The translations under genes and the position numbers were made by a program. This document shows, in pieces, positions 1 to 64,000 of a DNA stretch of 64,000 nucleotides (its first letter is position 1; every line of letters starts with the position of its first letter). Source of the stretch: Liolophura sinensis (taxonomy: Eukaryota; Mollusca; Polyplacophora; Chitonida; Chitonidae); NCBI RefSeq assembly GCF_032854445.1, contig NC_088302.1:13077338-13141337 (forward strand), given 5' to 3'. A model generated the notes under the pieces. That model was given only the letters and a program-made list of their open reading frames with translations. It searched no databases and was not told where the DNA came from.

Positions 1-1879
1 AGAGGCTGTATTTCACTGGTGACGTGTCCCCAGTGCCGTCTATGGACATTACTGTCTATGCTGTGTCTATTCTTTTATATTCTAGAGCAGCATTTCAACC
101 ATACAACTAAAGAGGAAGTGATTTATGGAGGGGCTGGGGAGAAGAGGTTTCTGCAGATCTACATGTCAGTATTGCTGTCGATAGATAAGCTTAAATGAGA
201 CTGATTTTGCATGTATTGTTTCAGGCATAACTATACCTTCAACGGCAGCGCAAGACATAGCTATTTAGAAAAACGCGTTGCTGTTGAACGGTAGGCCCTT
301 TTGCCCTGTAACGATGAGCGAAGAATCCATGTCTGATTCTAGTCACCCGCCCAGTTTCGTTAGCTTTCACCGTGCAGTTCACCAGTAGGTGAGCTAAAGT
401 ACTTTGGGCCTACGTAGCTACACGTGTATAGCCCTATCCGGTGACAACAAATAACAGAATAAGCATATCTACTCCGTAAATAATGCAAGCCGTCGCCAAC
501 GCCTCCCCCAACACCGCCCATTCTCCATCTCTGATATAGTCAATTTTGGGCAATAATGGCTAATAGGTGTCAGTATTTTATCGGGTCACGTCATAGACCG
601 ATCGATGCATATTTGGTCAAAATGTCGATCAATAGCCTTCCAGGTGTATATAGATAGCGGTGGAAAATATATTGTTTCTTTGTCGATATATTGTCAGCTC
701 AATCGATAATAAACGATATCTGGGCAGTTAAAATGTTGATTTTAATTTTTGTCGATATCGATGTGTATTCGACGAAAGGAGCATTTGGAATGGCAATAGA
801 ACAAATTTGTCATTACCACTAATATTACACCTGATTAATAGTGTCGTTAATACTTCGACAGCTGGAAACATATGTTATAAATCGATCAACAATAGTACTG
901 AGGTTCAAACACTTGCAAAACAATATAAGTAAAAAGCCTCAGCGTATACGTGTAAATATGTTTTGGATATTATTGCCAGTTGTAAGATTGGAAGTTATGA
1001 TAAATTCTACGTTTTCCTTAGAATGGAAATTGTAAGAAAATACTGGAAAACTTATATATTTATTACTGTTTGCATATATATGATCTTTTCTTTAGGTACA
1101 AAAAATTCACTCTGTTGAATATGATCACCACAACGTTATTAACTATAGTTACTGTAGTTAGTTATTAATAATACCGGTTTTCCAGCAGGCCAGTCTTATA
1201 TTTTTGATTACTTTCAGTTCGAAAGTAATCTTATTTTTGCACGAAATCTTTGTACTTTTTACCTTTGTTTCAAATATGCAAGTAGGAATAAATAGTTTCC
1301 TTAAACCACAAGATGCTCTTTAACAGAAACCTTGCATCAAAATGCTGGAAAAAAAGCCCTGGAATCCAAGACATCTTTCGATTTCAATTTCTTTTAAGAG
1401 TTTCCTTCACGGTCAATAAAGTGAAAGGTATCTAGATCTTTGGGCTGTATCATGAAGGCGAAATCGATCACGAGGTACATAGTTTGAATTATTGAACAGC
1501 CGGGAGATGCTAAACTTGACAAATTGTCGCTTTAGCCCTCGTATAAACCAAACGTCCAAACGCCTTCAATTTACTGGATCCATGAAACTGAATCCCTAAA
1601 AAAGGGCCACATCGCATCTGATTTGGGTGAAAGAGGCCATTTGACAATTGTACAGAAAGAAAATAAAAGAAGATCGCCCCCCTTTATCTCAAGTGTCAGC
1701 TGCTTTTTACACGGTAAGAAAGGCTCACAGTTTGAAGTCAGATCCAGAAGCAATCTGAAAAGCACAGCTACCGGAAATGACATCATTCACGTTCCTGAGA
1801 GACTGTCTCTGCACAGATGTGATCGGAATGAATAATAATATATCCTTGTTATGTTCCGTAAAAGGAATACTCAGTCGCC
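1..1879 (+). repeat. Long dispersed repeat, copy 1 (truncated by window edge)
   Basis: This segment matches 15253-16843 in the same orientation almost throughout, with scattered substitutions and small indels. Shared landmarks include the run around the AGAGCAG at 85-91, the CTCCCCCAAC tract near 504, and the stretch 1040-1879 ending at CAGTCGCC. It carries no long open frame. The two copies part abruptly at 1879/16843. The left end lies at or before base 1. A weaker resemblance to the first ~90 bases occurs at 20173-20290 inside the fibrinogen-related gene's intron. It may be a non-autonomous transposon or a segmental duplication; the sequence does not settle which. Confidence 0.85.
610..958. 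other. ~345-bp segment present only in repeat copy 1
   Basis: Copy 2 goes from the shared CGATCGATGCA to the shared GTTTTGGAT with only about 15 bases between (15870-15883). Copy 1 has about 350. The extra segment is rich in ATCGAT/TCGATA palindromes. It is either an insertion in copy 1 or a deletion in copy 2; the short GTCGATATA remnant at the copy 2 junction favours a deletion there. Confidence 0.7.
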
Positions 1880-2126
1880 ACTGTCAGTCAGTGGTAGACT
1901 TCTATTGGATTTGTGCCAAAAAACATGGCTTAGAATTGGAAACAGCCGATGTAGGGGAGGACAAATGGGCAGTGCAAAATGTGCACTACCGAATGTAGTT
2001 TGTTTAGGTGCAGTAAATGTACTGACGAACCTTCTGATGATATGGATTTTATAGAGTTTAGTAATGTTTGGGATAGGTCTGAATGTGATAACTTTAGGCA
2101 ATTGCTATCAAGTAACGATTAGAGAG
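1880..2126 (+). pseudogene. Possible decayed coding segment with two CxxC pairs
   Basis: Just after the shared repeat ends, a frame read from about 1958 gives a run with CKMC and, after a further Cys, CSKC, followed by an acidic stretch and a stop near 2120. A TAG interrupts the same frame upstream, and an adjacent frame is open from 1777 to 1998. The paired CxxC motifs recall zinc-binding tails of DNA transposases, but no family can be assigned. It may be chance. Confidence 0.2.
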
Positions 2127-2314
2127 CGAGACTAATACTGGCGCAAGATAAAAACGGTCTATTAAACGGTCTATTGACGCCTTTTCCCTTACGATATCAA
2201 GATGTCTAATTTCGTGAGATATTTCAGTGGCATTAATAACCCTGATAGCAATTCTTTTTTATACCAGACGAGAACGCTGAACATGTGAGCAATTTTATGC
2301 AAGAGGAAAGATAA

Positions 2315-2315
<1 letters not shown>

Positions 2316-2381
<66 letters not shown>
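2316..2381. repeat. (TA)n microsatellite
   Basis: An uninterrupted alternation of T and A of about 32 units, bounded by AAATG and CACATGG. Open frames reading through it are artefacts of the repeat. Confidence 0.95.
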
Positions 2382-2384
<3 letters not shown>

Positions 2385-2554
2385 GGCCGGGTTGTCAACA
2401 CTCTCTCTGTTGTTCAGCGCGATGACTCACAAGCTGTAAATAACATGCACTTGTATCTGTAACAGGATATCCATATATATCGTCTATACTGTGTTATAAG
2501 CCCACTCGGTTCGTATATACATTGTAAAAACTCAACCTATGTATCTATGTATGC

Positions 2555-2890
2555 TTAGGTTTTTACGTCGTACTTAAAAATGTCCCAGTTATTTTACGAG
2601 GAAGTCATTTGGTGTGAGTTTATATACGTGACCCCTTGTGGCAGGACAAGTCCATGCTGCCAAAGTGCTGCCACCACTGAAGTATCATGCCGAATACACC
2701 ATAAATGATACCCCATGCAGTTACATTATACTGACACCCTTTCAGCTGGTCCTGTTTTCTTGCTCTAGCCTCTCAGTCTTGAGCGCCAAGTGAGGCAGTA
2801 ACAAGTACCATTTTTAGATCCTTGGTATGACCCCATCTGGGTTTGATCTCAAGTCTCTCGCGTTTAACGGTGTATAGTGTCGCCAATCAT
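2555..2890 (+). repeat. Interspersed repeat of the GTCGTACTTAA family, degenerate copy
   Basis: Contains TTTTTACGTCGTACTTAA at the left, then a TTGTGGCAGGACAAGTC block, CATTATACTGACAC, and a GAGCGCCAAGTGAGGCAG block. These appear in the same order at 32713-32930 and 55622-55830, and inverted at 51650-51840. It lies in the 5' flank of the eight-cysteine secreted protein gene. Confidence 0.6.
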
Positions 2891-3020
2891 TTCGGAAAAC
2901 AAATTATTATCCTAAATTTAGCAGATTACTTTTTAGAGTGTATAAGTGTGCCTGACTGTCATGTCTTAAGACAGCCCAGCTCTCTTGATTGGTGGGATAA
3001 ATGTGTTACATATTGACACG

Positions 3021-3028
3021 TATATAAC
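3021..3028 (+). promoter_or_regulatory. TATA box of the VWC-type gene
   Basis: TATATAAC lies 59 bases before the start codon at 3080. This spacing would give a 5' UTR of roughly 30 bases. Confidence 0.6.
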
Positions 3029-3079
3029 AGCGCACATGAACCACTTGTGCGTTACTACAGTTAGTGCTCAGAGTCTCCT

Positions 3080-6000
3080 ATGACGACCAGAATGTCAAGA
3101 TTCTTACTGACTCTGGCTGTCTCCGCAGCTGTGTATGTCGTTCTCACATCAGCGGCACCGCAGAGCATTCTACCCACTGACGGTAGGTTATTGCAATTTA
3201 CCCTTTAGTAATTTAGCTTTTCATTCATAAATTTAACCTATCATATAGGCTATCTATTATAATTATGGCTACCCGGCGCGGTTATCCTAAGTAGACAAAC
3301 TTATACCGGTACTTAAGCTTTCTTGTCGACTGACAGTTTATTTGCTTATCTGTTTGATTGGTGTCGAACTGAAGAATATTTCCATTTATATGAGCAGTTA
3401 TTGTGAACAGTTATTTACTCCAATCTAAGAGAAGTCATATTTACTGTCACTGACTGTGAAGGATTTTGCTGGGTTTGGACATATCGGCTTTCACGCCATT
3501 TCACGAGTTTGTATAGCTCATTGTCTCTTTGGGCCGCTAGGTACATATCGTCCCAGTTAATCCTGAAAGTGGCTTTGTGTATATTTCCGAGGAAACGTAC
3601 ATCGACAGCTCGGCATCACGGACGCTACTGTACTGTAATGCAAAATAAATTGATGTTGTGAGAACTTTGAAACTCAGCAGTAATGGTATAAGAATAGATT
3701 CCGTAAAAATCATAGCAGTTTATATAAAAACTATATACGTTACAATTATTCATTCCTGTACTTACATAAATGTATGACGGCTGATATCCGTTGTACATAG
3801 ACGGGAAAGGCGGTCTAAGTAGACGGGGACCGCACATAATAAAGCGAATACGTGACTACGTCAAACCGGTGTTGTGTTAGGCCTACAGGTGCGACTCGCG
3901 CGACTTGGGTAAATATTTGGATGATGGCAGAGAGCATGAAAGACTCCACCAACGCTTCATTGTGCATGTTCAACTCTTTCAACTGTCCATGTAGGCCTAA
4001 TGCGAAATACCGATCCGCTTCGAAAAATTGCTAACAAATCTCGCTCTACGGCCTGATTTCCGCTTATGTATATGAGTGTTAGTTTAGCTATTCCTTTTAA
4101 CTTGTCGTCCACATTCAGCTAACTGTAAAATCAGTCATACTCACTATCAAAATTGCCTTTCGCCAGTGGCGTGCAGCACCACATTCTCTTAAGATAATTA
4201 CGTTGTCCATGTTTTGGCAAATAAAGTGCAGTTAGAATACTGTTTTTTCAAGTATGCTGGACAAAGGGCATGGGGGTAATTTGGTTCACAGTAGCTGCGC
4301 GGTTAGAACGAGCTCAACCAGTAACAAAGCCTACGCTATACTATATCCGCGAATGAACTACGATCTAGAGGTTAAGATACTTGTAAACGAGATAAGGCTT
4401 ACGTGTACGTTTTGTGCGCATGAGCCTGGCAAACTCGAGTCGTTACGACGGAACACTGTTAAACTACTTGAACTACGCGAATTGCGAACCCGAAATAAAT
4501 TGGACCAATCAGTGCTGTATTTTCATGAAGTCACTACTGATACATATTAAGAATGGAGCAAACAAAATGCTGTTTACATGTTTACAGCATGGACTTATGC
4601 TATATTAGCCCGAGCATGGAATGAGCCTGAAAGCTGCGGCATGTGGCTATATCGTTATCGCATTGTGCCATATGCACAAAATACATGCAGTTGAAAAATT
4701 ACACTTTCTCCACAAAAGTTCTACATTTTTGCGAGTAAAATTGGATGCATACGATAGACTAAAGCTTCCTGAGTAGGTCGTTTTTCACGTTTATTTCACA
4801 CCCAAGCAGATAAAACCCCTAAATAATGATTATAAAATGTATGACGAGCAATTATCTCTCAGCTAATAAAAAGCGAGCAGTCGGTGCCACCTAGATTTAC
4901 CAAACCTGACGTCATACACAATTAAGGATGACGTCACTTGTTACTCGTAGGCCGTACACGGGTATCTTAACCTCTCTGCTGTAGTTTCTTAACATCAGGA
5001 TCTGAAGCCATACTGCCATGAGGTCAAACAGCTACAGCAGATAAAATAAATTTCGTTTATTATTGTTACATTATACTAAAACTTGAAAACAGTTAAGGGA
5101 AAATCTAAGGGTTCAGAGCATATAGTCGAGGTAACTGTTGCCGATTTTGGTCAAAATGCCACTTGTTTCGAATAAATGTAACCTTACACGAGACAATGGG
5201 TTCTTTGTGTTGAAAACAAGCTTTGGAGTTCAACATTATGAAATATAAGAAGTATTCTAACTGCATTTTCCTTTCAATAACACTGAGGTCCAACGTGTCG
5301 ACGTACCAAAAATGATGCTTGATACTGCTTCTCTTGGCGCTCAGTACTGAAAGATTACAACAAGGAAAGACTGGTTCCGGTATCGTGTCTGGTGTTTCCG
5401 TCATGATACTTCACTGGTAGTAGTGGCATGTACTTGTCGTGTCACAAGAAGACACAGCAGGCCTATATGTACTTGTAAGTCTCCATGACCGAGGTGGTCG
5501 CTGTGAATTAGTCCAGTTCATGCTGACTTCCTCTAAGCCGTTTTGAACTTCTGAAGAATATGAGTTTTGTGTGAAAACCCATTATGTCGGAGGCAATGAA
5601 AAGATTTGTGACCTCATCTGAATGGCTGGTGTCACTATCGGGATAACTAACCTGTACACTCGGTGCGTGGGAGCAAACGATTTGGTGCGTGGGGGAAATA
5701 CAGTAATCACCATGCTCGAAATGACAGTGTGACTCTATTGATTCTAAAGGCAGGGGAACTGCATTTTTTGTTTCATTTCACAGAGTATGTTTATCTCAAG
5801 ACAGATATTTTTAAAATAGATTTGGATACATGTTGGTCGATCTCTAAGGACAATCTATGTCCCTCTGGAACTGTTTAATGCCATCATACAGATTATAGAC
5901 CATGAATTATAGACCATAGACCAGATAGATATCGATAGCGTTTCACCGGCCAACAAATAACTTTGGGTGAATGTTTTTTTTACCCATTGTTGAAATCTTG

Positions 6001-7651
6001 GACTGGGCATTAGAGCGAAATTGTTTTCTCTTTCTCGTTTTCCATAAATCTGGTCAGTGCTATCAATCTTCAAAATATATTTAAGTCCATGTGATAATTA
6101 CTACTGATATCTTTTACAGGTAATTGCTGGACAAATGGTACACACTATGGAGACGGGGGAGAGTACGCCACACGTCTGCCAAGCTGCTGGGTCGCCATAT
6201 GTAACAACGAAGAAAAGAGAGTCACAGTAGCCACTCCGTAAGTACCGTACCTCTTCCTCGCCCCACCCCACAGGCCGCGCCCTCAATTTTTCCACCTCCA
6301 TTCAAAGTGATTTGGGATCATTATATGGTGGCTGTCTATAGTCACAGTGTCAGCTCCAGATGTCAAGAGGAAACCGGACTTGAAGGATTGATGAAAGGTA
6401 ACTGTGAGGGCCCAGTATTTAAGTATGTAAAATAAAGTTAAACTTCATGCGCCGAAGGGCAGACAGTTTCTCGATCCACCGTCCAAGGTCACAACCTGCA
6501 TCACCAACTGTCGGGATGATTTGAGGAAGTTGATAAAGTACTATACTTAAAGCCATATTTACACCTTTAAAAGAAAACTGGGGAAATAATTCGTAATTCT
6601 ACATGCTAAGACATCTCATAAACAGCATTAAGAGTTCAAGATGCATTGAAAAATCCTTTAATGTCGGGTCGAACTACACCAAGGCGATATCAAGTAGCGA
6701 ATTGTAGCGAGTAACTCACCTACTTACCTGGAATAAGAAAGCCTAGACCTATAGACTGGTTGACCATCTTATAAACACACGTGGGGTTATTATGGGGTTT
6801 TACGTCGTACTTAACAATTTTTCAGTCATATGACGACGAGCACTCATTAGCGAAGTAAACTAATCTACTAATCTACTAATCTGACGTAATACTTCTGTAT
6901 TATCATATTTTCTGTGTGATGAGAAATATAATTAGTTTATTGCGGTAAAGTAGTTTGTTGTTTATGACACACTTCTTCTGTTATCCGAACAGAACACTTT
7001 ATTAATGTTAACAGGGTTACGTTGCCATATCAATAGCATAACATAACATTGTGTTGTATTAGACCTAATAAAATGTCGTGAAGCATTATGCAGAAAACAA
7101 ATTAACAAATTACTCCTTACACAACATTATGTTAAATTTAACACATTAGGTTTTACACACTATTATGAAAATTTAGCATTACTTTCTACACAACATTATG
7201 TTATATTTGACACATTGATTTTTACCAAATATTATGTCTAGTTTAACAGAAAAATTTAAACAGGACATTAGGTTAAATTTGATAGATTATTTTTTTACCA
7301 AATATTACATTCTTTTTTAAGAGATTACTACACAATAGTATGTGTTAAATTTATCACATTAGTTTTTATACTATGTAATGTTAAATTTAACAGATTAGCT
7401 GTTACAATGTAGCCATTTGTCTCATTACCAGGTGTACAGCAGGGCCAGACATCATGTACGGGAATGAGGAGTTGACCAGTCTGATTAGTCGTCACTGTTA
7501 CCCCTCCGCCCGTGGGGAACTCCCTGGGAACCAGTGCTGCGGGGGTTACCCAATTTGTGCCCATGAGGGAAAGAACAGGGAACATTTTAACATCACTAAT
7601 TACCTAAAGGTCATGTTTGACTGGCAACAAGGTGTGTTTAACTATTACTAA
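3080..7651 (+). CDS. Secreted single-domain VWC-type cysteine-rich protein (3 exons)
   Basis: Exons read as 3080-3182, 6120-6237 and 7432-7651 give 146 residues. Junctions are GTAGGT/TTTTACAG and GTAAGT/ATTACCAG, in phases 1 and 0-plus-2, and the frame stays open across both. Residues 1 to ~26 form a signal peptide with a hydrophobic core after MTTRMSR. The mature chain has eight Cys at 37, 57, 62, 75, 96, 109, 110 and 116, including the CC pair followed by GGYPIC, and one N-glycosylation site (NIT, 127-129). Eight cysteines in this order, instead of the ten of a full VWC domain, fit the single-domain VWC family, whose arthropod member Vago is an antiviral signal; other members are of unknown role. 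The C-terminal ~30 residues after the last Cys are not part of the usual domain. AATAAA follows 22 bases after the stop. Family call is by cysteine pattern only. Confidence 0.8.
3183..6119 (+). other. Intron 1 of the VWC-type gene
   Basis: The intron is 2.9 kb. It holds a short SINE-like piece at 5484-5540 (B-box-like GTCCAGTTCATGCTGACTTC region) and no supported exon. Open frames at 3625-3837, 4254-4550 and 5105-5404 are short and show no recognisable protein. Confidence 0.6.
6796..6850 (+). repeat. Fragment of the GTCGTACTTAA repeat
   Basis: Reads GGGGTTTTACGTCGTACTTA and continues ACAATTTTTCAGTCATATGACGACGAG, the same left end as the copy at 32713. It lies in intron 2 of the VWC-type gene. 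Confidence 0.75.
7100..7410. repeat. Imperfect 36-38 bp tandem repeat in intron 2
   Basis: About eight diverged units built on ACACAACATTATGTTAAATT followed by TAACACATTAGTTTTT. The last unit ends 22 bases before the exon 3 acceptor. The core GTTAAATTTAACAGATTAG also occurs in the ends of the palindromic element at 8164-8403, so the array may derive from a terminal repeat. Confidence 0.7.
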
Positions 7652-7672
7652 ACTACGGACACATCGAGCATA

Positions 7673-7678
7673 AATAAA
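7673..7678 (+). terminator. Polyadenylation signal of the VWC-type gene
   Basis: AATAAA begins 22 bases after the TAA at 7649-7651. The 3' UTR would therefore be very short. Confidence 0.7.
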
Positions 7679-7779
7679 AGTAATGCATTGCTTGACAAGA
7701 CGTTTGTATTTCTTTATTTTTGAAATTGATGTTTAACAAAACAAACTCCAGAATTTTTCACGTAATATCTGATGGTTGA

Positions 7780-7945
7780 TAATTGTACGGCTGGAGAAAA
7801 GGCTGAGTAGGCGTTGTAAACGCCCGAACTTTGACAAGATATTGACAAACTCTCCCACTTGTGACGTACACACCTACTCGCCACATTAAAGGAAGACCAA
7901 CATAGACTACTGCTCTTGATTATCGTGTGACGCAACGACATGTAC
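7780..7945. repeat. SINE-like fragment sharing sequence with 36180-36290
   Basis: The stretch with CAAACTCTCCCACTTGTGACGTACAC matches the copy at 36220-36255 (CAAACTTTCCCACATGTGACGTAGAG) together with flanking sequence. It starts about 130 bases after the VWC-type gene's stop codon. Confidence 0.5.
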
Positions 7946-7984
7946 ATAATAGCGCACGTCTCCTCACACCGAATCTTTCTGTAA

Positions 7985-8163
7985 AACCCCAAAACAACGT
8001 CCAAGACAAACCACCGACGAAATATGGAAGTATATGAAGTATAAACCGACGGATTTATGCAAAGTGAAACGGCCAGTGGATTTCAATAATGTTGGAAAAA
8101 CGCACAAAAATGCTTTAGGCGAATGAATGAAATTAGTATCCAAATCGTGTATACCACGATGCA
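7985..8163 (+). repeat. Dispersed repeat R, copy without insertion
   Basis: Contains ACAAACCACCGACGAAATAT, TTTATGCAAAG, GATGTTGGAAA-like and GGCGAATGAATGAAATTAGT blocks in the same order as 26350-26615. The same blocks are split at 9181-9239 and 10993-11110. Together these show the uninterrupted form of the repeat that hosts the foldback-like element. Confidence 0.65.
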
Positions 8164-8403
8164 ACACTCCAAAAACTTTTCTGTTCATTTTAACAGAAAG
8201 TCTGTTGGCTGGGTGATGCTAGAATGTATTCTGTGTTATATTCAACATAATATATTGTCAGTCTAATAGAATCCTTATGTTGAATTGACAGAGTATTTGT
8301 GCTCTATGTAACAGAATAATCTGCTGCAATAACAGAATACATTCCAGCATCACACGGAAAACAGACTTTCTGTTAAATTTAACAGATGTTGTTTGAGAGT
8401 AGT
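8164..8403. mobile_element. Palindromic MITE, family 1
   Basis: A ~240-bp element whose two ends are inverted copies of about 70 bases. The left end reads ACACTCCAAAAAC then CTGTTCATTTTAACAGAAAG, GGGTGATGCTAGAATGTATT and CTGT. The right end reads the reverse complement (AATACATTCCAGCATCAC, AACAGACTTTCTGTTAAATT, TAACAGAT). Related copies are at 30433-30670 and 43509-43727. There is no coding capacity, so mobilisation would need a transposase from elsewhere. Confidence 0.75.
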
Positions 8404-8639
8404 TAATAAGTTGTCGATAACCTAAATATGTATCTCAGTTGTGCTGACTTATGGATTCCTACGACTTTCACATCTATTTAATTATTTATTTGTGCGTGTA
8501 ATTGTTTTTCTAATGATACAACCCTGGAATAGAAGTCAAACACGATCATCTAGGGTTTGATATACTTTAATGGTATATGTCTTATCATTCGCACCCAGCT
8601 CTTGTGTTCTCCATTTTCTGTGGTTTGAATGGCCAGGAC

Positions 8640-8781
8640 ACAGTTGTTCAAAAGTGTATTAGCAGTTAAACCAGGTCTTAACTTTAGTCAGAACTGAAGT
8701 GCCATTAGTTTTGTATCACGGCAAAACTGGTATTAAGATTAGGCTGTGCTTAACTTTTAATACACTTTTAAACAACAGACC
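8640..8781. mobile_element. Palindromic MITE, family 2
   Basis: Starts ACAGTTGTTCAAAAGTGTAT and ends with the inverted form AATACACTTTTAAACAACAG, about 140 bases apart. A second copy is at 28573-28713. It is non-coding. Confidence 0.65.
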
Positions 8782-8984
8782 CCAGAGGAAGTTTCTCCTT
8801 TATATTAGGAGTAAGTCTATTTGCATTTGGTGACGCTGTTGGGGCAATGTGTCATGACGGGTTGAAGAATCACTTTTTACAAAACAAAAATGCACGTTTT
8901 ACAAAATTTATAGTGACCGATTAATTGCTTTTTAAAGAAGCTAAAACGGATGTTTTGGAAAAAATCCATTTTAGCTTATCAAAC

Positions 8985-9239
8985 TTTCTCTATCTACAAA
9001 GAACAGCTCAACCATGCTGGCTATCTTTCCGTCACTAACGTGCGGGTGGTCCTCCCACCATAATGCTGAGGCGAAAAATGCGGTGTCCATGCGTCGAAAC
9101 AGACATTCATATACCAACCGTCGACCAGTAAGAATGTCCGTGGTGAATAATCGCAAGGCCACTTCCCAAATACGACGTATCACACAAACCACCGAAGAAC
9201 TAAGAAAGTACATAAAGTATACGAAAATTAGACAGAATC
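8985..9239 (+). repeat. Repeat R, left part, interrupted at 9239
   Basis: GCGTCGAAACAGACATTCAT through ACACAAACCACCGAAGAACT matches 26355-26475. The match stops at GAATC (9235-9239) and resumes at GAATCATGCAAA (10988), where the uninterrupted copy at 26503 reads GAATCATGTAAA. Confidence 0.7.
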
Positions 9240-9262
9240 TATGGAAGGCGAACCCCGCCAAA

Positions 9263-9540
9263 AATTAAATCTCTCAAATGAAATCAGCATCTCCCAAACG
9301 AAACAACCATCTGCCAAACCGAACAAGCATATCCCAAGTCAAACAAGCATTTCCTAAACCGAATAAACATCTCACAAATCAAACAAACACCTCTTGAACG
9401 GAACAAGCATCTTCCAAATCAAGCGAGCATCTTCCATATCGAATAGACATTTCCTAAACCAAGTAAGTATATCTTAAACCAAACAAAGGCGTATATGCAT
9501 CTGCCAAGCGGAATAAGCATGTCCCGGATAAAACTAAGTG
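9263..9540. repeat. Left minisatellite arm of the foldback-like element
   Basis: Roughly 20-22 bp degenerate units built on AAACAAGCATCTCCCAAACC, about a dozen of them. It is the reverse complement of the theme in the right arm. Confidence 0.8.
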
Positions 9541-10269
9541 AAAGAAGCATCTTTCACCAACAAACAGAGTTCGCTTTTTGGCACCTGAAAATAGGGGAGG
9601 TAATTAACAGGACTGGGTAAATGAGTTCAGTAATCAAACATTGCTAACCCGCTCGGTCTTGTGAGACAATCTATAACGAAATGTCTTTAATTATGCATAC
9701 GACACTGTATTTAATGTGCCTAAAAGTAGCTCACCATGTGATTAAATTCAGGTGTTTGCATGTCCCATTTTAATTTTAATAGACGTATTTTACTGGGGTG
9801 GGGAACAGGTTATGGTTCGAGTCTTTCTACATTTAATTTGTGATTACTGTTGCAATGTTATGTAGTCTGTGTCACTCTTGGGCTAACCTAGTTAGCACAT
9901 ACCGTCTTTTCGAGCAACAAAGTAGCATACTCACTGCAGAATATTGAACTTGGACCATGGGTATTTCAGGGAAATCCTGTCGACTGATTGGTGGAGTGAG
10001 GCGAGAAAGTATATGCTAAAATAAAACAAACACTGCAGTTTGGATGCACGCTAAACATTTAACCTCTAACGTGTCAAATTATATTGAGTGAAATTCTACT
10101 GAAAAAAGGGTAACCAGGCGATCAGTTTTCTCCAACATGTTGTCAGTGTGCTTGCTGGTGGAGTCGCCAATCGTATAAAATATACATGCTACAACCATCA
10201 TTGTTGAAGAACAAGAGAGACCTCAGTTTCTTGGATGATACTTGTTCTATGAACATTGTTTCTTCTACA

Positions 10270-10970
10270 TAGCCTAGTTCGGGAGATGCATATACGGTTT
10301 AGAAGATGCTTGTTTGCCAGACCTTTATTCCGCTTGGGGGCTGCTTATATTGTGGACCTTGCTTTGGTTTGGGAGATGCTTGTTTGTTTTGCAGATGCTT
10401 ATTCGATTTTGGAGATGCTTGTTTGGTTTGGGAGATGCTTCTTTGATTTTCTATGGTATGGCCATAGATGCTTGCTTGGTTTGGGAGATGTTTATTTGAT
10501 ATGGCCATAGATGCTTGCTTGGTTGGGAGATGTTTATTTGGTATGGCCGTAGATGCTTGCTTGGTTTGGGTGAAGTTTATTTGGTATGGCCATAGACGCT
10601 TGCTTGGTTTGGGAGATGTTTATTTGGTATGGCCATAGACGCTTGCTTGGTTTGGGAGATGTTTATTCGGTATGGCCATAGACGCTTGCTTGGTTTGGGA
10701 GATGTTTATTTGATATGGCCGTAGACGCTTGCTTGGTTTGGAAGATGTTTATCTGGTATGGCCATAGACGCTTGCTTGATTTGGGAGATGTTTATTTGAT
10801 ATGGCAGTAGACGCTTGTTTGGTTTGGGAGATGTTTATTTGATATGGCCGTAGATGCCTGTTCGGTTTGGGAGAGTCTTTTTTGGTTTGTGAGATGCTTA
10901 TTTGCTATGGCTGTTGAGGCTTATTTAGTTTGTGAGATGCTCATTTAATTTGGGAAATATAGTTTTGGCT
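10270..10970. repeat. Right minisatellite arm of the foldback-like element
   Basis: The outer and inner parts use a ~20-bp unit (GGTTTGGGAGATGCTTGTTT). The centre, about 10450-10860, has been amplified as a 43-bp composite joining TGGTTTGGGAGATGTTTATT with TGGTATGGCCATAGACGCTT plus GCT, nine to ten times. This arm is more than twice as long as the left arm. Confidence 0.85.
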
Positions 10971-10992
10971 CTGTTCGCCTTCCACAGGAATC

Positions 10993-11110
10993 ATGCAAAA
11001 AGAAGCAGTCAGCAGTTTTCAACGATGTTGGAAAGACGCAAGTTATGTTCTAGGCGATTGTGTGAAATCAGTTAGACGAATTAGACGCTACCATGAAGCA
11101 GACCGCCACC
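10993..11110 (+). repeat. Repeat R, right part, resumed after the insertion
   Basis: AAAGAAGCAGTCAGCAGTTT, then CAACGATGTTGGAAAGACGC and GTTCTAGGCGATTGTGTGAA, corresponds to 26510-26590. The open frame 10993-11196 on this strand is a by-product of the repeat. Confidence 0.6.
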
Positions 11111-11349
11111 GATTCTGGACGCTCTGTCCATATTTACTCACAATTATACTCATTGCAAAACTTAAAAACTTGGAGAGAAAGCGTTTGATGGAATAACCTT
11201 GACACACCAGTGTTTGCAGTAATAACTTGTTACGTTGATTGAAATCGTCACACAACACGCAGTATCTAACAGTTAAATGCTACAATTCGAGATATGTACA
11301 CGCCATATGCAGCACTTTTAGGTATATTGCTGCGCAAGTCAGAATAACT

Positions 11350-11835
11350 TAAGATGTTAAAATTGAGACCATCTCTCTTGTCGTAAAGTCTCCGAGAGAA
11401 GAAAACTGTTTTGGTCTTTCTACAAATATAGGTCCAGATAATATGTACCTTCTGGAGAGTCTGTGGTTTCCTTCAAATCCAGCGAAGGTGGATAAATATC
11501 CTTTACAGCCTTTGCTATATATGAATTGAGCCAGCAGATCACCAATATACCGTTTAGTGAATGCGAAAGATTAGTAATGGTTAATAGTTTCTGCATATAG
11601 TGGTATTCATATGAAAACATGTATAGGTTGTCCCAAAGGGGGTTACAATTTGCACCCGTCGGAATACCTATGTACTGTTGACATATGGTTTCCCCGAATT
11701 TCACATTGATGTTATTAATGAGAAAATCAATCAACTCAATGAACATGGAAACACCCCGTGAATGGTAATACTTGTATAGAGTGGAACTGAAGAAGGCTTT
11801 GTACCCTTTGACGTTAATATAGCGGAAACCTGTAA
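11350..11835 (-). pseudogene. Reverse transcriptase relic, Penelope-like type
   Basis: Read on the minus strand from 11835, one frame shows the FG...CQQYIGIPTGANCNPLW..L...YEY pattern of the RT core and, later, IYPPSLDLKETTDS followed by YLDL. Between these, the catalytic region appears in another frame as RYIGDLL, so a frameshift precedes it, a second frameshift follows it, and the first catalytic Asp is Gly. After a stop, LYDKRDGLNFNI appears in a third frame near 11385-11350. The IYP...YLDL...YDKRD order is typical of Penelope-like elements. No endonuclease region or terminal repeat is seen. This is a dead fragment, not a host gene. Confidence 0.7.
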
Positions 11836-14800
11836 AACACCAATCAAAACAATAAATAAAATAAAAAACAGGCCAAATTAATGCCTATCAGAAAATACCA
11901 GGCTAGTGCCATTTATAGTATTAAGTCTAAAACTTTATAAAGACTTTTTGAAAAGCTCTTAAAAAACTTCATTACAAATCTTAAAGTAAGAGCAATTATT
12001 CGACTGGATTAGCGCTAATCGATTTATTGTCAGAAAAATAATATATAAATACCCATACTAAATTTTATGGGTGTAGCACGCTGGGGTGGCTGGGGTAAAG
12101 CACTGAACTGTTGCATGTTGTTGACGAACTTTCTTGGGTTTAAAGTACACACTTTCCATTGGAAAAGAAGTGGTTTTCAACGAATGTTAGTCTGCATTCA
12201 TAGCTTTGAGCATCTGGGTTCCTGACAAGCACAAGGTGATAAATAATATGGAGCTAAATGGACGAAATGTTGATATCTGCAGATTTCTAAAGTTTAAAGT
12301 ATGACAGGCCGATGAAATTATCATATTTGAAGTTTAGGCAAATTCTGATTACTTTACCAAAAATTCTTACCTAAAAGCTATATTTTTTAATATTCAGGCT
12401 AAAATTGTACTCAAGGCCTATCTCGCGTGGGTTAAATTCAGTTTGTCATCACCTCCAGTACTCCAGTCACCTGACTAAAGAGTGTGCTGATGATTGGCTC
12501 AGAGCAGCTATGACATCATTTCAGAATTATGAATTGTCACTATAAGGCTCATTGGAAGGGGGCGGGCTGGGGGCTGGTTTGAATCCCCATCTCCAGTATT
12601 GTGAGCTCATGGATAATACCGAATAATGTAATGAGTGCATAGCTTTCACTCCGTATCCAGGCTTTACATGGGAGCTCATTTGCCAGTTCATTCTACTGAC
12701 AGAGATCTATGCCCATTTAGTCCACAAAGATCGGACTTGAACTATGTTGACGATTCCACAACTGCGGACGAGATCTGTATTAGTCTCGACTGTAGAAGTT
12801 CTCGCCAGAATACGACCTATGAGGTTGCAAATCGGTATCAAACAAATAAAAGCCGGAAATTACATGGCGCGGTCTGTGGTGTGAAACGCCAGTATTAGGG
12901 AACGATAAGCCTCAGACAACAATTAATCTTCTGTTGACAAATAACACGTTAACGCTCAATGGCTCTGAGTTGACGCTACATCCGAAGTGCAAAGACTACA
13001 GCATGGGAATACCAGAGCGGCAAGGGCAAGCCTCAAACTCTGAGAGCCTATTGCGGAACGACCTGTAAGACATACTGGAGAAAATCGTGAGGGATCTTTT
13101 TGAGGGTAAATTTTTAGCATGGCCTTCTCCAACACTAGAGGTTTTCTGGACAAGGGAGATTGGATGCGGACTTTCTACCCTTTTGCAATGTGTATGCATA
13201 GTTTCTGAAATTAATACGCCCAGAACACAAGGAGGAGTAAACTTCAAACGCCCGCTAGACACCCACCAAAGGGAAGAAAAGTAAAAACAATTCAGGTCAA
13301 ACACATATAATAAATTTTATAAATACTGCAAAAAATAGCTGTAGTCAGAACTACATTCGTATGCCCTAAAGGGGAAATTAATTATTGACTATTCTATTCT
13401 CACACAGAACTGCTTGAGCGACTGTTCTCATCATAGCCTAGGAAAATTGTAATAACATAAGGTTTCAAAAACTAGTCTTTGTCCAATCTCAGTTTCTTCA
13501 CAATGGGTTTACAAACCAAACTGCTTAAGTTTTCCCGGTACAAACACATGCACAATGTTAACAAGTTTTCAGGACTCTCAATCAAACGCCTTCACATCTC
13601 TTAAGCTCATTATATTCTACAGTGAGTATAACACTTGCGGACAAATTTTTGTCATAAATATAGCTGTGTGTAACTTGGCAATTGGGGGTGTATTGGCATC
13701 CATGTTTATTGCATTAGCTTGATGCTTTTGTGAAGAAAGAGGTTCAGTGGGTGCATCGGTGTGATCTCTCCCGGGGTACTGTCTGGTTTATCACTCAATT
13801 ACTATATCTATCCGCTTGCATATGTATATCAAGTGCATTTGTGCGTAAGACGTAAAACGTCAATCAAATACGTGAATAGATTTCAAGTACTTATGGGCAC
13901 ATATAGAGTGAAACGTTTGAAATGAAAAATTAAGAAGTGTGCATGCATCTTAGGAGTGTAGCTAAGGTAATCCTTAAACCAAATTAAAATCAGTTCCACT
14001 TTTAGTTCGCAGATTACTGTGATTTCTATATCAAATATTGTAACAATGATCCAAAAGAATTTTTAATCAGAATCCTGTTATTGTATATAGGTTGTATGAG
14101 GTAAGTTCTGATGACTATAAAGTCCCCGCAGGGTCTGTTTATACGATGTAGTCTTGTGGATGTATATAGCTTCATCTCCAAAGGCAATGCACATTTTTCA
14201 TCAAGCGCAGTGGCTGATCGTGCATGGAATGGAATACGATGCAACTCTGTACAGTTGTATCGGGGCGGTGGAGTCAGTGGAGTGGGTGGAGTGGGTGAAG
14301 GTGGTTGTGTTAATTGATGTGTACGTTAATATACATAGCTATTCGTACGTTGTGCAACTCTGACATAACATCGTGTCACAGAGTTTGTTCACGCCTATTA
14401 CGAGAGGGTTTGTTTGCTTCCAGACATGAGTAGGGAAATAATAATCTAATGAATGATTGAGGTCACATTCGTGTAATTCGTCCTTGTTATTCACAGTTCT
14501 GTTCTCATTTAATACATAGTGATTGCTAATTCGTATCAGGGGCTTAAGACACCATATACATCATGCTTACACCATTACCACAACGTTTATATGAAGTATA
14601 TCACAGAGCAGAAGAGCCAAACTGATTCACGCTTTTGTCTGTGTTTGGCCCAGAAAATCAGTTCCACGATTTAATCGATACTGATGTTTGATTTACACCG
14701 GACAAAAACTCCTTGTTCATCTTTTAACTGGACACTGTCCTACCGAACGCTTCTCTGCGCCAAATAAATAGACATCTAAAGTAGTGATTTAGATACTTCG

Positions 14801-15252
14801 CTTAGTGTTGTGCCTGTCTGAGATTATTTTCGTTGCATCAAATTTTGTATAACAATTATAGAACAAAAGGTGTTGGCGAAATAGGGAGACAACACGTTGT
14901 GGTCTGTCAGATTATACGGTGGATTCCTTGTTCATTAGCTCACGAGTCAGATCCAATATACAGTCACTCCTTACCATTAAGCAGACCAATAGTAGGTCTA
15001 AACAATATAACCAGAACAGCGACGACAGCTAGTGTGACAATTGGTTGTCACATACAGCCACAAACAATTCGCTTTTTGTCCCGTCGAGATATTCTTTTGT
15101 AAGTTTTGACTACCATTTGTGTATTGAAACAATACCTGCATTAGTGCTATATAAGGTTTAACCTCTCCAATCAAAAATCCGGGTGTCAACGGCCTGGGAA
15201 CATTTGTTGCTTCAGATCTAGTTAAATACAAATCCATGTTGGGAGTGACAAT
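11836..15252. other. Intergenic DNA without recognised genes
   Basis: A SINE tail-like piece (ACACCAATCAAAACAATAAA) lies at 11848-11870, at the edge of the RT relic. Open frames at 12635-12898, 12996-13304 and 14833-15102 overlap one another on both strands, are under 105 codons and show no recognisable domain. Nothing else is supported. Confidence 0.6.
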
Positions 15253-16843
15253 TCAGAGGCAGCACTGGTGACGTGCCACCATTGCCGTCTATCGACACTT
15301 GCTGTCTATGCTGTGTATATTCTTTTATATTCTAGAGCAGCGTTTCAACCATACACCAAAGAGGAAGTCATTAATGGAGGGGCTGGGGAGAATGGGTTTC
15401 TTCAGACCTACATGTCAGTATTGCTGCCGATAGATACGCTTAAGTGCGACTGAGTTTGCATTAAAACTTTTATTGTTTCAGGCCTAACTACTTGCATATG
15501 ATAAACGGCAGCGCAAGGCATAGTTTTATTGAAAACACGCGTTACTATTGAACGGTAGGCCCTTTTCCCTGTAACGATGAGCCAAGAATCCATGTCCAAT
15601 TTCTAGTCACCCGCTCAGTATCGTTAGCTTTCACTGTGCAGTTCACCAGTAGTACTTTACTACAGTAGTAGGCCTACGTAGCTACACGTGTAAATCCCTG
15701 ACGGTAACAACAAACAACAACAGAACAAGCATATCTACTTCATAAGTAGCCCTCGCCGCCGCCTCCCCCAACCCCGCCTGTCCTCGATCTATGATAAAGT
15801 CAATTTTGGGCAATAATGGTTAATAGGGGTCAGTATTTAGTGGGGTCACTCCATATACCGATCGATGCAGAGTCGATATATTTGTTTTGGATATTATTGC
15901 TTGTTGTAAGATTGGAAGTTATAAGAACTTCTACGTTTTCCTTAGAATGGAAATTATAAGACTGGCCTACTGGAAAACTTATACATTTATTACTGTTTGC
16001 ATATATATATATTTGCCTAAATCTTTTCTTTAGGTACAAAAAATTCACTCTGTTGAATATGATCACCACAACGTTATTAACTATACTTATTGTAGTTAGT
16101 TATTAATAATACCGGTTTTCCAGCAGGCCAGTCTTATATTTTTGATTATTTTCAGTTCGAAAGTAATCTTATTTTTGCACGAAATCTTTGTACTTTTAAC
16201 CTTTGTTTCAAATATGCAAGTAGGAATAAATAGTTTCCTTAAACCAAAAGAAGCTCTTTAACGGAAACCTCGCATCAAAATGCTGGGGAAAAAACCCATG
16301 GAAACCAAGACATATTTCGATTTCAATTTCTTTTAAGAGTTTCCCTCACGGTCAATAATGTGAAAGGTGTCTAGATCTTTGGACTGTATCATGAAAGCGA
16401 AATCGATCACGAGGTGCATAGTTTGAATTATTGAACAGCCGGGAGATGCTAAACTTGACAAATTCTCGCTTTAACCCTCGTATAAACCAAACGTCCAAAC
16501 GCCTTCAATTTACTGGATCCATAAAACTGAATCCCTAAAAAGGGCCACATCGCATCTGATCCAGTGAAAGAGGCCATTTAACGATTGCACAGAAAGAAAA
16601 TAAAGGAAGGTACTCCCCCCCCCCCCCCCAACCTTTATCTCAAGTGTCAGCTGCTTTTTACACGGTAAGACAGGCTCACAGTTTGTGGTCACGTGAAGTC
16701 AATTCCAGAAGCAATCTGAAAAGCACAGCTACCGGAAATGACATCATTCACGTTCCTGAGAGACTGTCTCTGCACAGATGTGATCGGAATGAATAATAAT
16801 ATATCCTTGTTATGTTCTCTAAAAGGAATAGTCAGTCGCCCCT
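15253..16843 (+). repeat. Long dispersed repeat, copy 2
   Basis: Aligns with 1-1879. It lacks the ~345-bp segment seen at 610-958, has extra TA units near 16001-16015, and has a run of 15 C (16615-16629) where copy 1 has six (about 1676-1681). It ends within CAGTCGCC at 16843, about 450 bases before the TATA-like sequence of the fibrinogen-related gene. Confidence 0.85.
16615..16629 (+). repeat. Homopolymer C15
   Basis: Fifteen consecutive C in repeat copy 2. Its length in a read-based assembly is uncertain. Confidence 0.9.
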
Positions 16844-17290
16844 GAGGCTGAAAGCGTTATGAAGTTTTGACAGAGCCTCCTGGTTTTGTAAGAGAAAAAC
16901 AACCTATAAAGTTGTGTAAATAAAGCCCGAAGCTCTCGTAAAACGACAGTCTTAGCGCTAGTCTGGATGTATTTCATTATCTTCCCGTTAACGATCCATT
17001 ACCCTTTGGGAATTGGCCCAAAACGTGGACTGGTTTAGTAATGACCGATACTCATGCCAGTCCATCCATCAATCTGCCAAAGTCTGTATTAAACGTTCTA
17101 ATCAAACACTCCAGATTAGGGTGACAGGACAATTATAAGGCCGAAGCTTTCCGGCAAAGTACGAGACCGAGATGTCGGCGAATTTCTGGCCAGTGCACGG
17201 GAAAACACCAGCAAGGGCAGTCGTGCTCGTGTCGCTTCAAAGGGAGACTGCAATCAATACAGCGGCTGTTTATCGGCTTGTAGACACAAC
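16844..17290. other. 5' flank of the fibrinogen-related gene
   Basis: No repeat or coding sequence is recognised here. The open frame 17172-17444 starts in this region but has no recognisable product. Confidence 0.5.
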
Positions 17291-17299
17291 ATATATACA
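17291..17299 (+). promoter_or_regulatory. TATA-like sequence upstream of the fibrinogen-related gene
   Basis: ATATATACA is the best core-promoter candidate before the start codon. It would imply a ~425-base leader, or a leader intron ending at the TTTTATAG at 17735-17742 just before the ATG. Confidence 0.3.
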
Positions 17300-17745
17300 C
17301 TGCTCAACGAGCCGTTGGGAAAAGTTTCGACCGAGTATTCTTCGCCTGTCTGGACTGATTTCAAAGGAGATTTGGGGAGCGGTGTTATATACGGAGACAA
17401 AGACTTGGCACTCGGTGGAAAAAAGCAGCGTGACGGGTCATTAACTATTTATCATCCACAGCGAGAAACTCCGACCAGGCCTGTTCCAATCCTAACGAAT
17501 GCATCAGCATGACTTTATTTTCACCGAACCAGCCGTTTCGTCTTTCTTCGATACCAAACATCGCAAGACAGGTTTAACCTGAAGGAGGAATTCTGTTTCT
17601 CTTAGAGTCCCTGAAGATTAAAGGGATACAGATGGGCCGGCGTGAAGATACATTTATCACTCAAGACAGACCGCAGACTGAATAAAGCATTTATCGCTGT
17701 TTACTGTTTTGTTACACGTCTAAGTTAAATTGCTGTTTTATAGCT

Positions 17746-20700
17746 ATGATGAGGATGGCGTCTGTTACTCTGGCGCACGTGTTAAGTGTGATCATTATAT
17801 TCGGGTCATCGCCAGTGTCTACTGGCCGATCGCGGAATGGCGATGGACACTGTAACTACCGTTTCCAGGTTTGGCAGCCTGGTGCCAATGTGCTGGAAAC
17901 TTTGAAAGATCTGGAGTTCAAATGCCAAAATTCCAGTGTGCACTCTACCAGTCAGTTACTAGAGGTAAAGTCTCAGCTCTTGTCAACCTTCTCATCACTG
18001 CAAAACGAGACCCTCAGAATACAACGGGACCTATCGTCACAGATGTTCAAGGTTGTAGATCTACAACGCAAACAGAACGGTTTCTACAGTAAACTAGAAA
18101 ACATGCGGAACGCCGTCGACAGCATGGAGAAGAGAGTGACTCACGTTACGCGAGATTTGAAAGGACTGAACTCAAAAGTGTTCACCAACTCCGACAGTCC
18201 TTCTCCACCTCTGATACTGGACCATGACATCACGTCCACTACCAACAACAACAACAATGATTTAATGGGTGTGATAAAGACGAACATAGGAGATCTGAGA
18301 GCTGAATGGCTGTTGTTGAAGCGTCAGTCACAGGACATGAAATCGGAGACAATGCAGTTGAAATACGGCCAAAACGGCATCAAATCGGACACGTCCAAGC
18401 TGAAGGACCTGATAAACCGGGTCCAGTCCGACACGACCAGGATTAAAGTCAATCAAAAGGACATTACTGAAATGAACGGGGAACTTAAAACCATGCTAGA
18501 AAACGTGAAGCTGGACTCTATTGAAATCAAGGACGCTCAGAGTGAGGTCCGCCTTGACGTTGTCACCATGAAGGAAGGCTGGCTGAAACTGAAGACAAAG
18601 TGGTTCGAACTGGAAGCGGATTTGAATCTGCTCCGAATGGAAAACAGGCATCTGAGGAACGTTCTCATGAAGTTGCTGGAAGATGGAAACTCAACCCAAT
18701 GGGAGTCTTTACTGATGGTGTTACGAGACAAGATGTTACCTCTTCCTCCGGCGCAACAGCCAGCCAATTCGCCGGAAATCCCCCAAAATAACGTGTTGGA
18801 ATTAGAGTCCGGCAAGAACCAGACACTTTCGGTCCCAAGAGGTAAGTTCTGTAATCTAATAAGATCTAATTACATTTGACCGGCTGGTTACATCGGGAGT
18901 ACTACACCCCTTCCAACGGTCAAACTGGGCTTCCGATATTGCCAATTTTTCTACAAAAAATTTCCTTGTTTTGGTAATGCTGAGAATTCATTCATTTATA
19001 AATAACACATTTCTATACACTTTTAGCAGGAATTGTTAAAACATGCAAATACATGGACTGGCTCTAGTTATCTTATAGAAAAGTAATAGGCAATAGGAAC
19101 AATGTGGTATATTTAGAAGCACCGCTATTTGATAAGGTGATCCGTTGTGTCTGATTTCGTACTAACTGTCCAAATCTTTGTGTCATTTCTGTAATTGGCA
19201 TCTCATTTGCATTAACAAACGCATGTTTGGAATTAATACTTATCTAAGCGTCGAGTCCGATACCCTTTTACTACTTATAGATCATCAATGGGCTTTCCAA
19301 GTAAATAATGGCGAGACTCATTTCCAAAACAACCTAAAACATCCGTTCCCCAAGGAACACAGTATGTAAGAAATAAATTCACGATTACTGGCTCAACTTT
19401 CCGCAGATGTTCCACGAAGACAGGCGATGTATGGCTTGATGACTAACATCTTTATAATTCTTCGTCTTCATCTATCATGAAAATTGGTCATAGTCCGCAA
19501 ATTCTTTGGGCTAGTTTATAGCTGACGTAAGTGAGAGTTACATTTAATGCCTTGATTAAGTACAGAACACACGTGGATTGAAGTGGCATTATTCAGGTGT
19601 ATCATAACATTCTACATGATTCTATAAAACCGAGTCGCGATGGAATTATTATTTATAAGGTAAATTGAAATGAATCTTGAAGTGACTTCAGGTCAATTTT
19701 AGATCATGCTTCAGAACGGTGACATTTACCATTGCCTGTGTTATGTCACTTAGCCTCATTTACGGAAATGACATGGCATTACCGTTCGCTTCAACAGCTG
19801 TTCTCTGTCTATGGCGGATAACGGTTATAATTTAAGACAGCGTTAAACTCTAAAAAGATGGTTAATGGTAGGAAAACCGCATTTTCGTGGAGAAACGTTT
19901 CGTTTGTTACACCGATTCATGTTCTGTAAAAGAAAAATGTTAATCCGAAACATTCTTGCCAGCTGTCGATGAAATAAGCGCACCATCTTAGTTACGTATG
20001 GAATCGTCATCACATTCAGCCATTCATCATATTTTGAGTGGGTTAGTGGGTTAGGAAATTTTGACAGACTATATTAACAATGTTTGTTTCTGCTTAAGCC
20101 ATGGTGCTAGAGGGCGTGTAGATTGCTACTATATATGCATTTACATGAACGTCAGAATAAAACCCTGACTAAGGTAAATTGACAAGAGGCCCTATTTCAC
20201 CGGTTACGTGTGAACATTTGCCAGCTATCACATTGTCGTCGCTGCTCTGGTTTTACTCTCTCTGCTGTACGTCTTTATTTATATTAACCCGATTTGCCAT
20301 TTACAAGCTCGTCGGGAGTAATATCTGGCACAGTTACAGGTAACGCACTATACGCGTTTATCGTTATCCCCAAAACAACCACCACAGGTCAGTCACGGCG
20401 CATCTGGTGTAACTCTTAAAACAACGTAGGCCTACTACATGTATATGGGACACCGCATTTACCTCGCGTACAAGCTATCTTGGGAAGTCTATATAAGACT
20501 TCATGTCCAGGTCGTCGATTTCTGACTTTACAGCACTATCGGAATTTACCTGGAGCCAAACAATGCATCAAGCTGGACGCAAAGTCCAGCTTTATGGCTT
20601 TAGTGGAATATATCGAGCTGAGTGCCTTCAATTAAGCAAATGAGTCCCCTTAGTGGACTCGAGACCATCCAACCAAGTTTAAACTGTTAAGGGAGTACAG

Positions 20701-22198
20701 CCACACGTAAGGCTTACAGATCAGACAACTTCTGGCGAGCTTTCTGACTTAGCCTTAAAGTTTTGTTCAGCTAACCGGGATGATATTTCCGAAGAGGATT
20801 AAGTGCCCTTCACACAAAAATGTTATAGGTGGCAGTCTGAAAGCTTACAATGTTTACTCTCAAACAACCAAATTATAGGATGCTGGAAACTTTCGAGCAA
20901 GTTTGTCTTTTATCTGTCCGATAAACGGTTATCTGTTATTTTACTCTCAGTGGAACAATGACCTAAAGATCATTACCAAGCATACTCAAGAATTTACATT
21001 TATGAAAGGAACGTAACAGTTCTCACATTTTGTAAAGTTTTTAAACTCGCTGCAGAAAATAATGTTTAGATATGCTTTTTCGAGCCGTGTTAAAACCAAT
21101 TGGGACAATAAAATTTATAGAAATAATGTGGAAATATGCACATTTGGGCAATATTAAAACATGACGAATGTAGCATTGTTGACGGTGTTTAGTCTTGACA
21201 GGTCATAAACTATCTGTACAGTTCTCGTACATTTTGTCTTACATGACGTGGACATTTTTCTGGTGTGACTTAGAATGACGTGGATATGACGTCAAGTGAG
21301 ACAATTTTGTTAGCATGACGTAACAGCAGAGGTCTCTTTAAAAACAAAACAGTTTTGGAAAATGCTTCACTTGTCTGAATCCGTCGTAGTTTCTTACTTT
21401 ATTTACTTTCTTACCTCTTTGGTGATTATGTTTTTGGTGATTAAGGTGTTTTGGAAATTTGTCTTCCGAACGTTCATGGTGGTAGACATCTTATACACAA
21501 ATGTCTGTTTCGAGGTCTAATTTTTTTTAATACGCAACTTTACTGTTTCAGATTGTCACTCGTTGTACAAGAGAGGTTACGTGATCAGTGGTGTGTACGC
21601 AATCCAGCCGATCGGAGCGCCTCAACTGGACAACGTTTACTGTGAGATGATCAACAACACCGGCTGGACCGTCATTCAGCGACGTGGGGACGGTTTGATC
21701 AACTTCAGTCGGCGCTGGCTTGAATACAAGTTCGGCTTTGGAAACTTGTACGGAGAGTTTTGGCTGGGCAACGAAAAGATCCACATGTTGACTCGCCAAG
21801 GGGAATATGTTTTGCGGATTGATATGTGGGATTGGGAAGGAAATAGGCTCTTCGCGGAATACTCTTCCTTTTCCATCGATGGCGAGGGCGACAGTTATCG
21901 CCTGCACGTGCGGGATTACCATGGTGATGCGGGCGACTCTCTTAGTTACCACAGCAGCATGGCGTTCAGCACTGAAGATATGGACAACGATCTGAACGCC
22001 CGCCATTGCGCTGTGGATTACAAGTCCGGATGGTGGTACAACAGTTGTTACTCCAGCAACCTGAACGGAGTGTACCGCATGGGGTGGTACGGACAGGGCA
22101 GGTCTGGATTTGCAGACGGAATAGTCTGGTTCACTCTGAAGGAATTTGATTCTTACTCTCTCAAGGGCGTCGAAATGAAAATACGACCGAAGCTGTAA
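17746..22198 (+). CDS. Fibrinogen-related secreted coiled-coil protein (2 exons)
   Basis: Exons 17746-18841 and 21552-22198 (donor GTAAGT, acceptor TACTGTTTCAG, phase 1) give 580 residues. A signal peptide covers residues 1 to ~27 with core VLSVIIIFG. Cys36 and Cys60 could link subunits. Residues ~60-310 are predicted coiled coil, ending in nine 14-residue units (184-309). A Pro-rich linker follows, then a complete fibrinogen C-terminal domain (366-580) with four Cys, GWTVIQRRGDG, EFWLGNEKIH, GDAGDSL, the calcium-site type DMDND (508-512), GWWYNSC and VEMKIRP near the end. Such proteins act outside the cell as oligomeric lectins or ligands (ficolin, angiopoietin, mollusc FREP). There is no Ig domain, so it is not a classical snail FREP, and no collagen repeat, so not a ficolin. 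ATG 17746 and ATG 17749 are both possible starts. The ligand cannot be predicted. Confidence 0.9.
18295..18672 (+). repeat. Nine in-frame 42-nt (14-residue) coiled-coil units
   Basis: Residues 184-309 divide without gaps into nine 14-mers, beginning LRAEWLLLKRQSQD, MKSETMQLKYGQNG, IKSDTSKLKDLINR and ending LRMENRHLRNVLMK. Positions 1 and 8 are Leu, Ile, Val or Met in every unit, and units 2-4 share xxS(D/E)T at positions 2-5. The DNA has diverged too far to look repetitive by eye, so the register is protein-level evidence of old internal duplication or strict heptad constraint. Confidence 0.7.
18842..21551 (+). other. Intron of the fibrinogen-related gene
   Basis: The intron is 2.7 kb. Bases 20173-20290 weakly resemble the first ~90 bases of the long repeat (AGAGG..CTATTTCACCGGTTACGTGT). 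TCTATATAAG at 20488-20497 is followed by a 26-codon frame (20563-20643) containing a perfect 8-bp stem with a 5-base loop (20571-20591). No exon is supported. Confidence 0.6.
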
Positions 22199-22230
22199 GG
22201 TATCAGCTACATGCTTACATTGTGGCTTCC

Positions 22231-22236
22231 AATAAA
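22231..22236 (+). terminator. Polyadenylation signal of the fibrinogen-related gene
   Basis: AATAAA begins 33 bases after the TAA stop ending at 22198. Confidence 0.6.
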
Positions 22237-24360
22237 TGGTATTGATCGGGGATTTTCGGCGATCCTTCGGATTGTCTGTCAATTTTCTCAGCTTCGTAAC
22301 TTGGTGAAGTGGACATCCGAGCGGCAAAATGTATACGGGAAGTTTCTAAATTAAACTGTTATTTTACGGTCCATTTCAGCTGACAATCTCCATTTCATCG
22401 TCAAATTTCCACCGCGGTTGGTTTGATGATAAAACTGAGTAGGTATCCATGTCAGCTGTGATTATCGAATTTTCTCCATGAAAAGAGAGACGGCCTACAT
22501 TCATTTACTTTTTTCCTCCACCGATGGAAGAGACAGAAGCCAACAGCGCTAATGAAGAGCTGCAATCAGACGCCTACTTGCACAAGCTGTGGTTTCGATC
22601 ATGCTTTAGAATAACGAGTTTGCAGGTGTCTCATTGCTACCCTTTAAATACCACAAAGACTTCGTTTACTTGTGATTAAGCCTGTTTACGGAATTGGCAT
22701 GTACTGGGTGTAAATGACCTTTTGAAGCGAGTAAAAGCGCACTCCCATGTATATATCGTGATAAAAAAAACCTTCATACATGCATGAAGTTACTAATACC
22801 TTAATTAATTACTTATTATCTCCGCCTCGGTGGAGTATTATGCTCGAATCAAGTAAAAATACAGCATATAAATAGCAATCAAACCAATAAAATTTCATTT
22901 TATTTACATATAACAATGGTAAAGTTTGCATGATTCAGCCCTTATGCATCCAAGGAAGAATCTGTATTTATTAGGGTCAAATGGAACATATATTTGCAGC
23001 GTAGTGTGTCGATTAAGCCTATATATACATGAGCAATCATTTTGTGATGACCCAGTTTTTGATAAAAAGGCTTTGAAGGATATTTATTTGGGCTATACCA
23101 TTTCAGGCAGGAACATTTAGGAGGTACTTTACATTGCAGGGGCGCAGTGTTCCACGATTCCATACAGTGAGGATATTAGGTCAGTTTGTCTTCTCAAGAC
23201 CTATCGTGATCAAACGCATTCGTCGCAGTGACTGTCATGTTCCAATATCCCGGAAGTCGGTTCAAAACCCGTGAGCTGGACAGTGCATGTGATTCGGACC
23301 GCTGACTCGATTGACGTGGTTCTTGATGAAATCAGTGGTAATGCTGCATGGTAGCTATTGGAACCATTCGTCAGTCACTTGCACTGATCTGTGGGAATTG
23401 AAAAGAAAACCTGTCAGTACCTCTCGACGACATTCGGTAACACCGTCTTCCCTATATATTTCCCTCTAGAGTACATCGACTAAGTTAAAGGCTTTATAGT
23501 CCCCAGCTTCGTGGGGCCGGGGGGGGGGGGGGGGGGAGAGGGGAGATGTGTCAGATGGCTGCTTGCATGGTTTCCCTTCCATGACTGTTGATTCATATAA
23601 TGTTAATTGTTATCCATGGCGTGTAGAAATTGTCGGTGTCATGTCCTCAAATTATAAAATAATAAGATGTACACTTCACCCACTACACCGCTATAAAGAG
23701 ACACATGTCAAGTCTATAAGCTGCCGGAGGAGGAGAGAAAGGAACTTCTTAACATACCATACAGAACCACCTAACACAATCGTTTCAATATCTTCAATGT
23801 TTTGGAAAATCTCAGTATAATATTCTTTAAATTTGGCACGTTATAGAACCGTATAAACTTGTGGTCGTGGGTTCTATTGTGGCAGTCTGTCCGCGTGCAA
23901 CAATACCCATCTTTGTTCAGCGTCGTGTTCACTCGCTTGTAACCTGAGGGCTTACCCCCTGGAATTAAGATGTAACCGGCTCATCACTTTGTTAATTATA
24001 CAAAGTTATGTAGTTTCAGAAATATATTGTAATGTAAGGCATGAGCGTGTAACGAGTTGATTATTTACCCGTAATATTTACTTCATTGTTTATTTCTCTA
24101 TTTATTTGATTAATTTTTAATGACTGGGGACAGTCACATGTAAATTATGTATATTCATAAGTATTTTATATCTCTATCTAATACCATATAGGTATCTTAA
24201 GTTCAACATAGACTAAAAATATGAGCATGTATACAGTACTGAAATTATCGAGGCCTATTATAACGGTTGTGACTACATAGACTTGAAGCGTTTTAGATGC
24301 GTAGTACATTTGTTATTTGATGTTAGCTTGGTGCATGTTAAGTGAACATGTGTAGAACGT

Positions 24361-24444
24361 TTGTGTAATGTTTTGTGATAGTCCATAACTCATTCACGAC
24401 AGTTGTGTAATGTTTTGTGATTGTCCATAACTCACTCACGACAT
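24361..24444. repeat. Two-copy 42-bp tandem repeat
   Basis: TTGTGTAATGTTTTGTGATA followed by GTCCATAACTCATTCACGAC, then the same with three changes. Confidence 0.85.
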
Positions 24445-24767
24445 TTGTGTCAATGTTTCCTCTGTAATACAATTTTATCATAAGGTTGTAATCTGACGTT
24501 ATATCAATAATCAATAAAAATAGTCGAGGCTTAACTATATTACCGCGTTGTGATCTGTAAAGATTCTGGGCGTAAAGAACTTGCTCATTTTTTGTTGTTG
24601 TCAAACATATGCCAAGTCTGTATGTTTCTTTTCCATCATCTGATCCAATCCAGTCAATGGCTGGGTCTATCAATCACATTTACCCATTTCGCCAATCACA
24701 AATAATACTGAACCAGTCCAAAGTCATTTTTTCAGAAGGCATGCTAAAACATAGGTTATGTGACGGG

Positions 24768-24900
24768 AACTGGCCAATCCTCTCCAAGCAACGTTTTCAG
24801 GAGAAAAGGCGTGGATATTCTTGGGTCTTTATGCCATAATAACTGGCCAATCAAACTCAAAGCAAAGTTTTCACGAGAAAACGCGTGGATATTCTTCAGC
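24768..24900. repeat. Two-copy ~73-bp tandem duplication
   Basis: AACTGGCCAATC...AACGTTTTCAGGAGAAAAGG followed by CGTGGATATTCTT occurs at 24768-24821. It recurs from 24841 with GCAAAGTTTTCACGAGAAAA and the same CGTGGATATTCTT. Confidence 0.75.
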
Positions 24901-26030
24901 AACCCTTTGAATGAGGACCAAAAGTGTATGGTCAAGAGTGTTTGGGGATTAGGTCATGTGGGAATAGTCACTGGCTGGTATTCGCACAAGGAGTGATTCA
25001 TCGACTGGTCGAATGTTTCAGTGATTGATTGCTCACAGCTTGCGTATAATTGCTTGTTTGTTTGTTGCCTCGAATGATTTATTTGTTGACAGAATGATTG
25101 TTCGATTCATCGATGACCAGATGACTTTTTTTATCGAGGATCAAATAGTTCAGCAAGATATGTAGCCTTTGGATCTGAACTCTTCCTTGATGCATTTTAT
25201 AGTAGCCACAGAGCAGCACCTCATTGTATGCACATCACTCAGAACCATATCTCGGTTTATACGGTATAAACTAAATCTTTGTGAGTTATTCTGGATCATC
25301 ATCAACAAGTTTTGGATTATAGACCTGTGTCTGGATTTCCTGAATGTCAAGCTAACTATTGTTAATGAGGGAATGGCCTGTTAGAGGCAATATTTGCGAG
25401 GCTGTTATTTACAGTGGCTGCTCTCACACGCTCTCCAGCCGACAGCTGTTGGATTTGCCGCGCGCATTACTGCGGGGCATTGCTAATGGGACAGTCGCGT
25501 GATCCGACGTTACACGGTATATCTTTAACTCCATGCTCACCGTATAGGTTCCAGGCGAGCTTTGGTTGGAAAATCTCCTTAAATTACCCCACTACCATAG
25601 GTCTGCTTCATGATCCAGGGCTTGACTTGTTAAGAGTCTGGACAGAGGAGACGAAAAAATCTCTGTCAGAGCTGTACAAAACATTGTGAAATATGAAGCG
25701 GTCTTAATAACACATTCAGTAAACAGGTCTATCATCGATTAAATATACATAAATAATGAACTTGTGGAAGGAAAAGATCACAGTATGGAGACTTTTTAAC
25801 ATCAGGCCCTGCAGATCTAATCAATATTCAAAACTCATAAATAAAATCTTTCTTATTTTTGTTTTCCCTCAGCGATCAGAATTAAGCTAGAATTATATGT
25901 TACGTCTGAGAGCTGTGTGCTTTGTGAGTAATCATGTTCACACTTTACTTATGCTGGCTTTTTACAATCAAACAAAGTGTGGTCCACCTTTGAGGTAGCG
26001 GTGTTGTGAGAGTAAACCACGTCTTAACGA

Positions 26031-26270
26031 CTAGGCGTCTGTGGCCGAGTAAGATACAGCAGCACCATGACACAGGAGCCTATCATCAATGCAATCGACG
26101 TGAGTTCAAGTCAATGCTGGCTTCCTCTCCGGCCTACATGAGAAGGTCTTGCACCAACCGGTCGTGGGCTTTCCCCTCGGGCTCTGCTCGGTTTCCTCTG
26201 GCCATAATGTTGGCCACCGTGGTATAAGGGATATATTCTCAAGCACAGCGTAAAACACCAATTTAGTAAA
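26031..26270 (+). mobile_element. tRNA-derived SINE copy
   Basis: The head has GTCTGTGGCCGAGTAAGATA (A-box-like) and a B-box GTGAGTTCAAGTC. It continues through the conserved body (CCTCGGGCTCTGCTCGG) to AGCGTAAAACACCAATTTAG. The tail is mutated. Transcribed open frames across it are not genes. Confidence 0.85.
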
Positions 26271-26349
26271 TACGAAACTGCTAAAATAAAGGCGACTATA
26301 TTCTGAACAGAAACTTGAAATGACAATAGTAAAAACCCGTTTGTAACCG

Positions 26350-26615
26350 GTAAGAATCTATGCGTCGAAACAGACATTCTTATACCAGCCGTCAGTCAGA
26401 ATGGACGTTCAGGATCAATAATTGAAAGCCAAATATCGGATCGACCTTTAACACAAACCACCAAAGAACTATAAGAAAGTATACTAAATACGAAATTAGG
26501 TTGAATCATGTAAAGAGAGAAAGTCAACAGTTTTCAATGATGTAACCGGAAACACGCAAAGAATGTTCTAGGCGACTGAGTGAAATCAGTATTCAAATCG
26601 TGTACCATGACAGCA
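26350..26615 (+). repeat. Dispersed repeat R, uninterrupted copy
   Basis: ATGCGTCGAAACAGACATTC through ACACAAACCACCAAAGAACT and GAATCATGTAAA to GTTCTAGGCGACTGAGTGAA is continuous here. It gives the pre-insertion structure of 8985-11110 and starts shortly after a SINE. Confidence 0.7.
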
Positions 26616-26769
26616 CAGAAATTGTCGACAATCAAAATATATGTACCTCTGTTGAGCTTTGATAGCGCAGCTCCTAATGATCCTGGGTCTGGAAGAGAAA
26701 CGCTTCGTCTTTTCGGGACAATCGCTTGTGTCATGACAGACCCATACATTGATTCTAAAAGTTACTGTT

Positions 26770-26905
26770 AATTCTTCTCATTTTTGGGGACACCTGGTCT
26801 ACTCTTTCTAGCCAACATACATGTAAGTGTAGCGGGAATATTTTTTCACGTGGTTATTCCATCTAATATACAACATGTTCATATGCACTTTTCCAAACAT
26901 GTAAA
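26770..26905 (+). repeat. Dispersed repeat S, forward copy
   Basis: CTCATTTTTGGGGACACCTG then GTCTACTCTTTCTAGCCAAC, through CACGTGGTTATTCCATCTAA, matches the reverse complement of 52575-52745. About 75-80% of positions agree by eye. Confidence 0.65.
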
Positions 26906-27790
26906 CTAGGAGAGAAATGTAATTCTAGTGCTTTTAGCACTTGTAATGTCTGTTTTCAAAATTAGAAGAATTAAAGTAAGGCCATAACGCTGGAGAAAAA
27001 GTTTTCAGTTCTATCCAAAACAGACAAAATTCTGATGTATTTTAACTAGGTGCAAACAGTGCAGAAATTTATAGTGCAGTAACAACCTAAAATTTCAGTA
27101 TGGCAGTATTACCCAATCAGTGCTCCTTCACTTTTCAGTTCTTATACAGATCTTGGACCCAACTGCCTGAATAGCGCGTGTAGAGATGCTAAAATATGAC
27201 ATATGGCAGCGAATTAATAAAGGAAAGATCATACATGTGTAGTGCATTGAGCATTATTAAAGTATGTCTCGTCTTGAAACAGCAGAAGAACCACAGACTC
27301 TAGTAATACAAATAAGATCCATTGTGACGGACAAAAGTTCTTGTTTCGTTTTTCAAATTACGAAAATGGTGCTATAAGTTAGCGCAAATTCATTTTGATT
27401 TAAAAGCAGCAACACATTTGCTATTTCTCCAAGGACGTGCTGAAATGAAATGTTAACATTGTCGATACCAAAATGAAAAGAAATACAGATGGGTTTTTGT
27501 TTTAAAAATAAAATGTTTCCATGCACTCTATTCCGAATTAAACAAACCAAAATAAAATGCCAAAACAAAATATACAGGATTAAATTTGTCGGTGTGAAAC
27601 TAATGCAATGGCACCAACGATGTTCACTATGACAAAAGATCACGCGAAGACGGTGAAATCCGGCCTCTTGTCAGAATACCTAAGTTAGGGTTTTATATTG
27701 TAGCTCTTCCTGGAAATACTTGAAAAGTAGCAAATTAAACGTTCCTAGCACCATGGCTTAAGTAAAACTAGGTAAACTTTGTTCGGTTTT
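26906..27790. other. Intergenic DNA, nothing recognised
   Basis: AT-rich sequence. The open frame 27353-27643 (minus) is short and featureless. Confidence 0.5.
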
Positions 27791-28010
27791 GATTGTTTAT
27801 CTGATTGGTGTTTTACGCCGCCCTCAAGAACATTATAGTGGGGGAATCTGCCCGCGAGAAATCTACGACTATCTGCTAGTTGATGGCACACCTTCACACG
27901 TGCAACCGGAGCGGAAGTCAGCATGAGTTGCATTTGAACTCACAGCGACCGTATTGGTGAAAGATTTATTCCACCGCTCTGACAAGCTAACCACTCCTTC
28001 ACGAAGGCCC
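27791..28010 (-). mobile_element. tRNA-derived SINE copy, inverted
   Basis: Reads from the tail (GTTTATCTGATTGGTGTTTT then ACGCCG) to the tRNA-like head ending GAAGGCCCCAC. The body is eroded in the centre. Confidence 0.8.
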
Positions 28011-28572
28011 CACACAATAATCACTTGGAGATGAAAAGGGTATGAAGACATAATACAGAACGTATATAGCAGTAAAATACTATGGGTTTTATAGCATGAA
28101 CCTGAACGAAGCGGTATTCGACTTCGGCGAGAGTCTCGCGGCAGCCATTGAATTTTGTGAGCCTGGTAACAGGTAGCGGAAACGCCGGTTCCCACACTCT
28201 GGAATTCTTGGTTTGACAGTGGTGTTCTCGTCAGTTTTGGACTGCTATAGGAAGATAAACTTTCTATATACGGTATTTGTCTACGAAGTATCAGATGAAT
28301 TTTTATGTAATAATGTGTTGGTTGATAAGCATCAAAATAAATAATATTCGAAAGGTGCATTCCTTAACAACTTGGACCTGAATACCATGCATATAATGAT
28401 CTCCTGTAACTTTGTAAGGGTGTTTGTGTCCTTTGTCATCAAAAAGTGACCAAACGATATGAAAAGAGGGGGCACACGAATAAAAAATACAAAAAGAAAC
28501 GACTTTGCAGGGTGAACCTGAATCCTCATATTAAAAAATGGGTTTTTTCTTGAAATTGTGTGGGAAAGAACT

Positions 28573-28713
28573 TGGGCCCAGTTGTGTATTAAGACTTAAG
28601 CCTGGTGTTAACTTTAGTCCAGACTAAAGTGTCATTTACTTTGTATTAGGTCGAGACTGGTATTAAGATTTAAGCCTGGCTTAACTTTAATACACTTTTG
28701 AACAACTGTCCCT
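28573..28713. mobile_element. Palindromic MITE, family 2
   Basis: GGGCCCAGTTGTGTATTAAG at the left and TAATACACTTTTGAACAACT at the right are inverted ends. The interior GTTAACTTTAGTCCAGACTA matches 8640-8781. Confidence 0.7.
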
Positions 28714-29632
28714 TTGTGACTAAAATGGCATGAAAACAAAGTGTATTAGACTAATTGGGAACCACAGATTTTACAGTTTGGATCTGAACTCACACAAGCA
28801 ACATTGATCTCCTGTGCGGCGTAGCAGCATTTGTGTAGTACGTAATCACAAGCTGACCAACACGACTTGAACGTTAGTATTATACGGGGATAAAACAGGA
28901 ATTTTCAGAATGAACCTAAAGCTCTCCAGGGCAGATGACTGCAAATATAATGCATGCAACAAAAGCAGATGGATAATAGTTTTCCTCTTCCTGTCCTTCG
29001 CCTGTCAGTTGGACCTACTTAAGTAGCTCTTGGTATAATGCATATTCAACAAGCAGAGTAGCTGAATACAGATGTCTGAGCACTCCGACTTCTCTTGACG
29101 ATCGATTCGGCGATGCTGCCGGTGGGAACTCTGTCATCGTAGGTTATACAGCTGGTGGACGGCAGATAAAACCGTAATGGGGTGGTCAACATAGACCTGT
29201 GAACATGTATATTCACACGCTGTAGTAATACATAGAGAAGGCTATATAACGTACAGTATTGTGAAGCTTTAAGACGTTTGTACTAGTTGTACCTCGCGAC
29301 TGTTTGGTACATGTGAGAATGCTTTGGTGTTTAGTAAGGCACAAGGATCGCCATTCTAGTATGCTATTCTGTTGGAAAGCAGTGATGTGAAGGTAAAAAG
29401 AGGCATTTCGGCATCACATTACATCTTTATTTTTATTTATCTGTTGTTTACGGCCATAGACTATTCAAGAATGTTTCTATTACATGACAGCGCCTAGATC
29501 TATGATTGGATGAACACATCGATGGGTAGGTAACAAATCTCTTCATAAAAGCTGCAGTCAGACCAGTAAGAGCTGGATTTTAGTCTGCGACCTCATTGGC
29601 TCAGAGCTAATCGGGTGGTGATCAGAGCATTG
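28714..29632. other. Intergenic DNA, nothing recognised
   Basis: No open frame over 60 codons of interest and no clear repeat. Confidence 0.5.
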
Positions 29633-29896
29633 TAGGGCTTCCTTGGCCGAGGGGGTTAGCACCCGGGCACAGCGTAATGACCCATGAGCCTCCCACCAAT
29701 ACGGTAGCTGTGAGTTCAAGTCCAGGTCATGCTGACTTCCCCTAAGGCCGTACGTGGGAAGGTCTTCCAGTATCCTGCGGATGGTCGTGGGTTTCCCTCC
29801 GGGCTCTGCCCAGTTTCCTCACACCACAACGCTTGCCGGGGTCGTATAAGTGAAATATTTTTGAGAATGGTGTACAACACGAATCAAATAAATAAA
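29633..29896 (+). mobile_element. tRNA-derived SINE copy, nearly full length
   Basis: The head has CTTCCTTGGCCGAGGGGGTT (A box) and GTGAGTTCAAGTCCAGGTC (B box). The body has CGTGGGTTTCCCTCCGGGCT, and the tail is CGAATCAAATAAATAAATT. This copy and the inverse one at 54553 define the family best in this window. Confidence 0.9.
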
Positions 29897-30134
29897 TTAC
29901 AGCATTGCTTAAAGGGATGTAGAATATCGACGCTGATTGGATGAGAGTAGAGATAGAGTTTCTTGCCTTTAGTCTTGCAGCCTTGGTCACGCTTGAATAA
30001 ATGTACCATAACTGAAAATCAGCTGAGGCTAGGCATAGACTGGCCTATCTCTTAAACCAATCATTCAGAATCGATTCAGTAGCCCTTTAAGATGAATAAA
30101 TGATTGAATAATGGTTAACGTATGACACCGGCTA

Positions 30135-30269
30135 GGGGCCGGTTTCATGAAGCGTATTTAGTGTTAGGCAGTGCTTAGCTTAGTGTATTTTATATCTCTA
30201 CAATATGCATGCACGTTGCCATGGTAGTTAAAGGTTTACTTAACTAAGTGCGCTTCATGAAACCCACCT
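30135..30269. mobile_element. Palindromic MITE, family 3
   Basis: GGGGCCGGTTTCATGAAGCG at the left and CGCTTCATGAAACCCACC at the right are inverted ends about 135 bases apart. A 5'-truncated relative is at 58152-58240. Confidence 0.7.
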
Positions 30270-30432
30270 CATGTTCCAAACATTGTATAATAAAGAATGT
30301 TTAACTGACTAATAAACTAACCAACAGAGTGTTATGAACAGTCATAATTGACAACATCTTGCAAACGAAAGTGATCATGATAATGTAGTTAAACTACTCA
30401 CAATTAAATTTATTTTTCACAATCATAATTAA

Positions 30433-30670
30433 ACACTAAAAAAATTAGTCTGTTAATATTAACAGAAAGTCTGTTGTCTGAGTGATGTTAGAATGTATTC
30501 TGTTATTATAACATAATATCCTGAATCGTAATTAGAATCATAATATTGACTTAATAGGATATGAGCGGATGGCATATTTAACAGAATCATTTGTTACAAT
30601 AACAATACAATCTAGCATCACTCAGACAACAGACTTTTTGTTAAAATTAACAGATTAGTTTTTCGAGTGT
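30433..30670. mobile_element. Palindromic MITE, family 1, most symmetric copy
   Basis: Left end ACACTAAAAAAATTAGTCTG then TTAATATTAACAGAAAGTCT, right end its near-perfect inverse finishing AACAGATTAGTTTTTCGAGT and GT. The inverted match runs about 70 bases from each end. The total is 238 bp. Confidence 0.8.
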
Positions 30671-30925
30671 GGTAGGTCACCCACCATGTATCTTGTTCTG
30701 CTAGTCTAATACCGTCTTTATGATGAATTGATAGAATATGTGCGCTATATTTAACAGAATAACCTGCTGCAATGGCATAATAATCTGTCGGAATAACAAT
30801 AGATTTTAGCATCACTCTGACCACAGATTTTTTATTGAATTTAAGAAAATAATCTATTAGGTTTAACAGAAATTCAGTTGTCTGAGTGATGCCTCAGTGC
30901 ATTCTGTTATTTCAACAGATGAGTC
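30671..30925. mobile_element. Rearranged MITE family 1 sequence
   Basis: Carries the element's interior (TATTTAACAGAATAACCTGC), then a right end (CTAATTT-like TTTTAGCATCACTCTGACCA), and directly after it a left end (TTTAACAGAAATTCAGTTGT then CTGAGTGATG). This tail-to-head order next to the intact copy suggests nested insertion or tandem duplication. Confidence 0.6.
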
Positions 30926-32712
30926 TGTAAATATACATTTCACAACGTTCAAAACTTCACACAACAGAAATAACAGTTCATGTTAGACAACTAGTCAATC
31001 ATAATTTGCATTGGGGCTTCCATCGGCGTTCTCAAAAGTAACAAGGAACATTCACCGTGAACAGTCACTGAAACCTGGCAAGGTGCGTAAATATTCACTG
31101 TGAACAGTATAGAAGGGTGGTCTAAAATAAAAAAGATAAATAAAAGTAGAAATGAAAGAGGAACAAAAGGATGATATTATTGTGAACATTTTTAAGTTGA
31201 AAGGTGAATTAACGTATGTGGACATTTTCGCCTGCCCACGAGATTCGTTTATTTTCTTCTTGTGTTGTTCAAGTGCATATGTTATGCACAGCTTCGTGAT
31301 GGCCATTTTCAGCAGTATTAAAAACAAGTGAACGAAATTGAGATTGCAGCTGCTGAAGTGTTTTGTTTGATAAAATTCTTTTTTGAGACGAACTACCCTT
31401 TGTCAAAATATTGATTTGCATGTGAACAACTTAGAGACAATGCCACAATAAAGTATGGCCAAGGTTGTGCAGTATCATAACCATTGTGCAGCTGTGATGC
31501 GAGCATGCAGTTCTACGTATACATCCTTTTACTTTCTGAAGGAATATTCACTATGCATGCAATGTTCCCAGTATATTATTTCTGTTAACTGTTTTGTTGG
31601 AATCATATAGAATTCAAAAGTTGCAGAAGTAGTTACAAATATGTAATAACAGATATGACATATAATAGTATGAAACTTATGTTATCAATATCATAGCAAA
31701 ATATAACCAGCCCATGACAATGAACTGTTCCGGTTATAATACCACATCTGTCTAGGAACCCCTAATTTTTCACTTTTTTGTGAATAACTATTTCAAAATT
31801 GTGAAAGCTTTTCAATCTTCGTTCCCAGTTGTGTCAGAAAGACCTAAATCCGAATGTTAATAAACTAAGTCTGCTCATCACACACAAAAATGAATACATA
31901 TACTTTAAAGCATGAAATAAAGTATTCACCAATAGATGAAATTCTTTCATTTCATCTTCATTAAAATGTTAATCAGAAATTTGACGATTTTCCACAAGCA
32001 AAAGCAGCAGTGTTCACTTAATATAGCATCTGCTTTAAACTGATGTGACAAAATACAAACATTAATAGGTGCAAGTGGTTTCTCTACGTAAAGGTCTAAC
32101 ATTGTAACTGGTCACAGGGTTTTAGAGGGAGGGAATCCATGTTGCAAGCGATGTGCAAAAACACCAGAGTTATCTTCCCTTGATTAATGCCACGCGTTCA
32201 GTATACAAGATCTACTAGTTTCGATTTCTCATCTTCAGTATGTTAAAACATAATACAACCAATGACAAGAAAAAAAGGCAAGCTGTCTGTAGAGATTTGT
32301 TTGCTTTTTAGTTTTTTCCTTTTGTGTGTACTCTTTTTTTCTGATTTATTTGTCTTTTGGAGGGATGGGGGCAGATTTATTTTATCGTTTCAAACGTATA
32401 TATTATTTGAATATTCTATAAGGACTTTTTTTCTCTTGAACAGTTTTCCTAGCTTTTCCTTCAATATTTACTTTATGTTTAAATGTGATCGACAACAAAT
32501 ATTATGACATATATAAGGGTTCAGTTTACACATTGGTAAATTAAACTAACAACAACTATAATAACTAATATTTCTGTCATATCGCTATAACAGAACTTCT
32601 CCCCTAAAAAAGAATCTTTATACCTAAGGCTACACTAGTTGCAGAGTGGAGTGACTCTCATTTCGAGCAGTGCAATTAAGAAAGTTAGGTAAAATATGTC
32701 AGATTTACAGTA
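30926..32712. other. Intergenic AT-rich DNA, nothing recognised
   Basis: The open frames 31052-31327 (minus) and 32262-32507 (plus) are AT-biased runs of hydrophobic codons without start context, splice sites or recognised domain. Confidence 0.5.
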
Positions 32713-32930
32713 AGGAGTGAGTGCTTGGGGTTTAACGTCGTACTCAACAATTTTTCAGTCATATGACGACGAAGGAATCATTAGGGTGCATGTACGTGTA
32801 ATGTGCCTCCTTGTTGCAGGACGGATTTCCACCGCTCTTTTATTTAGTGCTGCTTCACTGAGACGGCTTACCGAAGGCAAGTAAGCTGCCCCGCCTGAGC
32901 CATTATACTGATACTGAATCAGAACTGTTC
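32713..32930 (+). repeat. GTCGTACTTAA-family repeat, well preserved copy
   Basis: AGTGCTTGGGGTTTAACGTC then GTACTCAACAATTTTTCAGT and CATATGACGACG, continuing to GGCAAGTAAGCTGCCCCGCC and CATTATACTGATACTG. The right part matches 55680-55730. Confidence 0.8.
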
Positions 32931-33587
32931 ACAAGCGCATTTAAGCAACCCTAGCATAAACTTATTCTAACATAAAACAACGACAGCTGTAATAGAAACA
33001 GCACATATTGCTTTGACAGAAGTATATCCTTAAACTGGTATGAAGAATCCATGTACATCTGGACGCCAATTTTTCTCAAAATATTTGGAAAAAAAGGGGA
33101 AATGACTAAATAATAACCCTATCTCGGTTGTCGCATACGTCTATTTTTTCATCAAACTTCAATATATCTGATTTAATGTTGGTTCATTTACCAGTTTTCC
33201 GGAAATTCTCAGAAAAAGTCTGGACATCCTCTTCAGCTTAGACCACTACTAACAACTCGCCACACATTTCACCACCCGTGTTCAGCTCCAATGTCAGAGC
33301 AATACAGACACATTTTCAGCCTTGTGTTTATTTTGAACGCTAAGACTATACGATGTCAGAAAAAGACGCAAAAATCCATACTCACAGTGCATGCACCAAT
33401 TTCTACGCCCGCCACCCAATAGCAAATTTTCTACAGAAATTAGGAGACTGAGATCACTGTGATGAGGCAGGAAGTGATGCAAGGAATATCAAAGGCTCTG
33501 TCTCACACCTACTTACTATCAATATTTGGCATATACGCATTGATTCTCTGCATCTTAAGTATGCACAAAAGAACATTTTATTACTAT

Positions 33588-33703
33588 TTATTTATTTATT
33601 TGATTGGTCTTTTACGCCATACTCAAGACACTTTTATGACGACCAGCATTATGGTAGGAGGGAATCGGGTAGAGGCGGGTGAATACCCACAACCAGACAT
33701 TTT
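33588..33703 (-). mobile_element. SINE tail fragment, inverted
   Basis: TTTATTTATTTATTTGATTG then GTCTTTTACGCCATACTCAA, with the body up to CCACAACCAGAC. The head is missing. The open frame 33459-33722 crosses it and is not a gene. Confidence 0.85.
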
Positions 33704-34256
33704 ATCACTGAATGCTGATTAGTTCCGCACGAGGCCCTCAGTGCTGAGCCTACGCTTAAACATGCTTACCTGCCAAACTTGCCTGGTTATGCCAGTGAAC
33801 CAAGGCAAACTTTCAGAGAGCGAAGCATGCGCTAAAAGCAGTATGGGTAAAAATACGAAAGTCCACTGCATAGTCAACCCTATAACGATGTGTATATTCT
33901 AATCGCGAAGACCTCACGCCATTGGCAGCATATTTACTGCATCGCATTATATACAGGCCTGACGTTATAAATAATCACCGTGGCAAGAATTTACACCATG
34001 ACGTCGCATCACCACTCGGACCTCATTGGCGTCTTCCGGTAACCTGCTTCAGGCCACGGACACTCAGGAGCTGCGTCACTGGCAAAACTAACAAACCTAA
34101 TAAGCTTAAATGGTTTTATTAATTCGTATTAAAAGAATATTCCCATGAAGCGTACTTGTAGATAAACATAACTTTCGACAGTCAAATAATCATTCCGGAT
34201 TTTCTTCTTCAGTAGAAAATGTTTAGTACGAAGAACGTCCTTAGGCGTTATCAAGG
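33704..34256. other. 5' flank of the acylated-protein gene
   Basis: No repeat or exon recognised. TGACGTCG at 34000 is an outlying CRE-like sequence. Confidence 0.45.
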
Positions 34257-34649
34257 TGACGTAACAAAGACAGCATTACCGGCGACTGCCGAACCGCTCC
34301 CTCATGACGTTACTGCATGAGCTCCATAGATACTGGCCAAAGGACAGCCACCTGAAACGAACCTTCCGAACTTGAAAACACTAATACGAACAAATTCCAT
34401 CTTTAATGCTGAGTTTAAAAATATTTTCATAATTTCTAATTGCAAATAAATCCTAATTGTAAACCTTAATTTTCTTCTTGTGCAAAAATATTGTGTTTCA
34501 TAGTCGGACTGTGTTTTTCTCGCGAAATGATACACGACGTCACCTAACGTAAGAGTGACGCAACAAACACAACGTCACTATTTCCATAGAGTATTTTACA
34601 TGTGAACAAACGTGCCGTACACGTAAAGACGACTAGTCTTGTAACGTCA
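34257..34649 (+). promoter_or_regulatory. Cluster of CREB/ATF-like sites before an intronless gene
   Basis: Six near-CRE octamers in 393 bases: TGACGTAA (34257), TGACGTTA (34305), CGACGTCA (34537), TGACGCAA (34556), AACGTCAC (34571) and TAACGTCA (34642), the last touching the ATG. No TATA box is evident. Binding is inferred from sequence only. Confidence 0.45.
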
Positions 34650-35407
34650 TGGGCTGCGCAACATCCAAAGTATCCACTACTGCTGAGGAAATTGTCATCA
34701 AGAGACGACATATTAAGTTTGTCACAACCTGGTGGAAGAAGAAAGTCAAGAAACAATGTCAAACAAATGTCAAGCAAGAAGAGACCACTGATCTATCTAC
34801 AAGAACCGTGAGTGCCATGAGTAGCGAAGAGTTTCCGTTGTACTATAGGACCGAAGATTCTCTTCTGGAGGTACAAAGCATTTCATCTTCTGAATGCTTA
34901 TCTAGCGTCCGGTTGGACACGCCATGCCTTCCCGGAGATAGGCCTGGGGCATTGAGCCTCAACCTGAAAAGTCCCAATGAGGACGATACCTCTCCTGATG
35001 ACGTCGGAGATGATGTGAGTCTAACTGGTTACATGTCCTCGGTCGACACCCCAGTCCCTCCGATCCGAGCCCGCTCAACCTTGCCAGTTAAGAAGGTGGT
35101 TCTCCACAATGCCTGGAGTGAGGGATCCGTTTCAACAGGATTTTTAAGGCTAATGCAGAAAGGTCTCAGTGTCTCTGAGGTAAAAACACGTGCCCTAATC
35201 CCAGGACATTTAGAGGTACCAGAGAAACGTGATCATCGACAGCGACCAAAGGCAGCCAAGGGTTGCCGCCACGCTCCGGATATCACCGAAGTTTACCAGG
35301 CGGAATTGTCCATCCCCGGTACACCCATGGAGGACCCTAAACGTCAGTTGGAGAAACAACGCCTGGATGCCTGGATGAAAAGGCAACTGGGACACAGTGC
35401 GAACTAA
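34649..35407 (+). CDS. Putative dually acylated membrane-associated protein, 252 aa
   Basis: A single open frame of 252 codons with no intron signal, far longer than chance allows in this base composition. The N-terminus MGCATSK fits the N-myristoylation consensus (Gly2, Ser6, Lys7), with Cys3 available for palmitoylation. A basic tract follows (KRRHIK, residues 18-23; WWKKKVKK, 28-35), the usual recipe for anchoring to the inner face of the plasma membrane. Residues ~60-135 are Ser/Asp-rich and look disordered. The C-terminal third (about 148-248) is more ordered, with a VKKVVLHNAWSEGSVSTGF block and a final basic helix (RQLEKQRLDAWMKRQLG). No known domain is recognised. An adaptor or scaffold role is a guess. 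AATAAA lies 369 bases past the stop. Confidence 0.75.
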   Translation: MGCATSKVSTTAEEIVIKRRHIKFVTTWWKKKVKKQCQTNVKQEETTDLSTRTVSAMSSEEFPLYYRTEDSLLEVQSISSSECLSSVRLDTPCLPGDRPGALSLNLKSPNEDDTSPDDVGDDVSLTGYMSSVDTPVPPIRARSTLPVKKVVLHNAWSEGSVSTGFLRLMQKGLSVSEVKTRALIPGHLEVPEKRDHRQRPKAAKGCRHAPDITEVYQAELSIPGTPMEDPKRQLEKQRLDAWMKRQLGHSAN

Positions 35408-35775
35408 ATCTCAGCACCAAATGACAAGAATTCCGTTAAGGGGAAGAAAGATCGCATTATATGACTGTAAGTCATGCTCCATGATGCAAATTAGTTTTAA
35501 AGGATGCATTTTTGGCACTTTAGCAATAATTCTGTACTTCCAAGTAAATTAAAATATTTCTGAAGACAAGGATGATGGGTTATAATGCAGATCTTTCCAG
35601 TTGCTTCACCTGTTTCTCTGCAGAAAATAATGGATAGACCATGTAGAAAGCCTTGGGCTCTTCCGGACAGTAGCAGTTATGAGTGAACCGAAAGAGACAT
35701 TCCTTTTCATGATTATTTTGTATGCCATTGTAATTGGACATTATATTGTATGAAATTAAATATGATGTTTGTTAC

Positions 35776-35781
35776 AATAAA
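35776..35781 (+). terminator. Polyadenylation signal of the 252-aa gene
   Basis: AATAAA in TTACAATAAAGTG. The intervening 3' UTR of ~370 bases holds no repeat. Confidence 0.6.
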
Positions 35782-36120
35782 GTGATCCCAAAGTAAACAA
35801 AGTTGAAGAATTGTGATAGTTGTAATATTTTTTCCACAGGGGAAGGAGGGGGGATGTACAGCTGTTTGTATTCCTTATGTGTATAGTGTGTGCATGAGGG
35901 CTCTTTTATGTAGCTATGGGTGAATCCGACATTACATGGACACAAGTGTGTTGACTGGGTGATTGATTGATTGCTGGTAGTGAGAAGGGATAAGTTGTTT
36001 CACTATATCCACTAATCACAAATATACATGGATGACAGATGACACCAATTAAGTCGAATAACCACCGAGATCGACCGAGATGACTACAAGGTGCATGTCA
36101 TTACTACCTATACCTGCTGC

Positions 36121-36290
36121 ATTGTTGGCTGACACCATACTCAAGAATTTTTTACTTATACGGCGGTCAGTTTTATGGATGGATACCGAAGTGCCCGGCA
36201 TAAGCCTCTGACCTTTGGCAAGTTACTGACAAACTTTCCCACATGTGACGTAGAGATATGTACGCCATATTGGTGAAAGAAAAATGATCT
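36121..36290 (-). mobile_element. SINE-like element, second family
   Basis: Starts with a tail like that of the tRNA-SINE (ACACCATACTCAAGAATTTT, then TTATACGGCGGTCAG) but has a different body: CTTTGGCAAGTTACTGACAA and CTTTCCCACATGTGACGTAG. The latter is shared with 7820-7870. It suggests two SINE families with a common 3' module. Confidence 0.6.
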
Positions 36291-39221
36291 TCAACAAACA
36301 TCAGACAGTGCAAATGGCCACAGGGGCGACGTCGACCGCTTTTGTTATCGCCAAGGAAGGACATGCAGCGAAAGTGGGACGCTATTGATTTTCATATACA
36401 TAAAGAAGCTTTAGTACAGAGTGCGGGGAGAAAGATGTTTACCGGAAATAAATTACTGAAATACGAAGGAAATAGGAAGGCTACGTTCTCAAGTATATAT
36501 CTCAGTTAAGTAGTCCAGCCTTGCTACCGAGAGTCTACATCAGTATCCAATATACAAAAGTGAATTGTACTATCTCAAAAACAATATTCAACCTCCCAAG
36601 TTGTATCATGCATGTTTATCTCGGACTGTGTGTAATTTCGTCTACACTGCAAATCTATTTGTGGTAAACATCTCCATTGTCACATCGTGTTTAATGGAAA
36701 ATCAGTCCAAAAAGAAAAGGAATCTCCATACCGCACCAATGACCTTAACTGACCAACGTCGCGCTCAGTTCCGTCAAGTAACTCACACCGTTACAAGAGT
36801 TATATCGCTTTGAAGTGTTCCACTAATCTCGCACATTGGCCGTCCAGCACGCAGCAACGCCTACCAATAACATATGGCAAGATTGGAATTTACAGAAAAA
36901 AAAACAATTCACGCACAAACTTGATTATAAAGGTCAAAATTACATGAGTAGTCATGTTTTTGCGAAGTTATTCACTCAACAAAAACTGTGCATGGGCATG
37001 TAGCCTTCAAAATTTAAAATCTGTATGCCACTGTTACGTGGTTCACACCTGCCAGTGTATTCTTAACACACGCTAAAAAAACTGTAATGCTTAAATTTTT
37101 GTTAACGTTACAACGCACTAGTGTAGTCAATGCCGTTCGTTCTCAGCATTTTTTTTCTCCAAAGTATACATTAGCTACATTGGCTGGGTAAGCTACATTA
37201 GCTATTGTGCTGGGTAAGAGTTAGTACATAAGCGAATTTAAGTTTTTGTTTTAAGGTAAAAAGACTAGACGTTTTACTGATTAAGGTGCCTTCCGGAGCG
37301 TGGATGATAAATGATAGTCATCGCGGCCTACTTAATGCTTAATGATTACACAGCCTAATTAAAAACTGACTAGGCAGAACCCTGAACTTATTTAATGTGT
37401 TGGTCGTTCATGATTCGCCAAAATTGTACTTATTTTGATTAAAATCCTTTTCGGACACTTTAATTACACGCTCGCCTCATTATTATAATCCACCTCGAAC
37501 GGCGTATTTCGATAGTATTCCTCAAAACTGTATGTCCTATGTGAAACCCCTTGTAGTTATTTATCCGTATAGTTCTGGATGAGTAAGGACGGTGCACTCT
37601 AGACAGACCTCCAGTGTAATCCGTAAGGCCTCTGCCATAATTAACCGATCCGTGTTAAAGGAGAAGAATGCATACTTTTTCTCCTTTAAAAACGGTGAAT
37701 GGCCTAGGCAGTTATTATAGCCGCTGTCTCATTACACGTCTCAGCAGGTCACTAACAACGTCTTTATAGGGAGACTGGCTCTACTATAAATAAACTACTA
37801 TTTAAGATGGCGACGCAATTTTTTTTGTTTGTTTTTTGTTGTTGTTGTTGTTTTGTTTTTTTGGATCATGTAATTGTTATTTTCCCAAATCCCGCTGGAA
37901 CGGTCTATACACACTTTATTGTCCCAGCGCTATATCGTAGGGTTGTATAAGTCGTCTCAACTCGTCGTTGAGAAGATAGACTTCTATAAACATACTTCGG
38001 CGAGTGTTTACGTCACGTCAGTTCTTCTTTAATTAATCCACTGGTCGGAAGAGAGCAGATGCTCACGCATCGGTTCCAATGCCAATCTACAGCGCTCATA
38101 TGCTAGCCCCAGACCCCTTCTCCTTACCCTACACACATAAAACGTTAAAGATGGCCACCGCAACTTTTCGGACTACGTCATTACTTGATTGTTATTATTT
38201 TTTATCAAACTATCGCCGGTCGCTCGAGGTGGTCTCTGTTGCTTCTTATATGTACACCATTACCTTTACTCTAAACCTACCCTACCCTTTTCCCCTGTGT
38301 TTCTGTATTAATGTTTCTATATTATTTTGAAGTATAGTCCATTGTCATCTGTTCACTCAACCAATCCCCACCCACACCCACAATAAAATCTATGACAAAA
38401 CAAATAAATCTATGATAAAATTTAGGTCACAAAACAGATAACAGTAGGCTGAATAGTTATACATTTAATAATGCTAATAAAAATGTGTACATTTTCGCAC
38501 GTTGCATATTCGCCAATAAGGTCGGTGGAATCACCACGGTGAGAATAGTGTGGAAGTGTTTCTGAAAATTGCACTGAGAGTAGCATAGAAGTGTGTCCAG
38601 TAATTGTAATTATTGAAACCTTCGATATGTACGCTCGTATGTCGCATATTGCACTGTAAGGTTTTATGGAGTGTGCCTGAACAGACAAAACTAGTCGATA
38701 CAACTTGGATCGCATATGCGCGTCCACAGCTAGAAAAAAATAACCTATAGTTTAGCCTCATGCCAGACCTGTCCAGTAATCTGATACTTCGACTGTCGCC
38801 TATATACAATGTCCCCAGTGCTCCCGTTTAGGGCATAAAAAGCCTCAGAAATCCATTCAACTGTGGGATGGTGCTAGAGGAGAACTACGTCATCGTGGGT
38901 ACCCTTATTGATATTAATATATACGCTGAATTTCACTGACAAGCATGACCCGCATGGTTAACAGCAATGAGGGCTTGGAGGGGGGGGGGGGGGGGTGTCA
39001 AGTGTAGCGTTTGTGGCTACACACATCGGTTTCGATGTCAAAACATGTTCCTCTAAACTGGTCAGTACATGAAACCCTTGCAGTGTATACATTGTACCCA
39101 TCTCGTATGTTACTATTTAATGTGTCTGGAAAAGGAAGAAAACCAAAGAAAATTTTTATAAAGTGATTGTTGGCAAAGGCGGAAATAGAAATATATTCAG
39201 TTTGTGCTGACTACTGTTCAA
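36291..39221. other. Intergenic DNA with homopolymer and T/G-rich tracts
   Basis: A T/G-rich tract (37819-37862) and a run of 16 G (38980-38995) are present, plus the 27-bp TTAA hairpin at 37659-37685. Open frames 36565-36813, 38079-38330 and 38422-38809 have no recognisable product. Confidence 0.6.
37659..37685. mobile_element. Minimal TTAA-flanked hairpin
   Basis: TTAA, then AGGAGAAGAATGCATACTTT plus TTCTCCT, then TTAA. The ends share AGGAGAA with the 523-bp element at 62283-62805, so this could be its extreme deletion derivative. The sequence is short and coincidence is possible. Confidence 0.4.
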
Positions 39222-39562
39222 CCAGTGAAAGACCAACTCCTGATAGAGAACGAGAATGTATATAGAGTCGGTATACTGGCCTGTATACCCCAGTGAAAGA
39301 CCAACTCCTGATTGAGAACGAGAATGTATATAGAGTCGGTATACTGGCCTGTATACCCCAGTGAAAGACCAACTCCTGATAGAGAACGAGAATGTATATA
39401 GAGTCGGTATACTGGCCTGTATACCCCAGTGAAAGACCAACACCTGATAGAGAACGAGAATGTATACAGAGTCGGTATACTGGCCTGTATACCCCAGTGA
39501 AAGACCAACTCCTGATAGAGAACGAGAATGTATATAAAATCGGTATACTGGCCTGTAGACCC
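39222..39562. repeat. 68-bp minisatellite, five units
   Basis: Units start at 39222, 39290, 39358, 39426 and 39494 (CCAGTGAAAGACCAACTCCT). Units differ at one to four bases. Each contains GGTATAC-TGGCCT-GTATACC, a 7-bp inverted pair. Two long overlapping minus-strand frames arise because the unit has no stop in any minus frame. Confidence 0.95.
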
Positions 39563-41815
39563 CATACAGAACAGTGATCAAAATCGATAAGACTTAAAGG
39601 CTCAAATTATGTCTTTTTTTATTTGTTAGTACAGTTAGCCATCGACTTATATCATGCAACATTCACAGTAACGTACACTCAATCAGTATTGTTAAAAATC
39701 AATAAATGAAATTTATTTTTTATATATGTATCATACACACACAAATGTCATAAATGTGGAGATATCAGGTACCACCCCGAGCAAACAGATAACCCTATTT
39801 CGCACCTTGAATTTGTCATATTTTTATATTAAATGCTAAAAACTACTTTTCGAAATACTGAATTGAGTATGATAATCTTTAAAAACAACAACGTCATTTT
39901 TGGGGTGACTTGCATTTTGATGATCTAAAAAGCGAAGCAGTGTTTGGAAGATTACTAGGCGATGTATTTGGCGTCTTTGACGCATTCCAAAGACACACTC
40001 TTGGTGGAGTACAGTAGATTAAAAGTGATACTTTAGACCCCAAAACACAACACTTTAGACCAGTGACAGTTAATACGCCTTGTTTATTCTCTTGGATATT
40101 TTCACATACTTCACATGGTATTTATGTGTGTTTCAGTAATACTGTCCCCGAGATGGCAAAGTAAAGAATATAACGTGCTGATTTTGTTGATGAAAGGCAA
40201 CAGGTGGCAGATATTTTCAGAATGGATGATAGCTCTGGGATTGGTTGGTCATGTTCCCAGGTTACCTTTCACATTAAGCCCTCTGAATCGTTACATTCAC
40301 CAAACTGGAATCTCGGTCATCTTGTCTGCACTGTCCTGAAAGTTTAGAAAAACTGACCATTCCTTATCTCCTCATTATATGGAATATAAAGAATGTAACC
40401 AATATATTCATTCGGACAGCACCAACGAACTTTGCAAACCGCTGTTTTCCAATGACGGACCAGGGTTTAGGGTGGACTCTGGAGCTCTTCCGAAAATTAG
40501 GATCATCTTGTTGCAGAATAGTTGCGTATTGTTCCTGATGTTGAACATCAAATAAAAAATTAATGTTACACCCAAACAAGCGGTTAATCGCTTCTTTTAA
40601 TGGTGTAGCCTGCTTGATTTTGATTCAAATGCTCCACGAGATCTTTTTCTGGACGATGATGCAGCTGTCGATGTGACAGGTACATATGTGTTAATTTGAC
40701 GTTATGGTCATTATTATTTACGAACAACTAGGTGACATGAAGTAAAAATAACTGAAAGATTACAGCTGGGAATATTATAATGGCCCCATATTACAGGAAA
40801 CATGTTTTTGTGGCGTACAGCTTTGACATGTCGGGGATAACACATGCGAAAGGCCCGAGTTCCAGGTTAGTAAATGGAAGGGTCCACATCTGCATATCTA
40901 AAAGCTAAGCTAAAAAAAAAAAAAACACCCAATCTCAAATACATATATGTAGATCCTGATTGAAAGACAACACGTTGAAATATTCGGCGGAAGCTACTGA
41001 GAAGAATCTGTATATAAATATAATTACACAGCTCGATTACACAGCTTAGTTTCGAATTATTTTCGGCGGGAAAGCTTTCACATTGTTACTGCCATGCTGT
41101 AATGGTCTAAATAACTCACAGCATCAAGAACAAAAAAGTTACACGATGTATTCTCGTCGACTGTGAATGATGTTGTGACTCAGTCAAACTTTCCCACTTT
41201 TGCTTGCACAAATACTTCGGTGTTTGGTTATGGAATGTCTCATGCAGAGCAGATTACATTAAATATACATCGGTTCTTAGAAAAATTATTTGTTATTTAA
41301 TTATACATATTCCACACTTATACAAATTTGGAACAAACAGGTCAAACACACAATGTCAAGATCTAAAAATAAGGTCATCATGCATTAAACTGTTGATTCC
41401 TAGAGTTACACAAGGAGATTTTAGACCACTGGTCACTTTGACAGACATAACAGATTGCACTCCGTAGGATACCAAAGGGTGTTTGACAAACTCGTCAAAC
41501 CATACACTGTTTAACTATGCTTAGTGCAAGTAGATTATACGATTCACAACCAACCATCTCTTTAATGTAGATACACACAGATTATATTCGGGTGAACATA
41601 ATGGATATTTACGATACCCTTTGGCTATGACCATGTTTTATCATCTCCAGAGTCCGCTAGTCCAGGTAGGATTGGTAAACTTGCGAACTTTTCTTGCCAA
41701 TATTTGAACTTCACATGATAAACGGAATATACTAAGAAATGTCATTCTAACATTAAAGCAAACTACGTGCACATTATGAAATCAACAAAAGTAGAAATTA
41801 TCTAACAAATTTTAG
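39563..41815. other. Intergenic DNA, nothing recognised
   Basis: The open frames 40115-40339 and 41204-41467 lack recognisable domains. No clear repeat. Confidence 0.5.
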
Positions 41816-41975
41816 TGGCCGTAAGTGGGGAGGTCTTGCAGCAACCTGCGGATTTTCGTGGGTTTCCTCCGGGCTGTGCCCGGATTCCTCCGACCATAAT
41901 GCTGGTGGCCGTCGTATAATTGAAATATTCTTGAGTACGGCGTAAAACACCAATCAAATAAATAAATAAATAAAC
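41816..41975 (+). mobile_element. tRNA-derived SINE, 5'-truncated
   Basis: Body and tail only: GGCCGTAAGTGGGGAGGTCT, GGATTTTCGTGGGTTTCCTC and GGCGTAAAACACCAATCAAA followed by (TAAA)n. A fresh-looking tail suggests a relatively young copy. Confidence 0.9.
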
Positions 41976-43427
41976 ACCTCACAAATTTTAGTAAAAGTCA
42001 ATATAATTTCTACATCATGTATAACAATTGAACAACGATTAACCTGGCTTGGAACCTTGTCCCACCATTCAGTCAGTTTTCTAACCGACTGCCATATGTC
42101 AGGTTTTGGCAGTCCCCTGTCGACGGCAGTCTTGTTGCGGACCGCAGCAAATCCCAATCGCACATCGTTCCATCTGTCCATATTGCTGGAACTACATATA
42201 TGATCCTTTCTCGGGTGGATCGGTGTGGATGGATGGTCAACTTAACTTTCATTGTCAGATGTGTGACTTAGGAACATTTGGTCAAACATACGAGGAAAGT
42301 CGGACTCCTCACATACTGGATAACGTGTGAAATGTAAATAACAGGTCATCGTTTGTTTTAGACCTTTGAGAAATGTAGACATAGAAACTTCAGGCCGACT
42401 ATATAACATGGATTACAGGCATGAAATTAGTTCCGTGAATGTCCATCAGTCCTCAGCATACTAGTGTATCATTATGCATTCTACCAATGAATAATTTACT
42501 TAACTGATTTTTGTTTAACGCCATACTGTTTAAATCGTTTCTATTTTACATATACTATGACGTACAAACATTCATTTACAGCCGGCAATTGCATGCTTAC
42601 TGAGCTCCGCCCAGCCCCGTGAACTCGGGTCCGTATTTATTAAACGTCTTAATACCTAAGCCAAAAATATCCAATTATTTCATTGTTCTAGGAACTTTAA
42701 AATGTGTACAATGAACAATGTACCAACCAGAATTTGAGCCCCTTGCTGTGCTGAACGTGGCTTTTAAGCATCTGTAATTTATGACTGAAATCTGATAAAT
42801 AATCTTGATAAATACGAGCCCAAATTGTAGTGCGATCCAAAAGACGGAAATTCAAATACAGGCGCCGACAAACTCGATTGTGTTAAATTTCAGGCGGCCT
42901 GTCTATGGGTTTTACGTCCATGTACAATTAGAGCTCATTACTTTCCGCTATCTAATAAAGGATGCGACCCACATTGTAATTAATTTTTACAAACAATCTT
43001 ACTAGTTTATATAACACATCGGACACTGACGTGGTTGGTTTTACTTTGAGGTTACAACTTTTGCGTAAACTGGCGAGAACTTTGACTATCGTTTGCCGAT
43101 GTTTTGCTTCACACTGTAACCTTTTTAGCATATAACACGATCATTTCAAAAGATCGGTGTCTTCGCGGTCTCATGAAAGAGATTATCAATACGGTACGTT
43201 AAAATGAACTATGTCAAGCAACAATCATCTTTGTGGCGTCTTTGATACCCAACAGACCACGACAGAGTATCGTGTTTCATGGCCATTTTATTGGCTTGAA
43301 AAAACTTGAGTAAATCGAAATATACTTTCTCGTACGATTGTAATGGTCTTTAGTGCGATATATTTTTATTCCTGCCTTCTTTGCCTTTAACGATATATTG
43401 AGACAAAGCTGATCTCATTTAGACACC
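41976..43427. other. Intergenic DNA, nothing recognised
   Basis: No gene, RNA or repeat could be identified. Overlapping short frames at 41954-42181 and 42106-42330 on opposite strands are featureless. Confidence 0.5.
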
Positions 43428-43508
43428 TCACCATAATGCTTGCCGCCATCGTATAAGTGAAATATTCTTGAATAGGGCGTAAAACACCGATCAAAAAATA
43501 AAAAAATC
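43428..43508 (+). mobile_element. SINE 3' fragment
   Basis: ACCATAATGCTTGCCGCCAT, CGTATAAGTGAAATATTCTT, GGGCGTAAAACACCGATC and an A-rich tail, which abuts a family 1 MITE. Confidence 0.85.
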
Positions 43509-43727
43509 TTTTAGGCAATAATCTGTTAATTTTAACAGAAAGTTTGTTGTACGAGTAATGCTAGAATGTATTCTGTTATCATAACACAATATTCTGTCAT
43601 ATTCAACACAGTAGCCTGGAAGTAAAATAGAATCTTTATGTTGAATGAATAGAATATGTGTTATACTTAACAGCCCAATGCAATAGCAGAATACATTCTA
43701 GCGTCACTGGACAATTTTTTGGAGTGT
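43509..43727. mobile_element. Palindromic MITE, family 1, right end partly deleted
   Basis: The left end TCTGTTAATTTTAACAGAAA then GTTTGTTGTACGAGTAATGC is full. The right end has AGAATACATTCTAGCGTCAC and ends TTTTTTGGAGTGT but lacks about 30 bases containing the AACAGACTTTCTGTTAA segment. Confidence 0.7.
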
Positions 43728-43939
43728 ACAGAAATAGATAAAGGTTATAAGTGGTAATCTGCTGAGTGTGTACAATCGTATCTGCCCAATTTGACCCAAA
43801 TTAACAGACAGCAAAAAAGTTGATTAGGTTGGAGTAGGGCCCGTACAGCTTATTCGGTCATTTACGCGGAGTAGCGCGCGGCCGTGCTCCATCACTCCTT
43901 GGCTTAATTGATACGGTTGAGTACCTAAGCATGAGAGTG

Positions 43940-43942
<3 letters not shown>

Positions 43943-44026
<84 letters not shown>
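43943..44026. repeat. (TA)n microsatellite with one TGTG interruption
   Basis: About 40 TA units broken once by GTGT near 43983. Confidence 0.95.
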
Positions 44027-44029
<3 letters not shown>

Positions 44030-46694
44030 GTGCGGTGTCAGCTGGCGACGCTACGTATTCTAGCATAATTCGGTACCGTGTCAGCCGTGTCATTCTAGCA
44101 GAATTCAGTACCGTGCCCTGAGACCGATTCGTGCGTCACACAACGGACATTGTTATTTCAAAAACTGTGTTCATACAAGGGACTTTTGCAGGTTATTGTA
44201 TTCTTGTTAACTGACGAGCTTCATGTAATGATTATTGGATCAATCAAAGTTCACCTGGAATCAAAATTGGCGCTTTTTCCTTTTACTTTTTTCTGTAAAA
44301 TGTGTCTGCTTCAAATTTTCTGATTCCTAAAGAATGACCCCTTTATCATTAATAGGAGGCGAGAGAGCACGGTTGACAGGAGCGCGACAGCCAGGTGAAG
44401 CAATGTGAATTAGTAGCGAAACGAAGAATCAAAGCGAAATAGTTTTGCAGAGAAGTAGCGAGCTAGCGGGAGATAGCGAGGCAACCATGTCAGGTGAATT
44501 TCGTTACCTAGCTCACTGACTCGCTTCCCTGTCTTACTTATTTACAATCTTGAAGTTGTGCCGATTAATTGAGGGCTAATTATATTCCACAAATTACCGC
44601 GCCCATGTCATTTTCTCGGTAAGAAAATTAAGCTAATTAATTAAGTAGCTCAAGTGCGCATGGGCTCTACGTACATCTCATGTGGATATAGCGAATAGGA
44701 AAGGCTGAAGCGTCGAGGTCAACATGTGTCATCTTCCCTGGAACTTTGCCAGTTTCACAGATGTCAGTCATTACAGACGTGAGCGATAAACCCAAGGGTG
44801 TGTATAACGTAATACGGTCCCTCGATCTACTCTGTGCTCCACAACATAGTTCACTGGAGAGCTCTTCCTTTGTTCACTAACTTATATGCTATGTTCAGGA
44901 TCGAAGTATATATCTCAGGTTTTAATTCAGTTACACTGTATGTGTGTGTTTGCCACTGTCTGTTGAATTCGGGCCATGGGAAAACTGTTGCTTAAATCCA
45001 TTTTACGTTCCAAGAAGAAAGCTGTGTAAGTATCAAGAAATAAAAGCCAAATGTTTCATGTATCCTTTAATGACTACACGACTGCAACCAGAACAGTCAA
45101 GGTGCACTTTGGGAATATGTGCCGTATGGAAAGGAAATGGCTGAGTTATAGACTCACTTAGTCGTCTCAAAGTTATATATCATCCAATGAATTTAATTAA
45201 TTTGAAAATAAAGAACAAACTGGCTCCAAATTATACTTTTGTAAGAAGTTAAATGGGTCGATAACGAATAGGATTTTGTCCCATCTATCTTGATCTCATG
45301 ACACTGGGCAAGCGTAAACGATCTGATAGTCTTGTGCATTCATGCAAGCACACTACGGAAATATATAATTATATGCCAAGGATTTACATCAATTATGGTT
45401 AAATGTCAACAGTTACCCGCAGAACGAGTATGTCGTGCTCGATGGCTTCCATGTCAGATCACAGACACGCTCCTACGAGGGCTGTCAACCGATTGCAGCT
45501 ACCAAGGCCCCGAATACCACGTGATCATGGGGCGCTTTGTAACATGGGGAGGTAAAAATTCTCATATCCCCACAGTGAACAGCGTTACTACAGATCTAAA
45601 GGCCGATATGTGTCTATACAGGAGGTTTACTAAACGTGACACTGGAATTAAGACATCTGCTTTAGACATTTGTTGTCAACAAGTTGATTACTTGATCAAT
45701 ACACAAAAAGTCCTTGAAATTTACTCTTGTGCGGGTAACCACAGCAAGGGCTCCTGAGTCTGCAAGACTTGATCCCAAGATTCAGGTCGTTTCGTTTTGG
45801 GCAACAAAAAATCCAACAAAAAATATGGCATCAAATTTAGAGGTGTAGACCGTAATTAGCTGAATACTCTATCGTGCCTCAGGGGAATTTCGGATATTTA
45901 CTATATCAGTGAAAAAACATTTTTTTTTTGGACAAAAAAACAACTCATATTTCAGTAATAATGTCAATACATGCTTTACTCATCATGCACAATAAGAAAG
46001 TGTTCTGAAACAGTGTAACAAAAAATGATTAGAAACTTTGCCATTTCCTCCACGTACTATAACACAATAACACAGAAATGTTATTTCATGAATTGTCATG
46101 AACAACGGTACAAATCAAGACAATTAAAAAAAACAGATCAGAATATAACACTGATCGACAATTAACAGAATCTGTCTGTTATTCACGGTAGTTTAGACAA
46201 TATTTTGCAAATTCCACTGTGGAAGCACTTATTCTGAAGACCATACCGTCCTTATGTTGCTCGTGATTCTTTCTTGGGCATGGTAAATATATGTTAGTGC
46301 GGTTTTGTTCCAAAGACGCTGAAATACACGACTTGAGCATTAATCAACATTAGTTGTTCGATTATTGGTTCTTAATGGAGGTTGTTACTATTACTAAGAA
46401 AGTATTCACCTTCTAATACCAACATTGGTACCGTCACATAGACTTTTTGAGGTATTAAGTGAATTCGTGTTAAAAAATCTTTCTGGCAAATGCTTGGTAT
46501 CACCAACTCATCCATAAGGCTCATAATTACTTCAAGGTTCCCTACATGTAAAAAATTACATACGTTTGATACGTTTGACAAGACATTCCCAGTTCTCATT
46601 ATTAAAACTTCATTGTCAACAAAGTGCTAACCATTTGTAATCCCGTCCAACAATGTTGTCCCTGCTTACATTTTGTGCACATCAGGAAGACCCT
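44027..46694. other. Region downstream (3') of the large minus-strand gene
   Basis: The open frame 45332-45757 (141 codons, plus) is about as long as chance would give once in a window this size, and it shows no recognised domain. An ATG followed by a GTGAAT donor-like sequence at 44487-44500 could be a tiny first coding exon but has no partner. No AATAAA was found close after the large gene's stop. Confidence 0.4.
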
Positions 46695-49600
46695 TCACCC
46701 TCGCATCAACTCTTTCCATTCCACATCGCCGAATTCGGCGGTAGTTATTTCTAAATCGCCAGTACCTTCGTTGAAAACAAAAGTAGCAAAAGCGGCTTCA
46801 CCTTCAGCTAACAGTGAATCAATCGATGTATTATCGAGCTGCTTCAGGGCTTCACTAAGTGGAACAGTGCCACTTCCTTCCACAGTCTGCAGACAGTTAT
46901 CACTGTTGTCAGCCGTATTTTCACTGTTCGCAATTGCACTATCTTGATTAACAGGGGACAAACAACTATTTTGGCAAAACTGAGCTGCCAAGTCTTTCTC
47001 CCCAGAGGCAGCGTTTTCTGTACTTGCCTTGGAACTCCTTGTTACCACTTCACCAGATGTGTTATCTGCACTTTCCCCGGAAAATGCTGACATCCTCTGA
47101 GAAGAATCTTGTGATACCACCTGACCAGCAGTGTTATCCGCGCATGGCTGGGTATCTGTCGACAACACTTTACCAGAGGTTTTACCAGTGCAAGTTTGGG
47201 AACCTGCTGATACTGGCTGGCCACTGGTGTTATCTGTGCAAGCATCGGAACCTGTCTCCGCTTGACGACTAGAGTCATCCTTTCCTGCTTCTGAATTGTC
47301 GACTGTTATTGTTCTAGTTCTAGGAAGTGTGGGGTTTTCCTTCACTCCTAGATTTTCTACTGCCCCAACCGGTTCATCGTCATCGCTTTCATCTATGACA
47401 ATGCACTCAGCTTGGATACGGTGTGGGAGAAGCATTCCGGGCGACAACTCTTTGGGCAAAGGCTCAGAAACCTGTTCTCGTGGAGGAGTTTTGTTTCGAT
47501 CAGACGGTTTCAACGCAAAGCACGAAAACGTCCCTGATTCATGCAACACTGGCTTCTGGTCACCTATGGTTTCCGGCAGTTTCATTAACGAAGCTGCCTG
47601 TTGTCTGAATGCCTTATCCGACGTCTTGCGAAAAGCAGTTCCTACGTTTGCCTGAGAGTACTTTATCTCTTGTTCAGGGTTTATGGCTTCCCCAGAGTGA
47701 CGCATAGGTTTTGCCGCAGAGGATATACCTTTCTTCGTTGTAACATTAGTAACTGAAGACATCCTTGGAGCTGGCCGAGTGCTTGGTACACTCGGTGCAC
47801 TACAGTTTAAAGCACACCGAAGACTCGGGAATTGGCTCTGAGGGGACAGAAACCTTTCGGTATTTGGTGCAAAGCTGTCTTGTGGTATAACATTTGAAAC
47901 TGGTGGCCTCTGTACATGGTTTACAGCTGATCTGATACTCTGCATACAGGGCACTGAGTTCTGCGGTAGGCTCAAATCTGTTGCTGGCGAGTGCTGCAAA
48001 TGATTCATTGGGGGAATGAATCTTTGGGTATTGGGTACTGAGTTCTGTGGTGGGCTCAAATCTGTTGCTGGAGAGTGCTGCAAATGATTCTTTGGGGGAA
48101 TGAATCTTTGGGTATTGGGTACTGAGTTCTGTGGTGGGCTCAAATCTGTTGCTGGAGAGTGCTGCAAATGATTCTTTGGGGGAATGAATCTTTGAATACT
48201 GGGTACCGAGTTATGTGCTGGGCTCAAATCTGTTGCTGGTGAGTGCTGCAGATGATTCTTTGGGAGAATGAACCTTTGGGTACTGGGTACCGAGTTATGT
48301 GGTGGGCTCAAATCTGTTGCTGATGAGTGCTGCAGATGATTCTTTGGGGGAATGAACCTTTGGGTACAGGGTACCGAGTTATGTGGTGGGCTCAAATCTA
48401 TTGCTGGTGAGGGCTGCAAACGATTCACTGGGGGAATGAATCTTTGGGTACTGGGTACCGAGTTATGTGGTGGGCTCAAATCTATTGCTGGTGAGGGCTG
48501 CAAACGATTCACTGGGGGAATGAATCTTTGGGTACTGGGTACTGAGTTCTGAGGTAGGCTCAGGTTTGTTGCTGGTGAGCGCTGAAAATGATTCATAGGG
48601 GAAATGAAATTTGGGGTACTGAGTACGGAATTCTGCAGTGGGTTCACACTTGTTACTAGTGAGCTCTGCGAATCATTCACTGGGGGGACGAAACTTTGGG
48701 TACCTGCAACAGAGCTCTCAAAGGAGTTAAGATTTGCTATGGGTAAGTTCTGAGAGCACTTCTGTGGATATCCCCATTCAGAATTCTGACTGTCATCCCT
48801 GCACGGATCAACGGTGACTTTTTTCGACGAATCAAATGGTTGATCCCTAAATTCTGACTCGGACAGAAAAGTACTGGAGATATCTGGGCTATCTGAATGT
48901 CCCCTGTCTTCAGATTTTGCGTAAGCTATGGCATTAGTATCAGCACTCGCTTGGGGAGGTGCAGCATACGTGCTGCACGGCATATTTGGTTTGTAGCCAG
49001 TAACATGATCAGGTTTACCAACGGTAGACACAGTGGTTTCTAGAGCTGACAAATGTGACCTACCTGAAGTCACTCGATGGACACTGGGACTTTCTGATGG
49101 TACCGGGAACACAGGTTTGGATGACATATTTGTTGGGCTCTCACTCTTGTTACGTATGCGTAGATATTGGTCAGACCTTGTATAACGTTGGCAGATCGGG
49201 CAATCTTTCCCACCATTAACAATCCTGCACAATGCCAGTTTGTTTTGGAAATATACCTTTAAGAGTTTAATCTCCTCTACAGGTTTGACTATGGACAACA
49301 AATGCTTGATTACAGGTGGAGAAAGGCATACCACATTGTGTTTCAAGCGCAAGTTCCTTATTGCTGGTATTAATTTCGGCAGATACTTCAATGCCAAACT
49401 TACTGCCGAGAACACCAATCGGTGATACGTCTTTTCATCACTGCCTTTGGGCCATTCTTGAATGCCAGCTTCTCGCTGAGGACTAAGCAGCACTGGTGTT
49501 ACAGACATTGCCAGGTGACCTTGGACAAACTGTGGTGGCACGAGCTTGTTCGCAGTATTGTACTTTTGAGCTGACGACAGTTGATTTCTCGCTGACATGT

Positions 49601-50381
49601 CACACTGGGATTCTGGCGTACTGGTGACAGTCAGGTAACACTGACCCTGTATACGCATACCTTCCTGGATGCCATTCAACTGAACAGAATAAGGCTGACC
49701 ATTTTTGTCATGGCAGACTTTTTTAGCAGGCGGGATTTCTAGTCCAGGAGTATCCTGGGCAGATCGTTTTGGCATTTGATAGGAGGGTGAACATGTGCCC
49801 TTTTGTTGATAAGGATCCCAGCCAGTTACAGGCATGGTACTTGATACTCGTGGCATTTTCATGCAGGAAGGCTTGCTTTGAAAACACTGACTTCCCCTTG
49901 AATATGCTGGCACTGAGCATGCTGTGCCAGCAGCACACTGTGCATTGGTGTATGTTAGCCCCTGAGTGTGCTGGCTAGTTAATAAACTCTGAGAACTGAC
50001 TGGGTACTGGCTGTTGAGTGGGAATGAACTGTTTGGTGGGCACGTGCGGTTCGGTGGACACGGGATATCAAGTTGGCTCATACTGTTGGATGAGTAAGGA
50101 TACATTGGTGATGCTATATCATGAGAATTTGGGCCCGAAGGCATAACAGCACAGTTTGAAATAGGTGCAGAACAAGGATTCTTCTGTGGTATGTTGCTGG
50201 ATGGGTACATACTGCATGGGTAGCCGGGTGGGTACGCCTTAGGGTTATAAGCCATCGCAGTGTTTGTACCGATGGTTGGATTGCTGCCAGTAGGTGTCCG
50301 TTCATTCAAAGGATTCCAAGGCCTGGTTTGTGGCAAGATAGCCCGGCTTCCCTGGGAGCCCCTCATCTGATGTGGGTACAT
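46695..50381 (-). CDS. Large low-complexity, probably nuclear protein (3.7-kb exon)
   Basis: The open frame runs from ATG 50381 to TGA 46695, 1,228 codons. The frame is open up to 50414, but a TAA lies just upstream in frame, so ATG 50381 is the likely start. The N-terminal ~200 residues are Pro/Ser/Gln/Tyr-rich. KR-x12-PPAKK (about 203-220) resembles a bipartite nuclear signal. Residues ~312-404 form the only ordered block, with hydrophobic helices (LALKYLPKLIPAIRNL, VIKHLLSIVKPVEEIKLL) ending in CPIC. About 580-820 is a 28-residue tandem repeat. ECIVIDESDDDEP (about 990-1002) has the form of a SUMO-interacting motif. Four or five imperfect copies around ADNTSG follow, and the last 45 residues are acidic with LLAEGEAAFATFVF. 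No family is recognised; a transcription or chromatin co-regulator is an inference from composition. Confidence 0.8.
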   Translation of the reverse strand: MYPHQMRGSQGSRAILPQTRPWNPLNERTPTGSNPTIGTNTAMAYNPKAYPPGYPCSMYPSSNIPQKNPCSAPISNCAVMPSGPNSHDIASPMYPYSSNSMSQLDIPCPPNRTCPPNSSFPLNSQYPVSSQSLLTSQHTQGLTYTNAQCAAGTACSVPAYSRGSQCFQSKPSCMKMPRVSSTMPVTGWDPYQQKGTCSPSYQMPKRSAQDTPGLEIPPAKKVCHDKNGQPYSVQLNGIQEGMRIQGQCYLTVTSTPESQCDMSARNQLSSAQKYNTANKLVPPQFVQGHLAMSVTPVLLSPQREAGIQEWPKGSDEKTYHRLVFSAVSLALKYLPKLIPAIRNLRLKHNVVCLSPPVIKHLLSIVKPVEEIKLLKVYFQNKLALCRIVNGGKDCPICQRYTRSDQYLRIRNKSESPTNMSSKPVFPVPSESPSVHRVTSGRSHLSALETTVSTVGKPDHVTGYKPNMPCSTYAAPPQASADTNAIAYAKSEDRGHSDSPDISSTFLSESEFRDQPFDSSKKVTVDPCRDDSQNSEWGYPQKCSQNLPIANLNSFESSVAGTQSFVPPVNDSQSSLVTSVNPLQNSVLSTPNFISPMNHFQRSPATNLSLPQNSVPSTQRFIPPVNRLQPSPAIDLSPPHNSVPSTQRFIPPVNRLQPSPAIDLSPPHNSVPCTQRFIPPKNHLQHSSATDLSPPHNSVPSTQRFILPKNHLQHSPATDLSPAHNSVPSIQRFIPPKNHLQHSPATDLSPPQNSVPNTQRFIPPKNHLQHSPATDLSPPQNSVPNTQRFIPPMNHLQHSPATDLSLPQNSVPCMQSIRSAVNHVQRPPVSNVIPQDSFAPNTERFLSPQSQFPSLRCALNCSAPSVPSTRPAPRMSSVTNVTTKKGISSAAKPMRHSGEAINPEQEIKYSQANVGTAFRKTSDKAFRQQAASLMKLPETIGDQKPVLHESGTFSCFALKPSDRNKTPPREQVSEPLPKELSPGMLLPHRIQAECIVIDESDDDEPVGAVENLGVKENPTLPRTRTITVDNSEAGKDDSSRQAETGSDACTDNTSGQPVSAGSQTCTGKTSGKVLSTDTQPCADNTAGQVVSQDSSQRMSAFSGESADNTSGEVVTRSSKASTENAASGEKDLAAQFCQNSCLSPVNQDSAIANSENTADNSDNCLQTVEGSGTVPLSEALKQLDNTSIDSLLAEGEAAFATFVFNEGTGDLEITTAEFGDVEWKELMRG
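47930..48690 (-). repeat. 84-bp coding minisatellite (28-residue units)
   Basis: Eight to nine units with an exact 84-base step (for example GGGGGAATGAATCTTTGG at 48010 and 48094). The protein unit is NSVPSTQRFIPPKNHLQHSP followed by ATDLSPPH. Central units differ by only a few bases while the outer ones have drifted, the usual sign of ongoing unequal exchange. The unit length keeps the frame. Confidence 0.95.
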
Positions 50382-50434
50382 GGAGCTGACTGGATAATAC
50401 CTGTCCACTGTCAATGATTCTTAGATGCCCAAGT
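50382..50434 (-). other. Probable 5' UTR part and splice acceptor of the large exon
   Basis: On the minus strand, ACTTTTCTTTGTTGCAG precedes base 50434, a strong pyrimidine tract and acceptor. A TAA in frame with the large ORF lies at about 50420, so this part is untranslated if the acceptor is used. At least one upstream exon is implied. Confidence 0.55.
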
Positions 50435-51649
50435 CTGCAACAAAGAAAAGTCTTATTTGCAACACGACAACAGTAAATGAGGATGGGTGGAGGAATGGGG
50501 ATATAATTTTTTCTGATAAAGCTGAATGGCAAGCGATAATACAGGGGTACACTATCCAGAGTGTTAACCAATCAGATACTTAGTCTCATTTGCATATGCT
50601 TTCCAGGGATTCATACATAACAGATATTCTTACTACTGGTAGTAAAATTGATTGAAAATTGGATATGCACTGAAATACACTCAATATTACATGCCCAAAT
50701 CTTTGGAGTAAACTAATTTTGTCCTTCAAGTTGCAGATACAATGATATATTCAACTTGCTTTTAGTCATCTATATTATTCCATGTGGAGAATTTTTTTTT
50801 TCTTTTTTTTTAATTTAAAAATGCACGTTTGTTGCAGTGCAGTAAGAATAGCCAGTATGATTGTATATCTTCAGACAGTTCCAAACTCTTACCCAAAGAG
50901 GAACTTTGAGTAACAGGTACATTCAAACAATGTAACATGGCTCTCTCAAAACTAAGAACTATGCCAGAGTCACTGGTGCATGAAGGTGGACACCTATAGC
51001 AGTGATAACACTTACACTGTAAACCTTATGCTCAAATGAAGAGCCAGTGGCCAACAATTAGATTTCAGATGACACTGGGAGTGCTTGATGACATACAATT
51101 GTACAAGACAAAATTAGAGTTAAACGTCAGTTATTCTGTCTTTTGTCAAAAACATCCATTTTCTATTCCATGCACTATCACTAATGGTTAGACTGATGAA
51201 TAGGTATACAATGTACATGATGACAAAGGGGCTCACCAGGAGACCAACTTCTTGGCAACCTGCCAGCTAACACCTAATGGAAAAGAGGATGTTTAGGACT
51301 GGTCATACAGGTTTTCCTCTAGTTTTGTCCCATTCAGCAGGGACAGCACCAGCTGTGTCAGATACAGCCCCAGAAGTCCACTGTGGGAAGCCACATTAAC
51401 CCTGGGATCTCAGTAGTGTAGACCTACATGTACCATCATATAACAAAAGGACTACAGCATAAAGAGTAAAACCAGAGCAATGATGGCAATATCTGATACT
51501 GAAATGCACCTACTGTGCAGACAGGAAACTTTGTAACAGCTTTTCCTACAATCCATCTAAATACTTGGCTTTGGGGGTGGGGTGAGGCAAGGGTGGGGTA
51601 AATCCAAGGTCAATCTTGGGTTGGGTCACACATAAGATCTTAAAAGAGG
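50435..51649. other. Probable intron of the large minus-strand gene
   Basis: Low-complexity AT-rich DNA including a T-rich run at 50790-50812. No exon is supported. Confidence 0.4.
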
Positions 51650-51840
51650 AAGTTGTAGCTTCCTCCCTTGGCGTTCAGCACTATGGGGATAGTGCAAGGA
51701 CTGAGTTGACCCATATCAGAATAATAATTCGGGCAGGGCAGCGTACTTGCACATTACAGGCACTACAATGACTCCGTCCGTCATCATATGACTCAAAAAA
51801 CTGTTAAGTATGACATTAAACCCCAAGCACACACTCACTT
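51650..51840 (-). repeat. GTCGTACTTAA-family repeat, inverted copy
   Basis: Ends with CATATGACTCAAAAAACTGT, TAAGTATGACATTAAACCCC and AAGCACACACTCACTT, the reverse complement of the family's left end at 32713. The other side has TTGGCGTTCAGCACTATGGG. Confidence 0.8.
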
Positions 51841-52559
51841 TAACTACTCGAATGTAACAGTGCTAATAATTTAAATAACAATACAAATAATCTGGGATAA
51901 TCATCGCTTGTATTGTTATTCAAGCTGGTAGACAGAACTACTGATAAACCCCACTGTCTAGATATTTTGCATTTAGTTAAATTTGCATTAAAATGCTGAA
52001 TTTTCTGGAAAAAGGTCAAAGACAAAAAAAACAATCCACTATAATTCTCCCGATAACTGTGAACAATTGCAACAGCCATGAACTAATTACATTACACCTA
52101 CATCTACATGCATGCCTCAGGCTAACCACTGAGTTAAGAGGGCACAACAAAAGCATGTTGGTAAAGTCTTCATCACATGAGAAATATGACAGCACAACTA
52201 ACAGCCTATCTAAGATCAATTACTTCACAGCATTTTCCTATCTCTATGAAACAATATATGTATGAGTTCCCAAAACACTTGACCTAATAGGACTGATCCA
52301 CAGTGATATCTCTGTCCAGTGCTTATCCCTAAACTGACAGTGGAATGGAAATGTATCTCTTCTTGATTATGTATCGAGTCACAGTAGCATATATGTGTAC
52401 ATGCATATTTACATGTATACTGTAGCAGTGAACTTACGTGCGCCACTTAACCACTGGTGAGTAATAAATCAAGTTTTAGACATTTTATGATTTAAAAAGA
52501 AACTTTTAGAATGTTTGAAAAGTACATAACTAAAAGGCATACAATAATTCTTGTAATTT
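51841..52559. other. Non-coding DNA, nothing recognised
   Basis: GTAAGTTC (minus, about 52436) is a good donor sequence but no adjoining exon could be framed. Open frames 51840-52265 on both strands are shadows of each other. Confidence 0.4.
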
Positions 52560-52745
52560 TTCAGACAGATATTAGTAGTGTTGAAAGTAGAATATTACAG
52601 CCTTTTAGAAAAGTAAAGATATGAGTATGTTGTTCATTAGATGCTCTAACCATGTGAGAAAAAAGAAACTCAGTATTCCTGCTACTATTACATATATGCT
52701 GGCTAAAATGAGCAGACCAGGTGTCCCAAAAATAAGAAGAAATAG
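52560..52745 (-). repeat. Dispersed repeat S, inverted copy
   Basis: The reverse complement reads CTTATTTTTGGGACACCTGG, TCTGCTCATTTTAGCCAGCA and CACATGGTTAGAGCATCTAA, matching 26770-26905. Confidence 0.65.
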
Positions 52746-54552
52746 GGTATCAGAATTACAGCTTGACAGTTCTTACCAATACAGCTAAGTGGATGACAAA
52801 GGCAATCAGAAGCACATCTAACCTTCATACCAGGACTGGTCTTCCAGGAACCCTCATTTCACTCTCGTTGACTATTATGAGGGTTAATGGATGACACTTC
52901 ATCACATAAAGGCGACCTGATCCATTATTCTACCCTAGAACATGCACATGTGTCTGTCGCATTCAGATCTGTTAAAAACCCCACATGTATCTGCCTTCAC
53001 AAAATGTTTCATAATGGCTTTCAACCCAATGCCAGCAGCCTACACATCAGACCATCAACCCTCTATGCCTTGGGGTTTCATACCTTGTCTGAGGACAGTA
53101 ACAAGAGTGATTAGGCCATTACAGACTTGATGACGTTTAATGGATTGTTCTGTATAAGTAGCACTGCTATTACTATCCCAAAGTACAATGCACGCTTGCA
53201 GATATTGGGCTGATGAATGCAGCATCAATACAACAGAGGATTCACAGTTATGCAAAATGTCAAAGAGACAGCCTTTGATATGATGCCATCCTCATCAGAA
53301 CATCATGACATGTTGAGCTTGGAGACACAAAGAGTTCGCCTACTGTGGCTGCCATGCATCTCCCCTTGCATCCTGCCATCAACCATAAACACCACCTTAT
53401 TAAATGCAATTGTTCAGCATTGAGAAGAATCCATGACTAACATTCCACTCAACGCCAGTTAACTGTTTCCAGCAAAACCTAGTCATCTGGGTAAACAACC
53501 TCCACCTCCTATAAAAGACATATGCCATTAAAGACATGTCTTTGTGAGCAATACAACTACATGTACCATGACATTTAAATATTTAAACCTTTTTGAATTT
53601 CATCAGGCCTCAGCACTCAGATATTTTTAGAGAACAACCTTCAATTTATTTTCTTATCAAGCGTTAAGCTCAACAAACACATTTTAATGTCAAAGCCATT
53701 TTTGAAATTTCTGACTTTCTATCAGTTAAGGTATGTCAGGTACATATGGTGTGTTGTCTTCTTGTGACAAAGTTTATATATGGAAACACTGTGAAGACTA
53801 GAATCCATTCCAGGAGTATATCTCAGTTAATTACTGGTAGCTTCCATTCAACATACTAGAACTAATGCCATACACATATTTACACATGACATCATATAGC
53901 AAGAGGTATATGTACCGTATATATAGTTTACAGATCTACGACGTCTCCCTCTAAGGACAATTCTCCATTTGCCCCATAGACATTTTCCCCAGGAGATTCC
54001 CTCTAAGGGAAATTCCCCCTACGAACATTCTCCTCAAATACATAACCAGATAATAAGACAAATGATAGTGTGTTTGTATGTATGTATATTGTTTGTAAGC
54101 AGAATCAGCTGTATCTTCTGTTCACCACATTATTGGTTTTGCCAAATTAATCCATCAACTGTGACTCTGTTAATAATCTTGGGGGCTGCTGATACTTACG
54201 CAGCTGAAGTATGTACACTACAGGAAAACTATGACAGAAAGCTTAGATTCCATCAAGTGCAATATTCCACAACAGCTCCACAGATTCAAGATTTACACAT
54301 TGTTACATACACATATACATTTGTTTTTCCAAACTGTGCAAAAAAACTAATGCATCGTATACAGTGTTAAACTGCAACAAACTTCATCAAACGGGAACAA
54401 AAAAATAGCGTTCTTTTATTGTATTGGGTTGAAATATCCGAAGGGTAAAATGTCTGTTGGGGGAAGTACATAATACACAGCTCAATCTCTTAGAACATTC
54501 TCCATGTTATTTCCCAAAGTACTGTCTGCACATTCATTCTCTGTATATTTAC
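52746..54552. other. Non-coding DNA with a short CCC/CTAAGG-type simple repeat
   Basis: At 53945-54035, CTCTAAGGACAATTCTCC, CATAGACATTTTCCCC and CTCTAAGGGAAATTCCCC form loose ~17-bp units. The open frame 53969-54370 reads out of them and is not credible as a gene. Confidence 0.5.
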
Positions 54553-54818
54553 TCATTTATTTATTTGATTGGTGTTTTACGCCGTACTCAAGAATATTTC
54601 AATTATACGATGGCGGCCAGCATTATGTTGGGAGGAAACTAGGCAGAGCCCGGGGAAAATCCACGACCATTCGCAGGTTGCTGTCAGACCTTCCCACTTA
54701 CAGCCAGAGAGGAAGCCAGCATGAGCTGGGCTTGAGCTCACAACGACCACATTGATGAGAGACTCCAGGGTCATTACGCTGCGCCAGCGCGCTATCCGAC
54801 TGAGCCACGGAGGCCCCC
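54553..54818 (-). mobile_element. tRNA-derived SINE, nearly full length, inverted
   Basis: On the minus strand: head GGGGGCCTCCGTGGCTCAGT (A box TGGCTCAGTCGG), B-box region GTGAGCTCAAGCCCAGCTC, body with GATTTTCCCCGGGCTCTGCC, 3' end GGCGTAAAACACCAATCAAA and tail AATAAATAAATGA. Frames crossing it on both strands are not genes. Confidence 0.92.
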
Positions 54819-55621
54819 ATATTCTCTGTTTAGGTATATGCCTCTATAAATATATCAAAGTATATTTGCTCAACCCTCAATAAACAAGTATATGTATGTA
54901 CGTGTCTGTAATTAACATAATTCCATAAAAAAAAAATATGTCAATACAAGGTGCCATAACACTGTTTTTATACTGCCTACAGGTTCTAACAGGTCCAATT
55001 CTTATTTAACCATTCATTTGCATCCACTGTCATCCCATGGATGTGTCACTTTGTGGCATACAGCTCCTGGCAGTTATGTTTTGTTTGTGCAGGTATGACA
55101 AATTATATACAGGGGTTAGCATACTAGTTATGTAAATTGAGCTGATTAATATGCAAATTACTGAAAACACAGATCCATGACATGGTACTACGTACAGAGT
55201 CATAAGGACCATCTCTGCACATCTTCATGAATTGCTCTTTCATTAGTGAGAACACATGGGTGTTTAATACTTACGTAACGTCTTTCACCAAATGAGCTTT
55301 AATAGCTTTATGTAATCCTTGCATGCTCTTCTTAATGGAGGATGTAAATCAGTGTTATGCAAAACCCACTTATCCAGAGGCTGTGAACAGCACAGTGAGA
55401 CTCTTTAACCCACCCCGCCTCACTCTCTCCCCATCCCACATCACTTGCCACACATTTATCCAAACATCCTCTCCCTAGTTTTGACACCAGAAGTCAGCAC
55501 TTGACCCCTACTGGTTTATCTTTCACCATGAGCCAGCCATAAAAGGGTCATACATTAAATGGGTCAAAGGTCATGGATGTTTGTTCCTAGTCAAGGTCAG
55601 CTTATATTACATACACACACC
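54819..55621. other. Non-coding DNA with one candidate small exon
   Basis: Apart from the candidate at 55275-55330 nothing is recognised. Confidence 0.4.
55275..55330 (-). CDS. Candidate 56-nt exon, minus strand
   Basis: Bounded by an acceptor (TTTACATCCTCCATTAAG) and a perfect-looking donor (GTAAGTATT). One frame reads KSMQGLHKAIKAHLVKDVT and ends in phase 2. It could be an upstream exon of the large minus-strand gene, but its phase does not join the large exon in the large ORF's frame at the 50434 acceptor. Small exons found by eye have a high false-positive rate. Confidence 0.2.
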
Positions 55622-55830
55622 CGTGAGTGGGTGAGTGAGTAACATCGTACTTAACAATTATTCAGTCTTATTCAGTCACCGCAGGCAAGTAAGCCGTCCC
55701 GCTCGAACCATTATACTGATACAGATCAACCAGTCATTGCCCTATCCTTACTGCTGAATGCCAAGCGAGAAAGTTACAACTTTTAGGTGTGACCCGACTC
55801 ACGGACACTACCAACTATGATATCGGACAC
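55622..55830 (+). repeat. GTCGTACTTAA-family repeat, internally deleted copy
   Basis: GTGAGTGAGTAACATCGTAC then TTAACAATTATTCAGTC, a jump to ACCGCAGGCAAGTAAGCCGT and CATTATACTGATACAGATC, then GCTGAATGCCAAGCGAGAAA. About 100 bases present at 32713 are absent. Confidence 0.8.
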
Positions 55831-56486
55831 TCTACTACCTGTGCTACTGGGGCTGGTACACACACACCCACCATCCTCTAGCACTATCCGGTGTGAACAC
55901 ACATCCTATCACCTACATATACGACAGATCCATGTCTTCGACCAGCATTCGGATCCCCGCTACATACACAAGCATGTGTGTGTATCGTAACCCTTAAGTA
56001 TCAATGTCACAATGTTTGGGGGGACAAATATTTTACCCAATGTCCAATGTTTCATCAGTGTCCATATACATTTCCATACTGAGGTAAAATTTCAATTTAA
56101 TTCTTTGTATGGTGAGGCAATCAATGTAAAATGTTGACAAAAGATTATACGCATCGCAACTGTCATCGTACTATGACAGCAATCAAGGTGTTGTATAGTC
56201 CGTGATTCGATTCTTTTCACCTAAATTACACATCAATCTCGCAAAATCAAATTGTGGACATGATACTGTGAGCAATCTGTGGTTTTTCTGTGGCTCCGTC
56301 AGTGACCTTATCTACAAGCAGTTGTGTTTCGCAACTTTATGGTCAGTCTGGTAGAATGGTCAATTTGGAAGCTTCTTTTAGCCATATGTTGACTTATTTA
56401 CAAGCACAGAGCCTCGTCCACTCAGCACATGTAGTTTGATGACATCACACCCAAGGCCTAACTGCAATATTGTTGCTTCCATGAAC

Positions 56487-56576
56487 TACAAGGTACTATC
56501 TCCATTGGTCTACAAGGTACTATCTCCATTGGTCTACAAGGTACTATCTCCATTGGTCTACAAGGTACTATCTCAG
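56487..56576. repeat. 24-bp tandem repeat, nearly four units
   Basis: TACAAGGTACTATCTCCATT plus GGTC, perfect in the first three units (56487, 56511, 56535), truncated in the fourth (56559). Confidence 0.95.
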
Positions 56577-57216
56577 TGGGTCAAACAACGGCATTCTCCA
56601 TTGTGCTCCTCTTAGGTGAGAGCCTCCCACGTGAGAGCCTCCCACATGAGCCCCTTGTTTTGAGAGACAAATGTCCTGTTCAGGTATCCCAAAGTTTTAA
56701 AAGGGTATTTGAATACCCTCTGGTGTCATAACTGTACTAGGGAGCATGTCATTGGAAATACATGGGTATACTTTCCCCAGTTATAACTGACATTCACCAA
56801 ACCCCATAATGTCATGACACCTTTAGTGGATAGAAAAAGTGTTGTTATTCTGGCTTGTGATACAGTGCTGTGAACTGGAAACAAAAGTAGGGATACTTAC
56901 AAGTATATGTGCAGGGAAGTTCATATGCAGGAACAAACCTGATATGTTTCACCTTATGAACTTCATGCTACAACACATGATCTTACATGTAAATTAGGTC
57001 AAAGCTAGTGGTGTGAGCTGTGGCTTACTTGGGTTTACTCATCATAGCCATGCATGTACAATAATATCTGTGTGAAGGATAGCTGGTCAAGTGCTTGTTT
57101 TGAGCGGTTGGATTGTCCATCCCCAATTTCTTATGTAATCAAAATATTTGATCGTCTTTATGAAGAAAGAAACATTATAAACACTGCTTAATTAACATTA
57201 CGAAATTTAGGACACA

Positions 57217-57222
57217 TTTATT
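57217..57222 (-). terminator. Polyadenylation signal for the candidate terminal exon
   Basis: TTTATT on the plus strand, AATAAA on the minus strand, about 107 bases past the stop at 57329. Confidence 0.3.
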
Positions 57223-57328
57223 AGATCAAAAGTAAGTTAAAGGTGGAAACAGGTATCTCAATACAAACTCTATTTCGCTAAGTTTGAAAACTAGTGATTT
57301 GCAAAGAAACTGGAAATGGGATTCCACT

Positions 57329-57432
57329 TTACTGCTGGTCAAAACTATCTGCTGGACAGGGTTTTTGAAGCAATTTCACATGCTGATCCAGTCTCTCCAG
57401 ATCTGATATGCTGACACAAACTGTTCTCCTGG
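57329..57432 (-). CDS. Candidate 3' terminal exon of an unrecognised minus-strand gene
   Basis: An acceptor with a good pyrimidine stretch (TACTTCTGTTAAAATTAACAG) precedes 57432. From there a phase-1 frame of 34 codons reads RRTVCVSISDLERLDQHVKL, then LQKPCPADSFDQQ, and stops at 57329. AATAAA follows about 107 bases later (57222-57217, minus). The helix-like ISDLERLDQHVKLLQ segment looks coding, but the other two frames are also open for most of the exon. Upstream exons were not found with certainty; the frames at 57622-57855 and 57800-58036 (minus) are candidates that overlap and cannot both be exons. Confidence 0.3.
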
Positions 57433-58079
57433 CTGTTAATTTTAACAGAAGTATTAAAAAATAAATACATAAATAAATAAATGCACTATGATGAAAATGT
57501 TCATTTGTGAGTAAAATGCAGCTCACTGTTTAATAGGTGTGTTTGCACTGACCTACTATGCATTTTTCTCATACATATTGAAAACATGCATACAATGTTA
57601 TATATGTCTTATGGTAATGATCTAGGAATATTTGAGAATGGCCAAAGATACACGTATTTTGTGTACAGATAATGACTGTGGAAAATATGACCGAACTACC
57701 CTAAATGACCAAAACTTTTGTCCATGACCAGCTTGCCCATTTTTCCTGATTATGACAGTTGCATTGACTTTTGGTTTCAGGTTAGTGAATGGAGCAGTAC
57801 TAGTATTTCTCAAAGCTACTTTGATTCTGTGAAGAATGAAACAGATCCCACTCAACTTTCTGTACTATTGGTATGTAAGCACAAAGGTGAAGTGGAATCT
57901 GGGGAGGTAGCTCATTAAACTTGGTCAAAGTCTCAGGCTTGACTGAATCTTCCATCAAAGACACTCCATCATGCAAGGAGAGCTCATTAGCCAGGCCGAG
58001 AAAAAAGGAAGTTTTGAAAATTGAAGTTACTGACATATATTAGCAGTAAAATAAAGCTAGACAGTAGATACTTTGCCAA

Positions 58080-58097
58080 TTTTTTTTTTTTTTTTTT
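58080..58097 (+). repeat. Homopolymer T18
   Basis: Eighteen T in a row, close to the truncated MITE at 58152. Confidence 0.9.
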
Positions 58098-58151
58098 ACC
58101 AGGACACCTGGATGTCATGTTGATTTACATTCACATGTACCCTATGTGCCC

Positions 58152-58240
58152 TTACCTAAAAGCACTTTATATCTCCGCAACATTGCCGTGTTAGTTAAGG
58201 TCTCACTTAACTAAGTGCGCTTCAAGAAACTGCCCCCCTG
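58152..58240. mobile_element. MITE family 3, truncated
   Basis: TTATATCTCCGCAACATTGC, GTTAGTTAAGGTCTCACTTA and ACTAAGTGCGCTTCAAGAAA match the right half of 30135-30269. The left end is missing. Confidence 0.65.
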
Positions 58241-58969
58241 GAATCCAATTAATGTTTGTGTTCTGGATGAACCTCTGATACTAAGAATTCCACACAGCCA
58301 ATGTTTATCCAGGAAATACCCATGTACATCTGGGTTTTGATTTATAATTTGAGAAGGTGAGAGATCAGAAGTAGGCGGCTGACTTGAAAGTAATTACGTC
58401 ACAATTATTATTGACTAAATGGTCAGAGCATACAAAGTAGACAGTTACAGGGACAGCAGTGGAAAGCTGTCTGCAACCTGCTGCTTGCCCTTTTTGAACA
58501 CCCTGGTACATGTAGGTGTGGTTTATTTTAAATAACCCAAAGCAAACAAACCAAATCATGCATAACTCTGATGCTAGCCTTATCAGGGAACATACATACA
58601 TGTACATGTCATGTATGTTGAATGACATGTTTATATTCAATGTCTGCATCTGGAAAACCCTAAAGTTATTTTCTCACAACATAACCAGTATTTGCATCCA
58701 AACATTTTCCCAAAATGCCAAACAAGAGCATAGATAACACTCTCCATGATGACAGTAGGGCACAGTGGCTATGGCACGCTATTTGTCACATTTCAAAACA
58801 GTATATGTGCTACACAATGTCGGATACTGTAATTCAACCTTTTGGCATGTTTGGACAGTGTTTATTCAAACATATTCTGAAGGCATTATTCAAACCAGAT
58901 TAGTTGTTATGACTGACATAGCACAGTCTACAAGTATACATATATGACCAGATATAAATGACTTGCCAA

Positions 58970-59885
58970 AGCAGATATGACTCACTGACCTGCCAAACCA
59001 CATACATGTACAACTGACCTGCCAAACCTGACACAGCAGACTGACCAAACCGGGTAGAACTGACCCACCAAACCAGATAGACTCACTGAAAAAACAGACA
59101 TAAATGACCTGTCAATCAACATATACTGGTACATCTACATGTAAATGACCTGCCAAACCAGATAACTGATTCACCAAAACAAATATGACTGACCTCCTCA
59201 ACCAGGTATGACTCACCTGCCAAACCAAATGTGCCTCACCTGCCAAACCAGATGTGCCTCACCTGCCAAACCACTTATGGGCTCCTGCCAAATCAGACTT
59301 GACTGATGTCTTAAAAAAGGTAATAGGACTGACTTCCTACAGTAGGTAAGGCAGATTTACCAAAGCAGGCAAGGCAGATTTACCAAACCAGATATGACTC
59401 CGCTGCCAAACCACACATGACTCAACTGCCAAACCAGACTTGACACACCTCCTTAATAAGGTACTGTAGTAGGAATGACTTACCAAACCAGGTAAGACAG
59501 ATTTACCCATCCAGATATGACACACCTGACAAACCAAACATGACTGACCTGGCAAACCAAACCTGACTCACCTGGCAAACCACATAGACTCACTTACAGA
59601 ACCTGAAATGACTGACCTGTCAAACCAGATAGGGCTGGCTTACCAAACCTGGTAGGACTGATCTATCAAACCAGATATGGCTGACCTGCCAAACCTTTTA
59701 CAACTGAATTAACAAGAAGACATGGCTGCTCTACCAAACCAGATACAAGTATGACTGACCTGCTAAACCTGGTATGACTTACCTTATAATCCAGATATGA
59801 CTCACCTGTCAAACCAGATACGGCTCACCTGTCAAACTTACAAAACCTGACATGGCCTGATATGAATCAGATTGTCTTACCTCCC
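58970..59885. repeat. Degenerate ~23-bp satellite field
   Basis: About 40 diverged units on the theme ATGACTGACCTGCCAAACCA plus GAT, with variable spacing. The theme grades into the regular array at 59886, so it looks like the ancestral state or edge of that array. Confidence 0.8.
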
Positions 59886-60895
59886 CAGATAGGACTGGCT
59901 TACTACACCAGACTGTAGTGGCTTACCCACGTCAGATAGGATTGGCTTACTACACCAGACTGTATTGGCTTACCCACATCAGATAGGATTGGTTTACTAC
60001 ACCAGACTGTATTGGCTTACCCACATCAGATAGGATTGGCTTACTACACCAGACTGTATTGGCTTACCCACATCAGATAGGATTGGCTTACTACACCAGA
60101 CTGTATTGGCTTACCCACATCAGAAAGGATTGGCTTACTACACCAGACTGTAGTGGCTTACCCACATCAGATAGGATTGGCTTACTACACCAGACTGTAG
60201 TGGCTTACCCACATCAGATAGGATTGGCTTACTACACCAGACTGTAGTGGCTTACCCACATCAGATAGGATTGGCTTACTACACCAGACTGTAGTGGCTT
60301 ACCCACATCAGATAGGATTGGCTTACTACACCAGACTGTAGTGGCTTACTACACCAGACTGTATTGGCTTACCCACATCAGATAGGATTGGCTTACTACA
60401 CCAGACTGTATTGGCTTACCCACATCAGATAGGATTGGCTTACTACACCAGACTGTAGTGGCTTACCCACATTAGATAGGATTGGCTTACTACACCAGAC
60501 TGTAGTGGCTTACCCACATCAGATAGGATTGGCTTACTACACCAGACTGTAGTGGCTTACCCACATCAGATAAAATTGGCTTACTACACCAGACTGTAGT
60601 GGCTTACTACACCAGACTGTATTGGCTTACCCACATCAGATAGGATTGGCTTACTACACCAGACTGTATTGGCTTACCCACATCAGATAGGATTGGCTTA
60701 CTACACCAGACTGTAGTGGCTTACCCACATCAGATAGGATTGGCGTACTACACCAGACTGTAGTGGCTTACCCACATCAGATAGGATTGGCTTACTACAC
60801 CAGACTGTAGTGGCTTACCCACATCAGATAGGATTGGCTTACTACACCAGACTGTAGTGGCTTACCCACATCAGATGGGATTGGCTTACCAAACA
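59886..60895. repeat. 47-bp minisatellite with higher-order structure
   Basis: About 21 dimeric units, GGATTGGCTTACTACACCAG ACTGTA joined to (G/T)TGGCTTACCCACATCAGATA. Two half-unit insertions (GTAGTGGCTTACTACACC at 60338 and 60597) are 259 bases apart, which equals 5.5 units, so a block of that size has itself been duplicated. There are no variable spacers. Confidence 0.95.
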
Positions 60896-61030
60896 TCATT
60901 TTTGTAAAATGAAACTGAATATGACTGCCCTGCCAACTCAGAAAGGGCTGGCCTACATATACCAAATCGGAAAGAACTGGGTTATTAAACTAGATAGGAC
61001 TGGCTTGTCAAACCAGATAGGACTGGCCTG
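60896..61030. repeat. Degenerate right edge of the minisatellite
   Basis: Monomer-like GGACTGGCTTGTCAAACCAG and GGACTGGCCTGCCAAG units resume after the regular array. Confidence 0.7.
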
Positions 61031-61254
61031 CCAAGTCTTATTATGTCATCATTAAAAATATGCTTCTTGGGCATAACCTGATTGATCCTCAGAAAAAGGG
61101 CCCTATTTTGCTGAAATTTTAAGAGAAATTCTTATCTTTCTCTTTTCTAGCTCTCTGTTAATTTCTTTAAAACCCCTATCTTTCTCCTCAGCCAGAATTT
61201 AACAAGCATTCCATAGCAATTTACTCCATTTTTTCCTTTTTTACTATCAGTTTA

Positions 61255-61480
61255 AATCCCTCCTACCATAACACCCAGCTTGGGTCATATACAATTTCAT
61301 TAAAAAAATGCCTCAAACCCTACCTTACCTTTGCTATCAACCGATTCCCTAAAATGCTTGAAATGTAATACGTTAAAGCCAGCATTGGTAAACCATTTTT
61401 CAACAGTGCTCTAGCCATTTAAACTTTCCAATCGAAGAATTCAAATCAACGTCTGCCATGTTTGGAATCTTTTTTTTTTC
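61255..61480. repeat. Left arm of a large inverted repeat
   Basis: CAACCGATTCCCTAAAATGC, GCCAGCATTGGTAAACCATT and ACGTCTGCCATGTTTGGAAT each recur as reverse complements at 62852-63095, in mirror order. The visual match is roughly 70-75%. Confidence 0.8.
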
Positions 61481-62282
61481 ACCTTTGGGCACGGTGATGG
61501 GCCACGAAAACTATATCCCCGTAGTAAGGCTGTAGTTAGGATTTGGCTTCCCACCTTTTTGGCAATACTGATGTGTTAGGTTTAAGACTTTGAGGTTTAC
61601 TTTTAGGTTTAAAAGACTCTGGGGAAGAAATTTATCATTAGACTAGTGATTCATATTAGGTAGGGATATTGCATATGACTGGGTTCGTATTAACTTGTAC
61701 CTTGTCGTCATGGTTACTAGCTTGCAGGTGGAATGATATTTAGGAAGTTATTGAGGATTTACAGTAAAATTAAATGAGTGAGTGTGGTTTCAAAGCAATT
61801 AAATGATGTTTAGTTATAAAAGTAAAGGCAGAAGGTTTTTCAGATTTTGCATACCTCTAGAGTATAAATAGCAGATTAAGTAGCAGTTAAATGTTCTTAC
61901 ATGTACCTTTCAGACTGTCTTTAAATGCAGTGTTTCCAATGTTTTGGCAACACAAATCTCAGTTAAGTCATGTACTGAGTGGACACCCACAGCAGGGTAA
62001 GTAACTGCTTTCTCTAAAGTCCTGGCTGGGGCTGTAGAAGTCCAGCCCTAATGTAAAGTGGGCAGTGAGTAGTGAGGAGTCAATCATCACTCTGGACAGT
62101 CATCAGCCTGGCTGGTCGCCCAGATGGCAGCAATACACATCACTCACTCTGATTTTGTTTGGGTCAGTTATTTACCTACCAGGTAGCATCCCCTAATGTT
62201 AGTGATACTAACCTGTTGCCTCCCCCTGGGCAAGGTTACATTCCACCAAACATTCTGCTTTTACAGGGCATGCAATTCTTAA

Positions 62283-62805
62283 AGGAGAAGAAAATGTAAA
62301 TATCAAACAATGCCGTAAAAAAAATCATAACATGTACCTCGAGTTGATAAATTATAAATAAAATCAGTGCTAAAGGCCGTTGTGGGCGAATCCATTTTGC
62401 CTAAGAACTAGTCCTGAAGTCTTCTGCATAAGGAGGAGAATTACCATCGGAAACTGCCAAAGTGCAGTTCGTACATTTCCAGTAGAACTCTTTTTCCCAG
62501 AAGGTAGTGAACAGTACAGCTCATTTTCCGCTTGACAATCGGGAAACCAGAATGTCGGACGTAGGTTCTGAGTTTACACGAACAAGCTGGCAGTTTTAAC
62601 GCCGCTCATTGGCTGAGAGGCAACACACCCCCAGCATAAATTACAGGGCGTCAAAGATGAAAGACACGATGGATTCAGCGATTTATGCCAGCTTTGCCGT
62701 TTTTAGGTATATGTGTCTGGCGAGGAAAAACTGCAAAATTATGCAGCAGGCACCACCAGATAGAAAAAAATGTGCTCTTGTCAATGTTTCAAGTTTTCTT
62801 CTCCT
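62283..62805. mobile_element. TTAA-flanked short-TIR element (non-autonomous)
   Basis: TTAA (62279-62282), then AGGAGAAGAAAA, and at the other side TTTTCTTCTCCT followed by TTAA (62806-62809). The 12-bp inverted ends are perfect and the element is 523 bp. A TTAA duplication is characteristic of piggyBac-type transposition, but the termini do not start with the CCC typical of that group. No transposase is encoded. It lies inside the spacer of the large inverted repeat. Confidence 0.55.
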
Positions 62806-62851
62806 TTAAAAAGAATATTGGGTAGGATAAATTTTTTTATCCTATTTTTAG

Positions 62852-63095
62852 TTGAAAAAAAAATTCCAAACATGGCAGACGTTGTTTTCAGTTGTCCGAT
62901 TTGAAAGCTTAAACGGCTGGATTACTGTTGAAAGATGGTTTACCAATGTTGGCTTTGACATATTACATTTGGGTGTTTTAGGGAATCGGTGTATAGCAAA
63001 AATAAGGTAGAGTTCAAGCCGTTTATTTTTTTTAGTGAAATTCTCCACGTGGAAGTGTATATGACCGAAGTCAGGGGTCAGGGTAGGAACGTCCA
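62852..63095. repeat. Right arm of a large inverted repeat
   Basis: AATTCCAAACATGGCAGACG, GGTTTACCAATGTTGGCTTT and AGGGAATCGGTGTATAGCAA mirror the left arm at 61255-61480. The spacer between the arms is about 1.37 kb. Confidence 0.8.
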
Positions 63096-64000
63096 GCTTA
63101 GCTTTGGGCTATCCCATGTTTGTACAAGACAGGGTAGGTACTCTTGCCATAGATTTAGCCAGAATTACAAATCAGGCCATCTCACTTCCAATTTTCCTCA
63201 TCTCTCCCATGTTAATTTTCTCAGCATAAGGCGTTTCAAAGACACCCCTTTGGCTAAACATATGGCTCTTGTAAGCTAACGTTGCCAAACCAAGTGATTT
63301 TATGGTATTTGCTAGACTGAATATACATCTTGCACTGTCAACTAAAGGATGCTATTAGCAACTATTGTAAACTCATCTCTTTTGGACATGTTAGTCTGAG
63401 AGAGACCCCGCCTTATCTGGGCTAAACGTGTTGACTTGCAGACTTTTTAAATGCCGATTTCGGTTATATGCAACAAATATCAGACAGCTCAGATACAATC
63501 AATGTCCCATCTCATATTTTTGTGCTGAGATTCAATACATGTAGCACTGAAGAATTCTAAAAGATGTGATTTTCTGTGGAATTTGGGTAGTCAGATTTGT
63601 CTGGCAGGTAAACAATGCCTACTTCAAAGTCCCATCTTTTGGGCACGTCGTTGTCCCACCCTGTCCCACCGAGACCTGCATGAACTTAAAATATTCTTAA
63701 AATGCTGATTCAGTTTAAACTGCTTTTGCATGGTGTGATTCGTCGAATTGACACTCCCCATTCAATTATTCAAATGAAAACAGAACAAACTATATCTGAA
63801 CTTGAACTTCAATGTTGTCCTATCTGAACTGGCCAAGACCATACAAAATGTACCGCGCAATCACAGCCTTTGACAACTGTAAACATACAATATGTCATGG
63901 ACAACAAAATGTTTTTTAACAAGTGGCTTAATTTATAAATAAAACATGACTTTATAAAATTTATATCAAGCTTACAAGGCCAATGTGCGTAAGCCATGGT
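63096..64000. other. Right end of the window, nothing recognised
   Basis: No supported gene or repeat. The open frame 62989-63279 overlaps the inverted repeat arm and is not credible. Confidence 0.5.

What the first reader, a model, noticed from the sequence alone, without database searches (positions are those of the whole stretch)
9235..10992. Foldback-like element with minisatellite arms, caught with its empty site
Both ends are inverted (TGGAAGGCGAAC / GTTCGCCTTCCA), both arms are tandem arrays of the same ~20-bp unit in opposite orientation, and GAATC is present on each side. The host repeat is continuous at 26503 (GAATCATGTAAA) and, more divergently, at 7985-8163. This is the foldback architecture seen in Drosophila, here in a probable mollusc, with direct evidence of insertion.
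Basis: partly seen in the sequence, partly recalled or inferred. Interest (0 to 1): 0.75.

Follow-up and report, generated by a model that had tools for sequence, protein, structure and literature searches.

The report
Fold-back transposon with repeat-array arms
This is one old copy of a small family of jumping DNA whose two ends are mirror-image arrays of a 20-base repeat; uninterrupted copies of the host repeat show exactly where it landed, and its signature suggests a different transposase from the one behind classic fold-back elements.

Summary
Window 9240-10986 is a DNA-transposon copy with ~50-bp terminal inverted repeats (TATGGAAGGCGAAC...), opposed arms of one 20-bp unit, and a unique core. 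It interrupts an abundant interspersed repeat R: joining the flanks restores R, and 18 examined uninterrupted R copies run through the site.

Two corrections. The target duplication is 6 bp, not 5 (AGAATC/GGAATC; R consensus GGAATC). Of 16 paired ends, 5 have perfect 6-bp duplications, the window has 5 of 6 bases, ten have 0-4; none is perfect at 3-5 or 7-12 bp. And the signature is not that of Drosophila FB-type (Mutator) or Galileo elements: TAYGG..CCRTA ends, inverted repeats over 30 bp and 6-bp duplications are the published IS3EU signature.

44 of 51 examined sources carry these ends. No transposase was recognised in 30 ORFs scanned with Pfam, and no transposase locus examined carries these ends. 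The 7.1-kb copy is long because of ~5 kb of extra DNA.

Verdict: a non-autonomous foldback family, probably moved by an IS3EU-type transposase; a new variant of a known kind.

The parts
9234..9239 (+). left target-site duplication AGAATC (R consensus GGAATC; one change)
9240..9289 (+). left terminal inverted repeat, about 50 bp, starts TATGG
   Evidence: terminal profile
9269..9517 (+). left arm: tandem array of the ~20-bp unit (consensus CATCTCCCAAACCAAACAAG)
9560..10260 (+). unique core; pieces shared with other copies (the 9560-9850 part has 19 genome matches); the stretch 9851-9896 replaces longer sequence present in several other copies
10277..10955 (-). right arm: the same unit in opposite orientation, largely as a 43-bp period (20-bp unit plus 23-bp variant unit)
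10937..10986 (-). right terminal inverted repeat, about 50 bp, starts TGTGG read inward
10987..10992 (+). right target-site duplication GGAATC (matches R consensus)
9086..9239 (+). host repeat R, part left of the insertion (includes the left duplication)
10987..11072 (+). host repeat R, part right of the insertion
26350..26620 (+). uninterrupted copy of R in the window (empty site)
7988..8151 (+). diverged uninterrupted copy of R (GGATTT at the site)

Best explanation
A non-autonomous cut-and-paste DNA transposon of foldback architecture. A transposase supplied in trans recognises the ~50-bp ends (and perhaps the arrayed 20-bp units as extra binding sites), excises the element and inserts it through a 6-bp staggered cut, here at GGAATC inside repeat R. 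The arms lengthen and shorten separately, by slippage or unequal exchange. Termini and duplication length point to an IS3EU-type transposase. Shown: the family, ends, arms, 6-bp duplications and empty site. Inferred: the kind of transposase, the role of the arms, and how arm length changes.
For: 60 ends at E up to 0.01 in 44 of 51 sources. Perfect 6-bp duplications in 5 of 16 pairs, only at n=6; 0 of 238 mismatched pairings perfect at 6. Empty site in 18 examined R copies. 364 units in 15 copies, 0 after shuffling, with unequal arms in one copy (e.g. 42 and 1 in L017, 4 and 29 in L005). 41 of 60 ends are TAYGG, 49 begin TA, 7 begin TG, matching IS3EU/GingerRoot as described in PMC10045372 (passages) and PMC12730594 (passages). 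The arms pair with each other in a single-strand fold (no shuffled control available at that length).
Against: No transposase bearing these ends was found, so IS3EU rests on ends and duplication length alone. Ten of 16 pairs lack a good duplication (0-4 of 6), and 19 of 60 ends are not TAYGG, including the window's right end (TGTGG). The 60 ends include segmental duplicates, so they are not all independent. Unit identity within arms, between arms and between copies is alike (0.794, 0.777, 0.782), which gives no support for arm-by-arm expansion; the units were selected by similarity, so the test is weak.
Confidence: 0.65

Rival explanations
1. A foldback transposon moved by a different superfamily that also makes 6-bp duplications (Dada makes 6-7 bp by recall, or an undescribed group); the TATGG ends are coincidental.
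For: No transposase found with these ends; 19 of 60 ends differ from TAYGG; the searched IS3-type models found no matching element.
Against: Ends, inverted-repeat length and duplication length all agree with published IS3EU.
Confidence: 0.25
2. A Mutator-type (FB, Tetris) or P-type (Galileo) foldback as in Drosophila.
For: Same architecture: long inverted arms with internal tandem repeats; most foldbacks seem to belong to Mutator (PMC4079207, section 17).
Against: Tetris has 8-10 bp duplications and Galileo 7 bp (passages); here 0 of 16 pairs are perfect at 7, 8, 9 or 10 bp and 5 at 6 bp.
Confidence: 0.06
3. Not a transposon: a minisatellite that was inverted and spread only by segmental duplication.
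For: Some copies do share outer flanks: window and L001; L003, L010 and L047; L008 and L052; L033 and L034; L050 and L051.
Against: Copies in unrelated flanks carry their own 6-bp duplications, ends are conserved over ~50 bp, and R is restored when the flanks are joined.
Confidence: 0.02

Closest known systems
IS3EU superfamily (with GingerRoot)
   Same: TA..TA ends, TAYGG..CCRTA in fungal families, inverted repeats over 30 bp, 6-bp duplications (passages of PMC10045372 and PMC12730594)
   Different: No transposase found here; arms are long arrays of a 20-bp unit, which the passages seen do not describe for IS3EU
Drosophila foldback elements (FB, Tetris; Mutator)
   Same: Long inverted arms with internal tandem repeats, non-coding copies, no autonomous partner found for Tetris either (PMC4079207, section 17)
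   Different: 8-10 bp duplications and ~220-bp repeats in Tetris; here 6 bp and 20-bp units
Galileo (P superfamily)
   Same: Long internally repetitive inverted repeats; arms of one copy differ in repeat number; chimeric copies lack matching duplications (PMC3573991 passages); arm repeats bind its transposase according to the title of PMC3688188 (listing)
   Different: 7-bp duplications and a known P-type transposase
Sea urchin TU elements
   Same: Inverted repeats with an outer part made of short tandem units (recalled)
   Different: 8-bp duplications (recalled); one search returned only the Tetris paper, so this was not tested
Oyster satellites CgiSat35 and CgiSat47
   Same: Tandem repeats in a mollusc annotated as matching IS3EU (table in PMC8268682, passages)
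   Different: Monomers of 690 and 129 bp; no foldback structure described in the passages seen

Membership tests
Foldback-architecture DNA transposon | Long inverted arms made of internal tandem repeats | tested here: met
   arms pair
Foldback-architecture DNA transposon | Dispersed copies with target-site duplications and an empty site | tested here: met
IS3EU | 6-bp target-site duplication | tested here: met
   5 of 16 pairs perfect, only at 6 bp; R site confirms GGAATC
IS3EU | TA..TA ends (TAYGG..CCRTA) | tested here: met
   41 of 60 ends TAYGG, 49 TA, 7 TG. The window's own right end is TGTGG, an exception
IS3EU | Terminal inverted repeats over 30 bp | tested here: met
   ~50-bp profile matches both ends
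IS3EU | IS3EU-type DDE transposase in the element or in an autonomous partner with the same ends | tested here: inconclusive
   None found; the models searched may not cover IS3EU, and the scan was partial
Mutator-type foldback (FB, Tetris) | 8-10 bp target-site duplication | tested here: not met
   0 of 16 pairs perfect at 8, 9 or 10 bp
Galileo / P superfamily | 7-bp target-site duplication | tested here: not met
   0 of 16 pairs perfect at 7 bp

The most novel reading that the evidence does not exclude
Foldback architecture arose independently in the IS3EU lineage, a further lineage beside Mutator and P, with an array of 20-bp units serving as a many-site landing platform for the transposase.
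Probability: 0.5. Interest if true: 0.5.

Novelty: new variant of a known kind. Interest (0 to 1): 0.4.

Why it matters
Foldback structure has been proposed to evolve independently in different transposon lineages, yet most known cases seem to be Mutator, with exceptions such as Galileo (PMC4079207, section 17; PMC3573991 passages). A family with IS3EU-type ends would add an independent case and make it testable whether arrays of short subterminal units are a general route to mobile, non-coding elements. The R empty sites also give a clean marker of an old insertion and of later segmental duplication.

Tried and rejected
Five-base duplication: rejected; 0 of 16 pairs perfect at 5 bp, 5 at 6 bp.

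Longer member with a transposase: L001 (C8:13049558-13056693, 7,136 bp) looked like one. Element sequence stops near L001 1764 and resumes near 6845, with an imperfect inverted repeat at 2000-2025 / 6698-6723 inside the extra DNA, so a nested insertion is likely. Two ORFs there, one straddling the start of the extra DNA, gave no credible Pfam hit.

Transposase in the copies: 118 ORFs of 100 aa or more were listed in L001-L034 and 24 in L042-L058. I scanned 29 of these 142, plus one 92-aa ORF. Over the cut-off there were only zf-CCHC in L002 and Mab-21 in two ORFs of L023; the weak hits (best E 0.013) were all under cut-off. Many of the 112 left out read as array frames, judged by eye.

Autonomous partner: sought by terminal pattern, terminal DNA and models PF24764, PF13683, PF13333. 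PF24764 gave 5 matches at 4 places, all fetched: three with frames broken or decayed, and contig C536. PF13683 gave 14 matches; I examined 4 (C536 and three that read by eye as LTR retrotransposons) and left 10 unfetched. PF13333 gave none. The 7 loci show no terminal match (best E 0.8). At L035 a 10-bp TATGGGCTAC inverted pair with flanks matching 4 of 6 surrounds an rva_4 relic; possibly chance, not used.

R as tRNA-derived or other known RNA: 0 Rfam matches at E up to 0.1 in 6 of the 16 fetched copies.

Bias: the 16 R copies came from the best 40 scored of 4,897 first-look candidates for an uninterrupted query; they show that empty sites exist, not what fraction of R copies is empty.

Odds: best-explanation confidence stands at 0.65.

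Full report
What is there. Window 9240-10986 is a 1,747-bp element. Its outer ~50 bases are inverted copies, TATGGAAGGCGAAC... on the left and TGTGGAAGGCGAAC... on the right; 20 of the first 24 agree. Inside are two arrays of one ~20-bp unit in opposite orientation around a unique core. The right arm has a 43-bp period repeated about ten times, which is the 20-bp unit plus a 23-bp variant; that variant occurs in 16 of 51 sources, 0 in shuffled sequence. Folded as single-stranded DNA, 9240-10739 pairs left arm with right arm (no shuffles at that length).

The host site. The flanks belong to R, an interspersed repeat of at least ~255 bp: a search with the uninterrupted window copy 26350-26620 gave 4,897 first-look candidates, of which 40 were scored. 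The joined flanks align unbroken to 26357-26590 and 7988-8137. In an alignment of 16 fetched R copies, 2 uninterrupted window copies and the joined flanks, the 18 uninterrupted copies run through the site, consensus GGAATC then ATGCAAAG. So the target was GGAATC; the right duplication (10987-10992) keeps it, the left one (9234-9239, AGAATC) has one change. The fetched copies were chosen from hits to an uninterrupted query, so they do not measure how many R copies are empty.

The family. A 27-base terminal pattern with up to 3 mismatches occurs 40 times, 0 for the reversed control. I fetched 51 loci chosen from the searches; L042 and L015 overlap and were joined, which with the window makes 51 sources. 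Of these, 44 have an end at E up to 0.01, 60 ends in all; the 7 without are L002, L044, L046, L048, L056, L057 and L058. Several share outer flanks and so descend from segmental duplication: window and L001; L003, L010 and L047; L008 and L052; L033 and L034; L050 and L051. L002, about 16 kb upstream of the window copy, also lies in R but lacks the outer end.

Six-base duplication. Of 16 inward-facing pairs, 5 are perfect at 6 bp (L001 GGAATC, L007 GAGTAC, L013 CGAAAC, L018 TATAAG, L021 CCTTCA), the window has 5 of 6, and the other ten have 0 to 4 of 6. No pair is perfect at 3-5 or 7-12 bp; 0 of 238 mismatched pairings are perfect at 6. L001 shares the R site with the window, so four perfect cases plus the R site are independent. 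Pairs without a duplication may be old, chimeric (as described for Galileo, PMC3573991 passages) or wrongly paired; two rest on an end with E above 0.01 (L023, L055).

Arms. 364 units at up to 5 mismatches were found in 15 copies, 0 after shuffling. Arm sizes in one copy differ: 42 and 1 (L017), 4 and 29 (L005), 21 and 7 (L013), 55 and 23 (L018). Unit identity within arms, between arms and between copies is alike, so that test does not support arm-by-arm expansion. Small derivatives exist: L022 545 bp, L021 714 bp, and L055 65 bp with one weak end.

Coding capacity. Of 142 ORFs of at least 100 aa listed (118, 24) I scanned 29, and one shorter ORF, with Pfam: no transposase; zf-CCHC in L002 and Mab-21 in two ORFs of L023 were the only hits over cut-off. 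The 7.1-kb copy L001 has about 5 kb of extra DNA in its core. Genome searches with PF24764, PF13683 and PF13333 led to 7 fetched loci, none with these ends; 10 of the 14 PF13683 matches were not fetched. Absence here is not proof of absence.

Which transposase. IS3EU is described with TA..TA termini and usual 6-bp duplications, GingerRoot with 6 bp and mostly TA..TA, occasionally TG..CA (PMC10045372 passages); fungal IS3EU with inverted repeats over 30 bp ending TAYGG..CCRTA and 6-bp duplications (PMC12730594 passages). Here 41 of 60 ends are TAYGG, 49 begin TA and 7 TG. Tetris (8-10 bp, PMC4079207 section 17) and Galileo (7 bp) do not fit. I think an IS3EU-type transposase moves this family but do not file it as a proven member.

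Literature. In the held library 'IS3EU' and 'foldback' occur together in one paper (PMC8268682), where the passages show a table entry and a reference title. The listings showed no IS3EU foldback by title or abstract start; most subscription papers are not held, and Repbase was not searched.

Verdict. Observation confirmed with a 6-bp correction; interpretation partly supported; new variant of a known kind; moderate interest.

Noticed in passing
L033 (C1:87722300-87727300) and L034 (C1:87838950-87843950): Two copies of the family lie in opposite orientation about 112 kb apart with 98% identical outer flanks: an inverted segmental duplication that carries the element; ectopic recombination between copies is possible.
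   Followed up: partly
window 8180-8386: A second inverted-repeat element just left of R's diverged copy region: arms 8180-8234 and 8332-8386, 55 nt, 87% complementary, 97 nt apart; MITE-like.
   Followed up: partly
L038 (C536:1500-10000): A 22.8-kb contig with an IS3-type transposase match and ORFs that look bacterial by eye; probably a contaminant or symbiont contig.
   Followed up: partly
L023 1677-2351 and 3726-4286: Two ORFs with Mab-21 nucleotidyltransferase matches close to a family end at L023 446.
   Followed up: no
L052 773-2353 (minus) and L008 422-1808 (minus): Beside the duplicated ends in L008 and L052 lie long ORFs (527 aa in L052) with acidic tandem repeats and reverse-transcriptase-like stretches by eye; no Pfam match at E up to 0.01.
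   Followed up: partly
window 26350-26620 and genome-wide: R is an unclassified, very abundant interspersed repeat (4,897 first-look candidates); no Rfam match in 6 copies.
   Followed up: partly
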